A stretch of DNA of 64,000 nucleotides. Origin: Gracilaria domingensis. Taxonomy: Eukaryota; Rhodophyta; Florideophyceae; Gracilariales; Gracilariaceae. Each line of letters starts with the position of its first letter. The first letter of the stretch is position 1. Where the stretch lies: contig VCMS01000033.1 of the NCBI GenBank assembly GCA_022539475.1, positions 62,001 to 126,000 on the forward strand, in the 5' to 3' direction. Below are positions 1 through 64,000 of this stretch, piece after piece. Made by a program: the position numbers and the translations under genes. The notes below the pieces were generated by a model, which saw only the letters and a list, made by a program, of their open reading frames with translations, was not told the origin of the DNA and ran no database searches.

Positions 1-220
1 ATACTATCCCTTCCTCTCTCGTCTTCTTCTGCAGGAGCACCTGTTAAATTAGAAGTACATGCGAGCCATTTGTGCTGACAGAGGCGCTCCCTCGCAAAGG
101 AGCCCTGCAATTCTTACTTCATATGGCTGTTTTCTTACTATTTCTCCAACAAGGTAACGCACCAGCACGACAACAACACACCAATCTTCTATCAGAAAGT
201 GAGACTACGGCGGGTGCAAG

Positions 221-581
221 CTAATGCACTCTGGAAGCGAAGGAATAGATCTCAACCGTAAGTCATGAACACCTTCTTCTTCTCCTCTTACTGCGGCCCT
301 GAACCGAAATATGTCGACACGTTTATGTTCGCCAACGCTGCGAGAACGCAAAGGCCTGGCTGTTGGTGAGGTTATCAGAAAGTGGCCCGAGAGGGGGCTG
401 GCCTTCCTTATGAGAGAGTTTTTCTTTCACGAGAAACGCTATGTTCTACGTCGGAATTGGGCTAGAATACCCGTAAACAGAGAGAGAGAGAGAGAGAAGC
501 TTATGCACAACTCTGGAAACGAAAGAATCGCTCTCAATCGTAAGTCATGAACACCTTCTTCTTCTCCTTTTACTGGGGCCC
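221..581. repeat. Pair of imperfect 80-bp direct repeats
   Basis: The copies at 221-301 and 500-581 are about 280 bp apart and share a core of some 45 nearly identical bases. The core contains a GTAAGT hexamer followed by a CT-rich tract and a GGCCCT box. Identity is lower at the 5' side, where a few small indels occur. The origin is unknown: a local duplication or the remains of a repeated element are both possible. Confidence 0.7.
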
Positions 582-962
582 TAAGTTCCCGCTTCCGAAT
601 CTAAGAGAGTGCTACCTATCTAGATAATAAAATATGAACCCATACTGTGCAACGACACTTCAGAGGTAGAATAATGTCACCTGGTTTCTTTCGCGGGAGC
701 ACAGTACGCGGATTTCTCTTATTATCGTGAGGTTTCCTACCGACCCCCAGCACCATAACGCTTTCATTCGCACCGTAGCTCATAAGCATGTTTGCACACC
801 TGTCTTACCCTTTGCTGTGTTCAATGAAAGCCGCCTGTCACGATCGATTTTCACTTATACTTCTGATTGTATCCATTTTCCTAGCTAGGAGAGTGAAAAG
901 GGCTGTCTTGGATTTTTAGAGGACGCCTAAGCGCGTCATGTGGATAGGATGTGACCCTTTAC

Positions 963-992
963 CCTTGTACTAGCCTACCTTGTACTAGCCTA
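963..992. repeat. 15-bp perfect tandem duplication
   Basis: The 15-mer CCTTGTACTAGCCTA occurs twice in direct succession, about 125 bp upstream of the ORF at 1117. This is probably replication slippage. Confidence 0.75.
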
Positions 993-1116
993 ATATTCTT
1001 TGTAAAAGGGTTACCAAGGGCGCAGCAACAGGTCTTATCTGTGTGGGATTTTTGCAATTTGTTCACCGTTCTTCTGTGAGGAGCGCAAGAAATGGAACAG
1101 ATGCAAGTACAAGGGT

Positions 1117-1683
1117 ATGGATGGTTCAGTGATCGCCGTGTTAACGATTCTCGCCTCTTGTTCTGAAACTGTAGAAATACTGGTGACGGCGGCATCTGCT
1201 GCAAGACAGGCGTCGAGTTCAGCCAAGATGTTTGAAGAAGATGGCGAAACCGGCTTGGCCGCTATGCGAATGCTTCGATGCGAAAAGCTTCTGAAGTCGC
1301 TTCGCGAGACGCTGCCGCTCATGAAGGCGAGCATCAAGAGAGCTCAGAATCTCGTTGATCCGGACTCGCATGCAACGCCAACAAAAGCAGCTGAGTGGAA
1401 TAAACTAGGTGATGCTTGGTGGCATGCGCGAGGGTGTACAATTCACGACATGCTGCATACAGTAGCAGCGCGAGAGCGTGCGGTTTCACGATTGCTATGC
1501 AGGGAAACTGGGGAGTGGGAGCTTTACGATTCATATGATGAGATAGTGAGGGAGATTGCGGACTTTGTCGAAGATCTGAGGAAGGAATGGGGGCGCTTGG
1601 TGAGCTACACAGAGGACTGGAAGGACATTGCTATTGCAGTGTTCAACGGAATTGGAGAGTCTGGGAGCTTGATCCCTTCTTGA
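1117..1683 (+). CDS. Hypothetical helical protein (188 aa)
   Basis: The ORF encodes 188 residues from an ATG and has no recognised family. It looks all-helical. A hydrophobic first helix (residues 4-25) is followed by an Ala/Ser-rich helix and several amphipathic helices rich in Leu, Arg and Glu. Aromatic residues cluster around residues 90-105 and 130-165. The pattern of four or more helices resembles, in general shape only, the N-terminal helical domain of the NLR-type protein at 12231-16565. No sequence motif proves a link. It stands alone, with no close neighbour on either side. It could be an orphan signalling domain, a gene fragment, or an exon of a larger gene whose other exons were not found. 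Expression is unproven. Confidence 0.5.
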   Translation: MDGSVIAVLTILASCSETVEILVTAASAARQASSSAKMFEEDGETGLAAMRMLRCEKLLKSLRETLPLMKASIKRAQNLVDPDSHATPTKAAEWNKLGDAWWHARGCTIHDMLHTVAARERAVSRLLCRETGEWELYDSYDEIVREIADFVEDLRKEWGRLVSYTEDWKDIAIAVFNGIGESGSLIPS

Positions 1684-3466
1684 CCACTGTTGAGATGGGA
1701 GTCTAGAAAGGCCATCATTCAGCAGCTGCGCCGTTCTACAGCGGATCTGTGTTGTTCGGGCCATCTTGACATAATGTCTCTGTGCTTTGGAAGGATGCTC
1801 ACGCATCGGGGCCTGCAACGGTTACCGCGTAACTGGTATGCACAGCTCGTGGTTAGTCGAAAGGATTGTATTGCAACATTATGCCATGCTCGGAGATGAG
1901 ACGTCAACGTACATTGGCAAAATCATCATAGATGTTGATATGAGTACACGTTCTTCATACTGCGATGATTGACAAAGGTGATTGGCGAGAACAACGTAAT
2001 GGGGTAGCTGGAACAGCGCTGAGCTCTCGGGTATGTGTGTTTACTGCGGGATAGTGAGGGTTAGTTGGAAGGTAACGGCAGAACTTGTAAGCATGGAGGC
2101 GTTGCCAAGTGTTTGCTCCCCTCCGAGTTAAAAAGTTGTCCGTACAGACAAGAGTTGTACGTCGGCGCATGAGTAACGAGAGAGGCGCTGTGTGTTGACA
2201 CAAAGTCTGCTGAGATGCGACGAAGGGGAGATGTGTTTCTCGCGGGTGATGATGAGCCGAGCGGCACGAACGTACGTTGATGAGTTGGATACGTTGCTTG
2301 AGGTTTATGAATAGCTGCTTCCATGTGGAACGCTGGAAGCGTGGAGCATATAACGTTGGGCGTATGCACGACTCAGCCGCCACGAACACGCTCGCAGCAG
2401 CCAAGTCTCGCACGCATGGGCCATCAAGGATGAGCTGGCACGCAAACGCCGTGTGACAGAACACGTTGGAGCGCTGCGTAACGTCGGGCGCACCAAACGG
2501 CGGCCGAAGAAAGCGCCACAGCGCGGGGCCGCGAATGCAAAAATTCAGGCCACGCACACACGCAACGGCAGCAGAACAAACAAACGCGCCGCGGCACTCG
2601 AGTCTGTTCGCGTCGGCGCGCCGTCCAGGTCACCGCGCCGCGCCGCAAGAGCGCGCGGTGACGCGCCGGCGCCCTTTCGCGCCGGTCACGCAGGGCGTGG
2701 AGCGAGGCAAACCGCGCCGCGCCAGCCGCCGCCGCCGCCGCGCGCATCATCTGCGGGCCGCCGCCCGCGCGCAGCACGCTGCGGGCGGCGCGCACGGCGC
2801 CCGATGACGGCGCCTTCGTCTGCGCGCGCGCACGCAATGAGAGCGGCGCTCTCAGAGCGCCGAGCGAGCGCTGACCAAATCGGCGCGCGGCGCCGCGAAC
2901 GGGCACGTTCTCACGTGACTGCGCCGCTAGCTGTTACGCACCGTGTGCCAAAACCTAAGCGCGCATCGGCCGCCAAAGTAACACTTTCTCTTGCACACAC
3001 CCCTTCGTGGCCAAAAGCGCCGCCGTCCCCAACCGTCAAACGTACGAGTCACGCTCTTGTTTGTCCAGTGCCATCCGATCGTATCCAGACTTTTGTGCTG
3101 CACGCCCCCAGTTCAATGCACGCCCACGCTGCACTCCGGCAAACATGTGACTGTTGAACAGCAGTAGTACCGGCGCGCGTGTAGGGCGCACCAGTAGAAG
3201 CTCAAAGTAACACTTCGTAGATAGACATGCTTATTCAAAACACACACAACAGCGTTTATTTCCCGTTTAGTCATTAGCATTACGTCACAGCAAAAAGTCC
3301 CAACTCCACCAATAAAATTATACCATCCCAACAAGACCGACAAGAATGGAACCAACTCTTTTTTCGTCAATAGAAGAACATTTCAACAGCAGCACGCACA
3401 ACACAAAACGCACCACTGCACGCAACCCAACCAATATCCAGCAGTCAAAACGCTACAACCGTAGTT

Positions 3467-3500
<34 letters not shown>

Positions 3501-3621
3501 TAGTAGAAGTGGCAGCACTAGTATACAAGCAGCAGTACAAGAGAAGAAAAAAACGATCAGCAACACACACAAGTCAAACAAACACACACACACAAAAAAA
3601 AAAAAACAGAGCCTCACGAGC
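1684..3621. other. GC-rich low-complexity intergenic stretch
   Basis: No supported gene. From about 2450 to 2950 the DNA is extremely GC-rich, so open frames appear on both strands with Arg/Ala-rich translations typical of chance. A GTA-type microsatellite and A-rich runs lie near the 3' end of the adjacent minus-strand PPR gene and probably belong to its 3' flank. Confidence 0.6.
3461..3510. repeat. GTA/TAG trinucleotide microsatellite
   Basis: More than a dozen near-perfect copies of the trinucleotide GTA occur, interrupted once by a TGG. The site lies about 110 bp beyond the stop codon of the PPR gene, in its likely 3' flank. Confidence 0.85.
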
Positions 3622-6030
3622 TCAAGCCAAGACAGCAACGGTGGAGCCCACGGGTAGGCTACAAAGCGCCGAGCGAACGCGCTCCTCCACTCTGAACTGA
3701 GCCTTGGGTGTCAGCGTCATGAAAACCTGATAGGCACTTTGCACTCTGCCTCCGTTAAAGCAGCAGGCAGTGAGCGTCACACCCACATTCTCCCACGTAT
3801 CCACTCGTCGATCCTTCATCTCATCATAAATAGGGATGGCATCCGCCGCCATGGAGCTACGGCAGCACGCGTCAATCAGCGCCGAGTACGAGACGGGATC
3901 CGGGTCCACGCGCTGCTTCCTCATCAGTTGATGTAGCTGCAGCGCAAGCTGTCCATCTCTTGTCTTGGCACACGCGCACGCAAACGCGTTGAACGTAACC
4001 CGCGTCGGCCGCACGCCCGAGGCAATCATCTCCTCCAGCACGCACCACGCCCTGCTGAGCTCACCCTGTCTGCCAAGAGCGTCAATGAGCGTGTTGTACG
4101 TAACCTCATCCGGTTGCACGCCAAACTGTCGCAGTTCCGACAACACTGTAAATGAGCGTTCAATGTCGCCGCAGCGGCCGCACACGGCCACGAGCGTATT
4201 GAGCGTGTACACATCCGGCTTGATGTTCTCGCTGCGCATCTGGTTGGATAGCTTGTATGCCAGTTGCAGGTTCTTGGTTCGCCCGCACGCGTCAATGAGC
4301 GCGTTGTACGAGACGGCGCACGGCTTGATGCCCGAGGCCACCATGCGGTTGAACACATCAAACGCCTTGTCCAGTCGCTCCGACTTGCCGCAGGCGTCAA
4401 TCAACGAGTTGTACGTGTGGCGGTCCGGCGTGTAGTTGTACGAGTTGGTCATGGAGTCCAGCGCCTCAAACGCCCTGGGCAGGTCTCGCGCACGGCCGCA
4501 CGCGGAAATGAGCGCGTTGAAGGTGACCTTGTCCGGGCGCAGACCCGACTGCAAAATCTCGCGATACACCTCGAAGGCGCGTTCCACCAGCTTGACGCGG
4601 CCGCAGGCGTCGATGAGCGCGTTGTACGCAAAAATGTCCGGGTGGATGTTGTTGGCCTTCATGCTGGCCAGCACCTGGAAGGCGCGGTGCGGCTGCCTGG
4701 CCTTGGAGCAGGCGTCGATGAGCGAGGCGTAGCACACGCGGTTGGGCTGGATGTTGTTGTGCTGCAGGCGGTGAAAGACGTCAAAGGCGCGGTCGACGTC
4801 GCGCGTCTTGGCGCAGGCGTCGATGAGGGTGCCGTAGGTGATGACGTCCGGCTTGCGGCCGGTGGTCTCCATCTCGTGCAGCAGGCGGAAGGCGTCGGCC
4901 TTGCGCGCGCGCTTGACGTACACCTTCATGAGCGCGTTGTAGGCGACGACGTTGGGCTGCACGCCGTCGTTGATCATGTCGCGCAGCGCGGCCTCGGCCT
5001 TGTGCAGGTTGCCGACGCGGCCAAAGGCCTCGATGAGCGCCGAGTAGGAAAAGGCGTTGGGCTGCACGCCGTGCGCGCGCATGCGGTTCATGCACTTTTC
5101 GGCGTTGGCGACGCGGCCGCTCTTGCCGTACGCGCAGATCATGATGGAGTAGGAGGCGACGTCGCGCTCGAGGCCGTTGCGGTCAAACTCGGCAAACAGC
5201 ATCTCGGCGTCGTGCAGGCGGTTGGCCTTGACGACGGCGTCCAGCAGCGAGTTGTAGTGGCGGGTGCGGAACAGGCGGCGCTGCGCGTTCTGGAACAAAA
5301 TGTCTCGCGCGCGGTCGATCTTGCGGCGGCGCAGGCAGTTTTCAAACTGGCGCACGACGTGCGGGTCGGAGCCGTTGTGCTGCTGCTGCGGCTGCGGCTG
5401 CTGCGGCTGCTGCGGCTGGTGGTGGTGGCGGTGGTTGTGGTGGTGGGCGGGCGTGGGCGAATTGGAGTGGGCTGGGGAGGTGGCGGCAGCGGTGGCGGCG
5501 GCATTGGCGCCGGGGGTGGAGGCGGCGCTGTCGGCGGCGGCCACCAGCGGCGACAGCGCGGCCGGTGACGCGCAGACCAGCGACAGCTGCGAGCGCGGCG
5601 CGGCGCGCTCGGGCGGCGGCGGCGGCGTTGGCGGCGGCTGCGGCGGCGAGTGCGGCTGGGCGTGGGGGCGGGGGTGGGCGGCGGGCTGCACGGTGGGGCA
5701 CAGCACGGCGTCGGCGGGCGGCGCGTGGTGCGGGTGCGGGTGCGGGTGCGGGTGCGGGTGCGGGTGCGGGTGCGCGGCGGGTCGCGGCTCGCGGCGGCGG
5801 CGCTTGGGGTCGTCGGCGGTCCACACGCCGGTGTTCGCCCAGATGGACTGCACGGGCTGCGGGGTGACGGGCGCGCCCCAGGCGGCGGCGACGGCGCGGT
5901 CGAGCGCGCGCGCGGCGGTGGCGTACGGCGCGCGCGGCGGCGGCTGCGCCGAGGTCTGCGACGCGGCGTGGCTGCGCACGAGCGCGGGCGGCGGCAGGAA
6001 GGCCGGCGCGTGCGCGCGCGGCGGGAACAT
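3622..6030 (-). CDS. P-class pentatricopeptide repeat (PPR) protein, probably organellar RNA-binding
   Basis: The protein has 802 aa. Residues 1 to about 225 are Pro/Ala/His/Gln-rich with an HP dipeptide run, consistent with a plastid or mitochondrial leader plus a disordered linker. From about residue 225 to 770 there are roughly fifteen regular 35-residue PPR motifs of the P class. Many carry a YNALIDACGR-like helix A, giving a very uniform solenoid. P-class proteins bind single-stranded organellar RNA to stabilise or process transcripts. The motif style, with the repeated signature LIDACG, recalls the algal and plant RbcL-mRNA stabiliser MRL1, but that identity is only an inference. No DYW or SMR domain is seen. 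The gene is head-to-head with TRMT13, 331 bp away. A C/T-rich leader precedes the ATG. Confidence 0.9.
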   Translation of the reverse strand: MFPPRAHAPAFLPPPALVRSHAASQTSAQPPPRAPYATAARALDRAVAAAWGAPVTPQPVQSIWANTGVWTADDPKRRRREPRPAAHPHPHPHPHPHPHPHHAPPADAVLCPTVQPAAHPRPHAQPHSPPQPPPTPPPPPERAAPRSQLSLVCASPAALSPLVAAADSAASTPGANAAATAAATSPAHSNSPTPAHHHNHRHHHQPQQPQQPQPQQQHNGSDPHVVRQFENCLRRRKIDRARDILFQNAQRRLFRTRHYNSLLDAVVKANRLHDAEMLFAEFDRNGLERDVASYSIMICAYGKSGRVANAEKCMNRMRAHGVQPNAFSYSALIEAFGRVGNLHKAEAALRDMINDGVQPNVVAYNALMKVYVKRARKADAFRLLHEMETTGRKPDVITYGTLIDACAKTRDVDRAFDVFHRLQHNNIQPNRVCYASLIDACSKARQPHRAFQVLASMKANNIHPDIFAYNALIDACGRVKLVERAFEVYREILQSGLRPDKVTFNALISACGRARDLPRAFEALDSMTNSYNYTPDRHTYNSLIDACGKSERLDKAFDVFNRMVASGIKPCAVSYNALIDACGRTKNLQLAYKLSNQMRSENIKPDVYTLNTLVAVCGRCGDIERSFTVLSELRQFGVQPDEVTYNTLIDALGRQGELSRAWCVLEEMIASGVRPTRVTFNAFACACAKTRDGQLALQLHQLMRKQRVDPDPVSYSALIDACCRSSMAADAIPIYDEMKDRRVDTWENVGVTLTACCFNGGRVQSAYQVFMTLTPKAQFRVEERVRSALCSLPVGSTVAVLA
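5735..5775. repeat. GGGTGC hexanucleotide tandem repeat inside the PPR gene
   Basis: Six to seven tandem GGGTGC units (plus strand) encode the His-Pro dipeptide run near residue 95 of the PPR protein. The repeat is in frame, so length changes would not shift the reading frame. Confidence 0.85.
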
Positions 6031-6361
6031 GGCGGCGGGTGGGTGGGGTCGGGGGGAGGGCGGAGGGAGGAGGGACTTGGCGGAAGACGCGCGTTCAAAA
6101 GCGGGGCGCGCGCGCGGGAGGCGGAGTGCATTGAGTGCGCGGCGCGCGCCAGCGCGCGGATTTAGCGGCGGCGCGGCGGCGCGCGCGGCGCGGCGGCCGC
6201 TGGCGCCGCCGCGTGCGGCGCCGCCGCGTGCGGCGCAGCCGTGGCGCCTCGCGTGACGGCGCCGTCACGCGGCGCGTCATGCGCGCCGTCGTCTGCGCTC
6301 CCCCCCGCGCCGCCGCCGTCGCCGCGCGCCGCGCGCCGCATCGGCGCACGCGGCACCCCCC
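6031..6361. promoter_or_regulatory. Shared upstream region of the divergent PPR and TRMT13 genes
   Basis: This 331-bp, extremely GC-rich spacer lies between two divergently read start codons. On the PPR side it reads as a C/T-rich leader next to the ATG. The tandem GCGCC-type words around 6170-6290 form many short inverted repeats. A bidirectional promoter is inferred from geometry only; no TATA box is evident. Confidence 0.4.
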
Positions 6362-7756
6362 ATGGCGCGCTGCGCGTTCGGCGGCGGCGCGCGCGCCTGC
6401 CGGCTGCCCGCGGCCGCGGGCGCGCGCTTCTGCGGCGCGCACGCGCCGGGGCGCCCGCCGTGCCCCGCGTGCGGCACGGCGCTGCGCGACGACGGCCGCG
6501 CGCTGGCGCGCCACCTGCGCCGCTGCCCGGCCGCGGCGCGCCGCCGCCGCCTGCAGCGCCAGCCGTGGGTGCGCCGCGACGCCAACCTGCGCGCGCCCGC
6601 CGCCGCGCACCCGCCGCGCGCGCCCGCCGCGCGCGCGGCGCCGCTGCCGCGCGCGGCGCTGGCGGCGCTGGCGCTGCTGGCGCCGCCCGCGCCGCCGCCG
6701 CCGCCGCTGCGCGAGGCCGCCGCGCTGCGCGCCGCGTGGGCCGACGCGCGCGACAGCTCGCTGCGCATGCAGCCGCGCCACTTTGAGCAGATGGCCGCGC
6801 TGGTGGCGCTGGCGCTGCGCGCGGCCGGCGCCGACGCTGCGCCGCCGGCGCCGGCGCCGGCGCCGCTGGTGGTGGAGGTGGGCGCCGGGCGCGCGTACAC
6901 GGCGCTGCTGGCGGCGCACGCGCTGCGGCTGCGCGGCGCGGCGCCGCACGTGGTGGTGGTGGACCGGCGCGCGCCGCGCTGGAAGGCGGACCGCACGCTG
7001 CGGCGCTGGGCGGCCGCGGGCGCGCTGCGCTCGTTTGCGCGCTGCGGCGGCGAGCTGGAGCACGTCGAGCTGCTGGCGCTGCCGCACGCCGCCGCCGCGC
7101 GCCACGTGCTGCTGCTGGGCAAGCACGCGTGCGGCGACGCCACCGACGCGTCGCTGCACGCCGCCGCGCGGCTGGCCGCGACGTCGCGCGCCGCGCGCCG
7201 CATCACGCTCGTGCTGGCGTGCTGCTGCCGCGCGCTGTGCTCGCCGCGCACGCACGTCGCCGACTGGTGGCGCGCGCGCGCGGCGCTGCCGCTCTACGCC
7301 GAGCTGTGCCGCCGCAGCGCGCGCGGCCTGCACGGCGGCGCCCAAGCTGTCGCCATCAGCGACGGCGACGCCATCAGCGACGGCGACGCCATCAGCGACG
7401 GCGACGCCATCAGCGACGGCGTCGCCCGAGGCGACGCCAGCAGCGACGGCGGCGCCCGAGGCGACGCCAGCAGCGACGGCGGCGCCCGAGGCGACGCCAT
7501 CAGCGACGGCGCCGCCCAAGGCGCCGCCAGCAGCGACGGCGGCGCCGCCCAAGGCGCCGCCGCCGCCATCAGTGACAGCGACGGCGCCACCGCGCGGCTG
7601 GCGCTGGACAACGCGCGCGCGCGCTGGCTCGCCGCGCAGCCCGGCTGGAGCGCGCACCTCTGCGCCTACACGCAGCTCAGCCCGGAGGGGCTGTGCATCG
7701 TCGCCTCGTGGCGCCGCGCGCCCGACCAGTCTGGTCCAACAACAACATCATCATAA
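6362..7756 (+). CDS. TRMT13: tRNA 2'-O-methyltransferase TRMT13 (Trm13)
   Basis: The protein has 464 aa. Residues 4-27 hold a CCCH-type zinc finger (CAFGG...CGAH) and residues 34-54 a CHHC finger of the U11-48K type (CPACG...HLRRCP), the paired fingers typical of Trm13. The Rossmann methyltransferase part follows, with a SAM loop VEVGAGRAY near residue 178, the family hallmark GKHACGDATD near 255 (usually SKHLCGxATD) and LACCCRALC near 285. Trm13 methylates the 2'-O of position 4 in certain tRNAs. Between the catalytic core and the C-terminal motif is an odd tandem insert of Ser-Asp-Gly-rich repeats (about residues 325-405). The gene ends 57 bp from the convergent eIF5 gene. Codon third positions are almost all G or C. 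Confidence 0.92.
   Translation: MARCAFGGGARACRLPAAAGARFCGAHAPGRPPCPACGTALRDDGRALARHLRRCPAAARRRRLQRQPWVRRDANLRAPAAAHPPRAPAARAAPLPRAALAALALLAPPAPPPPPLREAAALRAAWADARDSSLRMQPRHFEQMAALVALALRAAGADAAPPAPAPAPLVVEVGAGRAYTALLAAHALRLRGAAPHVVVVDRRAPRWKADRTLRRWAAAGALRSFARCGGELEHVELLALPHAAAARHVLLLGKHACGDATDASLHAAARLAATSRAARRITLVLACCCRALCSPRTHVADWWRARAALPLYAELCRRSARGLHGGAQAVAISDGDAISDGDAISDGDAISDGVARGDASSDGGARGDASSDGGARGDAISDGAAQGAASSDGGAAQGAAAAISDSDGATARLALDNARARWLAAQPGWSAHLCAYTQLSPEGLCIVASWRRAPDQSGPTTTSS
7345..7575 (+). repeat. In-frame SDG-type minisatellite in TRMT13
   Basis: Four near-perfect copies of GCCATCAGCGACGGCGAC are followed by about five 30-bp derivatives encoding the motif ASSDGGARGD and variants. 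All units are multiples of 3 bp, so the frame is kept. The insert sits within the C-terminal half of the methyltransferase, before its last conserved segment. Confidence 0.85.
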
Positions 7757-7813
7757 ACAAAAGTCCACAAACACTTTTACTACACACAAACGTTAAAAAC
7801 GCCTCACTCCTCC

Positions 7814-8489
7814 TCACTCCTCCTCCTCCTCCTCGTCGCTCTCCTCCTCGTCGCTCCCCTCCTCCTCCTCGTCCTCCTCCTCCGCGTTCTCCAGCCAGTC
7901 CACAATCACGCGCACCGCGTCCTTCACCTCCGCCTTGAGCGCCTCGCCGCGGAACCAGCGCACAATCACCTCCTCCTCCACCAGCCCCGCGTCGTAGCTC
8001 AGCTTGAGCACGTGCGGGAACATGGGCACCATGCGCTCGTCGTGCGCCGCCGCCCACTCAAAGTACTGCAGGAACGCCTGCTGCGCCTCCACCGCCATGG
8101 GCGCGCCCAGCTCGCGCAGCACCTGCAGCGCGCGCTCCGACACGCTGGCCTGGACCGCCGCCAGCGGCTCGTCCACCACCGCCGCCTTCACAATGCCCTG
8201 GATCGTGCCGTGCACGCCGAACAGCTTCTCCGACTTGGTGATCACCTTGCTGGCGCGCTTGCCGTCGTCAATGTACGCGCGCAGCTTGCGCACCTTGTTC
8301 CACTCGTCCACCGCGCCCGAGCGCTCCAGGATGCACGCCGCCGCGCCCAGCTCGCGCTGGCGCGCCTCCTGCGCCTCCTTGGACGTGTCCACGCTCCACT
8401 GCACGTTGTCGTCGTCGTTGTCGTCGTCGTTGTTGTCGCCGTCAAAGCCGCCGCCAAAATCCGCCGCCGAAAACTGCAGCTCGTCGTCG

Positions 8490-8533
<44 letters not shown>

Positions 8534-9130
8534 CTTGGCGGCCTTCTTGGCGGCCTTCCTCTTGCTGCGCTCGCTGTCGTCGCCGGCGGCGGCGGCGGCG
8601 GCATCGGCGGCGGCGGGCTCCAGCCCGGCGGCGCGGCGCGCCTTGGCGGCGCGGCGCGCAGCCTTGTCGCGCTTGGCGTCCACCTTCTTCTTGCGGCCGT
8701 CCGGCGGGTTGTTGACAATGTAGGTGCACAGCTTGTGCGTCATGTCGCACGCGCTCTCGGCGCCGCACGCGTTGCACAGCTGCGTGATGAGCCCGTTCTT
8801 CTTGACCTTGAGGTCCGTCTCCGGCAGCGAGCAGCTCTGGCACAGCACAAACATGTTGATGAACTTTTGCAGCGTGTCGGCCAGCACGGACTGGCTGAAC
8901 GAGCCGTTGACAATGTACACGCCGTCCGCGTCGTTGATCTTGGTCTGCGCGCACAGCTCGCAGCCGAAGAACTTGCACACGTAGCCGGGCGGGCGGTGCA
9001 GCGCGCGCGCCACCTCGACGCAGTTGACGATGCGCGTCTTGATGCCGTTGCCGCGGCCCTTGCCGATGACGGGCGGCATCTTGTAGCGGTTGAACTGGTC
9101 GTCGCCGCCTCCAATGTTGATGCTATCCAT
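7814..9130 (-). CDS. EIF5: Eukaryotic translation initiation factor 5 (eIF5)
   Basis: The protein has 438 aa. It is the GTPase-activating protein for eIF2 in the 43S pre-initiation complex. The N-terminal domain begins MDSINIGG and holds the arginine-finger region DQFNRYKMP, then GKGNGIKT-like and FFGCELCAQT signatures. A C4 zinc ribbon follows (CQSC...CNAC). A Lys/Ala-rich linker with a long glutamine run leads to the C-terminal W2/HEAT domain, which ends in an acidic, aromatic box (VDWLENAEEED) used to bind eIF2-beta and eIF3. The open frame extends 12 codons further upstream, but the ATG at 9130 gives the conserved eIF5 N-terminus. The usual family length is about 400-430 aa. It is convergent with TRMT13. 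Confidence 0.95.
8482..8532. repeat. CAG/CTG trinucleotide run (polyglutamine) in eIF5
   Basis: About fifteen consecutive CTG units on the plus strand read as CAG and encode a polyglutamine tract in the linker of eIF5, following a Lys/Ala-rich stretch. Animal and fungal eIF5 lack such a run at this site, as far as I recall. Confidence 0.85.
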
Positions 9131-9648
9131 GGCTGCTGCGGGTGTTGTGGCGTTGGGAACACACAAGTTACTGCGGTGGGGGGGGTAGCTGCACGTGTAG
9201 CGGGTGGTGGCGGGTGGTGGTTGTGGGTGTGGTTGTGGTTGTCATCCAGCGAGCAGCGGCGGCCGGGGGGGAAGACGTATAGACGCGCCAAAGGGGTGGC
9301 TGGTACGAAGCAACATACACGAAGGGGGGGGGGGGGGTTGGGTTGTGGGGGTGGGGGTGCGGCGGGGGGAGTGCGTGGAGAGCAGGGGGGTGCGGGGGGG
9401 GGGGGGGGGGGGTGCGGGTGCGGGAAAGGCGACGGGCACACAGCGGCGGTTGCGGGACGGGCGGCGTGCGGCCGGCAGCGGCGCAGCGCGCGCGGCCAAA
9501 TAAGTAGCGGCGCGCGCGGCGGACGCGGCGGACGCGGCGCGGCGCTGGCGCGGCGCTGGCGCGGCGCGGCGCGGCGCGGCGCGCGGCGGCGCTGACAGCG
9601 CGCACTTGTGGCGCGCCTTTTGCGCATTTTTTTTTTACTTTTTGGCTC
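9131..9648. other. eIF5 upstream region with long G runs
   Basis: No gene is seen. The plus strand has G tracts at about 9308-9320 and 9393-9412, separated by GGGT units, which read as C-rich leader on the eIF5 strand. G-quadruplex formation is possible. From 9470 to 9600 the DNA consists of short GCGCGGC words and probably joins the 3' flank of the Get3-like gene. Confidence 0.5.
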
Positions 9649-9684
9649 TCATTCCACCAGCTCGGCGGCCGCGCGCGGCGGCGC

Positions 9685-9720
<36 letters not shown>

Positions 9721-11283
9721 TGGCGGCGACGCGCCGGCGGCGGCGGGCGGCGGCGCCGCCGCCGCGGCGGCGGGCGCGGCGGCGGGCGCGGGGAACAGCT
9801 GCGCGCTCATGGCGCGCAGCGCGCCGGCGCCCTTGATCTCCTTGTCGAAGCTCTGCACGGTGGCGATCTGCAGCGCGCCAAACTCGCGCTCCAGCAGCGC
9901 CATGTTGCTGCGCTGCTCGCGGAAGCGCGCCGCGCAGAACGCGCACCCGTCGTTCTCGGGCTGCAGCTGGTTCACAAACACGTGCCGCACCGGGATGCGC
10001 TCCTTGCGCAGCTCGTGCAGCAGCCGCCGCGACTCGGCGATGGCCATCATGTTGGGGATGGTCGCCACGATGAACTCCGTCTGCAGCTCGTCGCGGAACA
10101 GCTGCCGCACCATGTTCATCGAGCGCTTCAGCTCCTCCATGTCCTCCACCGAGCTGTCCACCCCGCCGCCGCCGCCAAACATGCCCTTGAACTGCTGCAT
10201 CACGTTGCCCAGCTTGCTCTTCATCGAGATCATCTTGCCGAAGAAGCCGTTCAGAAAGTCCGGCAGCGCCAGCAGCCGCAGCGTGTGCCCCGTCGGCGCC
10301 GTGTCGAACACGATGCGCTCAAACTTGGCGTACTCCGCGTCCGCCTCGATGTACTTCACAATCTCCACCAGCGCCACCGCCTCGTCAAACCCGGGCGGGA
10401 TCGTCTCGAACAGCGAGTTGAGGTCGTCCAGCCCCATCTCCTCCATGCCCGACGCGCCCTCCATCTGCTGCATCATCCTGAACGTAGCCTTCATCGAGTC
10501 CGGGTCCACCTCCTGCGCGTACAGGTTGTCGATGCCCATCACCGGCACCGCGTCCCCGCCCGACACGCTCTGTCCAAACGCGTCCGACAGCGAGTGCGCC
10601 GGGTCCGTCGACACAATCAGCGTCGTCTGCCCGCGGTCCGCAAACGCCGTCGCCACTGCCGCCGACATGGACGTCTTGCCCACGCCGCCCTTGCCGCCCA
10701 CGATGATGTACTTGCGCGCCGTGTTGCCCAGCAGGTCCAGCGCCTCCTCCCTCGTCTCGTGTCGACTCGGCACCGCGCGCAGCCTCGACCCCTTCGCCGC
10801 CGCGCCCGCGGCCGCCGCGCCCGCAGCCGCGGCGCCCGCTCCCGCGCCGCCGCGCTGCTGCTGCGCCGCCGTAGCCGCAGCACGTCCGCCGGCCGCGCCC
10901 TTGTCCGCGGCGTCGCCGCCGCCCGGCGCCAGCACGGCCACCGAGCGCCGAATCAGCACCAGACACAGCGACACCAGCGCCGCCGCCTGAAACGGGTGCG
11001 CGTGCGCCCATTGCAGCGCGCCCTCCTTCCTCATCGCCTCCGCCGCCGGCGCCGGCGCCGCCGCCGGCTCCACCGTCTGCACGCGCTGCTCGTCCTTGAC
11101 GCGCCGCCCAAACACGCGCGGAATGCCCAGCACCATCAGCGGCGCGCCGCGCGCCGCGCGCGGCCTCGCGCGCGCGCGCGCGCGCGCCAGCCCGCGCGCG
11201 GCGGGCGCGAAGGCGGTGGATCGCGGCGACGGGCGCGCGCGCGCGAGCAGCGGCGCCGTCGGCGGCACGAACAGCGCGTTCAT
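9649..11283 (-). CDS. ArsA/Get3-type ATPase with organellar leader
   Basis: The protein has 544 aa. It belongs to the ArsA/TRC40/Get3 family of dimeric ATPases that handle tail-anchored membrane proteins. Visible motifs are the deviant P-loop GGKGGVGKTS, switch I DPAHSLSDAF, switch II DTAPTGHTLRLL, and a CAFC (CxxC) pair that in Get3 binds the dimer-bridging zinc. The Gly/Met-rich lid of the client groove is also present. Residues 1 to about 45 are Ala/Arg/Ser-rich and resemble a plastid transit peptide; a hydrophobic segment follows near residue 100 (ALVSLCLVLI). The C-terminus is a Pro/Ala-rich tail. I chose the ATG at 11283 because the longer frame would read through promoter-like DNA. A plastid Get3 homologue (GET3B-like) is the likeliest role. 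Confidence 0.9.
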
Positions 11284-12230
11284 CGTGGCGGTGCGCGGTG
11301 CGCGGTGGCGGTACGGCGCGACGGCGCAATGGCGGCGCGAGATGTACCTGTATCTACCGTCGTACCACACGCTACGCGCGTATGGCGCGCGCATGCGATG
11401 AGATCTGGCGCATCCGTTTTCTCGCCAAAGTTGCGCAAAACTCGATTTTCAACTTTAAAGTCACACAAAGTTCAAACAAATTTTTAACGCCAAAGTTGCG
11501 CAAAACTCGATTTTCAACTTTCACACAAACCTCCAAACTTTGAAGGTTCAAATCTTCCCATCTCGTGAGATGCGGCCGAGCCTGCTCCAGAGCTGAGAGA
11601 GAGGGTATGGCCCTTGTTCAATGCTACTGTACCTTGGTAGAAGCTTTTTGCTCCCGCCAGCGCTCACCCGCAGTCGACCTCGCTCATTCCTTGCGGAATA
11701 CTTCAATCCGCCACAGTCACATTTGTTTCGCGAGAAATCATTGCGCGCACCACAGCTTTTTGTACAAACGAACGAAACATTTGAAACCACGTTGTACTAC
11801 CTTCGTAAGTGGACACGCCGCGTACTGCAGTGTCCAGCCGCTGCACTCCAGCGATAGGCGTCGGTCATGGACGGCCAATGCAGTTTAACTTATTACTGCA
11901 GAACGGTTCGCTCCAGGGCGACCACCAAGGTGCGGTATTGTACGACAATCCAATTGTGAAGCCTCCGGTACTTCATGCAAACTTTGTCCAAAGGCTGCAA
12001 TCGCACCATGTCCAATGTCCCTAAAAGCGATTTGTTCGACTCGAGAGCTTACGAGCTGCCTCATGAACCACGTTCGACCACCTGCAACCCTTGATTCTGT
12101 CACTTTCAACGACGCCCCCTTATTCTGCACCAACTCGCTTCACACTTTTCTTGGCACCCGCTAGCAGTAATAGAATCTGCTTGTACGCTCAAGTCTTCAG
12201 GGACGGCAAGCACAATTGCGGCTGTTGGAA
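11284..12230. other. Intergenic region with a 34-bp direct repeat
   Basis: No supported gene between the Get3-like gene and the NLR-type gene, which are divergently oriented. GC content falls abruptly at about 11.4 kb. A perfect 34-bp direct repeat is listed separately. The rest shows no coding or RNA signature that I can recognise. Confidence 0.6.
11423..11521. repeat. 34-bp perfect direct repeat, 65-bp period
   Basis: The copies at 11423-11456 and 11488-11521 begin CGCCAAAGTTGCGCAAAACT and are identical over 34 bases. Both are followed by a TCACACAAA-type tail, so the duplicated unit is probably about 65 bp with later divergence. The site is 140-240 bp upstream of the Get3-like start. Confidence 0.85.
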
Positions 12231-15200
12231 ATGAGTGGAGCGGAGTCAACCTCAGCTGCTGTATCAACAGTGACTTTCCTTTTGAATGAAGCGGTCAAGT
12301 TTGGGGAGAGAATCCGAAGTGGCGAACAAATACCGCAAGACTTGGACGGACTTTGTAGACACAGAGATTGGCTTTGTGACAACATCAATCGATTCAGTCT
12401 CTTGCTGCAGAAGAAAGGGGTGCAGCACTATGCCCTTTCATGGACCCAACAACTGTCAGAGGCGCAATCGGAGCTTGACAAAATACTGCCTGAAAACAGA
12501 AGAGGTATGTGGGATAGACATGTCAGAAGAGACCGTGGGCATCTTAAGCAAGCCCTCAAAATTATAACAGCTGTTCAAGAAGAAGTCAGGGACACTATGG
12601 CCACTCTCAACCTATTAGCCGACTCCTTCAAAGTTTTTCATTGGAAGCCACATCTACCCAGGAACCCTTATGTCCACTGCGATGAAAAGAATGTGGATGG
12701 CGAGATGGTACGTGAGGGAAAATTGAAGCATCTTGTGCTCTCGTCAGCTGATAGTGGCAGAGTCTCAACGTACTGTGCGCACGGACCAGGTGGTATGGGC
12801 AAGACTGTCGCGCTGAAGTGGCTTTGCACAGATACTGGAGTTGAGGAACACTTTGAAGACGGAGTGCATTGGTTTTCGTTTGGAGAGGACCTCGAAGAAA
12901 AGAATTTACTAGACCAGATTAGAATATGTGCGTTGAACTGTGGGTCGAAACAACTGGAAGAAGAAATGCGCAATGAGGCCAACATGAGTGTGAGGGTTGC
13001 AATCAGGAAGCTGTGTCGATTGTTTGAATCGAGGAAAATTTTGTTTGTTATTGATGATGTATGGAATAAGAACAAGGATGAACTTTCATGGTTCCAAGCA
13101 GGTCTGAGTTGTGGAACCAATTGTACTGTTGTGATCTCAAGCCGTGATGAAATGATCAGTGGCGGATGTGACGAAGCGGTATCATTCATGTACTTGCCAA
13201 CGAGAGGAAAGGTTTCTAGGGAGGTGTTTCTATCATACTTGGGAAACGATAAAAAGGACGATGTACTTGAGTGGGAGAAGGAAAGTGAGGTATGTAGAGG
13301 TGGGTTGCAGAAGGTTCTGGAGGAGTGCGGGGGATGGGTGCTGTGTCTTTCAATTGCTGGTGCGATGTTGAGAGAAGAAGTTAGGGACTGTTTCGACGTG
13401 GACGATGCGTCTGAAGTGATTGATGAGTGGGTGCGGAATCTAGCTGATGAAGGTGATCTTACTGGCAAACGCATTGGGAATTATGATCGAAGCTTACAAT
13501 GTATTGTGTTTCGAAGTCTGAATCATGTGAAACAAAGACTGAAGAAAGATTTCTTTCAAGAAAGTCTGTGGTCATCAGTTGAAGACAAGTTCAAGAGGTT
13601 GTGCATAATGCAAAAGCAGAAGCCAATGCCAATAGGTATGTTGCAACGATTATGGGCGCTCGACAAGAAGCACACGAATCGGCTAGTGAATTGCATGAAG
13701 GAGATGTGTTTGGTGGAGGTGATTCGCGAGAAGAGGGCGGGTAAATTCATTCGAGCGCATGACAAAATCATTGATCTATGTCGAGAGAACGTTGATAAGA
13801 AAGAAAAGGGCATAGCAAAGTATCATGAAGAAGTGCTGGAGTCCTTTCTTGGGCAAAGTACAGAAATGAATCGGTTCGGAGATAACTGGTATCGTCCATG
13901 GTGGGAGCTTGGACATGAGGAGGAGTACATGATGGAAAACTTGGGCCACCACCTTGTAGAAGCAAAACGCGAAAAGGAATTGTGGGGATTGCTATGCGAT
14001 GCGAGATTCATGATGCGATGGCTAGAAGACAAGAGGGGATGGATTGGTGTGGCAGTAAACTTTAGGCGGGTAACTGAGGCTGGAATCGAAGTGGAGGAAG
14101 AAGTGAAAGCGTTGCAAAGGGCATTACAGAGCTGTTGGCCTAGAATAAGCAAACACCGGTACTCACTTGGGTTTCATATGTTTGGACGTCTGGAAAAGAA
14201 AGAGGGTGGAAGCATATGCGCGTTTCTAGAAAGCATAGAAGAGTTTGAGAGGGGTGCGTGGCTTCAACCGGTACAGCCATATCTGGCTCCACAGGATGAC
14301 AGGGAGGAGGCACGTTGGGATGTAAGTGAATATGGAGTTCCTACATGGATCTCTAATGATTTCTCAACTGTGGCGCTCTGGGATGACAGAGCAGATACCT
14401 TAACGTTTTATGACCCAGAGCAGCAAGAAGCGGAGAATGGACCTCACGAGGTTCCATCCTACCCGAGGCTCAGTTACGATGGGAAGTTCGCGATTTGTGT
14501 TGCCAATGAAGAAAACAGTACTACAAAAGTGCACGTCTATCAACCGGGGAAAGAGGTGAACAAAATAGACTTGAATGGCACTCAAAGCCAAGCACGGTTT
14601 CAAGCAGCGAGCGCATGGGCTATTCACTGTGCGGAAACGTTTGTGCTTGGATTCGAAGATGGCAGTTTGGAAGTAACATTTGTGTGCAATGACAATCGGT
14701 TGTCGCACGTGCGACTCACTGGGCACGCAGGTCGGGTTAGGTGCGTGGCGTTCAGTGGCGATGGCACGCTGGTGGCTTCTGGTTCGAGTGACAAAAGCGT
14801 GCGGGTGTGGCGCGTATGCGATGGCAAGCAGCTGCACTCGTTCACTGGACACACACATTCGGTTAACGGCGTCGCGTTCAATGGGGATGGCGCGCTGGTG
14901 GCTTCCGGTTCGGATGACGGAAGCATGCGGGTGTGGTGCGTGTGCGATGGCAAGCAGCTGCACTCGTTCGCTGGGGACACAAATTGGGTTGAGTGCGTCG
15001 CGTTCAGTGGCGATGGCACGCTGGTGGCTTCCGGTTCGGGTGACAAAAGCGTGCGGGTGTGGCGCGTGTGCGATGGCACGCAGCTGCACTCGTTTACTGG
15101 GCACACAGATGACGTTAACTGCGTCGCGTTCAATGGGAATGGCACGCTGGTGGCTTCCGGTTCGGATGACGAGAGCGTGAGGGTGTGGCGCGTGTGCGAT

Positions 15201-16565
15201 GGCAAGCAGCTGCACTCGTTCGCTGGGGACATAAATTGGGTTGAGTGCGTCGCGTTCAGTGGCGATGGCACGCTGGTGGCTTCCGGTTCGGGTGACGAAA
15301 GCGTGCGGGTGTGGCGCGTGGGCGACGGCACGCAGCTGCACTCGTTCACTGGGCACGCAGGTCGGGTTTGGTGCGTCGCGTGCAGTGGCGATGGCACGCT
15401 GGTGGCTTCTGGTTCGGAGGACGAGAGCGTGAGGGTGTGGCGCGTGTGCGATGGCAAGCAGCTGCACTCGTTCGCTGGGGACATAAATTGGGTTGAGTGC
15501 GTCGCGTTCAGTGGCGATGGCACGCTGGTGGCTTCCGGTTCGGGTGACGAAAGCGTGCGGGTGTGGCGCGTGGGCGACGGCACGCAGCTGCACTCGTTCA
15601 CTGGGCACGCAGGTCGGGTTTGGTGCGTCGCGTGCAGTGGCGATGGCACGCTGGTGGCTTCTGGTTCGGAGGACGAAAGCGTGCGGGTGTGGCGCGTGTG
15701 CGATGGAAAGCAGCTGCACTCGTTCACTGGGCACACAAATTGGGTTGAGTGCGTCGCGTTCAGTGGCGATGGCACGCTGGTGGCTTCCGGTTCGGGTGAC
15801 GAAAGCGTGCGGGTGTGGCGCGTGGGCGACGGCACGCAGCTGCACTCGTTCACTGGGCACGCAGGTCGGGTTTGGTGCGTCGCGTTCAGTGGCGATTGCG
15901 CAATGGTGGCCTCCGGTTCGCATGACAGAAGCGTGCGGGTGTGGCGCGTGTGCGATGGCAAGCAGTTGCACACGATCACTGGGCACACACGTTTTGTCAA
16001 CTGCGTGGCGTTCAGTGGCGATGGCACGCTGGTGGCTTCCGGTTCGTTTGACAAAAGCGTGCGGGTGTGGCGCGTGTGCGATGGAAAGCAGCTGTACTCG
16101 TTCACTGCGGACACACATTGGGTTCGGTGCGTCGCGTTCAGTAGCGATGGCACGCTGGTGGCTTCCGGTTCGGATGACAGAAGCGTGCGGGTGTGGAATA
16201 CAGGACAAAGTACATCCGAGGCCAGTCATGTTTGGAACGTGGCAGATAGACCTGAACGCGTATTCTTTACCTTGGAATCTGATGACACGAGTGCCATTAG
16301 TGCCGTGCTTTCTGATGGTACCACTTTGACGTGGACAAGCCCTTGGTCTGGCCCCGCTTCGAAAGAAGCGGTAAACACAGCGAAGGAACACGTTTCTTGG
16401 AAATTGGAAGGTTCGAAAGTAACAGTTTTGCGTGGTAACGATATGGTCACAATAGCGGAGATGCCCAGTGATATGGACGTCTGCACGTCCTACTGGAGCG
16501 CGAAAACTACGGTGTACGGGATGCGCGACGGAGGAGTGATTATCTGCAAGTTTCATGATCCATAA
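12231..16565 (+). CDS. NLR-type protein: helical N-terminus, NB-ARC ATPase, WD40 array
   Basis: The protein has 1444 aa and is a STAND-class signalling ATPase. Residues 1-150 are helical and unassigned. NB-ARC motifs follow: P-loop GPGGMGKT (about 186-193), Walker B ILFVIDDVW (about 270), RNBS-B-like VVISSRDE (about 300), a GxP-like GGWVLCLSIAGAML, and an MHD-like RAHDKIIDLCRE near 508. APAF1-like helices are next (ENLGHHLVEAKREKELWGLL, near 570). A weak beta-rich region (about 690-825) precedes twelve 42-residue WD40 units, almost identical to each other, and a 115-residue tail. Such proteins sense a ligand with the propeller and oligomerise on nucleotide exchange. I use the ATG at 12231; the open frame extends 15 bp upstream from a TTG. 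It is an intronless single exon. A defence or allorecognition role is inference. Confidence 0.9.
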   Translation: MSGAESTSAAVSTVTFLLNEAVKFGERIRSGEQIPQDLDGLCRHRDWLCDNINRFSLLLQKKGVQHYALSWTQQLSEAQSELDKILPENRRGMWDRHVRRDRGHLKQALKIITAVQEEVRDTMATLNLLADSFKVFHWKPHLPRNPYVHCDEKNVDGEMVREGKLKHLVLSSADSGRVSTYCAHGPGGMGKTVALKWLCTDTGVEEHFEDGVHWFSFGEDLEEKNLLDQIRICALNCGSKQLEEEMRNEANMSVRVAIRKLCRLFESRKILFVIDDVWNKNKDELSWFQAGLSCGTNCTVVISSRDEMISGGCDEAVSFMYLPTRGKVSREVFLSYLGNDKKDDVLEWEKESEVCRGGLQKVLEECGGWVLCLSIAGAMLREEVRDCFDVDDASEVIDEWVRNLADEGDLTGKRIGNYDRSLQCIVFRSLNHVKQRLKKDFFQESLWSSVEDKFKRLCIMQKQKPMPIGMLQRLWALDKKHTNRLVNCMKEMCLVEVIREKRAGKFIRAHDKIIDLCRENVDKKEKGIAKYHEEVLESFLGQSTEMNRFGDNWYRPWWELGHEEEYMMENLGHHLVEAKREKELWGLLCDARFMMRWLEDKRGWIGVAVNFRRVTEAGIEVEEEVKALQRALQSCWPRISKHRYSLGFHMFGRLEKKEGGSICAFLESIEEFERGAWLQPVQPYLAPQDDREEARWDVSEYGVPTWISNDFSTVALWDDRADTLTFYDPEQQEAENGPHEVPSYPRLSYDGKFAICVANEENSTTKVHVYQPGKEVNKIDLNGTQSQARFQAASAWAIHCAETFVLGFEDGSLEVTFVCNDNRLSHVRLTGHAGRVRCVAFSGDGTLVASGSSDKSVRVWRVCDGKQLHSFTGHTHSVNGVAFNGDGALVASGSDDGSMRVWCVCDGKQLHSFAGDTNWVECVAFSGDGTLVASGSGDKSVRVWRVCDGTQLHSFTGHTDDVNCVAFNGNGTLVASGSDDESVRVWRVCDGKQLHSFAGDINWVECVAFSGDGTLVASGSGDESVRVWRVGDGTQLHSFTGHAGRVWCVACSGDGTLVASGSEDESVRVWRVCDGKQLHSFAGDINWVECVAFSGDGTLVASGSGDESVRVWRVGDGTQLHSFTGHAGRVWCVACSGDGTLVASGSEDESVRVWRVCDGKQLHSFTGHTNWVECVAFSGDGTLVASGSGDESVRVWRVGDGTQLHSFTGHAGRVWCVAFSGDCAMVASGSHDRSVRVWRVCDGKQLHTITGHTRFVNCVAFSGDGTLVASGSFDKSVRVWRVCDGKQLYSFTADTHWVRCVAFSSDGTLVASGSDDRSVRVWNTGQSTSEASHVWNVADRPERVFFTLESDDTSAISAVLSDGTTLTWTSPWSGPASKEAVNTAKEHVSWKLEGSKVTVLRGNDMVTIAEMPSDMDVCTSYWSAKTTVYGMRDGGVIICKFHDP
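14718..16205 (+). repeat. Twelve-unit WD40-coding tandem array, 126-bp period
   Basis: Twelve units of 126 bp each encode one WD40 blade with the core VAFSGDGTLVASGS...SVRVW. Units 5-6 and 7-8 form a 252-bp higher-order unit (15219 and 15471) that is identical over about 200 bp, and a third, slightly diverged copy starts at 15723. Variation concentrates at two places: the four residues before VxCVAF (THSV, TNWV, TDDV, INWV, AGRV, TRFV, THWV) and the residue pair after VASGS. Because the period is a multiple of 3, spurious open frames run across the whole array on the other strand. Confidence 0.95.
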
Positions 16566-17762
16566 CAAAACAAATTGTTCTTTTGAAAGAAGCAATTCAT
16601 TTGGGAGATGTCACCAAACAACTCACAAGTATGTGTCAAACTGCATTCGTGCAGGTGGCGAACATATATCAAATAACAATAATCTAGAACGTTTCCAGGA
16701 ATGCTGAGTGTTGTTATACGCAGTCTGTACTATACACGGATATCTTCGGAACGGAAGCTTCATTCTCATTGCATGTGACAAAACTCTTTGTTTGATAGAC
16801 CCAGCGTCCAGAACGATATCCACCATCACAATGACCTACAGGTTCGAAAATGAGCGGTATGGAGGAGATTGTGTTGCTCTATTCGTTAACGAGGAACACA
16901 TGCGTTGGGTGCCAAACGTGAAGCAATTGTATAACGTTTGTTTAGATCGTATGACGTAACAACTCTCGGCTTTCAAACAGACCTACACAGGAAGAAGAGA
17001 AGAACATGCACTTCCTTTACGCGAAACTCCCCAAACGCTACCACAAACCACCACAAAAGAAATGCCGTAGCTTAGCTCTGCACTCACGTCCTGGTCCCTC
17101 TCTTCCCCTCTTCTTTATGGTTAGCTGTTGCACTTTATTGCTGAACTGAAAACACTTTGTGTTTACGCTGCTTCATCAAGGGCTCTCGATATAGAACGTT
17201 GAAGCCGTAGCTTTCATACAGCCTCGAATCACGATACTCAACCATGTTTGCGTCAGCACCCAACGTGTAGCCTGCCGCCTGTCCTTCTGAGTTCACACAT
17301 CGCAATCATTCTTCTATACATATCGAAGGGCAGATAATCACTCAACTCCACTCACAACTGCCGATATGTCCATGAAAACGCGTTCAGTTCTATTTGCAGC
17401 AAGCTGATATGAAAACGTATGGAGAACCTCACTGAACCTCACTGTAGACGGAGATTATGGTTGAAGGGTCGTTGACACAGACAATCGCACAACCTTCTAC
17501 CCATGGTATGCCCTGTACTGCGTAGAAATCCATCCCCAAATGAGATTACAAAATGGAGAACAGAAGCAAGAAAGAAACGCTTGAGTGGGTTTAGATTCAA
17601 ATCAACCTAGACCTAACTTATGTGCTTCTTCAAGCATATTGCATGAGTTACTGTATGAGAGGATCAAAGCACGTAACTATCAGAATGTTCTTATGTGTTG
17701 GTTACAAGACGTGGTGATTGCCAAATGTTTTGTGGGTTCGACGAAAAGAAAGTGGTCGTGAG
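16566..17762. other. Intergenic region, no supported gene
   Basis: This is about 1.2 kb between the NLR-type gene and the next minus-strand gene. Small open frames exist (for example one near 16711-16959), but they start with non-ATG codons or lack any family signal. The 10-bp word AACCTCACTG is repeated in tandem near 17428. Nothing else stands out. Confidence 0.6.
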
Positions 17763-19376
17763 CTACTGTACTTGTTTGCCAATCGCTCGGTAGATATGGT
17801 CAATACATGTGTGATAAGATTCGTCTGATTCAGAATCAGACTCATTGTTGAGCAGAAAATCGCAGTCAACCTTCTCAAGTTTCTTCGACACGGTGACATG
17901 GTCTTCAACGAGCTCAATGCCCAAAGATTGCTTGTCAATAGTATCACATGATATATCATATTCTGCACCTGCTGCCGTAGTGCGTATCTTCTTGCCGGTA
18001 TGGTCATGATTGATTTTTGAAGTCTGCAAGGGCTTTGGTGAGCCGCGCGAGGATGGTGTCTTGGGTTCCATGTCCTGAATGTTTGGTCGGCAAAAACTGG
18101 AAAGGTTTGTATGAGAGGTACCTTTGTACTCGTAGGAGTTGCTTGTTGGCGGTTCATCGGGTTCGCAAATTGCGTTCATCGCACTCCCTGGCTCCTGAGT
18201 GCTGCATGAAGAGGAATTCCTATCCTCGATAACTGTGATACTTCCAGATTGACATGAATTCGAAGAGACTGTCCGGGAAGCATTACTTGATGCATTGGTT
18301 GATGTATCGCTTTCGCTTGTCTGCGTCGCAAATCGAACGGTCTTGTCAATTTTGGCAAGAATCATAGGGCAGGAGCGGAAGTTGCCTTGATACATGCTGC
18401 GTGAGTGCGCAGTTTGGAGGTGTTCCTTTCCATGATGTGGTTCACAAACGCCTTCTGCGGTGTCACTAGTTTGAGCGTTAGCGAGATTGCTGACTGCCTT
18501 TAGACTTTGGTTGGTCGAAGAACCAGGTCCGTCACAATTCCCCTTGACAATACCAGAGCTCATGCAATCACTGCGGGATCTGTTCTTCTTGTGAGAATGT
18601 TCTTTCGACAAGATTGTGTTCATGCTCAGCGCTCCAATCGGTTTCACGCTGAGGTTTTGCGTAAAGGATATGATGAGCTTTCGCGCTGTTTCCCCGGGAA
18701 CTGTTTGATGCATCGCATTCTGGTCCTCTAGTGAGGGTTTGTTCTCACTACTGAGATCCGAAACTCTGTGTTCAACAACTTCATCCTCATCTTCGGTACT
18801 GAATTGATCCGATTTGCAGGATTCCAGCTCATTAGTTACGTCCGAGTCACAACGCTTGGTATTCGAAATGTTTAGTCGGGCTGCGCCAATGATAGAGGAG
18901 ATGGATACTGAGTCTTCAACGCCCTTGTGATTCTCATGTACTTCCGTGGCGAAAGAGCTCACTCTCATGGCTTTCTTACCAGGTACGCTCTCATCAGGCA
19001 CAAGTCCCTCTGCAATCAAGGAAGTGACTTCTGAATCTTCTTCTGCTTTGGTTCTCTTCACCATTTCAATAATCGTTCTTCCACTCCCGGCAATTTCACG
19101 GACAAAAAAAGAAGTCTTTCTCTTCACGGATTCCAATTTCACGAAGCAGAACATTTTGCGTGGTTCCGAAGCACAAGGCTCGGTTGCGTCTTTGCGCGAA
19201 TCTGGAGGAACTCGTCCGTAGCAATCACGTTCAACATATTCTCCCTCTTTGACCTCAACACTCAAATTCTCAACTGCTTTCAGCGTCTTCCGAGCTTCAA
19301 GCTTCATCAATTGCTCACTATCTTCACTAAAGGTTCCGTTCAAGACCCTTCCTTCGAACTTCAATGTGTATGCCAT
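17763..19376 (-). CDS. Hypothetical Ser/Asn-rich acidic protein (537 aa)
   Basis: The gene is a single exon with an ATG start, and I do not recognise the family. Residues 1 to about 115 look folded, with alternating hydrophobic and charged beta-like strands (LKFEGRVLNGTF, KMFCFVKLESVKRKTSFFV). The remaining 420 residues are low in hydrophobics, rich in Ser, Thr, Asn, Asp and Glu, and probably disordered, with acidic patches such as STEDEDEVVEH. The last 50 residues may form a helix (SDSESDESYHTCIDHIYRAIG). No transmembrane segment, signal peptide or catalytic motif is visible. The first hundred residues could be a small binding domain and the rest a regulatory tail. The gene stands alone, in tail-to-tail orientation with the NLR-type gene. 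The role is unknown. Confidence 0.7.
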   Translation of the reverse strand: MAYTLKFEGRVLNGTFSEDSEQLMKLEARKTLKAVENLSVEVKEGEYVERDCYGRVPPDSRKDATEPCASEPRKMFCFVKLESVKRKTSFFVREIAGSGRTIIEMVKRTKAEEDSEVTSLIAEGLVPDESVPGKKAMRVSSFATEVHENHKGVEDSVSISSIIGAARLNISNTKRCDSDVTNELESCKSDQFSTEDEDEVVEHRVSDLSSENKPSLEDQNAMHQTVPGETARKLIISFTQNLSVKPIGALSMNTILSKEHSHKKNRSRSDCMSSGIVKGNCDGPGSSTNQSLKAVSNLANAQTSDTAEGVCEPHHGKEHLQTAHSRSMYQGNFRSCPMILAKIDKTVRFATQTSESDTSTNASSNASRTVSSNSCQSGSITVIEDRNSSSCSTQEPGSAMNAICEPDEPPTSNSYEYKGTSHTNLSSFCRPNIQDMEPKTPSSRGSPKPLQTSKINHDHTGKKIRTTAAGAEYDISCDTIDKQSLGIELVEDHVTVSKKLEKVDCDFLLNNESDSESDESYHTCIDHIYRAIGKQVQ

Positions 19377-22300
19377 TCTTGCTCAATGCCTTAAAGTAAC
19401 AGCGTGTCCCAGGCACTGCAATCCAAATAATACAAGCACGTTGAGATGAAAGGTAGTCTTGCAGCAGAACGATCCCTGAGGATGGGGCGAGCGGGTTCAG
19501 TCTCGTCGCAGGATCCTCCAACGATCCTTTTCTACACCTGAGCAACTCCGACTACCAGGTCATGCTCGAATTGTTATGACAGGCAATTAGGGAAACACAA
19601 CAAAATCTTGTCACGAACAGATCCTAACTGAGAATAGTGTGACCCTGCATCCCTTTCGTTTTATCTCTTCAATTCCTAGAACTGCTATCTTGTCCATTGG
19701 CAACACCCCAACTTTCCATGAACTGGAGGAAGAATTGTGATTCTAGCATTGCTAAAGATTGAAAGTTGGAATCAAACATTCGAACCAAGTTATCATTGGT
19801 CTGAATCCGTGTTCAGACTGTTACCGGCCTTCATCTTTGGCTCTCTTCCGCTTTGATCAATCAGAGATTAGCTTGACCCTGTTTCCCTCTATCGATATTT
19901 CTCTTGTAACTGTGACCATTTTGAACAAGAAATGCCACTGGGTTTCGGTGAGGACGAGTAAAGACCGGAGGGAAGGCGAAAACGAGTCAAAGAACACATA
20001 ATTAGCTTGCCTGCTAATACAATGAGAGGAAAGCGAGAATAATAAGGAGGGTAAAGTACGCTATGCCCAACTTCAGGAACTTCTTCCAGGCCCTCATGTA
20101 GTGTCCGCCCTATTCCCACACGCCGTAGCCATACAATGAAGCAAGCTGTGCACTTGTGTTCCAAGTGCCTTCATCGCCGTCATTATATCAGTATATACTT
20201 TGAACGGCAGCCAGAGAGTGTAAAGCGGCCCGTATCCGTTCGTTACCAAGTGGCCAAGCCGTATCTCACGGGAACAAATTGGATAGAGAGCCAACATAGC
20301 GATAAACCCCGTTGCTTGCGGGATGTGTGTAGCGAATGTATAGATGTAGGTTAATCACAATCGACAAACCTTAGCTAGCAAAACATCTCAAATGCCCAAC
20401 TGCAGATCATGATTATGCCGTGGTTTTGGCGGACAGCTAGAAAACCGTACGCCGGCATGTGTTTGAAAAAGAAATTCGCGCAAGAATCGTCCGGAGGAAT
20501 AGTAGATCTCCACCCGCAACAGATGTCAATAGATGAAGACGTCAACTGACGTCTAGCCAACTTCTTTTCGCTTGCAACAACATTGGAGACGTTATTGGTT
20601 GATATCTGGCTCGCTAAATGTTTGCCTTGCTCTTAAATTCTTATCTTCGTCCGAGTGGCATGTCTCAAAGATTTCAGATGTTGAATCCAAGCGGGAGAGT
20701 GTGTTCACAAGGGATTTGCAAAGGAGGTTCTCTAGGAGGTGTGCGGAAACCTTGGAAGTTAGAATGCGGCGCTGCGTACATCGTTTGCGGCTGGTAGAAT
20801 TGCATAATGAACAGGAATAGTGCCCAAATGCATTGTGGTCAGCTAGTAGGTCGGTATATAAGTGGCATAGCATGAGACAGGTCGGCTCCCCACACCTTTT
20901 AGTCGTGTAGCAGACCATGCTGATATGCAAGGCAATGGCAATCCCAGCGTATGAGAGAACGTGGGAGAAATTCAAGATCGGGTAGTCGAGGATAAAATAG
21001 AGACGGAACGTCCAATCGAGGGCAATGGAAGTAGCAGCGGGAGCCTAGATCTGGAATCACCGAGGACACCATAATGAGGATTATCTATTGCCAACTTAGT
21101 TCGCAGCTTCGCTGAGGTATTCTAGCCTTTTGCTCAACACGTAGGAACGTGCGTGATTGCGAAATGTGCGGTTGTTCTAAAACTGGCCTTTGCTAGTGTG
21201 GGGGCGATGAGCATCGATCTGGAAGCAACCCCTTTCCCGACCCGGTCGTCTTAGCGTTGTATTCATTGACTATCGATTTATAGGCTCTGTCCAGTCGGCG
21301 GCCATAATTTCCTGTGTGATTGCATCGATACATGTCGACAAATAGCCAGGTTGGAAGTGCATGTCTCCAACGAAAAGCTGGACTCCGCACTACGACGCGA
21401 GCTAATGGTATCTTGAGATTATTCAGGGGCCCTGAATCAGGGCACTATCCAAGGATAGGTTACCCTTGTAGAGATGATCCACGACAAACGATGTGTGCTG
21501 CTGGCGTCATGATGATCACGAGTCGCGATTCACGACGCAGTAGGCGCTTCACTTACAGTCCGATTCCCTGACTTTGTCAGGCTGACAAGGTGTTTTTATT
21601 ACAGTTCTCTGTACAGAAGTTTGAGTGCTGTAAAGAGCCATTTCGTTACAGTGCGTGATACCTCTTCGCCAAGGAAGGTAAATAAAAACATGCGGCTCTT
21701 GAAGCAGACCCAACTCGAAGCCCCAGACGAAATGCTTGGAATGATTCGTGCTAAGATTCAGGTAGGGTGCGAGACAATCGCTCTGGTTTGCAAGCTGCGA
21801 GTAAGAGCAAAAAGAGCCAGTGATCAATCTCGTAGCGATCGTGAAGCGAGAGTTGCTTTCTTCAAGCTCACATGCGCGTCGAACGAGGGCAGGGCAGTGA
21901 CATGTGTTGGAGCGTCTTAGATCACGAATGTAAGAGGTGGGAAGCCATGGTTGAGTGGGTCACAGTTTGACGCCAGAATTCGATCTGCGCAGACTCTGTC
22001 GCGGTTTGAAGGCCAGAAACAGTTCTCAACGCTCTAAAGATACTCGTGTAACTCGGTTTGCCTGCTTCGCGCCCCAAATTGGGGCGTTCACGCGGAGCGC
22101 GCGCAGCCCAAAAGGGCTCAGGTTAGGTAGATACTGGGGTGCCACACGGCTGGGCAGCGCGGCGGCGCCTGAATTGAGCATCATGTGCACGTTGCATGAT
22201 CTGCAGCAGCGCAGAAAAGGCCAATAAAAGCGCGCCACGCCCGCGGGATGCGGCAAGCATACAAGCGCTGCCTGTCAAGCAGCGTGCCACGCATGCCGCG

Positions 22301-22473
22301 CGCCTTACACAAAGCGCCACCACAGCCAACGCGGCTGCTATTCAAACCTGTCGTCATCGTCGCCCGCCCCATCCGCCGTAACACGGCCAGTGCGGAAAAC
22401 AGCTCGTTTCTGTCGCTCGTCCGTCGCGCTCCTCCGTCCGTCCCCGTCCGCCCCGTTCCGCTCGTCCTCAGCC
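19377..22473. other. 3.1-kb region without a supported gene
   Basis: Only small open frames occur here, mostly starting with TTG or GTG and without recognisable domains. Near the right end (22050-22330) GC rises and two adjacent hairpins are present. The last 100 bp form the C/T-rich leader of the nucleotide-sugar transporter. I found no tRNA or snRNA signature by eye. Confidence 0.55.
22070..22118. repeat. Two adjacent short hairpins
   Basis: The first is CGCCCCAA-A-TTGGGGCG (22070-22086), with perfect 8-bp arms. The second is AGCCC-AAAA-GGGCT (22105-22118), with 5-bp arms and a 4-nt loop. They lie 360 bp upstream of the transporter start. The function is unknown; they could be structured RNA, protein sites or chance in GC-rich DNA. 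Confidence 0.6.
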
Positions 22474-23574
22474 ATGACCCTGTCGCACAATGCCCCTGCC
22501 GACCCTTCTTTCCGCCGCGTCACCGCCGCCTTGCTGTTCTTCTGCGGCAGTTCGCTGGGCGCAATCTTCGTCAACAAGGCCTGTTTGACGCACTTCGACT
22601 TCAATTATCCCTCCTCGTTAATGGCATTGCAAGCTGCGTTGACCATCATTCTGCTCTCCGTCCTGTCCACTTTCACCCCATCCATCGTCTCCATCACCAC
22701 CCTCAAAAAGTCTGATTACTATCGCCTCCTTCCTTCGACGTTGTTCTTTGTCGCAAATGTCACCGTCGGATTATCAGCTCTTTCTCGCGTCAATATTCCC
22801 ATGTTTTCCGCCTTTCGGAGACTTACTGTCTTGTTCGTCATGGCCGCCGAATATCTCATGCTTCACAAGACGCACGCACGATCCGTCATCGCCTCCGTCT
22901 TCATTCTCACCTTTGGAGCGTTTGTATCCGCCCTGGGCGACGTCACTTTCACCTTTGTCGGCTACGCTCTCGTCTTCCTCAACAACGCGCTAACCGCTGC
23001 CTACCTCGCCTCCATCAAACGCGTCATGAGGGATTTGGAACTTGACCCCACCTCGCTGTTATACTACACCAGTGTAATCGGTCTTCCAATCATTCTCTTC
23101 ATCGCCGTCTTCACGGGCGATTTACAAGGCGCCGTCTATCGATATCACACCGACCCCAATCTTCGAGACTCGCCCTCCTTCCTTCTCTCTCTTTCTTTCG
23201 TCGCCGTCTCCGCCTTTTGTGTCAATCTTTCCACCTCAATCTGCACCTATATAACCTCCCCACTCACCACCTCTGTCGCCGGACAAGTCAAGAACGTTCT
23301 TCAATCGCTACTAGGATTCTTTTCATGGGGTTATGTGCCCACGCCTCTTAATGTGATCGGGTTACTCATTGCGATGGGCGGCCAGATTAGTTTTGCTATC
23401 TTCAAACATGCCGAAACAAAGGCATTGAAAGCGTCGACTTCCGCCGAGCCTGTTTCCGCTGCAAAACCACGCGACCAATGCGATAATGGTGACAGTGGTA
23501 TGGAGAGTGTTCTCATTAGCTCTCCCAGACATGTCAGTTCGAGACCTTCCGCTCAAACCGACTCCAACCCCTGA
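22474..23574 (+). CDS. Nucleotide-sugar transporter, SLC35D/UDP-sugar type
   Basis: The protein has 366 aa and about ten transmembrane helices, of the drug/metabolite transporter superfamily (TPT/NST branch). Features fitting SLC35D-like UDP-sugar carriers are the conserved VNIPMFSAFRRLT segment after helix 4, FLNNALTAAYLASIKRVM in the middle, and the C-terminal signature SPLTTSVAGQVKNVLQS followed by VIGLLIAMGGQISFAIF. These proteins exchange UDP-sugars for UMP across Golgi or ER membranes for glycan and cell-wall polysaccharide synthesis. The cytosolic tail of about 55 residues is Ser-rich. The open frame extends 28 codons upstream to a GTG, but the ATG at 22474 starts just before the first helix and follows a C/T-rich leader. 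The substrate cannot be told from sequence. Confidence 0.88.
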   Translation: MTLSHNAPADPSFRRVTAALLFFCGSSLGAIFVNKACLTHFDFNYPSSLMALQAALTIILLSVLSTFTPSIVSITTLKKSDYYRLLPSTLFFVANVTVGLSALSRVNIPMFSAFRRLTVLFVMAAEYLMLHKTHARSVIASVFILTFGAFVSALGDVTFTFVGYALVFLNNALTAAYLASIKRVMRDLELDPTSLLYYTSVIGLPIILFIAVFTGDLQGAVYRYHTDPNLRDSPSFLLSLSFVAVSAFCVNLSTSICTYITSPLTTSVAGQVKNVLQSLLGFFSWGYVPTPLNVIGLLIAMGGQISFAIFKHAETKALKASTSAEPVSAAKPRDQCDNGDSGMESVLISSPRHVSSRPSAQTDSNP

Positions 23575-24683
23575 GGCACCTTCTTTCTTTTTGTGCAGCT
23601 GTGTAGCTTTTCATACTCAAATCATCAACGCCGTTCGGGGGTTGCTTCTCTTTTCCTTTGTAGATTTATATATAAGGTTAACTAATGGTCTCATATCGTT
23701 TGCTTACTGGACTGGCTGCGTCATCTGGCATTCGTGTTCGTGTAGCTTTGTTGCTGTGAGCATCGTCGTGTCATTTACGCACCATCATATCTGTGCCCTC
23801 TTATCGTTCATCGTTCGCTGCGCGTCTAATTGTTGCCCTACGTGCTTCTGTTTTCATGTTTCATGCTAGAGGAATGGTTTCTTGGCGGATATAATGGTCC
23901 AACGTCAGCATCTGGAACGTCGCTCAGTTTCTCTCTCTATGTACTGATTTGTGGCGGCTGTGATTAGAGCAACCCAAGTGAAGTTGAAGGCAACGGCATC
24001 ACCGACGGGGTGCCCTTTCTTTGTATAGTTCAGATAAAGAAGGAGAGGCTCCTTTTTCAGTTTTCAGCACGTGCATTGCTCAACTACGATACCCATCTGA
24101 ACTCAGACAAGGACATACGGGCGATCCATCGGGGCGGACTTGTTGACGGCAGCTTGCATTGGCAAATTCGTGACAAAACTGGTTGCAGCTACTGTGGTGT
24201 ATTTTCAGGAGCAGCTCAGGAGTGGAGCATCACGCATCCAAGATGGCGTTTCGCACCTCGGCTCGCGCAGATGATGTGCATGAAACGCCAATAAAGCAAT
24301 ACGAACGCACCTTCGAGGCATCGTCAGAATGGGCACCGACAGTACCAAATGTACCAAAGGTAGCCTACCTCTGCACCAAAGACAGCGAATCATCTCGCCA
24401 CTGAAGACGATCTCGAGGCACAGTGAGGTAGCGCAGCGCAAATATTTTTGACATATGCGCGTGCTACGCGCCCTGCGGACAAGGCGGCGAGAAAAACGAA
24501 ATGGCCGCAGCAGGCGATAAACGGCGGCGCCAGCCAGCCGCGCCACCCCCCGGCAGCGACGACAACACCATGACCATCAAACGCGCCCGCTGTTGCCACC
24601 CCACGGTCCACCGCCTCCCGTCTCCGACCAGGAGATTATCGCCCGCTGCCTTCGGTACCTGAGCGGATTTTCATCTCCGCACC
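23575..24683. other. Intergenic region, no supported gene
   Basis: It contains the 3' flank of the transporter gene and the upstream region of the phosphoribosyltransferase gene. A T-rich stretch follows the transporter stop. The open frames are short and lack family signals. Confidence 0.6.
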
Positions 24684-25412
24684 ATGCAAGCGTGCTTTGC
24701 CTCCTCGCTATCGCTTTATACCTGCTTTCATCCTTCCAAATGTGCTCCCATCTCATCTCAACGCGCGCGCAGAGCGCGCAGAGCGCGCACAACGCCGCCT
24801 TCTCGCGTCTTTCCTCAGGCGATTATCCCGTCCAACGGCGCCATTTCAACCACTTCGCGTCGATACGAAGGTGTGAGTTGGTCCACCGTTGAAACGATGT
24901 GCAAAGACATTGCGCAACAAGCTCGGAGCGATAGTTTTGATGTCGTTCTGGCCGTCACAAGGGGCGGTCTCGTTCCAGCCGTCATGCTGTGCGAAGAGTT
25001 TGAGCTTCGAAATATCCTCTCCGCAACCGTCATGTTTTACGCCGATAACGGGGAGCAATTCTTCGGAATGACCGAGCCCAGATTTCTTGCGTTTCCTAGC
25101 GTGGATGCATTACAAGGCAGAAGAGTACTCATTGTGGATGATGTGTGGGATAGCGGACGTACGGCACAGGCGGTTCGAAATCGTGTCAAGCGCGCAAAGG
25201 CGAAGGACGTCAAGGTGGCGGTTTTGCATTACAAGCCGGACAAAAATGTGTTCCCGGGCGTGGAACCAGACTTTTACTCCGCGATGACCAGCGATTGGGT
25301 CGTGTACCCATGGGAGAGAGCCAGTCCCAAAACGCCGCACGTCAGTTTTGAGACCGACGGCAGTACTATCGCAAAGGAATCTGTAGATGGGCGGCCACCG
25401 GTCGGCAACTGA
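24684..25412 (+). CDS. Phosphoribosyltransferase (xanthine/hypoxanthine type, COG2236-like)
   Basis: The protein has 242 aa. A type I PRTase core follows a leader of about 60 residues. The PRPP-binding loop is VLIVDDVWDSGRTA (about residues 148-161) and the pyrophosphate loop region is VVLAVTRGGLVPA (about 86-98). The segment TSDWVVYPWE near residue 205 is typical of the small bacterial and plastid purine phosphoribosyltransferases grouped as COG2236. The reaction would be purine base plus PRPP giving a nucleoside monophosphate (salvage). The N-terminal region is rich in Ser, Arg and Ala and could be a plastid or mitochondrial leader. The exact base cannot be decided by eye. The gene is a single exon and faces the LHCR gene tail-to-tail, 340 bp away. 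Confidence 0.85.
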   Translation: MQACFASSLSLYTCFHPSKCAPISSQRARRARRARTTPPSRVFPQAIIPSNGAISTTSRRYEGVSWSTVETMCKDIAQQARSDSFDVVLAVTRGGLVPAVMLCEEFELRNILSATVMFYADNGEQFFGMTEPRFLAFPSVDALQGRRVLIVDDVWDSGRTAQAVRNRVKRAKAKDVKVAVLHYKPDKNVFPGVEPDFYSAMTSDWVVYPWERASPKTPHVSFETDGSTIAKESVDGRPPVGN

Positions 25413-25752
25413 GCCCAATCGTCGGAGTAGCAACTTGGTGCTTGCTGCGTCTACGACAGTCCTTCGAATCATCTCTGGGGCAGCGGTTTGGTGCTCATGA
25501 CGGAGATGAACGCTAGTAAGAGATCTAAAACAGGAAAATCTATTTTACCTCGTGAGAACCGTAGAAGTACACATAGAGAACTCCAAGTACAGAGCTTCGC
25601 GTTCGCTCTGTCCGGTAAAAAAAAATAACACTCGCACAAGGTTTTGGGATACAGCGGCGACGAAATGGTTGCCGAAATGCACGGTAGGTGTGCTAGGTGA
25701 CTGCTTTGTTCCTTGGTTGACCGCCGTTGCCCGACTTGAGATTGACCCCCGC
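25413..25752. other. Gap between PRTase and LHCR stop codons
   Basis: This 340-bp spacer between two convergent genes holds both 3' flanks. I see no gene or clear terminator structure. Confidence 0.55.
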
Positions 25753-26608
25753 TTAATGCACATAGTATCCGCCAACTAGGAAGAGAAAAATATTGTACAG
25801 GGGTTAGAAATGACGTCAGTGTGCTGATGGCAAGGGATAGGAGAAGCAAGTGGGTACATGGTCAGGATAACTTACACCACTTGCCGGCCTGGATCTGCTC
25901 GACCAAGCCCATGTTTGTCAGAAGAGTGTGATGGATAGCGCCACCAATTGCACACATGGCAAGACGGCCGTTCTTAATCTCAGCGGTTTGCTGGCGCAAC
26001 TTCTTCTCGGGCGAGCCGGCCAGGTTGAGCGGGTCAAAGCCATAGTTTCCTGGGTCGGCGCACTTTTCTTCATAGACCTTCTTGTAGCTGGTGGCAGCCT
26101 CGCAAACGGCAATGAAGAGAAGAATTTGAATGATTGGAAGCCATCCAACCTTCCCTACTGCTTCGAGTGGATTTGTGGCCGAGTAGATTTCGTTGGGAAG
26201 ATGGTACACAGCTTCGGGGAACACCCATCCAACGATGGCAAGCATGCAAATGCGGCCTATTCATGTCAAAGGAGTACCATAATAAGTTAGAGTACAGTGT
26301 TGAACAAGGAGAACAAGGAAGAAAAGAGAATGTGAAGAATAGACGAATAACATACCGTGCTTGACTTCAGCTTCACGCAGAAAGTTGATGTCGAACATGT
26401 CGGAGAAACCAAGCGGGTCGAAGCCAACGTCGCCTGCCAAGGTTCCGTCGAGCTTCTCTGGCTGCGGGAGGAACGGCACGGACTTGCTGGCGGACATGGA
26501 GAAGCGGGCGGTTCTCACGGGCGCATGACGCGCAGCGAAGGCAGAGGACGTGAAGGCAGACGCCCGGGTGAGTGGGACACCAGCAAAGCCGGAAACAAAC
26601 GCAATCAT
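25753..26608 (-). CDS. Light-harvesting chlorophyll-binding protein, LHCR type
   Basis: The gene has three exons: 26608-26356, 26256-25876 and 25775-25753, with introns of 99 and 100 bp (donors GTATGT and GTAAGT, acceptors ATAG and CTAG). The spliced product is 218 aa. A leader of about 40 residues ([11 protein letters not shown]...) targets the plastid. The mature part shows helix 1 with the chlorophyll-ligating REAEVKHGR(I)CMLA motif split by intron 1, a middle membrane helix ([10 protein letters not shown]) and helix 3 [15 protein letters not shown]. The terminal exon codes for only eight residues, ending GGYYVH. In red algae such proteins serve photosystem I antenna. Without the third exon the frame would run into intron 2, so the mini-exon is inferred from the splice signals. 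Confidence 0.92.
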
Positions 26609-27397
26609 GACGACGGGCGAAGAAGAAGACGAGGAAGACGGGGGCGGAATGTGAAAGGCTGCGCGGGGGTGGCGGGGCGAGGGAGAAGGTGACGGCGGCG
26701 GCTTGCGGCGGATAGATAGGGGCGGGGTGCGGCGGGCGTGTGCGGATGGTGTGGTTGGGGTTGCTCGAAATGCGAGACGCGATGGAGGTGACGGTTCGAT
26801 TAAAATCTGACGCGAAAAGCGCATCTCGCGGCGTCTCGCGCACACCCGCGCCGCACGTGCGGCCAATGCGCTCGCGGCGCCTCGCAGGTATTTTGGATTT
26901 TTTTCCCCAAACAAATCAAACTCTTCACTTTTTCACAAGTCGATTTGCTTCTTCGTTGCGACTGCACTAAAGCTATGCGTCATGCAGTCATGTGCCCTCG
27001 CCGTTGTCTTGGCCTTCCTGCTGGTGCCGGGGTCAACATGGCGCGCCGTTCGGAAGGGGAACGTTCTGTTGCTCCTGCAAACTGTCCCGTTATTGTAACG
27101 GCGTTCTACATCAGACGTGATATATGTAATTCAACGCACACGCTCATGCCGTTAATTCGAAAACCAAGTTAGGGCCGCCGCCATGAGCACCAAGCTCTTG
27201 CAATTCACCAAGCGCTCTACCCCGCACCACCATCCGAACCGGAGCAGAAACGCTACTTAAGCAGCTGGTTCCAGCCCATCGCACCGTCTCCACGAACGCT
27301 CCATCCCCTCACACTCACACTCACGACACACCACGCTCTTGTTCCGCCTGTCAACTTCATCCGCTCCCTCCTACCTCTCTTTCTACACCCCTCAACA
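26609..27397. promoter_or_regulatory. Spacer between divergent LHCR and ORF 27398
   Basis: This 789-bp spacer is GC-rich near the LHCR start (C/T-rich leader) and mixed elsewhere. No gene is supported. A tRNA-like word around 27180-27220 (minus strand) was examined and rejected. The promoter role is inferred from position. Confidence 0.4.
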
Positions 27398-27778
27398 ATG
27401 GTCCCGGACTTATCATTCACGCCCTTCAACTCTCACGCCGAACGCGCCGCCAACAGTCTTCTTGCCAACGAAAGGCTCAACGTCCCACTTCCAACCTTTC
27501 TGGACGAGATGTTCAAACACTTTGCTGCCAATCCGTTTCCGTTCAATACCACCACCCGCCCCAGAAACCCTCTCACTGGCAAACGCCGAGCTCCTGACAC
27601 GGCCCAACCTGACACCAAACGCCGTCGTCACTGTGCTCCCTCACCGCCTACGAGCTCAACTACTGCTAACGAGCCCCGCAAACGTGCTGCTGCGTTCCAG
27701 CCTCAACAAACGAGTCCCGTCAAACGTCGCAGGACATCCGCGTACACTACCCCCCTCGCATCTGAGTGTTCCCAATAA
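27398..27778 (+). CDS. Hypothetical small basic protein (126 aa)
   Basis: The ATG lies in a good context (CAACAATGG), like that of the eL39 gene. The product has 126 aa with no recognised domain. The first 50 residues contain aromatic and hydrophobic positions (VPDLSFTPF, LPTFLDEMFKHFAANPF). The rest is Pro/Thr/Ser-rich and carries four basic clusters (GKRRAP, TKRRRH, PRKRAA, VKRRRT) that resemble nuclear localisation or DNA-contact signals. An alternative, overlapping open frame exists in +2 but begins with TTG and is less protein-like. The upstream sequence is C/T-rich, as at other genes here. It is probably a nuclear protein of unknown role; a non-coding origin is not excluded. Confidence 0.45.
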   Translation: MVPDLSFTPFNSHAERAANSLLANERLNVPLPTFLDEMFKHFAANPFPFNTTTRPRNPLTGKRRAPDTAQPDTKRRRHCAPSPPTSSTTANEPRKRAAAFQPQQTSPVKRRRTSAYTTPLASECSQ

Positions 27779-28402
27779 GGAAACTGCTATTGTGCATTAT
27801 ACCCTGGAACACGAACATTCAAATCTTTTACGACAACAATCATACGCCACATTGTACTACATGGCAACTGTAACAATATTCTCATCACTTAGTCCGCAAA
27901 AATGGCTTTAACAATCGAAACGACCACCTATCGTACCTCCGAACCACATATGCTCAACCACTTTACTCTGGATTCATAACGTGTGTTCAACGCTAAACTC
28001 TCAAAGCTAGTCGCTCTGAGCAGTAATCCACCACTATCACCGCTGACTGAAAACACCACCATTCCAACTCGCTCGTACTTGTTCGTTTTGATAAAAGTAA
28101 AGGAGCTTTTCATAGTCCCACATGAGCCATCGCACCGCACGTCCGACCACATGCGCATTCAATCTGAGTAGTTCGCGTTCTTGAATCCGGAACAGTACGT
28201 GAAGTGGCCCGTCCTCCCATGTTGAACACTCTGCTTACGAGATAGTCACAGAAGACTATGCGATTGCCTTCACGTCGACGAAATCGGACACCATAGACAG
28301 CTTACGCTCGACTTTGCACTAAGCATTGAGCGCATACCGTTCACTTGCAGCGTCGAGCAGAAATAAAACATCCATAACTCGAAGAAGACAAAATTGGGGT
28401 GG
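27779..28402. other. Intergenic spacer, no supported gene
   Basis: About 620 bp between ORF 27398 and the convergent TrmB gene. No family signals or strong structures seen. Confidence 0.6.
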
Positions 28403-29266
28403 TCATGTTGCGTGATGGGCGTCGATTTGATATAAAGCGCGGTAAACAGGCAATCCTTTGTTTGTGACAGCAATCTCCCGCTCAGTGGCAACTCCAAGCG
28501 GATTCCGTAACAACCAGCCGTGACGATCCACGCGCAAGTCGTGGTCATTCTCAAGCCGTGAAAAGCCGCCATGCTGATCAAAACGTTCGGTCATCTCCGT
28601 CGCAACCTCCAACACATCGCTCTGGACAAACACGCGTGGTTCAGCGAAATTGTGACTGGCGCCTCTAGACTTGCAAAGAATGTGATGGATATCTCGCACC
28701 AGTGCCTCATTGACCATTCTGCGCTTCGCGTGGCGTTTCTTAAACCATGGGTCGCAAAACTGAATGAGAAGCTGTTGAAGCACGCCATCCGGACATCCAT
28801 CCAAAATGGACAGCAGAGAAACGTTAGCATTTCCAGCAAGATAAAACAAGTTACCCAAGCCCAGCTGCTCCGCACAGCGATTGGCCTGATGAACCAAAGG
28901 CTCGCGAATCTCAATGCCCAGGAAATTAAACCGCCTCTCCTTCTGCGCCATCTTCAGCAAGAAGCGGCCCTTCGCGACGCCCAAGTCCACCACGAGCGGC
29001 AAGGCAGTGTCTTCAAACGCCGTGGCATACCAGTCGTCGGGCAGGGTGATGGGCCGACTCCATCTACGCGCGAGCGGGTTGAGGTGCTGGCGGACGCGCA
29101 CCTGTCCCGTCTGCTGGGCGACGGCTGGCGACGGCGGCTGAATGAGCTGCGAGGCGGTCGCTCGATACATGCGACGCGCGCCGCGACGACGCGGCGAGAC
29201 GAGCGCGGCAGACGCCGATCGCGTGGCTGGCAGGCGCAGCGGCGGCGCGAACAGCGGCCGCATCAT
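28403..29266 (-). CDS. trmB: tRNA (guanine-N7)-methyltransferase, cyanobacterial/plastid type TrmB
   Basis: The protein has 287 aa. The catalytic part strongly resembles cyanobacterial TrmB: the SAM motif VVDLGVAKGRFLLKMA, then FLGIEIREPLVHQANR, and the signature QFCDPWFKKRHAKRRMV. The enzyme makes m7G46 in tRNA. Residues 1 to about 60 (MMRPLFAPPLRLPATRSA...) are Arg/Ala/Pro-rich and look like a plastid transit peptide, so the enzyme probably acts on plastid tRNAs. The open frame extends upstream to a GTG; the double ATG at 29266/29263 fits a leader start. The gene is head-to-head with eL39 (274 bp). A second, eukaryote-type enzyme for the same reaction lies at 37634-38512. Confidence 0.92.
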   Translation of the reverse strand: MMRPLFAPPLRLPATRSASAALVSPRRRGARRMYRATASQLIQPPSPAVAQQTGQVRVRQHLNPLARRWSRPITLPDDWYATAFEDTALPLVVDLGVAKGRFLLKMAQKERRFNFLGIEIREPLVHQANRCAEQLGLGNLFYLAGNANVSLLSILDGCPDGVLQQLLIQFCDPWFKKRHAKRRMVNEALVRDIHHILCKSRGASHNFAEPRVFVQSDVLEVATEMTERFDQHGGFSRLENDHDLRVDRHGWLLRNPLGVATEREIAVTNKGLPVYRALYQIDAHHAT

Positions 29267-29540
29267 TGCCGTGGGCGACGGCGATGCGCGGCGCGCACGG
29301 CGTGCGCACTTGCCAGATCTGGCGCTCCTCAAGCTCGGACGTGGCACACGTGGATTCGTGACTTGATCTGTAAGGAATCTTTAGTAAAGATGTCCGCTGT
29401 AAGCACGTCGGCGGCGCGTTTGGTCACCGCCGATGATGATCGCCGCCGACTCCCGCGGCGTGGCCGTCCCCATCGCGCATCGTTCTCTGCATCGCCGCGG
29501 CGTTTCTCACGGAACAGCTTGTTCGGAATCGCCCTTCAAC

Positions 29541-29812
29541 AATGGTAAGTTGTCCGTCGCGCCCAGATCGGAACCAATTGCCGTCTTCGCTGGGGCGAAT
29601 GCGAATGTGAGTGACTAATCATCCCACTTGTGTGCTTTGTGTTTGTGTGTGCTGCGTAGCCGGCGCATAAGACGTTTCTCATCAAGAAGAAGCTCGCCAA
29701 AAAGGCGCGACAAAACCGACAGGCGCCCCATTGGTTCCGAATGAAGACGGATAACAAGATTCGATACAACAACAAGCGTCGTCACTGGCGTCGCACAAAG
29801 CTTGGTTTCTAA
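29541..29812 (+). CDS. RPL39: Ribosomal protein eL39
   Basis: The gene has two exons: the ATG alone (29541-29543) and 29660-29812, joined across a 116-bp intron (GTAAGT...GCGTAG). The product is 51 aa, the standard length of eL39. It starts [20 protein letters not shown] and ends [11 protein letters not shown], matching the family throughout ([21 protein letters not shown]). It is a component of the cytosolic 60S subunit near the peptide exit tunnel. An intron straight after the start codon is common in ribosomal protein genes. It is head-to-head with plastid-type TrmB. The gene is too short to stand out as an open frame; it was found by the splice signals and the conserved C-terminus. Confidence 0.96.
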
Positions 29813-30758
29813 GCTGTACTCGCCGTTTTCTTCCAACGCGTGCTATGGGTGCCACATGCCTTTGTTCTCATCATATGGCCCAATCTTGCTCTCGCTTCCC
29901 GGTTCGCGCCACTGCTTCATCGTGTGCATTTGCGTTATGCTTTGAGCACATTGCGTACAGGCTTATGCTCATGCTTTCGTAGTTTGCGTATTACGCTTTG
30001 CGGTGATTGAGCTTGTGTTGCGAGCAATCATTGTCTTTAGTCGTTTTGAGTCTGGCAGACAAGTGTTGCATCCGTATGCGATTTGTGCCGAGTATAAACC
30101 ACATCAAAAATGAGTGCTTGACGTACTCCTTTCCTATCTGCCAATGCGAGCAGTCTCGCCCACTCCAGCCTTGTTTAGCCTTTCTTCATCACCGAGATAC
30201 TCATAGCTTCTGTCTTTACCGAGCTCCTTTCTCTCTATTCTTGTTCCCGTGATAGAGCAATATTGAACATACGATGTACATTACGCGCTGAAGCTCGACA
30301 ACAACTCGAATTTGCACTCGTGGCTCTAATCCTGGAGCTTCATCACTCTCTTAACTCACTATTTCAACATCAACGAAATGATCAAGCCCTTTTATTCTTT
30401 CGACATCTTGACCTACACTCGTCAACAGTCTGATATGTGCATGCATTCGTAGAGCTCCGCATCTCCTCACCATCTCGTCAATTTCATTTCACATGTATAC
30501 ACAATACCATCGGCGGGAGAACTATCTTTTGCGCGTACTTTATACAATATAAAAAGGCTTCAAGCATCTCTTTCACCACTTCTTGCGCACCCAAGTGGTC
30601 ATTCCAATCATAAATTCAAACATGTATCAACAATGTGCGACAGCGTCCATGTCCACGAAAAACTTGTAATCCATCTGCCAGGTCTCCCTCTCGCGCTGCT
30701 GGGTTCCGAAACACAAACAAGCAACATTCCAAGTGCTTTCTGCTAGGCATCTGAGCCT
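29813..30758. other. Intergenic region, no supported gene
   Basis: It holds the 3' flanks of eL39 and of the convergent SANT gene. A TATA-like word (ATATAAAAAGG) at about 30547-30557 has no gene start nearby. The short frames lack ATG or family signals. Confidence 0.6.
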
Positions 30759-32420
30759 TCAAACTTTCCTGAGATCATCCGTTCTCGTAGGTTCACAATT
30801 TGATCGCTCATATGCTTCCTTGGCTGCTGCCTGTCTAATCATAAAAATAGCCGTTTCTCTGTCCCGAGAAACATCAAAACCGTGTCTCTCGCCATCTCTT
30901 CTGCTCTGGGAGCCCTTAAAAGCCTGCTTGGCTGCCCCAGTATCATTTCCACGTACCATATGATATTCTGGTTGTCTATGTTCTCCGTTCTCTGCTTTTC
31001 GTATATTTGGTGCGTCTCGCTCTTTCTCATCCTGTGACGTAGGGTTCATGATGCGATCAATACTAGCACTTCTTCTGGCCTCACCATTACCTTTCTTAAC
31101 GCAGTTGTTGCCCGCATTGGCGTTGTCCTTGTGTAAGTGACCATTCAGGGTAGGTGGGCTAGAAACTTTCATTGTTCCATTTGTAGTTTCAGTTGAAGCG
31201 TTGAGAGAAGCGGATGGCGTCGCTTTCATTCTTTCGTTCTTCGTTTTTGATGTTCCAGTAGGTTCCTTTGCCTTATCTTGTTCTTTTCCATTCACGTCTT
31301 CATGTACCATCCATGACTTTGAAGCATCCTTCTCACGAGTGATTCTTCCCACAGCAAATAAATTTCGAAAGTGTCCTTTGCATTGAATCCAGTTGCGGGA
31401 TCCACCTAAAGCCGATACAATCTCTCGAAGAACAGTTTGTTCATCTTTGTCTGAATTCTTCCTTATTGTGTCGAAAAAGAGAGAATTCTCTTCGTCAGTC
31501 CAGTTGATACGAATACGCTTGTGCGGCCTGGGTTGAGCATAAGCCCTTAAATTCTCGCTGCGCTCCAGTGGAATAACTTGCAGAGGTTGTCTACTTCTAT
31601 GATCGAGCTCAGAAACAGAAAGCAATGGACGTCTTTTCAAACCATTTGTCATGTGAGTTGGCTGTCCATCAGCGTAAGAGTTGGGATAAACTGGTGGATG
31701 GCGAAAACATCTCGGCGTTGTTTTAGTACTCGTGTTCCCCGAGTCGTTGACAACCATGGAATACCCAAAATGTTCGGCTGAGGAGTGATGGGGTCCGGTA
31801 CCATTTGGATACTGTCCGATCGAATGCTGGGGTCCAGTTGCATCTTTTCTATGAACATTATGATTGAGGGGTGGGGAACCTTTCGCCCCCTGCGTGCCTG
31901 AGCCTCCACCCTCGTGAGACTGCATTAGCCTTTCTGTTTCAGAGGCGCATTGGTGTATCGCTTCCCCGATCTATATGACAGACAGTGTCGGTAGAATTTT
32001 CGGAGACAGTGAAACGTGGAACTGGTTAGCCATGTCAAAACGTAAAGCTATCTCGCTCGTATTTCTGGATCCTCCATGTAGAATCGATACATAGTATCGG
32101 ACAACCTGAGGCGGACTCCGAGTGTGCAGTCCCCAGTCAATGAAGATGACGAGATCTATTTGTCTTACCTTAGAAAAATGGAAAGCAACTTCCCTCAACG
32201 TAAGAAGCCAGAGAGCGTCTGTCTTCTCGCTGACATGCGGAGGGCGATGAGACATGTTTGGCGGTTTTAGCCCGGACAGATAAGAAAAGGCATTCGCTGC
32301 TTGTCGGATAGGGTCCTCGAAGAAAGGGTTTGAGTCTGACGGCAATGAACGAAGTGTACCGTTCGGTTTGCCGTTTGACTGAGAGGAGGGCAAGGTAGGA
32401 TTTGATGCTAGCTTAGTCAT
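30759..32420 (-). CDS. SANT/Myb-like domain protein (two-exon model)
   Basis: The main exon (31919-30759) encodes 386 aa. An upstream exon (32420-32169, 84 aa from ATG) ends in the consensus donor AAG|GTAAGA, and the phase-0 acceptor ATGCAG at 31920 joins it in frame, giving about 470 aa. Without splicing, a shorter 388-aa product could start at the ATG at 31925. A single SANT/Myb-like unit lies in the middle (INWTDEENSLFFDTIRK...SRNWIQCKGHFRNL). The flanks are disordered and rich in Ser, Asn and Lys, with basic patches (PHKRIRI, LKRRPLL), fitting a nuclear DNA- or chromatin-associated regulator. The 249-bp intron is longer than others here, so extra small exons cannot be excluded. No target is predictable. 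Confidence 0.65.
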
Positions 32421-34098
32421 GAGAAGGCGGAAGGTTTGGAAAGAAGACAAAAAGATACATGTCCCAAGATGGTATCTAGCACTTGATGGAGGAACAGGGG
32501 TAGAACAGTTTATATGGGGTCATCTGCGCAAGCTGGCGCCTATTTGGCTAAAGTGGTCCCATACTGATTACTAAGCTGTCATGGTAATCACAACAGGGCC
32601 TAATAGCGCCGTTCAACATGCTCACGCGGTAAGTACGTGACTGACGAAGACGAAGAGCGCGAATAGTGGGCAGAATTAACGAAAAAAGAGAACTGTCCAT
32701 CTTCTTCATGCTGGTCATTTGTCAATCGTCCGGATATTCGTGTCCGCTAGAGCGGTCATCCATCACTGCTCAACTCAAACTGCACCAACCAAACGGCTTC
32801 GTTCAAATTGTGGACTTCGCCGGCCCATTCGGTTCCGCTTGCCACAGTTTGGCGGAGGACCGTTTTCCTGGGGGGCGTACCGTTGTCGCAAAGTATCGGG
32901 CGTGACTTCGTCTCGAACTCTGTCAAGCACTTCTGTCCAGCCCTAGTTGTTTCCCGCCTTCTACCGTGGTTCGTTTCTCCCCTCGCGAGTGTTACAAATC
33001 GTGCTTCGTTTCGGGCCCTCTTTGCGAGCCCTTGACCCAAATTGTTCGTCAACAACCGCGGAAGGCGGGACATAAAAGTAATGAAGAATGTCCTCTTTCT
33101 GAATCAAGTGTGGCACGCCTATGGGCGTTAATTACACAATCTATCTCTATGTAGATATACTAGTCATTCGCCGCAAGTTGTTGCCAACCTATCATGAGTT
33201 CTCGGAAGAACCCTTGTGTTTTCAAAACGCAACTAGAAGAAGAAACTGCTCCTAATCGGGTGTGCCACTCATCTGCATACGTCCATGACAGTCACAAGAT
33301 ATATTTAACTGTAGCAATGTGTGACAGGCTAATGGGATTAGCCTTGTACCGCAGGGCTATCTTCTTGGCAACAGCAACAACAACAGAAACTGTTGTTTCT
33401 ACCAGTTGGACATGGCTCTTCCGTACTTGAAGTGGTGCGGGCAGTACAGTTATTATTAGATTTCGAAAGCTACGGTTACAAAAGTCATCAGCATCTTGGT
33501 GAACCACGGCCCGACTGAAGAGTGGGTTTTTCTTGACAATCACGACGCGCAAATGTATGGATGAATTTAATGGCGAATGCGGACAAAGTCCTTTGGCATG
33601 GCGCCTAATCGCATGCGACGTAGGCTACGCCGTTATAACCCGTTTACGAAGCACGACTCGATCCAACTAGCAACGCAGTCGTGACGAGTGAAAGTTGAGC
33701 AGACTTAAAAAGTTGCAATGTGACATATGAAAGTACCCAAGGGTAGCTCGAACGCAAGAGCACATCAGACCTGGAAAAGCTAAACTTCATAACACTCTCT
33801 GAGATCACTTCTCGCCTGCAGCAGAGCCAGACACAAGATGTCGTTTTGTCATCCTCCAATCAGACCGATGTAATTTGGCATCACTGACGTCTGCGTCTGA
33901 ATGCTTTATCATTTTCTCCTCTTCACGGAAACAGGTTGCTGTTGATAGAGAGGATGACGTGATGCTTTCTGCACCGATCACGTTTTCAAGAGCATTGTGC
34001 TACCTTTGAGCATACCGCCGGGCGACGGGACAGCCGACCTTGATACAAGGGATCTCGGTTGGGGAACCACGCCGTGTGTGCTGCCCAATACGATATAT
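32421..34098. other. Intergenic region, no supported gene
   Basis: About 1.7 kb between the SANT gene start and the hydrophobic frame near the kinase. Several short open frames on both strands have no domains or credible starts. No repeat or structured element was noticed. Confidence 0.55.
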
Positions 34099-34404
34099 CT
34101 ACGATGCCACTGAAGTTCGACGTGATGACAAACCCATAGCACAGTACAGGCTCGAAAAATGGCGAACGCTCCTTTTTAATACAATATCAAGTACTAGACA
34201 ACTGAGAGAGAAGTAAGCGGCGAAGTCCAACGTCACGAACATCAGTATGCACAGATTAAACAACCACACACGCTTCTTGTATAAAGTATGGACAAAAAAA
34301 GGCAGGTCGAAGAACTCCTTGACCCCAGGCATACAATGCTTGGCAACATTACATGTAAGCAAGTAGATAACGGTGGTTGCAATGAAACAGGTGGCAGCTG
34401 TCAT
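34099..34404 (-). CDS. Hydrophobic ORF overlapping the kinase stop codon
   Basis: The ORF encodes 101 aa from an ATG that overlaps the kinase stop codon as ATGA (34401-34404). It has two or three likely transmembrane helices (TCFIATTVIYLLTC; NLCILMFVTLDFAAYF followed by LSCLVLDIVL) and a basic tail. Eukaryotic mRNAs seldom carry a second cistron, so two explanations compete: it is the C-terminal membrane anchor of the kinase, reached by a small intron or hidden by a one-base sequence error, or it is a chance frame in the 3' UTR. The density of hydrophobic stretches argues mildly for coding. Function unknown. Confidence 0.3.
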   Translation of the reverse strand: MTAATCFIATTVIYLLTCNVAKHCMPGVKEFFDLPFFVHTLYKKRVWLFNLCILMFVTLDFAAYFSLSCLVLDIVLKRSVRHFSSLYCAMGLSSRRTSVAS

Positions 34405-35927
34405 GAGAGGTGATGCGTGAGGAACGAGAACTCTCGAAGACATTGAAGGGCATTTGGTCGCATGCGTGGATTTGGACACAACAGTTTCATGATGATTTCC
34501 TTGGCAGACGACTTGAGTTGAATGTTACCAATATAGGAGGGGGAAAAAAGAAACTCGTGCCGCTCCGCACTTCGCAACTTGCAAAATGTAAGAATGGTGT
34601 TGGCGACCGAGGCGTCCTGCGGGTATCGGTGCGAAAATGGAAGTTTGCCAATAAGCAGAAAGTAGAGGACGCAGCCCAACTGCCACATGTCGGCCTTTGC
34701 GGCGTAGCGGTGGGCCTTGGACGTGAGCAGCTCCGGCGAAGCACAGGCCAGTGATGACACCTTGCCCTTCTCGAAGAATATGGAGTGCTCTGGCGGAACG
34801 CGGCCGGTGGCGGGGTTGATGGGGCGCGAGGTAGAGAAATCAATTAGTTTGGGTTCTAAGGGGAGATCAGGGTGCAGGAAAAGCACGTTGTTTGGACAAA
34901 TATCCCAGTGAACTATGCCCGACGCATGCATGTAGCCCACGGCCTTGAGCAAGGGGGAGAAGAGAGAACGGGCCAGCGTGTGGGACAGCGGGCCGTTGGT
35001 GTGCACATACTGGGTGAGAGAGCCGCCCATACACTCTTCCATGACGATGTGCACCTCGCTGACGGTCTCGAACACGTCGAGCACGTTGACAATGGCAAAG
35101 TGATCGAGACGGGCTTTTGCAAACAGAATCTCGCTGGCGACGGACACGGTGCCGTCGCCGGTGCGGGAGACGGTCTTGACGGCGACGGAAAGCGGGTGGG
35201 AAGGCGGAATGGGCGTGGCGGGGAGCGAGGAGGAGGGGTTGGTCTTGTGGGAGATGTTTCGAAGCAAGCGCTTGTCGCTGTTGGTGGCCGGCACCTGCAT
35301 GGCCGGGTCCGCGAGCACGTTGGGCACGGGGGACGGCGAGTCGGGGCGGGCGGCGATTGCGAGCGCGGCGCGGCGGTGAGGGGTGGGGGTGACGGATTTG
35401 TTGAGGAAGCGCGGAATGGACAGGGAGCGCGTGTGGGAGGTTTGTACAGAGTAGTCGGACATGGAGGCGGACGACGCGATGGACTCGTCGCGGAAGGGCA
35501 TCTCGGGGTAGGCGCGGCGGATGACGCCGTGCACGCCGACGCCGATGAGCGCGGCGGGATCGACGCGGTAGAAGCGGCGGATGGAGGCGGCGGCGCTGGC
35601 CTGCAGGGCGGCGCGCCACTTGGAGTACTGGAAGGGCGAGTCGGCGAAGATGCGGTACGGGATGCCGCAGTCGGGGGCGGGGGTGAGATCGATGACGCGC
35701 GAGGAGGAGTTGGAGCTGAGCTGGCAGTCGACGAGGTGCAGCACGGGCGTGCTGTCGATCATGAGCACGTGGTCCTGCGTGAGCACGACGTAGCGGCGCT
35801 TGGGCACGGTGAGGAAGGCGCGGCGGCGCACGAGCAGCCAGGCGTCGAGCACGTGCGGCGCGGCGCCGGCGACGGGCGAGGCGGCGGCGGCCTTGATGGC
35901 GGCGGCGACGGCGGGGCTGTACGACAT
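34401..35927 (-). CDS. PH-like domain plus Ser/Thr kinase-like protein with large N-lobe insert
   Basis: The protein has 508 aa. Residues 25-115 resemble a pleckstrin-homology domain (AWLLVRRRAFL...RRYVVLT...YSKWRAALQA). The kinase domain follows: Gly loop IGVGVHGVI (129-136), beta-3 VAVKTV with Lys251, helix C Glu266, catalytic loop HWDICPNNVLF (Asp342, Asn346), and DFS (363-365) in place of DFG. SPELL replaces APE. Between the Gly loop and Lys251 lies a Ser/Pro-rich insert of about 105 residues, where kinases normally have about 15. The HWD and DFS forms leave the key Asp and Asn residues, so activity is possible. The domain order suggests membrane-phosphoinositide recruitment. A long C/T-rich leader precedes the ATG. 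The family branch is not recognised. Confidence 0.8.
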   Translation of the reverse strand: MSYSPAVAAAIKAAAASPVAGAAPHVLDAWLLVRRRAFLTVPKRRYVVLTQDHVLMIDSTPVLHLVDCQLSSNSSSRVIDLTPAPDCGIPYRIFADSPFQYSKWRAALQASAAASIRRFYRVDPAALIGVGVHGVIRRAYPEMPFRDESIASSASMSDYSVQTSHTRSLSIPRFLNKSVTPTPHRRAALAIAARPDSPSPVPNVLADPAMQVPATNSDKRLLRNISHKTNPSSSLPATPIPPSHPLSVAVKTVSRTGDGTVSVASEILFAKARLDHFAIVNVLDVFETVSEVHIVMEECMGGSLTQYVHTNGPLSHTLARSLFSPLLKAVGYMHASGIVHWDICPNNVLFLHPDLPLEPKLIDFSTSRPINPATGRVPPEHSIFFEKGKVSSLACASPELLTSKAHRYAAKADMWQLGCVLYFLLIGKLPFSHRYPQDASVANTILTFCKLRSAERHEFLFSPSYIGNIQLKSSAKEIIMKLLCPNPRMRPNALQCLREFSFLTHHLS

Positions 35928-36000
35928 GGCGGGGGGAGGGGGGCGGGGAAGGAGGGGGGGGGAAGGAGGGGGGGGAAGGAGGGGTGGGGGGGAGCGAGCG
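35928..36000. repeat. G-run tract upstream of the kinase start
   Basis: The plus strand shows successive runs of 6-9 G separated by AAGGA units (about 35931-35992). On the kinase strand this is a CCTTCC-type pyrimidine tract directly before the ATG. It could act as a leader or promoter element, or form a G-quadruplex. Confidence 0.6.
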
Positions 36001-36180
36001 CGGCGCGGGCGGAGGTGGCGCTGACGGCTGCGCGCTCAGCGGCGCGCGCTGTCGGCGCGCGGTAAACCGACAGTGGCGATGGCGATGCGCGAAGAGGGCG
36101 CGCGCAGATGGCGCCAAACAGCGCGGCCGACAGCGCGCGCTTTACAGCGGCGCCCAAAAAAAGCGCGCGGCGCGGCGGCG

Positions 36181-37358
36181 CTACACGTGGCGCGCGGCGA
36201 GGCGCGCGTCCAGCGCGCGCGCGCGGCGGCGGAACAGCGCCTCGTACTCGCGGCGCGCGGCGTCGAACGCGGCGGCGTACGCGGCGTGCCGCCGCCACAC
36301 GCGCGCGGCCGCCAGCTCGCCGTCGGCCGCGGCCGGCAGCAGCAGCTGCGCGAGCTCGGCGCCGTGCGCGGCCGCGCCGCGCACGGCGGCCAGCAGGCGC
36401 GCGGCGGCGGCGCGCGGCGCGGCGGCGCCGCGCGCCGCCAGCAGCGGCGGCAGCTGCGCCGCCTCGGCGCGCAGCAGCCGCAGCAGCGCGGTGGCGGCCG
36501 CGTCCAGCGCGGCGCGCAGCGGGCGCAGCTGCGCGCGCGCGCCGTCGCCGAGCGCCAGCAGCCGGCGCTTGAGCGGCTGCAGCGCGGCCAGCGCGGCGCC
36601 CACGCGGCGCTTGAGCGCGCGGCGGCGCGGCGCGCGCAGCGCGCCCGCGAGCGCGCCCGCGCTCGTCCAGCCGGTGCGCCGCGTACACGCACGGCTCGCT
36701 GAGCGCGGCGTACGCGCGCGCGGCGTCCTCCAGCAGCTTGAGCCACGCGAAGAGCGCGCGCACGTCGTCGGCGCGCACGTCGTGCTGGCGCACCTCCAGC
36801 GACCACACGATGGCGTACAGCTGCTGCAGCTCGGCCAGCAGCGCGTTGCGCACCGCCGCCAGCCGCGCGTCCGCGCCGCGCGCGTCGCAGCGCATCAGCG
36901 CCGGCGTGCGCTGCACCGCGCCGAGGATGTGCTCGTGGCGGCGCCGCACGTTCCTCGTCGCGCGACGGCAGCTCGCGGCTCAGCGCCGTCTCGCTCATCG
37001 TCCCCTCGCGCCGCCGCCGCAGCACCACGTCACAGCGCTCCGCCAGCCGCCGGTTGAGCCCCGCCAGCAGCTCGCGCACCAGCGCCGCGCTGTCGGCCGG
37101 CAGCGCCACGTTGGAAGCCAGCTCCACGCCCGCGCTGGCGCTGGAGTGCGTCCATGTCAGAGTGCGCAGCGCGGGCAGCAGCTCGAGCGGCCTCTTGGCG
37201 TGCCGTATCACCTTTGTCTCTCCGTTGCCCGGTTCGCCGGCGCTGCCGTACTTGGACGACGAGTTGCTGGCGCCCTCGCTCTGCACCTTGCGGAACGCTG
37301 TGCTCTGCTTTTTGCGCTCCAGCTCCTCGCTGAACACCTTGCGCAGCACGTTGGCCAT
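36181..37358 (-). CDS. Hypothetical helical protein, reading frame broken twice
   Basis: A coding-like signal runs from an ATG at 37358 to a TAG at 36181 but changes frame twice, each time by one extra base: near 36951 (within GAGGAAC) and near 36648 (within a GGG run). On both sides the codon pattern stays strongly GC3-biased and the translation reads as amphipathic helices (for example VRNALLAELQQLYAIVWSLEV, then LAALQPLKRRLLALGD, then ARVWRRHAAYAAAFDAARREYE). Bridged in this way the product would be about 390 aa. No family is recognised. The breaks may be assembly errors in GC-rich DNA, a recent pseudogene, or, less likely, frameshifting. An upstream in-frame ATG exists at 37502. Confidence 0.5.
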
Positions 37359-37633
37359 CGCGAGTTGTGATTGACAGAGCGGTTCCCAACGCGCTTGCTT
37401 GCCGTCTGTTGCAGACACGGTAGCACCACTTGCCTCAGCGCGACGCCACGTTTGCTGCGGCACACTCCAGCCGCCAGCTGCAGCTAAGCTGCATTCGCGC
37501 ATGCTGTATGCGACATTGCGCTGCGCTTGTATGTTTTTAAACTTCGAAACGGCGCTCAACGGTCGCGACGCTCACCAGTGGTCACCACACCGCAGCGCGA
37601 CACGCAGCACCAAAAACACACTTCTTTTCAGTG

Positions 37634-38512
37634 TTACGTGTTGGGCAGCCGCCGAAACGACGCGTCCTGCTTGTTTCTGTCGCTTTTTTCCACGCGTTGC
37701 GCCTCGTCCGTCATGTCGCGCACGTAGCGGCACACGGCGTCCTCGCCGTGCTCCTTGTCCGAGCGCCGTTCAAACAGCGGGTGCGCCTCAAAGTGCCGCA
37801 CCATCCACGCGAACAGCTCGGGCACGTCCGTCACCACGTACGCCACCCCCGTGCGCTCCTGCAGCACGTACGCGTACTCGGCCAGCAACTGCGTGGAAAT
37901 GATGCGCTGCCGGTTCTTCTTGCGCTTGAAGTGCGGGTCCGGGTAGCAGAAGAAAAGCTTCTCGAGGCTGCCTTTTGCAAAGTAGTTTGGCAGGAACTTC
38001 ATCGCATTCGTGCGCTCAAACGCCACGTTGCCGTAGCTGCCCGGCACCTGCTTGCGCATCTCCAGCACCCGCTGCCGACAAAACTGCGCCACGCGGTCGC
38101 GAATCTCCAGCCCAAGCATCAGCTTGTCCGGGAACGCCGTGCTCAGCGTCGCGAGCAAGCCGCCGTACCCGCACCCTATGTCGCACCAGTGCACCTTTGG
38201 CGACGCAACGTCGAAAAGCTTGCCGATTTGCAGCTCGCTCGGCGTCAGCGGCGGCTCAAACAGCCCGTCGTTCAACGGGTTGGAGTGCGCGCGCGCGCGA
38301 AAGTCGCGCTTGCTGATCATCCATCGCACCCGCGGCTCTCGATCTGCGCCGTCGGCCTCGCCTGCAGCCTCCGCTGCCGTGGGCATTCCGATCGTCGACA
38401 CCAAGCGCGGCGCGATCGCCTGCGCCCTGCGCTGCGCCCTGCGCCGCGCAACATGGCCGCCGGATGACGCCGTGCTGATTGTTTTGCCCCGTTTCGCGCA
38501 AAATGCGCGCAT
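37634..38512 (-). CDS. METTL1: tRNA (guanine-N7)-methyltransferase, eukaryotic METTL1/Trm8 type
   Basis: The protein has 292 aa from the first ATG, or 250 aa from the ATG at 38386. The catalytic subunit makes m7G46 in nuclear-encoded tRNAs together with WDR4/Trm82. Hallmarks are the RAHSNPLNDG segment near residue 75, the SAM motif CDIGCGYGGLLATLS, GLEIRDRVAQF, and FFCYPDPHFKRKKNRQRI, the eukaryotic form of the PDPW motif. The C-terminal segment VPELFAWMVRHFEAHPLF is also typical. The first 42 residues are Arg/Ala/Ser-rich and may be an organellar leader or simply untranslated. The gene is divergent from ARL1. With the TrmB at 28403, this gives the cell separate enzymes for the same base, presumably in different compartments. 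Confidence 0.93.
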   Translation of the reverse strand: MRAFCAKRGKTISTASSGGHVARRRAQRRAQAIAPRLVSTIGMPTAAEAAGEADGADREPRVRWMISKRDFRARAHSNPLNDGLFEPPLTPSELQIGKLFDVASPKVHWCDIGCGYGGLLATLSTAFPDKLMLGLEIRDRVAQFCRQRVLEMRKQVPGSYGNVAFERTNAMKFLPNYFAKGSLEKLFFCYPDPHFKRKKNRQRIISTQLLAEYAYVLQERTGVAYVVTDVPELFAWMVRHFEAHPLFERRSDKEHGEDAVCRYVRDMTDEAQRVEKSDRNKQDASFRRLPNT

Positions 38513-38768
38513 TGACAGCGTGGCGCGTGCTTACACCGCGCGCATGCCGCGCTGCATTAGCACCTGGCGCTCCTGCTTTCGTCCGCGTCACAGGCGCCGG
38601 TTTCCGTTTCCCAGGTTGCACGCGCGCCGAGGTTGTTTAACGTCTTGCCCGCCATCGGCTTCTTCTTTCTTGGCGGCTCCCACCGTGTGCGCCGTTGCTC
38701 CGTCCCCTTTGTTTTGCGAGCGGCCTTCGTATTGCCACGCTCTTTTGCCCGCCCTTTTGGCCTTCATC

Positions 38769-39648
38769 ATGGGAGCTGCACTGTCTCGCTTAATCGCGTC
38801 TCTGTTCGGCGACAAGGAGATTAGAATTCTCATTCTAGGCCTCGATAATGGTATGTTTCGCGCTCTTGTGCATGCGCACCCTGCCAAAGGCTGACTGAGC
38901 ATTTTATACCGTGCGATGTGACGCTCCTGCGCAACTTGTTCGTGTGATGCGAAAAACCAGCTGGCAAGACATCAATACTATACCGCATGAAGGAGGGAAC
39001 CTTTCATAGCACTGTACCAAGTACGTGTATTACCTCACCCGTGTGCTCTTGGCCGATCATTGATCCGAGCCTTTTTCATTTTTCCACGAGCATGCTCACT
39101 CACATCCCTTATGTTTGTCTGCTCTCTTTTTTTTTTCCATTTCAATAGCGATTGGCTTTAATGCGGAGCAACTCGGTATGTTATCAATGTTTCTCAGCGA
39201 TACTATGCATGCTTGCGCTACACTTGCTTTCAATGTCTGACCTGCCTACGGTTTCGCTCGTCACAAAACAGAGATTGGTAAATTAAAAGCGCAAGTGTGG
39301 GACCTGGGTGGTCAGGAAAGCATAAGACCCTACTGGAGATCCTATTATCAAGAGCAGGAAGCTGTGATATTCGTCGTCGACAGTTGTGACAAAGATCGAA
39401 TGCAAATTGCAAAACGTGAACTCATGAGTATTATAGAGGAGGAGGAGTTGAAAAATGCCGTGGTTTGTGTTTTCGCCAACAAACAAGACATGCCAGAAGC
39501 TCTCGCGGCTGCCGAAATTGCAGAAGCGTTAGGTTTATCTTCAATAGTGGACAAGAAATGGACCATTATTCCAACAAGTGCGCTGCGCGGCGATGGCCTA
39601 AAAGAAGGCTTTGAATGGATTTCAGAAGCTGTACAGTCGAAGGCATAA
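38769..39648 (+). CDS. ARL1: ADP-ribosylation factor-like GTPase ARL1
   Basis: Four exons were placed by splice motifs: 38769-38850, 38961-39020, 39149-39175 and 39272-39648, with introns of 110, 128 and 96 bp (GTATGT, GTACGT, GTATGT donors). The spliced product is 181 aa, the same length as human ARL1. It shows the myristoylation glycine (MGAALSRL), the P-loop GLDNAGKTS spanning intron 1, switch I with PTIGFN spanning intron 2, WDLGGQESIRPYWR, and the NKQD guanine motif. ARL1 acts at the trans-Golgi, recruiting golgins. Exon 3 is only 27 bp. Each intron phase restores the family sequence, which makes the model firm. It is head-to-head with METTL1. Confidence 0.96.
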
Positions 39649-39895
39649 GCACGTTTTTGCACACCATTGCTTAGCTTCTGGCAGATATCAAGCTAACTCT
39701 CGTTTCGTCACCATCTGTAAATGAAAGAAAGTAGTTGTGATACGCACGTCTTCCGCTGTATCCCTTTCCTAGCAAATCTTTCGTCTGCGCCCCCCGTTCA
39801 GCATCAAATCTACCATATCGCAGTACTCTTTGCAAAGCGCGTAATCAAATTGTGCCTCTGACTTTTGCTATCACTTTCTCAATAGTTTAGTACTC

Positions 39896-41227
39896 CTAGA
39901 AAAGAATTCTGGTGGAGATTGAAGTTTCTAGGTTAGATATGGCAGCCTTTGTATCCACGCTAGTCTCTTTGTTCAGGTCAATAATTATGTACCCAATGCT
40001 ATTGGAGGTACCAAGCATTTGAGCAGTGACGTTGCTTCTTGTCTCCGACAAGATGCCGTTGATGGCTGTGAGCACACCCGGTACGTTTTGATGTGCGTTC
40101 AGAATCCTGTGACAATTGAAAGAAATTGGAAGGTCAAGATTGGGAAAGTTCACAGCGCCAATCGTGGTCCCGAGATTCACATGCTTGATTAGAGCTGTAG
40201 ACACTTCAATACCAATGTTCTGCTGTGCCTCAGCCGTTGATCCTCCTACATGGGGCGTGAGAATCACATTTTCTAGCCCACAAAGCGGTGACTCAAACCC
40301 TGGCCCGTTCTTCGCAGGCTCTGAAGGAAACACATCAACTGCAGCTCCAGCTAAATGGCCGTCTTTCAAGGCGGAGGCCAAAGCATCTATGTCCACTACG
40401 GTACCGCGAGAAGCATTGATCAGATACGAGCCCTTTTTCATCTTGGCCAACTCGGGGCCAGAAATCAGATTGTTGGTCGTAGGGGCCTTCGGAACATGAA
40501 GGGACACAAAGTCAGCAGTAGCAAGAACCTCATCCATAGAGCCAAGAGCTTTTCCATTACCGATGGGAAGAACAGAAACAACGTCGTAATAAACGACTTT
40601 CATACCGAGTGCTTCGGCCAGTACGGACAATTGAGACCCAATATGCCCGTATCCTATGATGCCAAGCGTTTTTCCGCGGACTTCCGCGCACCCTGCAGCA
40701 CTCTTGCTCCACATACCCTTATGAGCATCTCGAGATTTATCGGACAGCTTCCGCGAAAGAGCAATGATCTCCCCTATAACTAGCTCCGCTACAGAACGGG
40801 TGTTAGAGAAAGGAGCGTTGAAGACAGGAATACCATGCTTTTCAGCCGTGGCAAGATCCACTTGATCTGTACCTATGCAAAAACACCCAATTGCAAGCAG
40901 CTTGTCCGCCGCTTCTATAACAGCCTTCGTGACCTTGGTCTTCGATCTGATTCCTAGAAGATGAACGCCACGAATACGATCTATAAGCTCGTTCTCCGAT
41001 AGTGCTTTTGGCACAGTTTCAATTGCAAACGTTTCTGACTTGAAAATATCCACAGCAGATTGATGAATGTTCTCCAAAACCAATACTCTGATCTTTGACT
41101 TTGCGAAAGAGTACTGCTGTACGGTAGCCATGAAGGATTCGACTGGAGATGCTGCTAAAAGAGGGGTTTGGCTTGTAGATGGCGACGTAGAAAGAAGCGG
41201 CGATGTTGGAAATCCCGACTGGTTCAT
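39896..41227 (-). CDS. D-3-phosphoglycerate dehydrogenase with ACT domain
   Basis: The protein has 443 aa. It catalyses the first step of the phosphorylated serine pathway, oxidising 3-phosphoglycerate to 3-phosphohydroxypyruvate with NAD. The sequence resembles the E. coli SerA/yeast Ser3 type: IGCFCIGTDQVDL, PFSNTRSVAELVIGEIIAL, the NAD-binding GIIGYGHIGSQLS, the catalytic Arg in NASRGTVVD, and LTPHVGGSTAEAQ with the catalytic His. A C-terminal ACT domain (NVPGVLTAINGILSE...) usually binds serine for feedback inhibition. The N-terminus is extended by about 45 Ser/Thr/Pro-rich residues, as in Ser3. The open frame reaches back to a TTG; the ATG at 41227 is preferred. Plant plastid enzymes have an extra domain that this protein lacks. 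Confidence 0.95.
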   Translation of the reverse strand: MNQSGFPTSPLLSTSPSTSQTPLLAASPVESFMATVQQYSFAKSKIRVLVLENIHQSAVDIFKSETFAIETVPKALSENELIDRIRGVHLLGIRSKTKVTKAVIEAADKLLAIGCFCIGTDQVDLATAEKHGIPVFNAPFSNTRSVAELVIGEIIALSRKLSDKSRDAHKGMWSKSAAGCAEVRGKTLGIIGYGHIGSQLSVLAEALGMKVVYYDVVSVLPIGNGKALGSMDEVLATADFVSLHVPKAPTTNNLISGPELAKMKKGSYLINASRGTVVDIDALASALKDGHLAGAAVDVFPSEPAKNGPGFESPLCGLENVILTPHVGGSTAEAQQNIGIEVSTALIKHVNLGTTIGAVNFPNLDLPISFNCHRILNAHQNVPGVLTAINGILSETRSNVTAQMLGTSNSIGYIIIDLNKETSVDTKAAISNLETSISTRILF

Positions 41228-41973
41228 TGTTGTTAAAGTAAAGGAATGGTTTATATAGAAGGCAGAGATGTTCAAAACGATCCTCGCTCAAGGATGAAGA
41301 TGTCCCAGGTTACAAAATATCGCAAATTGTCAATCAATGCAGAGGAACAAGGTACGCCCAACAGTCAAGAAGGCAGATAGTTCCTCGTTCACAGCAGACA
41401 GGCGCATGACCCGGCGATCAGGGATTCATCAGCTCCTCCTGGACAAGCATTCTGCGGACCATGCCACCGCGGCGAAAGCTTTCCCTTGATCCAATTCTCT
41501 GTAAAGCAATGTCCAATATGGCCATTTTGACCAATCAATAACCCTTACTTGCAGGTTTCAGGCTGCAAAACATATTCGCGTAGTTCATAGTCACCGTCTC
41601 AACGAGTGTGTTTTCTTCACTCCCGAAAAGACTAGCAACGAGCGGTGCGCTTTCCAGCATTGGCAGGGTTCCGGTAATGGGCCACAGATGCCATTGGCGT
41701 ATACCTCAATTACACGTACATGTCGGAGAACTTCGAGCGTCGCCATCGAGGATACCTTAGAACATCAATGAGAACTATCTATACATGGTGAGCAGTACGG
41801 AGGTCAGCTTAGTTCCAAGCCAAAAGGGCTCCCCCACACCTCATAACGAAGTATATATTCCAAAAGTTATTGTTAGAAGTGAGAAAAAGATGTCGACGGC
41901 ATAATTTACCCACGGAGACCCGAATGCCGAGAAACTGTGCGCAAGCCTCAACATAGAAAGCATATTGAAATCA
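41228..41973. other. Intergenic region, no supported gene
   Basis: This 746-bp spacer holds the upstream region of the phosphoglycerate dehydrogenase gene and the 3' flank of the NUMOD3 gene. Nothing else is recognised. Confidence 0.6.
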
Positions 41974-42888
41974 TCACAACACAACTCCGACCCCATTACA
42001 TGTGTCACAGAACACTCCGCCAGCACCATAACAAAGTTGGCATCGAGAACTTGAAATGCCAGAGGTAATGCATCGAGGGCATTGCATCAGTCCTGTTCCG
42101 TTGCAAACCGAGCACTTTGCAATAGACTTGTTCTTTGCTGGTGAAGTTTTTGATTTCGTTTTCGCATCGGGCTGCGGATGTGAAACTTGGGATGTCTTCT
42201 CATCGACTACAAGTTCTTTCGAGTTATTGGCGATACGCCTTTGGTTGGCTCTTCTCAGGCGCTTTTCGCGATTGCTGTTGAGCGTTCGTACGACGGACTC
42301 GGGGGGCTTTTCAAGTTTGGCCACTCGTTTGAGTATTCTATCTACATGAGCTGCTTCGATTTCGTCATGAACAACTCTTTTCCGCACACGCTTCTCTGGT
42401 TGCGTAGTAACGGATGTAATTAAGCGGGATTCCATCGCCTTTTCTCTCAGCTGATCAATTGCTTCCTCTTGCACTGGTGGCTTCTGAGGTTGTTCTGACT
42501 TCTTTTGCTTCGCTTTGGCAGACATTGCGCGAGAAATCTTTGCTCGGCTCTCGGCGGAACGCTTTCGACCGTACATCGGATTCTGGGAACCTTCAAAGCG
42601 ACGTCGGAGGGATTCGCGGTGCTCGGCGGACTTTCGACGACCCTTGAGCGCATCTGATATCTTCTTGCGCGTTTCAGGCCGCATGGGCATCCGCCTTCTC
42701 CGGGCATCGTTTGCTTGCTCTTCGTCACCCGGTGAAGAGGTGTTCTGCGTGCCTCTGCTTATTCTGTGACGTGAGGTTATGGTGAAAACGAATGGACGAC
42801 AATGTACTCTCGGACGCAGTCTGCATATTGAAGGCGAGGTGTCGAAATGGGTAAGCGGCTTTGGCAGAGTTACGAAAGCCGCCTGCAT
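41974..42888 (-). CDS. NUMOD3 motifs plus DnaJ-type zinc finger protein, probably plastid
   Basis: The protein has 304 aa from the ATG at 42888. The first 45 residues (MQAAFVTLPKPLTHFDTSPS...) look like a plastid transit peptide. Residues about 68-120 hold NUMOD3-type motifs, small DNA-binding modules usually found beside homing nucleases (RKKISDALKGRRKSAEHR; NPMYGRKRSAESRAKISRAM). A basic helical linker follows. The C-terminus (about 257-304) has four CxxC pairs arranged as in the DnaJ cysteine-rich domain (CSVCNGTG, CPRC, CQLCYGAG, CDTCNGVG), with no J domain. Such free zinc fingers occur in plastid chaperone-like proteins (BSD2, PSA2). No nuclease motif is visible. The combination suggests nucleic-acid binding joined to a protein-folding or redox module. 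Divergent from the FIST gene. Confidence 0.75.
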   Translation of the reverse strand: MQAAFVTLPKPLTHFDTSPSICRLRPRVHCRPFVFTITSRHRISRGTQNTSSPGDEEQANDARRRRMPMRPETRKKISDALKGRRKSAEHRESLRRRFEGSQNPMYGRKRSAESRAKISRAMSAKAKQKKSEQPQKPPVQEEAIDQLREKAMESRLITSVTTQPEKRVRKRVVHDEIEAAHVDRILKRVAKLEKPPESVVRTLNSNREKRLRRANQRRIANNSKELVVDEKTSQVSHPQPDAKTKSKTSPAKNKSIAKCSVCNGTGLMQCPRCITSGISSSRCQLCYGAGGVFCDTCNGVGVVL

Positions 42889-43183
42889 CTGGGCGACATC
42901 TGATGTGAACCGAGTGGAGTTGCGTACGCTCTGCCATTGCGAAGAAGACTTTGGTGTTTCGAGGATAAAGGGGGGCGTGTCGAGAGAGACGAGAGGTTGA
43001 GAAGCTGCGAGACGGGCGCAATTGGAACGAGAAGTGGCCAATTGTGGAAAGGCATACACGCCGGAATGAATGCACACGATCTCGACATCGCCACGTGCGC
43101 ATTGGGCTCTTTCTTCGTTTTTGGCGCATTGACAAGACGACGATCCCCCCCGAGCGCCGCCCTCGCGTCCGTCGCAACAAACC

Positions 43184-44770
43184 ATGTCTGCAGCTTTCGT
43201 TCCACATACGCCCACCCTCACTCGAGTGAAATGCACGCCGCCCTCCTTGCGCTGCCGTCTCCCGCGGCGAGTGGCCCGTGCCCCCCGCCGTCAGCGTCCG
43301 CTCTGTACAGCGCAGCAGAACCCGGTCCCGCCCAAGGACGAGGTAGCACCGCAGCTTGCGTTCTCCACAGCGGCGTCGTCCGCCCCCACGTTGAGCTCCG
43401 CCTTAACTGAAGCTGCTTCACGTGCCCTTTCAAAGCTTGGCCCCGGAGGACCTCCTCACGTGGCCTTTGTCTTCGTTTCGGTGCGCTACAGCCTATCGAA
43501 CATCGGTCCGTCCGGTCGCGACTCGCTCGACTTGGTGGTGCCCCGCCTTCGCGCCTTGGTGCCAGAGCTGAAGGCAGTTCTTGGATGCACTTCCGACGGC
43601 GTTATCGGCAGTGGCCCCTTGAGCGATGTTGTTGAGTTGCAGGACGTACCTTCGGTTTCGATTACACTGGCCCGCCTTCCCAAAATGAAGATAACTCCAT
43701 TCCACGTGATGCCGGATGATTTGCCGAATCCGGACGCCAGACAGAGCGAGTGGAGGCGCCTTGTATCTAATCCAGACGACACGAACCATCCCCCAGCGTT
43801 TATAGTGCTCTCAGATCCGAGCTTCGCTGAAAGGGGAGAGCTCGATACTTTTCTGTCTGGCGTAGAGTTTGCGTATCCTGGCAGCTGCGTAGTTGGTTCC
43901 TTAGCTTCTGCTGCTGCGGCTTTTGCCCAGGGACACATGTTTTGCACATTGCCCAGAGATGTGCTTTCGCCACACTCTTCGTCCTTGAGAGACTCGGGTT
44001 TGGTAGGAATCGCATTAACGGGTGATATTGAGCTAGACTGCCTTGTTTCATCTGGCTGTCGTTCTATTGGACCTACGTATGAAGTGCGCAAAGTTTCCAA
44101 TGGCATTGTTCGCGAGATGGAGTTGGTTGGACGCCCATCCACCCTCATGTCAGCAATGTCGCATTTGAAGAGCATCATATCCTACGCAACACCACAAGAA
44201 AAGGTTCTCATGCAAGATCAACTGCATGTGGGAATTGCCATCGAATCTGTTGCCAACTCAGATTCCGACTCCGAAGCTTACCTTATTCGACATGTGAGAG
44301 GAGTTGATATGGATGGTGGGGGTATTTCAGTCGCCCACAACATCCGTCCTGGTCAACGCATTCGTTTCGTTTTGCAAGAAGCGGAAGCCGCGGAAAAAGC
44401 GCTGGACGCCAACATACAAAGGTATAAGCGTGCAGAACTGGCCAATTCTTTAGTCGGGTATAGCAATCCGCCTTTTGGAGCGATGGTGTTCGTTGACAAT
44501 GGTCGTGGCCGAGCTCTCTTCCGTGAGCCACGCATGGAAACGAAGAACCTAACAGAGTTTGCGACAGGGGTACCTATAACTGGATGCTTCGCTGGGGGAC
44601 AGATTGGTCCCTGCAAATCCGGTGCAGGTAACAAGAATATGCCCTCTGTAGTTCATCATGCAGCAAACCTTATCGCCTTTGTTCGAAGAAGAAGTGGTAT
44701 CTCACCGGCGGAACCTGTTGATAGTCCTTCCACCTCAGGCGCTGATCTCGATGAAACCCCGGAGAAGTAA
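43184..44770 (+). CDS. FIST-domain protein with plastid-type leader
   Basis: The protein has 528 aa. Residues 1 to about 55 are Arg/Pro/Ser-rich and look like a transit peptide. The FIST N domain covers about 90-300 (HVAFVFVSVRY, LGCTSDGVIG, VVGSLASAAA) and FIST C about 330-490, ending in the typical GVPITGCFAGGQIGP. FIST domains are thought to be small-ligand sensors and occur in bacteria, in plant and animal F-box proteins (FBXO22) and as stand-alone cyanobacterial proteins. No F-box is seen here, so a plastid protein of cyanobacterial type is plausible. The C-terminal 40 residues are disordered. The gene starts 295 bp from the divergent NUMOD3 gene. Ligand unknown. Confidence 0.85.
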   Translation: MSAAFVPHTPTLTRVKCTPPSLRCRLPRRVARAPRRQRPLCTAQQNPVPPKDEVAPQLAFSTAASSAPTLSSALTEAASRALSKLGPGGPPHVAFVFVSVRYSLSNIGPSGRDSLDLVVPRLRALVPELKAVLGCTSDGVIGSGPLSDVVELQDVPSVSITLARLPKMKITPFHVMPDDLPNPDARQSEWRRLVSNPDDTNHPPAFIVLSDPSFAERGELDTFLSGVEFAYPGSCVVGSLASAAAAFAQGHMFCTLPRDVLSPHSSSLRDSGLVGIALTGDIELDCLVSSGCRSIGPTYEVRKVSNGIVREMELVGRPSTLMSAMSHLKSIISYATPQEKVLMQDQLHVGIAIESVANSDSDSEAYLIRHVRGVDMDGGGISVAHNIRPGQRIRFVLQEAEAAEKALDANIQRYKRAELANSLVGYSNPPFGAMVFVDNGRGRALFREPRMETKNLTEFATGVPITGCFAGGQIGPCKSGAGNKNMPSVVHHAANLIAFVRRRSGISPAEPVDSPSTSGADLDETPEK

Positions 44771-45315
44771 CCTGCCTGTCAAGCAAGGAAAGGCATGCTT
44801 GCTTCGTCGTCGAATAGGGTTAGATTGCATGGGTTTTCGAAGGAATCCCTTTTCTGGGTTACCCGCTACCAAACATGAACCCGTATCGTAGTCGTACCTT
44901 ACTATCAGAACTAACAGTCTATTAAACTTTATGCAGGCCAATTCTTCCCGTTATGTGTTTTGATGAGAATCACTGAGCTTCGCTCGTGTTCAAGAAAGTC
45001 AGTCAGTAAGCGAAACAATAGCATTCTCTACTAGGGATATTACCGTTTCGTCAGTCTATGCTCAGTTTTTGAATTCTCTCTAGTGCTGTGGCGTTCTGGT
45101 AGACCCAAAGCAGTTTGGTGCTCAATGCGTTTTTTGCTCTGCTCGAAATATGTGGGTCTATCAGAGTCCCGACGTTAGATCCGTTTCGCTTCCTTGCCGG
45201 AAGTCAGACACACCACGAGAAGGCGGATCTAGTGTGTCCGTATTTATTATTTATTACTTATGTAGGTTATGAACATTGTACTAAGCAAGGTGCCCTAGTT
45301 GCTCCAGAGGGGTAC
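44771..45315. other. Spacer between convergent FIST and PRMT5 genes
   Basis: This 545-bp spacer contains the 3' flanks of both genes. There is AT-rich sequence near 45240-45260. No gene or clear structure. Confidence 0.6.
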
Positions 45316-47250
45316 TCAAATTCGCAAACCAATCGAGTAGGACCGCCCATTGGGGTTATGTATTGGAGTGACGGCCGGATCACTCACGCACCATTCGTAC
45401 CAAACCTTAGATGAAGACGCACATCTCCAGATATGTGTCGTAAGAGTATTTCCTCCCTTAACATAAACAGGGTTTGCGATGGGAATGTACATGGGGAACC
45501 ACGAAAACATCCCTTCAGTGAAACTTGGGGGGTTAATGGAAAGCTTGATTTTCTTATACAGAACGGTTTCGAAGTAACCAGCAAAACCGTGAACAACGTT
45601 TGTCTCAGATATTGTAAACTGAAGTTTTGCATATCGCGAGTTGTCAATAACCGCTTCTCTGTTGGGATGAGTAAATTTGAAAACCGGCTGAGTTTCGGAG
45701 AGCAGTTTCCCTCTGTGAATCTTAACGACGTAGGGAGTTTCCATCTCCCTCAATGATTCGCCAATTGCCTTAACTTCGTTGTGCAATTTCGTCGAGGAAA
45801 TAGGGGCAAGAAAGCTAGTGTATCGACAAGGAATTGATATACCACCTTCTTTCAGCAAGCGGTTAGCGCCGTCAAGACATTCTGGAGACAACTCGTTATC
45901 CCCGAATGACCCCAAAAGCTCGGAAACCAAGATATCTGCTTGCAATGAACTGTCCATTGTTCGCATGTCGCTTGCCAGTACTGTTACATCCTCCCACCCA
46001 GGCTCGTTCCTCATGTTCCGCAAAGTCACAATGGCATTTGGGTTCTTCTCGACGGCTATAACCTTAACCTGCACGCCAACAGCTTCTGCTGCTCGCAAAC
46101 TGCTCTTGACCAATGGACCTCTACCAGCACCAACAACCATAATGACTGGCTTTTCTTTGCCGTAGTCGTTGTCTTCCAAACATTGTCGAATGGCTTCTTC
46201 GTAGGCGGCATACTTGACAGGGTCCTTCTCAAAGGTTTCGTACGTCTGACTGCCAAGGTTGTTAGCAAGCGGCTGCAGAGGAGACTGAAGATAATCATAA
46301 TAAGGAGCTTCAACTGTTTCTGCTTCGCTGGTACCTGGCATCTTTCCGAATAAATGAGCAAGGTACTGGACAAAAGGTCTGTAGCCGTCGCCGCCCTTTA
46401 CTTTGTGTGCGCGGCCTGTGAGTGCAAAAAATGGAGTCATCTTGAACATCATCTTAATGAAGTCTTGATGCCTTCGCGACAAAACTGGATAACCGACCTT
46501 GTTTGTGACGTAGGACGAGGTTGAGAGCAGTACAACCTTTACCGGCTCCGCAACCCATCTCTCGAGAACAGGGCGTGGGGGCAGTTCTGCTGTGAGTTCA
46601 AGCGCAACGCCAAGATGCGGATGCTCACCACAGAAGGTGCGTATCGTGTTCCAGACCTCCCAAGGCTCCATGTCGGTGGGCAATGGTTCGCTGTCATCGG
46701 CATCAAGCGGAAGAGGTGGAACCTTGCCTGGCAGGTCGAGAACTGGTAAGCGAATCCATAGCTGAAGAGTGGGCGCCTGAAGCAGGGCGGTAGACAAACA
46801 TCTGGCCAGATTCGCAACGCCTTGCGAGCCTCCATTAGGAGGCGGGATGAGGAGCGCCTTGAGCGAAAGATGAGTGGCGAAGGCGACCTCCTCGGAAAAG
46901 GCGGCCTCGCTCGCGGCGCGCAGCACGGGATTGGGACTGTCCAGACGAATCCAGGGCGAGAGCTTCGCAACGACGCCGGCCATCCACTCGCCGGACGTGA
47001 GCTCCAAATCGGAGCGGGTGAGCGGGGCGTCGCGCACTATGGGAGGCGGCGCGGCAGCGAAGACGGACGGCTTTGCAGCGGCAGGCTGATCGATGTTGAC
47101 GCGCTCATAGCGCGGATGCACGAGCGGCGCGATGACAAAGTCACAGCCGGACGAGTCTGCGACCTCGAGCGAGTCGCGCAGGCGCGGGACGGCGACGCAG
47201 TCCAGCCCGATGTTGAGCTGCTGCCCGGTCTGCGGGTGCGTCACGACCAT
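45316..47250 (-). CDS. PRMT5: Protein arginine N-methyltransferase 5
   Basis: The protein has 644 aa and is a type II enzyme forming symmetric dimethylarginine on Sm proteins, histones and other targets. The N-terminal TIM-barrel region precedes a hallmark run: SPLQPLANNLGSQTYETFE, FEKDPVKYAAYEEAI, the SAM motif VVGAGRGPLVKSSLRAA, VEKNPNAIVTL, and the double-E loop SELLGSFGDNELSPECLDG. The beta-barrel follows with IPCRYTSFLAPISSTKL and the C-terminal FSWFPMYIPI. Length and order match the family. The gene is a single exon with ATG in a CCAGCATGG-like context after a C-rich leader, and is divergent from the CUE-TULIP gene (429 bp). Confidence 0.96.
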   Translation of the reverse strand: MVVTHPQTGQQLNIGLDCVAVPRLRDSLEVADSSGCDFVIAPLVHPRYERVNIDQPAAAKPSVFAAAPPPIVRDAPLTRSDLELTSGEWMAGVVAKLSPWIRLDSPNPVLRAASEAAFSEEVAFATHLSLKALLIPPPNGGSQGVANLARCLSTALLQAPTLQLWIRLPVLDLPGKVPPLPLDADDSEPLPTDMEPWEVWNTIRTFCGEHPHLGVALELTAELPPRPVLERWVAEPVKVVLLSTSSYVTNKVGYPVLSRRHQDFIKMMFKMTPFFALTGRAHKVKGGDGYRPFVQYLAHLFGKMPGTSEAETVEAPYYDYLQSPLQPLANNLGSQTYETFEKDPVKYAAYEEAIRQCLEDNDYGKEKPVIMVVGAGRGPLVKSSLRAAEAVGVQVKVIAVEKNPNAIVTLRNMRNEPGWEDVTVLASDMRTMDSSLQADILVSELLGSFGDNELSPECLDGANRLLKEGGISIPCRYTSFLAPISSTKLHNEVKAIGESLREMETPYVVKIHRGKLLSETQPVFKFTHPNREAVIDNSRYAKLQFTISETNVVHGFAGYFETVLYKKIKLSINPPSFTEGMFSWFPMYIPIANPVYVKGGNTLTTHIWRCASSSKVWYEWCVSDPAVTPIHNPNGRSYSIGLRI

Positions 47251-47679
47251 GCTGGCGGGCGGGGGAGGCGGCGCGCGCTTACCGGCGGTGGCGCGATGCG
47301 CGGCCGGGCGGTGGGGGGGGGGGCCGCGGCGCGCGGATCAAAAGCGCGGAGAGCTCCGTCAGAGCCATTTGTCAGCGCCACGTGCCGCTGGCGCCGACAA
47401 CGTGGCCACGCGGACCACGCGCTCTGCCCGTTGCACGTGTACGTGCACCGTTCGTGCTCGTCGGGCGCTGTTGCCGCCGCGCATGCGGCCGGTTTGGCCG
47501 CCAAACTTTGGCGCCAACGCGCAGTGCGCGCTGCGCGGCATCGCGCGCAGCGCTGCGGTTGAGCGGCTGCCAGTCGCGCTCTGCGTGGGTCGTGCTTGGA
47601 GGCGCTTGAGAGAAAGGCGCTCAGGTGCGGTGCCACGCTTCGTCGCGTCGTGCGCTCCCTCTTCTGTCGTTGATTGCCC
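47251..47679. promoter_or_regulatory. Shared upstream region of PRMT5 and the CUE-TULIP gene
   Basis: This 429-bp GC-rich spacer separates two divergent starts. A G9-like run at about 47311-47321 reads as a C tract on the PRMT5 strand. A bidirectional promoter is inferred from position only. Confidence 0.4.
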
Positions 47680-48756
47680 ATGTCGCGTCAGGCTCAGCCC
47701 GCGTCGTCGTCGGCGCGCTTCACGCTGCACGATGACGACGAGCTCGGACAGTTCGTTGAGCTGGATGAGTCCGCTGATTACCACGCCACGTCTCACCCTG
47801 CTTCTTCGCCCGCTCCGTCGGCGCCTGTCGTGACCCGACGCAGTGCACGGCCGGATGCTTCTTCCGGCGCGATGGGCCCGGAGTCGCAGTCCGCTCTGCT
47901 TCGGAAGCTTGCGGCTAGATACCCCTCTCTGGACGCCGGCGCGCTCAAGTCGCTCTTGACTGCTTGTGATAATGACATTGATGCCGTCAGCGCCCTTGTG
48001 GATGCCGATACCTCCGTGTCTTCTGCTGGCGATGCGGCGCTTGCGGCCTCTCTTCAGGAGCGGGAAAACCGCGCAGTGGCCAGGGCCAGACGTCATCGCA
48101 GAAACGGCGCGTCGTTTGCTTTGGATCAAACGCAGATGGATAATTTGGTCAGCACGCTGAGGGATATCGTTGTCCCGGCTCTGCAGGCTCATTTTGAGGA
48201 GTTGATCTTGCCTGATACAAACGACGAAACGGCTTCCATCGCATACAGCTTAAAGCATTTGCAGGTCACCGGCCTATCTCTTCCGAAAGTTACAGTTCGT
48301 CCTGCTCTTGATCGAAAGTTTGTTTTCGTTAACGTTTTAAACGCTCAGCTTGAGTTGCATCTTGGCCAGTGGCGCTACCAGAGTCAGGGAATCGTGCCGC
48401 TCCAGGATCAAGGCCAGGCGCGCTTGTCAGTGCAAGGGCTCAACATCCTGCTGAAGTTACAACCCCGTTGGTCTTTCGACGGCGGAGCCAATGTCGTTGT
48501 CAGCGATTGCCATGTCACGGTTGACGGTGTAGTACGCTTCAAGACCTATGGTGCTGGGGCCACCTGGGCATACAACGCTGTTGCCGTCGTGCTCAAACCA
48601 TTGGTTCTGTCATATGTTAAGGAAGCCATTGCAGATACTGTTACACGCTCGCTCACTTTGTATCTTAGGGAGTGGTCGTGCTCTAGCCCCATAGATACCT
48701 CCCACGCGTCTGCTACCACAACCACACCGCAAGCACCGGTTACTGCTGCTGAGTGA
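47680..48756 (+). CDS. CUE-like domain joined to a TULIP/BPI-like lipid-binding domain
   Basis: The protein has 358 aa. The ATG at 47680 is preferred over an upstream TTG. Residues 1-65 are Ser/Pro/Asp-rich. Residues 71-110 (LLRKLAARYPSLDAGALKSLLTACDNDIDAVSALV) look like a CUE or UBA three-helix ubiquitin-binding unit. Residues about 150-335 show the pattern of one TULIP barrel of the BPI/LBP kind: a long amphipathic helix, SLKHLQVTGLSLPKVTVRP, strands ending in sided repeats (LHLGQWRYQSQGIVPL, ARLSVQGLNILLKLQP), and a closing helix LKPLVLSYVKEAIADTVTRSL. No signal peptide is evident, unlike secreted BPI proteins, which suggests an intracellular lipid transfer or sensing role tied to ubiquitin. 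Both domain calls rest on pattern reading alone. Confidence 0.65.
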   Translation: MSRQAQPASSSARFTLHDDDELGQFVELDESADYHATSHPASSPAPSAPVVTRRSARPDASSGAMGPESQSALLRKLAARYPSLDAGALKSLLTACDNDIDAVSALVDADTSVSSAGDAALAASLQERENRAVARARRHRRNGASFALDQTQMDNLVSTLRDIVVPALQAHFEELILPDTNDETASIAYSLKHLQVTGLSLPKVTVRPALDRKFVFVNVLNAQLELHLGQWRYQSQGIVPLQDQGQARLSVQGLNILLKLQPRWSFDGGANVVVSDCHVTVDGVVRFKTYGAGATWAYNAVAVVLKPLVLSYVKEAIADTVTRSLTLYLREWSCSSPIDTSHASATTTTPQAPVTAAE

Positions 48757-48913
48757 ATTACTGATCTTCATTCGGTACTCATCCTCTCTGTTCCTTATAT
48801 ACATGTTTCGAGCTATATCTCAAGACGGAATAGCCTTCTTGTGTACAACAGTTTCATCTTGAGCGATGTTTATGGATAAGTCGAGTAACGCTTAACAAAA
48901 TATTATAAACAAT

Positions 48914-49699
48914 CTATAGCCGCTTGGTCCCACTGTAGAGAAACGGACCCATTCCAAAAGGTGCCAAGCGCTCATGCGCTTCGACCTTCAATCCAGCTTC
49001 CTCGACCATCTTCACGAAATCCTCAACCTCAGGAAACTCCTGCATGGAAGCGCTCAGATATTCGTAAGCACCACGATTACCAGAAACGATGCCTGCGACC
49101 TTCGGCATGATCCCAGTGACAAACACTCGATGAAATTTTTCAAGAAAGCTATCGCCGCTTGAGAAACCTGCCTCTAGTATCGCCCACCTTCCGCCCTGCT
49201 TAAGAATTCGTGCCATTTCCTGAAGCCCTTTCCGAGTGTCCTGAAAGTTTCGAACTCCAAATGCCACTGTCACTGCATCAAAGCTTTCGCTTTCAAAAGG
49301 CAATTCTTCGGCGACGCCTTCCACAAGATCTACGTTTCCAATGCTGTTCGCAACGCCATTTAGTTTTTCTTGAGCGATCTTGAGCATCTCTGCAGACGGA
49401 TCAAGGCCTACGACTCGAATCGAACGATTCGCCGCTAACGAGAGTGCTAAATCCCCCGTCCCCGTGCTTATATCCAGCACAGATTCTGCAGGAAGGATCT
49501 TCTTAATTGCTGAGTTCTTCCAGCTTCCATGAAGTCCCAACGAGATTACTTGATTCAGAAAATCGTATCGAGCGGCGATCTTGTCAAAGAACTTGCCAGA
49601 CCCAGGGACAACGCAAGATTCCTCTCCTCTTTCTTCGCTGTATACTCTGCATATCAATGCTGCAGTTGTCACTGCGAGGATTGTTCGAAAGAGAGGCAT
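48914..49699 (-). CDS. UbiE/COQ5/MenG-type quinone C-methyltransferase
   Basis: The protein has 261 aa. The UbiE/MenG signatures are all present: FFDKIAARYDFLNQVISLGLH, the SAM motif VLDISTGTGDLALSLA, GLDPSAEMLKIA, the family-specific VAFGVRNFQD and GGRWAILEAGF. Such enzymes C-methylate the ring of ubiquinone, menaquinone/phylloquinone or plastoquinone precursors. The N-terminus (MPLFRTILAVTTAALICRV) is hydrophobic and could be a short leader or part of one whose first exon lies upstream. A plastid phylloquinone role (MenG) is favoured over mitochondrial COQ5 because COQ5 has a longer, more diverged core, but this is inference. The gene ends tail-to-tail with the CUE-TULIP gene, 157 bp away. 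Confidence 0.88.
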   Translation of the reverse strand: MPLFRTILAVTTAALICRVYSEERGEESCVVPGSGKFFDKIAARYDFLNQVISLGLHGSWKNSAIKKILPAESVLDISTGTGDLALSLAANRSIRVVGLDPSAEMLKIAQEKLNGVANSIGNVDLVEGVAEELPFESESFDAVTVAFGVRNFQDTRKGLQEMARILKQGGRWAILEAGFSSGDSFLEKFHRVFVTGIMPKVAGIVSGNRGAYEYLSASMQEFPEVEDFVKMVEEAGLKVEAHERLAPFGMGPFLYSGTKRL

Positions 49700-50368
49700 A
49701 GCTTGTGCACGAGGAACCGGATATAGATTCTGTTCTCTGTATGGATAGATGGACTAGTTGGATTGATTTAATTCTTCGGAGAGGTTTATCGTCTCATAAA
49801 GCTCGGTCGTACTCAACTGCTATAGTTCTGTGGATAGAGAGGCTCCGGAGAAAAGAAGAGCAGATATGGAATATATTTCGCATTATTATCTATCTGCTGC
49901 GGTCTTTGTTGCAGCCGACCTCGCCTCAAAGTATAAAGAATGCTGCCCAAACGCAGATGATTACAACTGGTTGCGCCCTTGATACCAAAGTTAATCTGAG
50001 GGCTAGTTCACAGTGGAACTTCACAACATCATCGTTTTGTTTTCGCATAACGAATTCATTTTCACTCGTACTTCATGATGTTGGCTTTATTTAGGACGGG
50101 CTGGGTTACCTCGTAGATCTCAGCTGAGATTCTCAGGTCTTTCAAAGCTTTTTGGACCAGAGAAATACCCAAAATCTCTAAAACTTATTCATTTTACTGC
50201 TCGGTGTTTTTGGGTACACGTGTCGTACAGAAGCGACGATCCTTGGTGTGGCGACGACGACGGCACGCATTCGGTTCTCGTCTTTCTCGGCTCTTGTCAA
50301 TCGCATCGCCACCATCGTTCTCCCTTAACCTGACAACCGTTCCGGACTGTTTGACTTCTTGGCAAAAC
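49700..50368. promoter_or_regulatory. Spacer between divergent UbiE/MenG and uL23 genes
   Basis: This 669-bp spacer has no supported gene. The 100 bp before the uL23 ATG are C/T-rich, like other leaders here. The rest is AT-richer. Confidence 0.4.
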
Positions 50369-51051
50369 ATGAAGCCGGCATCGAAAGGTATGTTTCATGC
50401 CACTGTCCATTATTCTTCAATATCTTTATGTCATATGAGACTTAGTGACTTGAGTCAGGCTTTCTTACAAACCGATCCGTGCTTCCTATTTTGCTATGCG
50501 AATGATGTTCAATTAATGCGATAATGCGAACGACGCTAATCATTTCGAAACCTGCCGATTCGATGCTGTGATTGACTTATCTCACCCTGCTTATGCGAAC
50601 TGAAATCAATGTCGTGCGCATGATAGACGGTCCCACAAGGGCTGAGAAGGCCGCCCGCGCCGCCAAGGCCGGTATTCAGATTGTGAAGGGGAAGAAAGTT
50701 CGTACCTCCGTAACATTCAGACGCCCCGAAACTCTCAAGCTTCCACGCGATCCGAAGTACCCTCGAAGAGCGCTAGCGAGAAAGCCAAAACTTGACGATC
50801 ATCAAGTGATCAAATACCCGCTTACAACAGAGAGTGCTATGAAAATGATCGAGGATTTCAACACAATCGTTTTCATTGTTGACGTCAGAGCGAACAAGCC
50901 CAAGATTAAGGCCGCTGTGTCGAAGATGTACGACATTCAAGCGCTCAAAGTTAACACTCTGGTTCGTCCAGACGGCAAGAAGAAGGCCTACGTCAGACTC
51001 ACCAAAGAGCATGATGCCCTGGATGTGGCTTCAAAGATTGGTGTCATCTAG
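50369..51051 (+). CDS. RPL23A: Ribosomal protein uL23 (L23A)
   Basis: The gene has two exons: 50369-50387 (MKPASK plus one base) and 50627-51051, across a 239-bp intron (GTATGT...GATAG). The spliced product is 147 aa, typical for cytosolic uL23. The core matches the family: [24 protein letters not shown], then [57 protein letters not shown] and the end [12 protein letters not shown]. It sits at the 60S exit tunnel and helps recruit nascent-chain factors. The donor in codon 7 is clear. The acceptor at 50626 is the one that keeps the frame and the usual short basic N-terminal tail; other AG sites are possible. Confidence 0.95.
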
Positions 51052-52229
51052 GCTTTCATATGTATGCTTGGCGATTTTAGGGCCCTTGGGTACCTGGCGT
51101 ACGACGCTATTTCAACCTCTCTCGTACATGAATGAGTAAATTGAAAGCGACATACTCTGGCCTTTTCGCCGCACAGCATGTTTGATATCATACTTTGCAG
51201 GTCTTTCGTATCTGCTTCCCCTCGGGGTCCATAACAGCCTTGTGTTTGTCTTCTCGCCAGTCAGCAACCAAGGTTTCTCTCTCGATTCTACCCTAGCGTG
51301 GGAACTCGCATTTAGCATTCCTATTGTGCTTGTCCACGAAAACGACATGGACAGATACATACTAATGTTGTTCACAAAATTGTATTGGCCAGCGGAATGT
51401 CGTCTAGTCTCGCATGTATTTAATAAGGTTGTCTGTTGTAGAACAGATTCTTCCCATTTTCCTTTCCTTGCATGGGTGCTTACCGTTTCCCTTGGTTACT
51501 AATCTCGACTTTTATTCGTTTAGAAACAGAGCCTGTAGGCCCGTTCGGTATTTTAGGATACGAAGAAGAAAACTTTCCTTTTACCAGCAATACGAAGCAG
51601 AACTCGAGAAGAAGAACTAGCGCGTAGGCACATCAAATGAATTAGATTCACCAACATCCATGAGCCCGTTGTCAAGAATTGACGTGCGCACTTTTGGTAC
51701 TCCGTTCTCTCCCACACCTAAGAGCCGCAAGCTTGACGGCATCATTCTTTCGGGCTGCAAGGTGTGAGTTTCCCAACTGGGTCATGTTTCTTTTAGGCAT
51801 ATACCCAAGTTACATGCAATAAGACGCGAGATCTGCCAGAACGAAAACGTGGTATGGCGGTGCTGCGATATGCGGGATACACCTATTCGCCCAGCAATGC
51901 CGACACGGCATGTATGAGAATGACATGAAATGAGTTTCTAAAGGCCGAACTCTCCCCAAGAATGTGTAAATGCCAATATACTTGTGAAACCATGAGTCGT
52001 AACTGGTCGCATTCAATAAACGAACCGGCAGACATCAACTCATTCTGCATCACGCACGACACTCATCGGTTGTGAAACTGAAGTTGACAATACCGTGGAG
52101 AAGCTGGATCGATAATTGAATATGATGTTGTCAGTTCTTCATTGATTGCGCTTTGAACGAGATAACATCGCTCTTCTGAACCAGTTGAAAGTTTGCTGAA
52201 GGTCGTGGGGAGTGCCGAACGAGTTCTAG
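51052..52229. other. Region with possible unresolved exons
   Basis: No gene is firmly supported. Several protein-like fragments occur on the plus strand after plausible acceptors, for instance beginning at 51523 after TTTAG (reads ETEPVGPFGILGYEEENF), and an ATG frame at 51660 (MSPLSRIDVRTFGTPFSP) that ends in a GTGTGAGT donor-like word near 51764. These might be exons of a gene ending at 52565, but I could not build a consistent model. Confidence 0.4.
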
Positions 52230-52565
52230 ATGAAAGACTCGTTCTACAAAAAGTATCCCGATAGTGAGCGCGGCCCTTTGAAGGACAGGGCGTCCTTTCT
52301 GGGTCCGGACTTCTGCGATGGAACGAGAGACGCGCGCGATGATACTACATTTCAGGACCTGAACAAGATGTTGAAGTCTCCGACCAAGGGGAACAAGGAT
52401 GCGTTCTCTAAAACGCCAAGGGCGAAGGTGGGCGGTGATGGGTCTCATGATGAAGTACCGCCTGTTCTCGAAGCGGAGGAAGCACAGACGTCAGCATCAA
52501 GTCGGAACGAAAAGAAGAAAGGGATATTTTGGACAATGCTGTCGAAGTACCTCAACAAAAGATGA
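52230..52565 (+). CDS. Hypothetical hydrophilic protein or terminal exon (111 aa)
   Basis: The open frame starts with ATG directly after TTCTAG, so it could equally be a terminal exon entered at that acceptor. The product is charged and mostly disordered, with Lys, Asp and Ser prominent (DSFYKKYPDSERGPLKDR, TTFQDLNKMLKSPTKG). It closes with a short amphipathic helix (GIFWTMLSKYLNKR) that could anchor to a membrane or partner. No family is recognised. Upstream fragments at 51523-51770 may belong to the same transcript. An alternative is a stand-alone small gene. Confidence 0.45.
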   Translation: MKDSFYKKYPDSERGPLKDRASFLGPDFCDGTRDARDDTTFQDLNKMLKSPTKGNKDAFSKTPRAKVGGDGSHDEVPPVLEAEEAQTSASSRNEKKKGIFWTMLSKYLNKR

Positions 52566-53196
52566 TTTTCGACGAAGACTGTGGTGACTTAAACATGGCC
52601 TCATGGTTCGAGGCCGCGCTCCTTATAGTCAAGTTTATCTGGATTGTTTAGACTAACATAGTTCTAAGAGTCCCCGCGGTTGCAACGCACATTATTGTAA
52701 AAGCACCTGCGGCGATGAAGAAGCTTTGATGAGCTTTAGCTGTGTTTTCTCACACTTGCATCTTGTATTACCATTAGGAAGATATGCTCTATTAGTACTA
52801 CTAATTTAGTAGCATGTGCTTACAGTATGTTGATTATGCGAATTTTGTATGGCGGGCAAGTCATTACACCGTGCGTAATACAACACTGAGCGCCCCCTTG
52901 CAGGCGTCTGGCACAGCGGACAGGGGGAGGATGAAAAGTTCGAGTCATCGTATAATTTTTGAACATACGGCAGCCCCGCGAGACATCGTGCTCATTCTCT
53001 TCCAAGGGTACGTGCCTTTGCGTTTGGCGAGAAACGCGCCCCCGCCGCTTCCTCGCGAGCGCCACCGCTTTCAATTTGATCTCTTCTTTCCGCTGGGCGC
53101 TTTTCCATTCGTGCATGCATTTCCACGCTCACCACTTTCGCGCCAGCGTCGTCTCTTCTCTGCCACCTTAACCTCCTCACCTGCCAGTCTGTCACA
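52566..53196. other. Intergenic region upstream of ORF 53197
   Basis: 631 bp. No supported gene. The last 150 bp are C/T-rich, as before other starts in the window, and probably contain the promoter and leader. Confidence 0.5.
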
Positions 53197-54732
53197 ATGG
53201 CCAACCCAATCGTCTCCGACCTGCCGTTCACCGAGCGCATTGACATGCGAGAGAAGGCGTTGGCTTGGATTTCTCGCGACACCGGTCTCCAGGAGTTTCT
53301 CGTACCGGACGAGTTGGCAACCCAATGGAGCGCACAGCAGAAGAAAGTGTGGACTACCACCGTCATTGACCGATTTATGAGCGCGAAACATCAGGTTGGC
53401 CGCGAAGCGCGCGCTCGCGTCTTCGCGCGCGAGAACGCGGGTTGGTTGCGACGAGCCTGCGTTCGTTTGCAACAAGATCTTTCGGACCACCGAGATCTTA
53501 CCCGAATGGCCGTCTTGCTCGAGACCCTGTGGAACGAAGTCAGCGCCACGCTCAGCGATTCTAGATGGGCCGAGTGCTCTATCATGTTCGACTCTGCGCT
53601 CATTTCGTTGCGCGTCGCGTATGTTTGGCTGTATGACAAGCTTGAGAACGAAGACGCCGATTTGAAGGCAAGGAAGAGTGTGTTTCAAACAGTCGTCAAT
53701 TCCTTCTTCAACGCTCAGGCTCCCACCGATGATAACACCGACAAACACTCTGCCAACTTTCGCGCTTTGCAACGAGTTTGGCGAACTGAATTTGAGAACT
53801 ACACAAAAGCCGACGACCTGGAAGCGAAACTCAAGCGTTTGGAAGAGTCTCAGAACTTGATGAAGGTCGCCACAGCCGTGAGTCGCTTCTTGAACGCTGT
53901 AGACGTCGATGCCAGCTGGATGTGGGACATGCAGAAGCTCCAAGATGACATCCAGGCAGGCAACGTTAAACGTCGTCAAACGCCAAAGAAGCGGCGAGAA
54001 CCGGCTCCCGAACCCCCGGAACCCGAGTCCTCCGGTTCTTATGAACCGCGTGCAGCCGACAGCGATTTCGACATCAAAATCGCCGAAAAGGTGGCCAGCA
54101 ACGAAGATGAAGAAGAAGATTCGGAAGGAGAATCTGACGAACTCATGCGTGGATCCATGTCGCAGAGAAAGGATAATGGAACTACGGTGCGCAGGTCGAT
54201 GCGCGTCGCCAAGGCAAAAGTGGACCGATACAGACCACGTCGCGGAGAAATACGGGGAAGACAAAAGAGAGCGGCAGCTCGACGCGCCGCCCTTCGCTTC
54301 TCGGAATCCCCAACTCCAAGCTTATCTGACGATGTTCCGATTGCGAAGCGTGGACGTCGCACAGCAAGGGCTCCGGTGCGAAGGTATGGAGAGCGAGAGA
54401 GGAGTCCGCATGATGATGTTGCGAATGTTGGGCGCGTTGCAAAACTAACAGCAAGAGGTGGTACAAGACGTGCGGTACCTCGTTCTGGTATTTCCAGGGG
54501 CCGGATACTTAAGGATGGCCGTAGAAGACCCACGCTCCGCGACACTCGAAATGCAGTAAAGGATGCCGAAGATGAGGATGGGATGGGCGACGATTTTGAT
54601 AGATTTGGTTTGGGTACTGATGACATGCACGGAGACTTCGGTAGTCCCACTATAGGCAGCTCTATACCTGGAGCACCTGTCACTTTCCCTAACCGGAAGT
54701 CTCGTCTTGCTGCGTTGTTGGAAACATCGTGA
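53197..54732 (+). CDS. Hypothetical protein, helical N-terminus and basic/acidic tail (511 aa)
   Basis: The gene is a single exon with ATG in a strong context (CACAATGG). Residues 1-245 look folded and all-helical, rich in Trp and Arg (EKALAWISRDTGLQEFL, NAGWLRRACVRLQQDLSDH, VAYVWLYDKLENEDADLK, ALQRVWRTEFENY). From 250 on the protein is disordered, with a Pro/Glu patch, an acidic run (NEDEEEDSEGESDE) and many Arg-rich clusters (RRGEIRGRQKRAAARRAAL, AKRGRRTARAP), suggesting nuclear localisation and contact with nucleic acid or histones. I do not recognise the family; the closest general picture is a chromatin or transcription accessory protein. No catalytic motif is visible. Confidence 0.75.
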   Translation: MANPIVSDLPFTERIDMREKALAWISRDTGLQEFLVPDELATQWSAQQKKVWTTTVIDRFMSAKHQVGREARARVFARENAGWLRRACVRLQQDLSDHRDLTRMAVLLETLWNEVSATLSDSRWAECSIMFDSALISLRVAYVWLYDKLENEDADLKARKSVFQTVVNSFFNAQAPTDDNTDKHSANFRALQRVWRTEFENYTKADDLEAKLKRLEESQNLMKVATAVSRFLNAVDVDASWMWDMQKLQDDIQAGNVKRRQTPKKRREPAPEPPEPESSGSYEPRAADSDFDIKIAEKVASNEDEEEDSEGESDELMRGSMSQRKDNGTTVRRSMRVAKAKVDRYRPRRGEIRGRQKRAAARRAALRFSESPTPSLSDDVPIAKRGRRTARAPVRRYGERERSPHDDVANVGRVAKLTARGGTRRAVPRSGISRGRILKDGRRRPTLRDTRNAVKDAEDEDGMGDDFDRFGLGTDDMHGDFGSPTIGSSIPGAPVTFPNRKSRLAALLETS

Positions 54733-55911
54733 CGCTTAGAGTATCTAAGGAAGCGAAGTACAACCTATAAAGATGGGACCGATGATTCTGTTGAATTGTT
54801 CTGTTGACCTATGTCCTTCGCGGAGCTCAACCTCTAGAATTGTGGTGAAGAGCGCCACTCATTTGGGAAGTTCTTAGGGGGAATGCAATGGATTTGAGAG
54901 GCCCTGAGCTCCTTCAGAATATGTACCAAGACGTGCGACACAGCAAGCTGCTCGCTTAGGGAGTGGATACGAACTACATTTCCGCTCGAGTTTCTTGCAC
55001 CTGTAGATTTGCAAACAGCTCCATACAAACTTCCTTTCGTTCTAGTGCAACTCGGACATTTTCTGCGTGCAGCCCGCAGTTCTGTACACGATGCAGAGTG
55101 CAATAAATGAATGACACATTGTAGAGGTTTTGTGAGAACGTCCTATGTATAAAAGTCAACTTCTAGACTATCCTGCGTTTCACCTCAAAGCGTTTCACGA
55201 AACGCCGGCGGTTGGGAAGCGGAATGCAACTCACTTCACCTGCGGTATCCGAACTTCGACAGCTTGGAAAGGAAGAGAAGTTCTCCCAAAAAAACACCGT
55301 GGATCATTATTCCGAGTGACGATGCGAAGGAAGGCTGGCAGTATAAGAGCATGTTGCGGAGGTGCCTCCGTCGAGCAGGTAAGAGGGCTAATGTTTCCGC
55401 CTCAGATCCTCCTACTCAATGAAGCGAGCCACTTTGTGCGGATGCAAGTGTAGGAGAAAAGAAAAGCTGAGTTCGCGAATCTTTCATCGAATTATTTGAA
55501 GCACGGAGAACAGCGCAGGATAGAAATCATTGACATCTTCAGAATTATATATAAACATATCACAGGGTACGTTATTGTTATCAATAACGAAAGCCTCAGG
55601 AGTCCAATTCAGAAGAAACTCGGTTTCTTATTGATGCTGGATCTTCGCCCCGGATAACGAACAGCATTTTACTTGAAATCTGCTGTAGTAAAACCTCTCT
55701 AAACTCTAAACAAAGCTTCCTTCTTCAAGGAGCCTTAGACTGTGTCCCACAGGGTCTATGGAATTACGGAAACAGCTTCCGCTTCCGCGCTCGTATAGAA
55801 AAAGGACACCATATGTATCCGAAACTGAAAACTTCTCTCATGAATGACGCGCCCCAGCTTCCCAAGGTTAGTGAGGGCTACCTTCAACGCTACCTAGACC
55901 CCAATTAGACA
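54733..55911. other. Intergenic region, no supported gene
   Basis: 1.2 kb between two convergent genes. Short frames occur on both strands without credible starts or domains. No repeat was noticed. Confidence 0.6.
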
Positions 55912-57667
55912 CTAGAACCAGCGGCATGAATACCGAACCGTCACTTTGTCGCGTACGCTATTCGTGCGCTCACCAATACCTGCACTTTTCTTTGACGACT
56001 CGATCTTCTTGTCAGTGGCAACCCCGGGCCTCGCAGCTACCGATTTTTCTAATTCCATGCGCTTGTGGAATTCTGATTTCATTCCTTTCTCAAACGCGTC
56101 CGAAAGTTTGATGGCGTTTCGAAGCTCTCCATTAAGGCGATACAATTCTTCCTCCTTCGTCTCATAGACATCTCGTAATGCCCTAAAGTTCTTCTCAAGT
56201 TTCTCGAGTGTCTTTGACATGTACTCAACTGCTTCAGGATCGCTAACTTGAGCACGAAGGTGAGCTTCAGGATTGCGGCGGACACCTCGGGAGAGAATTC
56301 TTCTGATGCTCGCTGTCTTCGAGGTTCCAGACTGCGGGGTGTCACGAGTGTCGTCGTCGTCTCTCAATGATCTGCCCCCGTTGAGCGCGCGGTTATCCTT
56401 ACCGTCACGGCTGGCGATAGCATCCCTGCCATCTTGAGCTTCCGTTCCATTATTTTGTTCGGTTTCGGCACGTCGCAGACGACTAGTTAGTTTACGAAAT
56501 AGTCTAGGCGGGAAATGGTCCGGCTCTCTACGATTCGGACTGAGGAACATCCCAAGAGAGGCCCTCTTTCCAATTCTTGGCGCTGGTGGTTCTTGTCGAC
56601 AGTCTGCTCTTTCATCTCCTTCCGTTTCTCCCTCTGTCTCTTCCTCATTCCTTCGGGTATGATTTCTTTCGCTTTCGTCTGCATTATTCCCATCACGCGA
56701 GCGTAACCCTCGGAACTTTCCCAACAGCTGAGAACTCTTGCGCACAAGTGATCCAACCTGACCTTCTAACCAGCGGGACCTGGATGATTCCGGGCTGTTG
56801 ACAGCGTTGGTGTGGATATTGGTTATCTCCTCTACAACTCGTTCAAGTCCTTCTACATGTTTTTGCACCAAACTTGAAGATCGTTCCATATTCTTCAGCT
56901 GCATATCCAAGCTTCTGCTGTATAGGGAGGACTGCTTCGCAACCAACTCTGTCATTTCCGCCTTGTGTAAGGCTCGTAGCTTTTCCACTTCGATTACGCT
57001 CTTTTCCGCCTGTAGCTTTTCTATCTCAGCATCCTGTTTCTTAGCCTGAGCCACAAGCTTAGCGTTGATTGAGCGCAGCTCCTCTTTTTCTGCTTCAGAC
57101 TTTTTCCACAACCACAACAGCTTCTTGCGCCTTTCTTCCTGTTCTCACAACATATTCCAAATCACATCGATCTTTGTTTGCAACCTGGAGGGCCTCCTTC
57201 GCCTCCTTGGCTTCTTTTGACATCTCGCTAAGACGGCGCTTCAAGGAGTTTACAGCTGCCTGCTCTTCATTGAAATCGCCATCCTCCTTCGAACTCTTAT
57301 TGGCACACGAAGAAACGGCTTCCAAAACGGCGATGAGCTCTCGCCTGTACACTTGCTCAGCCACGTTAGTCAATTGTTTCTTCGCCAGGTTATCACCAGC
57401 GGCTGTGAAAACTTGATCCATTGCAATGCCCTGGCTGTCTCGCGCATGACGCATCAGATCACCCCATACATCATGGACCATCGACTCGAAATCTGCTCCT
57501 GTATTAGAATCCAGAGAAGCAGTCCTACTTCCAGCTTCCGCTTCAACCGCCAAAGACTTGACCACCTCGCTCTCGTTGCCAGCATGAATGTCACGAAGAT
57601 CTCCCGTGCGGGATTCTCTTTCGAAGAACGCAGTCAAGCGCGCCACCGAAGGTTTCCAGAAGGCCAT
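55912..57667 (-). CDS. Coiled-coil protein, frame change near residue 190
   Basis: Coding runs from the ATG at 57667 (MAFWKPSVARLTAFF) in one frame to about 57140, then continues in the next frame to 55912; together about 590 aa. The switch lies around 57136-57144. Either a 46-bp intron (CTCCAG|GTTGCA...GAACAG) or one extra G in ACAGGAAG would restore a continuous coiled coil. The N-terminal 110 residues contain a helical region (FESMVHDVWGDLMRHARD). Residues 130-330 form a long coiled coil (EELRSINAKLVAQAKKQDAE, with the Trp-containing LLWLWKK). A disordered Arg/Glu/Ser-rich part and a second coil (VEYMSKTLEKLEKNFRALRD) follow. The family is unknown; a scaffold or BAR-like membrane protein is only a guess. 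Confidence 0.6.
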
Positions 57668-60128
57668 TTTCGTTGAGGAAAGAATGAAAAGAAAATGAAA
57701 TGCTTCAAAGAGTTCGATAACTCTGATTGCACTGCGGTGTAGTGAAGTCGGATAGGGAGCAGATAGAACTAACCGATCGCACGACAAGCACCCCCTTTTA
57801 TAGTGCTTCGTCTGAGTGAGGAACTCACGTAGATTGCCGGCTGTATAATGATTTCATGGTAAGGAGAGAGAATTTATGTCAACGACACCTCACCTGGAGA
57901 CAAATTGAATTGACTATCCCCGTCAGTTACCTCTTTAGGAATAAATGGGCTTGGCAGCGGTCTTAGAGAGGGTTTCCACGGGTTGAGGAGAGCAAAAATG
58001 AGATCACCATGATGAGAATTGTGCTCTTAACTCCCGCGCTTCTCTTGCATTCCGCGCTCTGACAACCCGCGCTTTCAAGCGCGATCACTCTGAATCAGAA
58101 CGAATCAAAGGCAACGTTAAGCTTCTAGATGCAGCATTTCGAGGCTGTGTAGTCTTCTTACATGCAATTTGTTCGAACAGATTGTCGCGTTTTGTGCTGT
58201 AGTCCACCAGTCAGTCTTGAGTTCCGCTACTAGGCCCTTTCTGACGGAACTAATCACCAAACAGAAAGATTCAACGGCTCAACGCCTGCGCCAACCGGAA
58301 TCTCTAAGAAAAAGTTCCCCAAACTAAGAAACTATTGTTTAGACTTGTACAAAGCACAGAAAGATCTTCATTGATGGAAGAGAGACGCAACCTTAGCCGT
58401 TTGTCGCTGTTGCGCTGCTACACGTTCTGCATGTTCCCACAGTAGAACACTGGTCCAAGGGTGGGTAGAGAAATACTTCAAGCGCCAGAGACTCGTCCTC
58501 GATACGGCTTGAAATCATCTATGCGACATGGATACCATCGCGCCAAGAACTGCGACGGACTTCCATTCCGAATAATTATGATGACCGCCATGTGAAACGC
58601 TTTGCGCGCCTGAAGCTTTAGAAGCCCAGAGATAAACACACGGACGAGGGCTACGAGCGTTCGGAATGAAGACTCCACCTTTCGAGGCAGAGGAAGCAAA
58701 TGAACAACACACGGTAATGTAGGGTTACTGCAAGGCACAACTTGAATCAGGAAATGCAATGTCTTATTGTGTAGCTTCTGGTGCATTTCCTGACCGTCAC
58801 TTGTAGCGGGCTAGTAGGCACTTGCAGCGGAGAGCGCATCTTGTGCCCATTGCGTTGTGACTGCTAGCGCGAAGGCATGGACCCCTCTTCCCCTTCTGCT
58901 CAGAGCCCACTCCAGAAATACTTCGTTCTCATCAACAGCAGAGCACTCTCGCTTTGCTCGCACGCTGCGCATGATCATCTTGGATCAGTAGAAGCCGGCC
59001 CAAAAGTGCCTATCTATCCCAACACAATCAGTAACACGAATCTTACGATCGTTGGTAATACAAGTCGTGCGAAGCCCTACGAGTGCGTTGGCCCGTCTTT
59101 CAGGCCGCTCATATCCTCAAATAGCGTGCTCGTGAGCCTGATTTGCGAACGAGTTCTTCGTAGTTCACACCAACCGTAGGGCACGGTGGTTACCGCAAGG
59201 ATCCACAAACCTCAGGGCACTGGTCACTGCCTCTGGGGCATTCTCTCCTGACTAGCACGCCACAATGATACGTTTATCCGCGAATACTGGACGCCACTTT
59301 CTCGAGAGAGTCTTTGTCATGGGGAACGGTTGCTTGTGTTCGCGACGAGTGCTACACGGTTTGTCATGACATTCGCGCTTCATGCTTGTCCATCTACGTC
59401 TTTCCCACTAGGAGACGAACTTAACACCATTGCAGCAGAGGAGAAATTTCGACATGTACGACGGTACAGGTACCAAAGTACAAAGGAAGCAGTTGCGTGG
59501 TAGATATCAATGCATTTCGAGGATGTTCGGGGGGAGCAATGGGTACACGCATACACATACACGCACTTCGAGTTGTGAGTGTAGGACAAGCTCTGCACTT
59601 TCAATGTCACCTTCGAAGTTCTCCCAGAGTAGGACTGCTATGTAAGGGTAACGGAGCACATGTAGATTGCGTAGATTCTTCACACAAATTCTAACATGAC
59701 AGCAACCGGTAGAGCGCCCATATGCCAACGCATAGATCGTCTGAATGTGCGTCCAAACGATCCATTTGTGGCTGCTGCAAAATGAGAATTGGTCTGCAGT
59801 GTACCGACGATAGATGCCAGTCGTATCCAGCGGTGAGCGTCGAGCCCGCTGGGCGTTTGTCCAGGGCGAAGGCGGCGTTATGTGCGTGTTCAAATCTTTT
59901 AGGTAACGAAAACCATTGAGCAAATCTTCCCGTTCCGAGAAATTCTGTTCGCTTCACATGGCTGTTTTGGTTGATCTCGAAAGAACGGAACTGTTCAGAA
60001 GTGCATTCCAATCCCAGCTTGTTACTCTCTTGCCCTCTCTGTCTCTGTCCCATTCTCTTTATCAACAGGCATCCCACTTACGGAGATCCTAAGGATAAAT
60101 CGAGTTGTCGACATCGCTGTGGAGTGAC
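57668..60128. other. 2.5-kb region without a supported gene
   Basis: Several frames of up to 138 codons occur on both strands but have non-ATG starts or no recognisable features; one ATG frame of 100 codons at 58877-59179 is not convincing. A CA-rich word cluster (cacgcatacacatacacg) lies near 59547. Confidence 0.55.
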
Positions 60129-60980
60129 ATGTACTACAGCCAAGCAGCCTTTGTTTCTGTCGGTAGCTTAACTCTTAAGAATGGAAAGGCAAGAAACAAC
60201 TTTTGTAACTATCGACCCAGGACCATTGCGTCCCAGAGAAGTAAACGTTCGGAGGTCAGGCGCGTGACAAATTGCAAGGGACAGTTCGGTGCCGAATCGC
60301 AGGGCAAGGAAGCAATTGACGCAAATGATGGGGAGAAGTTGTTGCACATTGTTTTTGTTCATCCACAAATCCATTGGAACACAGGGAATATCGGACGCAC
60401 GTGCTTAGGACTAGGGGCAGCGCTCCATCTAGTTGGACCCATGGGGTTTTCTCTTGACGAAAGACAAATACGTCGAGCCGGTCTAGATTATTGGCAACAT
60501 GTTGATCTACATGTGTATGAAGACTGGCTGCAGTTTGCAAACGGGAAAATGAAAGATCTTGGAGGAACACGATTGTTCTTCACGAAGTTCGGGGACCAAT
60601 GTGCAACGGAGATCCAGTGGCCATCAGAGGGAAAGATTGTAATGATATTTGGAAGTGAAGTAAACGGATTTGATGATATTCGGGATTGGCTTGATAGCGA
60701 GGGAAGCAATGAGAAGCGGGTCGCGTTTCCCATGGTTGACGAGCGTTTCCGTAGTTTCAACCTGAGCACTACTGCAAGCATGGTAAGTTGAACATATTAT
60801 CGTTCTCTTCTACTCCTACGGGATTCTTTGTAGTTGTTACACACGCCATGCTGACCGAGAGCTTAACTTGAATTGTAACAGGCATTGTGGGATGCTTACA
60901 AAGACGTGACAACGCGGGTAAACATAAACACAGGACCTAGACCTGTGGATAGTTCTGTTGTACTGAGCAAGGTCCGTTGA
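60129..60980 (+). CDS. tRNA (cytidine/uridine-34 2'-O)-methyltransferase, TrmL/SPOUT family
   Basis: The gene has two exons: 60129-60782 and 60882-60980, across a 99-bp intron (GTAAGT...TAACAG, with a CTTAAC branch-like site). The spliced product is 250 aa. The SPOUT knot signatures match TrmL: IVFVHPQIHWNTGNIGRT, LHLVGPMGFSLDERQIRRAGLDYW, IVMIFGSEVNGF, RVAFPMVDERFRSFNLSTTASM and, after the intron, ALWDAYKD. TrmL 2'-O-methylates the wobble base of tRNA-Leu isoacceptors. The first 75 residues precede the domain and may form an organellar leader. The open frame extends upstream only to a TTG. The intron falls inside the last conserved motif; without splicing the protein would end just after it. 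A plastid or mitochondrial role is likely. Confidence 0.9.
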
Positions 60981-62041
60981 TGCTCCAGGATGCGCCTTTA
61001 AGTGCGCGTAGTCAAGAAAAACTGGGCCAACTAAGAAATGAGGTGCTCGTTAATGGCTCTGAATCAAACTCAGTGATAGAGTCTTCACATCACTTGGCGA
61101 TACGGGTCTCGAAGTCTACCCAGGGTATGATCAAAGGGAACCTATCAAGAAGGAAATGAATCTCCCTACAAGACCACGCACACCAGTGACAGGCATAGGA
61201 GCTTTGTTCCCGATCCCCTCCACGACGTTGTTAATGTTGGGGTCAAGGATGCGCTTTTCGATTTTCTGAGGCAGGCCCTGTCTTAACAAGCGTTGACGAT
61301 GTGTTGTCGTTGTTGTTGCCGTTGTACCGAAGACATAGCTGTATGGCCATGCTACCGACGGTACACAGACGTACTCCGACATGTTTTCAATCGGAGTAAA
61401 AGCTTCCATCTCCTGGACCAAGCACTTTTATTCGCAATCGAGTGCAGAGTAGGGCGGAGAGTTTCTACAAGCTGTGAAATACGGCTACCTTCGTAATTGT
61501 AATCTAGGAAGGTCAGATTGTTCTGAACTGCATTGATGACAAGAGAATGTATTGATCTGCTTCGATCCGTCATGATTCCTGGCTCTCAGTTGAGACCGGG
61601 ATCCAAACAACGTTTGATAATGAGTATTTCGCACACACAAGTTGCAGGTTTGCAGGTTCGCGAAGAGTACCTTAATCTGGCGTAAAAGTCCGGCTCTATC
61701 CCGTTCCCATCTCATCGGTGAATCTCTATTTCTTTCTCGAAATCGCTTCCTCACGCAAGTGCCGCTTTGGCAACACCCTTACTAACATTTTATGGAATAC
61801 GAGCGGAGAACTTTCTTCCAATTCTCCATACGGATTTGAACAAAATACGGCTCTGAGTTTGTTGATCGCAATGAGATGGTAAGGAGTTTCCGGATGTAAA
61901 AATTAAGACTCAGGTTATGCGCAGAGGCAACGAGTTAAGAGTCAAACTTGAGATGAATTCATAGTCAGTTAGGTTGTCCATGGTTGCAGTAGAAATGTAA
62001 TATGTGCATTATGCACTCAAGGCCCGCGAGAGTAATGGCAC
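60981..62041. other. Intergenic region, no supported gene
   Basis: 1.06 kb. The frames present (for example a 96-codon minus-strand frame near 61131-61421) have no domains. It contains the 3' flanks of TrmL and the convergent aminoacylase gene. Confidence 0.6.
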
Positions 62042-63472
62042 TCAAAGGTCTTCCTTCTCCTCGGACATCAGTCCTCCGCCTTCTGCGTCACAAGTTTCAC
62101 ATGTGTCAGGAATGGGCGCTGGGATATAATCGGCTATTTCCCGAATGATGCTCTGATATATACGAATGCCTCGCATGTACGTATCCACGGGAAGATATTC
62201 ATTATGCTTATGCAACAAGTTCGGAGACTTGTTTATAGGAGAAAACCCAAAGCTCGGTATCCCCTTCAGTCGTAGATATCTTGCGTCAGTGGCAGCTCTA
62301 AAAATGCCATGGCTGAGTCGGTCGTCAGCAATTCCCGCCTTCCTGAGACCGATCATAAACGGAGTGGCATACGGATTCTCCTCTGGAATGCGACTTGTGA
62401 CTTGAGTATTGTTCACCTTGATGACCCAATCAATGGTTACACCAGGACATCGTTTGTCGCCGCATGTGAGCCAGCTTTCAATCTCGCTGTCGACTTGTTT
62501 CGCATCGATGGTTGGCGGAACGCGAATGTCGAATCCAGCTTCCGCTACGGACGCAATGACGTTCATCGTAAATCCACTGGATATATTGTCATCTGGATAT
62601 CCAGACTTCAAGTACGCTATGTTTACGCCAATTATTTCACCCATGTCGACTCCATCCTTCAAACGATTCAATTCCTGGTCTCGGAATCGCATCGCTTTCG
62701 AAATGATTTTGTTGAGAGTTGCAGCAGCGGTGCTTTCCGGGAGATTGGATCCGTGACCAGGACGATCAGTCACGTTAAGAGTAAGCCACCACGTCTGCCG
62801 TTCGCCATAGTAGCAATTGTATATACCATCATCTCTAGGCAGTCCTTCATCGAGAGCAACGCCAATATTCAGACTTGCGAAAACCTCACTTTCAATAAGT
62901 TGTCCCATACCGTCTCTGCCACCTACCTCTTCATCCGGTACGAACGATACATATACGGTGCGTTTTGGACGCCACGTGGTACGCCAAAGCTCGGAAATGG
63001 CTTCAATGTATTGAAGGCCAACGCTTTTCATATCCTGCGATCCTCGGGCGTAAATCCGAAGTTGACCATCTTTCAACACGGTGCGGGCAGCATATGGAGG
63101 CCAATCCCACTTATCTTCCTCGGACGGCACGACATCGGTATGGGAATTGAGCAGAAGTGCTGGTAATTCCTTATTAGTTCCGTCAACCTGGATAAGCAAT
63201 ACAGGCTTTCCATGTACGAAGCTTCGCGCGGAAAATGAAGCGTTTGGTAGCAAAGCACTGACGGTGCGGTTTAGGAACTGCTGTGCCTCGAAATAAGATG
63301 GGTTGGGATGATCGGTTCGAATGCGAAGATACTCTTGAAGACGGTGGATAGGAGGGTTGACAGGAGTTATGGAGCTCGGTACTTCTATGGATATCTTCTC
63401 CCGACCGACGTAAAGAATCGGGGCCACTAAGAGGGCCAAGAATGCGGCGATAGAGCGTGAGGATGGGAGCAT
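62042..63472 (-). CDS. Aminoacylase-1 (M20 peptidase family) with signal peptide
   Basis: The protein has 476 aa. It is an M20 metallopeptidase of the aminoacylase-1 type, hydrolysing N-acyl amino acids. Family landmarks are LQEYLRIRTDHPNPSYFEA, the zinc-binding NSHTDVVPSEEDKW, YARGSQDMKSVGLQYIEAI, the catalytic-metal FVPDEEVGGRDGMG, ALDEGLP, the dimerisation-domain RPGHGSNLPESTA, and the final zinc-ligand region FGFSPINKSPNLLHKHNEYL. Unlike cytosolic animal aminoacylase-1, it starts with a hydrophobic stretch (SIAAFLALLVAPILYVG) that looks like a signal peptide or signal anchor, so it probably acts in the secretory pathway, a vacuole or outside the cell. Potential N-glycosylation sites (NRTV, NASF, NVTD) agree with this. 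Single exon. Confidence 0.92.
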   Translation of the reverse strand: MLPSSRSIAAFLALLVAPILYVGREKISIEVPSSITPVNPPIHRLQEYLRIRTDHPNPSYFEAQQFLNRTVSALLPNASFSARSFVHGKPVLLIQVDGTNKELPALLLNSHTDVVPSEEDKWDWPPYAARTVLKDGQLRIYARGSQDMKSVGLQYIEAISELWRTTWRPKRTVYVSFVPDEEVGGRDGMGQLIESEVFASLNIGVALDEGLPRDDGIYNCYYGERQTWWLTLNVTDRPGHGSNLPESTAAATLNKIISKAMRFRDQELNRLKDGVDMGEIIGVNIAYLKSGYPDDNISSGFTMNVIASVAEAGFDIRVPPTIDAKQVDSEIESWLTCGDKRCPGVTIDWVIKVNNTQVTSRIPEENPYATPFMIGLRKAGIADDRLSHGIFRAATDARYLRLKGIPSFGFSPINKSPNLLHKHNEYLPVDTYMRGIRIYQSIIREIADYIPAPIPDTCETCDAEGGGLMSEEKEDL

Positions 63473-63717
63473 GACGGACTGTTTGGCCGCGATTGAACTG
63501 GGCTGAGGCGCAAGGAGGGGTATCTAGAATGTCGATGTTGGTACGATGGTTTGTAGAGAACTTGGCCGGATTGTTGTCTACCTCGTAAGGTTAGGAGGTC
63601 GTGCTATGAAGAACAGTAAAGTTCAAAAAGGAACGTTCGCTTTACGCGCCAAAATTTTGACAAGCGGAGATATCTCCCATTCCCCCATCGGAGACAAAGC
63701 TGGCTCATAATACCTTC

Positions 63718-63754
63718 GTATGATACGATATCATACTATGATACTTGCAAGTAT
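63718..63754. repeat. Two adjacent palindromes (GTATGATA and ATACTTGCAAGTAT)
   Basis: The first has arms GTATGATA and TATCATAC around a CGA loop (63718-63736). The second is the perfect 14-bp palindrome ATACTTGCAAGTAT (63741-63754). Both are AT-rich, with the word ATGATAC shared between them. Confidence 0.8.
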
Positions 63755-63920
63755 GAGGCTTTATACCCCGTGCTATGAACATTATTCCGCGTACCGTGCG
63801 TTGATTGGTGAAAAGTGGCTAATACAAGATCAAATTGTTTTTTAAACAGTAAATTACCATTACCTTCCCTGAAATCGTCATTTTTGGTACAGTAATGAAT
63901 CTTTTTTTTCTTGGATAATC

Positions 63921-63969
63921 TACACGTACGTGTAAGGCTAGAATCTAGCCTAGATCATCTGATGATCTA
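63921..63969. repeat. Three back-to-back palindromes
   Basis: TACACGTACGTGTA (63921-63934, perfect), GGCTAGA-A-TCTAGCC (63936-63950, 7-bp arms) and TAGATCATC-T-GATGATCTA (63951-63969, 9-bp arms) lie end to end within 49 bp. The core of the first, ACGTACGT, contains ACGT boxes of the kind bound by plant bZIP factors. Confidence 0.85.
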
Positions 63970-64000
63970 CGATAAACATGATTATGTTGCTTTTACAGCA

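Follow-up and report, generated by a model that had tools for sequence, protein, structure and literature searches.

The WD40-bearing NLRs of fungi are the receptors for which concerted evolution and selected codons have been well described (in the available parts of PMC1805685, PMC2873952, PMC4986451 and PMC12222747). In Podospora anserina, the HNWD proteins HET-D, HET-E and HET-R carry 42-residue WD40 units of high internal identity, which vary in number and are flanked by degenerate blades, according to the accessible text of PMC1805685 and PMC12222747; the former reports diversifying selection at codons 7, 9, 25 and 27 of HET-D/E. From red algae, TIR-NB-ARC-WD40 proteins are known in Chondrus crispus and NB-ARC plus WD40 proteins in Pyropia and Porphyra, with three such genes of Pyropia yezoensis rising in oomycete infection (accessible parts of PMC9806590 and, for the latter two points, PMC6928737). 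Array homogeneity and selection are not discussed for these proteins in the accessible portions of either paper, and among the matches listed in a literature search, which left most subscription papers outside, no title or abstract dealt with homogenised, diversifying WD40 arrays in red algae.

The window, a 64-kb stretch of DNA from Gracilaria domingensis, carries a gene of this kind, which probably encodes a STAND-class, NLR-type nucleotide-switch receptor with a fast-diversifying WD40 sensor on its top face. As far as can be told from sequence, the best reading is that it evolves like the fungal WD40 NLRs. It resembles the HNWD proteins, as presented in the available text of PMC1805685 and PMC12222747, in its 42-residue units with high internal identity, in variation at codons 7, 9, 25 and 27 with the same spacing (in the register deduced below), in the degenerate blades flanking the array, and in unit-number variation, seen here between paralogues of one genome (12 against 5). 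Unlike them, it has NB-ARC in place of NACHT and a helical N-terminus in place of HET. The NACHT profile reached 19.7 bits, under its cut-off of 26.7, on the stretch where NB-ARC reached 63.0, and a HET domain was seen neither at E 10 across aa 1-520, within HMMER's filters, nor at E 0.1 across aa 1-161; since these are two defining features, the gene is no HNWD member. It is like the Chondrus, Pyropia and Porphyra proteins in carrying NB-ARC followed by WD40 in a red alga (PMC9806590 and PMC6928737, as far as accessible), but unlike the TIR-bearing Chondrus proteins no TIR was found on aa 1-520 at E 10, although sister genes carry one. As far as the literature was searched, what is new is the selection pattern in a red-algal NB-ARC-WD40 gene, the proteins themselves being known already.

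Layout of the gene

The features of the gene are as follows.

12231..16565, + strand: gene, a single open frame of 1444 aa with ATG at 12231, a stop codon ending at 16565 and no internal stop
12231..12635, + strand: N-terminal helical region, aa 1-135, a putative signalling domain (AF2 model)
12648..13520, + strand: NB-ARC nucleotide-binding module, about aa 140-430 (Pfam NB-ARC)
12783..12806, + strand: P-loop GPGGMGKT, aa 185-192 (G185, G188, G190 and K191 invariant in 27 sequences)
13041..13064, + strand: Walker B LFVIDDVW, aa 271-278 (L271, D275, D276 and W278 invariant in 27 sequences)
13755..13763, + strand: AHD closing the winged helix where an MHD motif would be expected, aa 509-511 (H510 conserved to 90% or more)
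13908..14255, + strand: helical arm, aa 560-675 (aligned with the Apaf-1 helical region that precedes its WD40 part)
14298..14705, + strand: degenerate beta stretch preceding the array, about three possible blades (judged from sequence; AF2 pLDDT below 50)
14706..16217, + strand: array of 12 WD40 units of 126 bp (42 aa), aa 826-1329
15168..15676, + strand: most recent expansion, units 5-6 and 7-8, 257 bp exact at a shift of 252 (15168-15424 = 15420-15676)
16218..16562, + strand: degenerate C-terminal stretch, about two to three possible blades (judged from sequence; pLDDT below 50)

Sequence and fold prediction agree on a domain order of helical N-terminus, NB-ARC, WHD, helical arm and WD40 blades. 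The preliminary description of this DNA had proposed a complete NB-ARC module, and this is borne out by scores of 63.9 bits (genome search) and 63.0 bits (protein search) against a cut-off of 23.5, and by the invariant P-loop and Walker B residues in the alignment of 27 family members in which motif conservation was scored. The AHD is taken here to be the equivalent of the MHD motif. Apaf-1 was the top fold match of the predicted model, over aa 135-682, and the gene is like Apaf-1 in having NB-ARC, winged helix and helical arm followed by WD40, with 12 blades predicted for the array. Apaf-1 carries a CARD, for which Pfam gave no match in the window gene, although the AF2 model of its N-terminus is weak; the blades of Apaf-1 have diverged.

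The N-terminal region is modelled with helices at 5-29, 34-54, 65-83 and 94-129, but aa 1-33 fall below pLDDT 50 and its fold is uncertain. No Pfam family was found on aa 1-161 at E 0.1, and nothing before aa 166 at E 10. A HeLo/SesA-type N-terminus was considered: SesA was weak in 3 of 11 relatives (best E 0.007) and gave no match in the window gene. Plant CC-type NLRs in the fold list aligned from aa 33-35 onwards, at 17-29 Å rmsd over several domains.

The WD40 array and its variable codons

Domain search of the window gene gave 12 WD40 stretches, so that a C-terminal repeat sensor is present, and Tandem Repeats Finder reported 11.8 copies of 126 bp with an 85% match and a score of 2136, far beyond chance. 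The twelve 42-residue units described earlier could thus be located, at aa 826-1329 (14706-16217), whereas their description as nearly identical at the DNA level was too strong for the whole array, units 2-11 having a mean identity of 87.5% (range 82.5-100%). At the amino-acid level identity is 78% over 30 core positions in 10 pattern-matched units, so only part of the array reaches the 85% set as a criterion in the accessible text of PMC4986451. The 252-bp pair that had been noted is real and stronger than was claimed, with 257 bp identical in the register 15168/15420; in the register 15219/15471 the identity is 249/252, and the third copy at 15723 matches that at 15219 at 234/252 positions. 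Of 91 site pairs, 23 failed the four-gamete test, an outcome that recombination could produce, as could recurrent mutation. Third-codon-position GC is 0.72 in the array and 0.48 in the first 600 codons; GC-biased conversion was tried as a mark of homogenisation and rejected, since GC did not track array identity across 21 full-length genes (Spearman 0.12, p 0.61; for the GC excess over the N-terminal part, Spearman 0.22, p 0.34).

Differences between units cluster at few positions, as the preliminary description had seen: six codons (27, 25, 7, 6, 9 and 5) carry the most amino acids among all 42, counted over window units 2-11 plus units 2-4 of the paralogue on contig C218. Their codons start at 14706+126(u-1)+{21,24,27,33,81,87} for units u = 1-12, which correspond to 5, 6, 7, 9, 25 and 27 in the numbering of the Podospora work (accessible part of PMC1805685). 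The register relative to the fungal units was deduced without gaps and puts the selected codons 7 and 9, and 25 and 27, on either side of the conserved codons 8 and 26; the HET-E unit given in the available portion of PMC12222747 has the same V8-to-D26 spacing as the window unit. In the array of a second locus (L030), where the framework differs, most change occurs at codons 6, 25, 7 and 9, with 27 and 5 tying with codon 13 and the unit end, 39-42. An entropy ranking of the seven arrays with at least 4 pattern-matched units placed all six positions among its top six in the window and L030, five in L013 and L032, four in L037 and L047, and two in L011, but it is biased because the search pattern fixes many framework positions, and unbiased codon counts were therefore used instead.

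Mapping onto the predicted structure, which had been suggested as a check, places five of the six positions in loops and the sixth in strand a, with none in the core. The predicted blades have strands at 8-13, 19-24, 28-33 and 39-44; positions 5-7, 25 and 27 lie in loops in 12/12 units, these being the d-a and b-c loops, and strand a has position 9 as its second residue. The loops of the opposite side (14-18 and 34-38) are conserved. AF2 gave 12 blades with good confidence, and matches to solved WD40 and designed propellers stand at about 6-9 Å rmsd, a distance at which the model does not fix blade grouping or propeller closure. In HET-E the four selected residues lie in the corresponding loops, on the top of the propeller (PMC1805685, in its accessible part).

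Confinement of the variation to so few codons is also what would be expected of targeted mutagenesis of the diversity-generating-retroelement type, in which the variable codons are written from a template. This was rejected and is hardly credible, as a DNA search with the array, which scores only the best candidates and skips very common words, found one other locus only, making two places, both NLR genes, with no third place that could be a separate template; adenine-bearing framework codons are moreover kept (GAT16 in 11/12 units and GAC26 in 12/12).

The 12 units hold 10 distinct six-residue combinations, which bears on whether the unit number is simply an artefact of mis-assembled similar repeats. 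An exact repeat of 257 bp within the array would favour such an error, as would the recovery of fungal arrays of this type from long reads and not from Illumina assemblies (according to the available text of PMC12222747). It is nonetheless improbable: the frame is intact over 1444 aa, collapse or random duplication would not create the distinct combinations, and the tests on paralogue pairs given below are independent of unit number.

The closest paralogue and tests of selection

The closest paralogue (L013, on contig C218) shares a long segment with the window.

11479..16948 (ends approximate), + strand: segment common to window and C218, 86-88% DNA identity, broken by the difference in unit number

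The match also takes in part of an ArsA ORF neighbouring the window gene. Near aa 683 the frame of L013 is broken in two, the mark of a possible pseudogene unless the assembly is wrong there. Against the 12 units of the window gene it has 5, a difference of 7, the usual blade count of one propeller, and none of its five six-residue combinations is present among the 12 units of the window gene. The search for paralogues that had been proposed earlier has thus returned them, the closest with seven units fewer and no six-residue combination in common. Synonymous divergence from L013 falls along the gene: it stands at 0.48-0.63 up to codon 300, at 0.38-0.42 between codons 300 and 500, at 0.14-0.19 between codon 500 and the array, and at 0.013 over the final 122 codons, a gradient that would fit a more recent exchange of the 3' parts. 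These C-terminal 122 codons differ by 16 non-synonymous changes and 1 synonymous change, and the end units differ at 10/12 variable codons versus 6/72 others.

Gene-specific clustering of units was looked for and rejected, as unit identity is 84.6% within the window array, 83.6% within that of C218 and 84.2% between them. Since within- and between-gene identities are equal, homogenisation within the gene since the duplication is demonstrated just for the exact 252-bp copy, and many of the differences among units may be older than the duplication or have passed between loci by exchange. Of the HET-D/E/R-like signs described at first, the pattern of variable positions stands, and homogenisation is seen for that copy; the fungal NACHT and HET domains are not shared.

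For the tests of selection, four codons (7, 9, 25 and 27) were set beforehand from the fungal work, and minimum-change counts were compared with the pooled synonymous rate. The four-codon ratio was 3.26 (p 0.0009) in window units 2-11 and 3.41 (p 0.0013) in L030, with 0.36 and 0.52, respectively, at the codons outside the six. The six-codon set, which was picked on the window and is therefore independent only for other genes, gave 3.66 (p 0.0001) in L030. Four recent paralogue pairs were also aligned position by position, with no comparison of unit against unit; left out were L019/L024 (no full frame), a group on contig C28 (808-aa frames) and window/L013 (frame-shifted; end units only).

L031/L037: four-codon ratio 3.19 (p 3e-7); six-codon 3.25 (p 3e-10); bottom-loop 0.80; other blade codons 0.72
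L026/L027: four-codon ratio 2.97 (p 2e-5); six-codon 2.97 (p 2e-6); bottom-loop 1.00; other blade codons 0.48
L015/L016: four-codon ratio 1.91 (p 0.008); six-codon 1.95 (p 0.002); bottom-loop 0.18; other blade codons 0.27
L014/L015: four-codon ratio 1.60 (p 0.08); six-codon 1.83 (p 0.02); bottom-loop 0.07; other blade codons 0.39

The six-codon set reached p <0.05 in 4/4 pairs and the four-codon set in 3/4, the pairs not being fully independent because L015 is in two of them. In L031/L037 the six codons had equal synonymous and non-synonymous rates (0.438 and 0.440), while in the other three pairs the synonymous rate was below the non-synonymous one (0.237 vs 0.305, 0.184 vs 0.275 and 0.054 vs 0.267); exchange of units may therefore account for some of the excess. 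When only local synonymous sites were used for window units 2-11, of which the tested codons have few, the six codons (N 23, S 3) gave p 0.27 and the four codons p 0.64. The per-codon check suggested for this gene thus finds an amino-acid excess at the variable positions in the window array, L030 and the paralogue pairs, with the local-synonymous version not significant.

That last result would suit a reading in which constraint is merely relaxed, the positions being free surface residues of WD40 and the array a recent tandem expansion with no recognition-driven selection. Loop positions in WD40 proteins are generally more variable, which also counts in its favour. Among the eight arrays with at least 7 pattern-matched units (from 118 loci plus the window), the four-codon excess is present in three, namely the window, L030 and the bacterial L075, and missing from five; these include L082, where the units are 82% alike, as homogeneous as those of L030, yet the four-codon ratio is 0.41. 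We nevertheless consider this reading unlikely, since the rates at the four preset codons lie above that of pooled synonymous sites in both the window array and L030, the six-codon excess recurs in 4/4 gene pairs, the bottom loops stay conserved while being exposed too, and the end units of window and L013 differ mainly at the variable codons. The earlier proposal of a fast-evolving recognition receptor is supported by the paralogue differences, the codon counts and the predicted blade positions taken together.

The bacterial NB-ARC-WD40 gene L075, from a Terriglobia MAG, is like the window gene in having an array of near-identical 126-bp WD40 units, and its four-codon ratio is 2.40 (p 0.0033), with four other bacterial arrays lacking the excess. 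Many bacterial NB-ARC relatives have 126-bp tandem arrays, few of which match the WD40 pattern used. For bacterial NB-ARC-WD40 proteins of the L075 kind, the match to the red-algal query stands at 23% identity over aa 143-601, from NB-ARC to arm.

The NB-ARC family of the host genome and a proposed mechanism

The assembly comprises 77.9 Mb in 680 contigs, and the red-algal origin named in the preliminary description agrees with its contig C680, which holds eight full phycobiliprotein matches, of which six form three adjacent pairs, along with two further pieces in one 878-aa frame. This set (three pairs, two single genes and an apcE-like frame) presumably represents red-algal plastid genes. 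NB-ARC had 88 matches in the genome search, to which the protein search adds one place (C305), and 28 of 42 TIR_2 matches have one of these 89 places no more than 1.6 kb away; L009 and L045 have Pfam TIR above cut-off ahead of NB-ARC. From the 87 other loci, 40 were read (the 20 best-scoring and 20 lower-ranked). A frame of at least 1100 aa is present in 20/40, all 20 matching the window-unit profile after NB-ARC, and tandem arrays (period 126-138 bp, at least 2.5 copies) in a minority, 10/40, with not each of the ten confirmed as WD40 and two of the 40 loci too short for one. By its sequence, the window gene belongs, as one of the strongly repetitive members, to a large NB-ARC-WD40 family in which some genes have TIR and some a helical N-terminus.

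Four TIR-NB-ARC loci (L046, L048, L040 and L041) lie in a row on contig C28, at about 271-303 kb. Three are 99.1-99.5% identical in DNA along 6.6-7.0 kb, whereas the fourth reaches 95-96% along no more than 3.6-4.1 kb, sequence likeness that marks the group as a very recent NLR cluster. NB-ARC matches of identical score occur on different contigs (C104:8173 and C494:17449; C74:6540 and C522:276), which raises the possibility that certain contigs are recent copies or alternative haplotypes.

The Apaf-1 fold match could instead point to a constitutive scaffold of the Apaf-1 or WDR type, or to a developmental regulator, in which copy number varies without meaning. In Ulva a null mutant of an APAF1_C/WD40 gene was recovered (PMC8891106, in the part available), which suggests that not all such proteins are variable receptors. 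Such a role seems quite improbable for the window gene, as it belongs to a large family with TIR sisters, paralogue pairs diversify at the same codons, and a fixed partner should keep the contact face constant.

For the preferred reading, a receptor with a diversifying sensor, a mechanism can be proposed whose switch steps are all drawn from Apaf-1 and plant NLRs, with which the architecture is consistent. The propellers would hold an ADP-bound monomer off until a ligand (a microbial effector, a modified host protein or a non-self partner) bound their top face and freed the switch. The NB-ARC would then swap its nucleotide and oligomerise, and the clustered N-terminal helical domains would signal, probably to defence or cell death, with the TIR-bearing sister genes signalling through TIR. 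Recombination between similar 126-bp units would add, remove and reorder blades, and selection would favour new residues at codons 5, 6, 7, 9, 25 and 27 while conserving the rest of the blade.

If this is true, the fungal way of varying NLR sensors would also exist in a red alga, on NB-ARC and not NACHT, with the same top-face codons and similar recombining blades in a family with TIR sisters. As a design for immune receptors that lack leucine-rich repeats, it would be either convergent or very old, and it would provide candidate recognition genes, with residues to test, for the little-known immunity of red seaweeds. It could be speculated further that red algae run a HET-like allorecognition, in which NB-ARC-WD40 receptors with recombining propellers that diversify on their contact face police cell fusion and nuclear transfer between individuals, among them red-algal parasites that fuse with their hosts; this would be an independent or very ancient use of the machinery behind heterokaryon incompatibility in fungi. 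This extension is decidedly unlikely to be right.

Elsewhere in the 64 kb, Rfam gave no match in the window. A PPR protein with 14 PPR_2 stretches is encoded at 3622-6030 on the minus strand, and a 30-bp tandem repeat (7364-7546; 5.9 copies, 90% match) sits in a very GC-rich stretch, with 80% GC over 6001-8000. An ORF at 41974-43236 on the minus strand carries a NUMOD3 motif (39.8 bits), which is associated with homing endonucleases, and lies beside an ORF with a FIST domain at 43184-44770.
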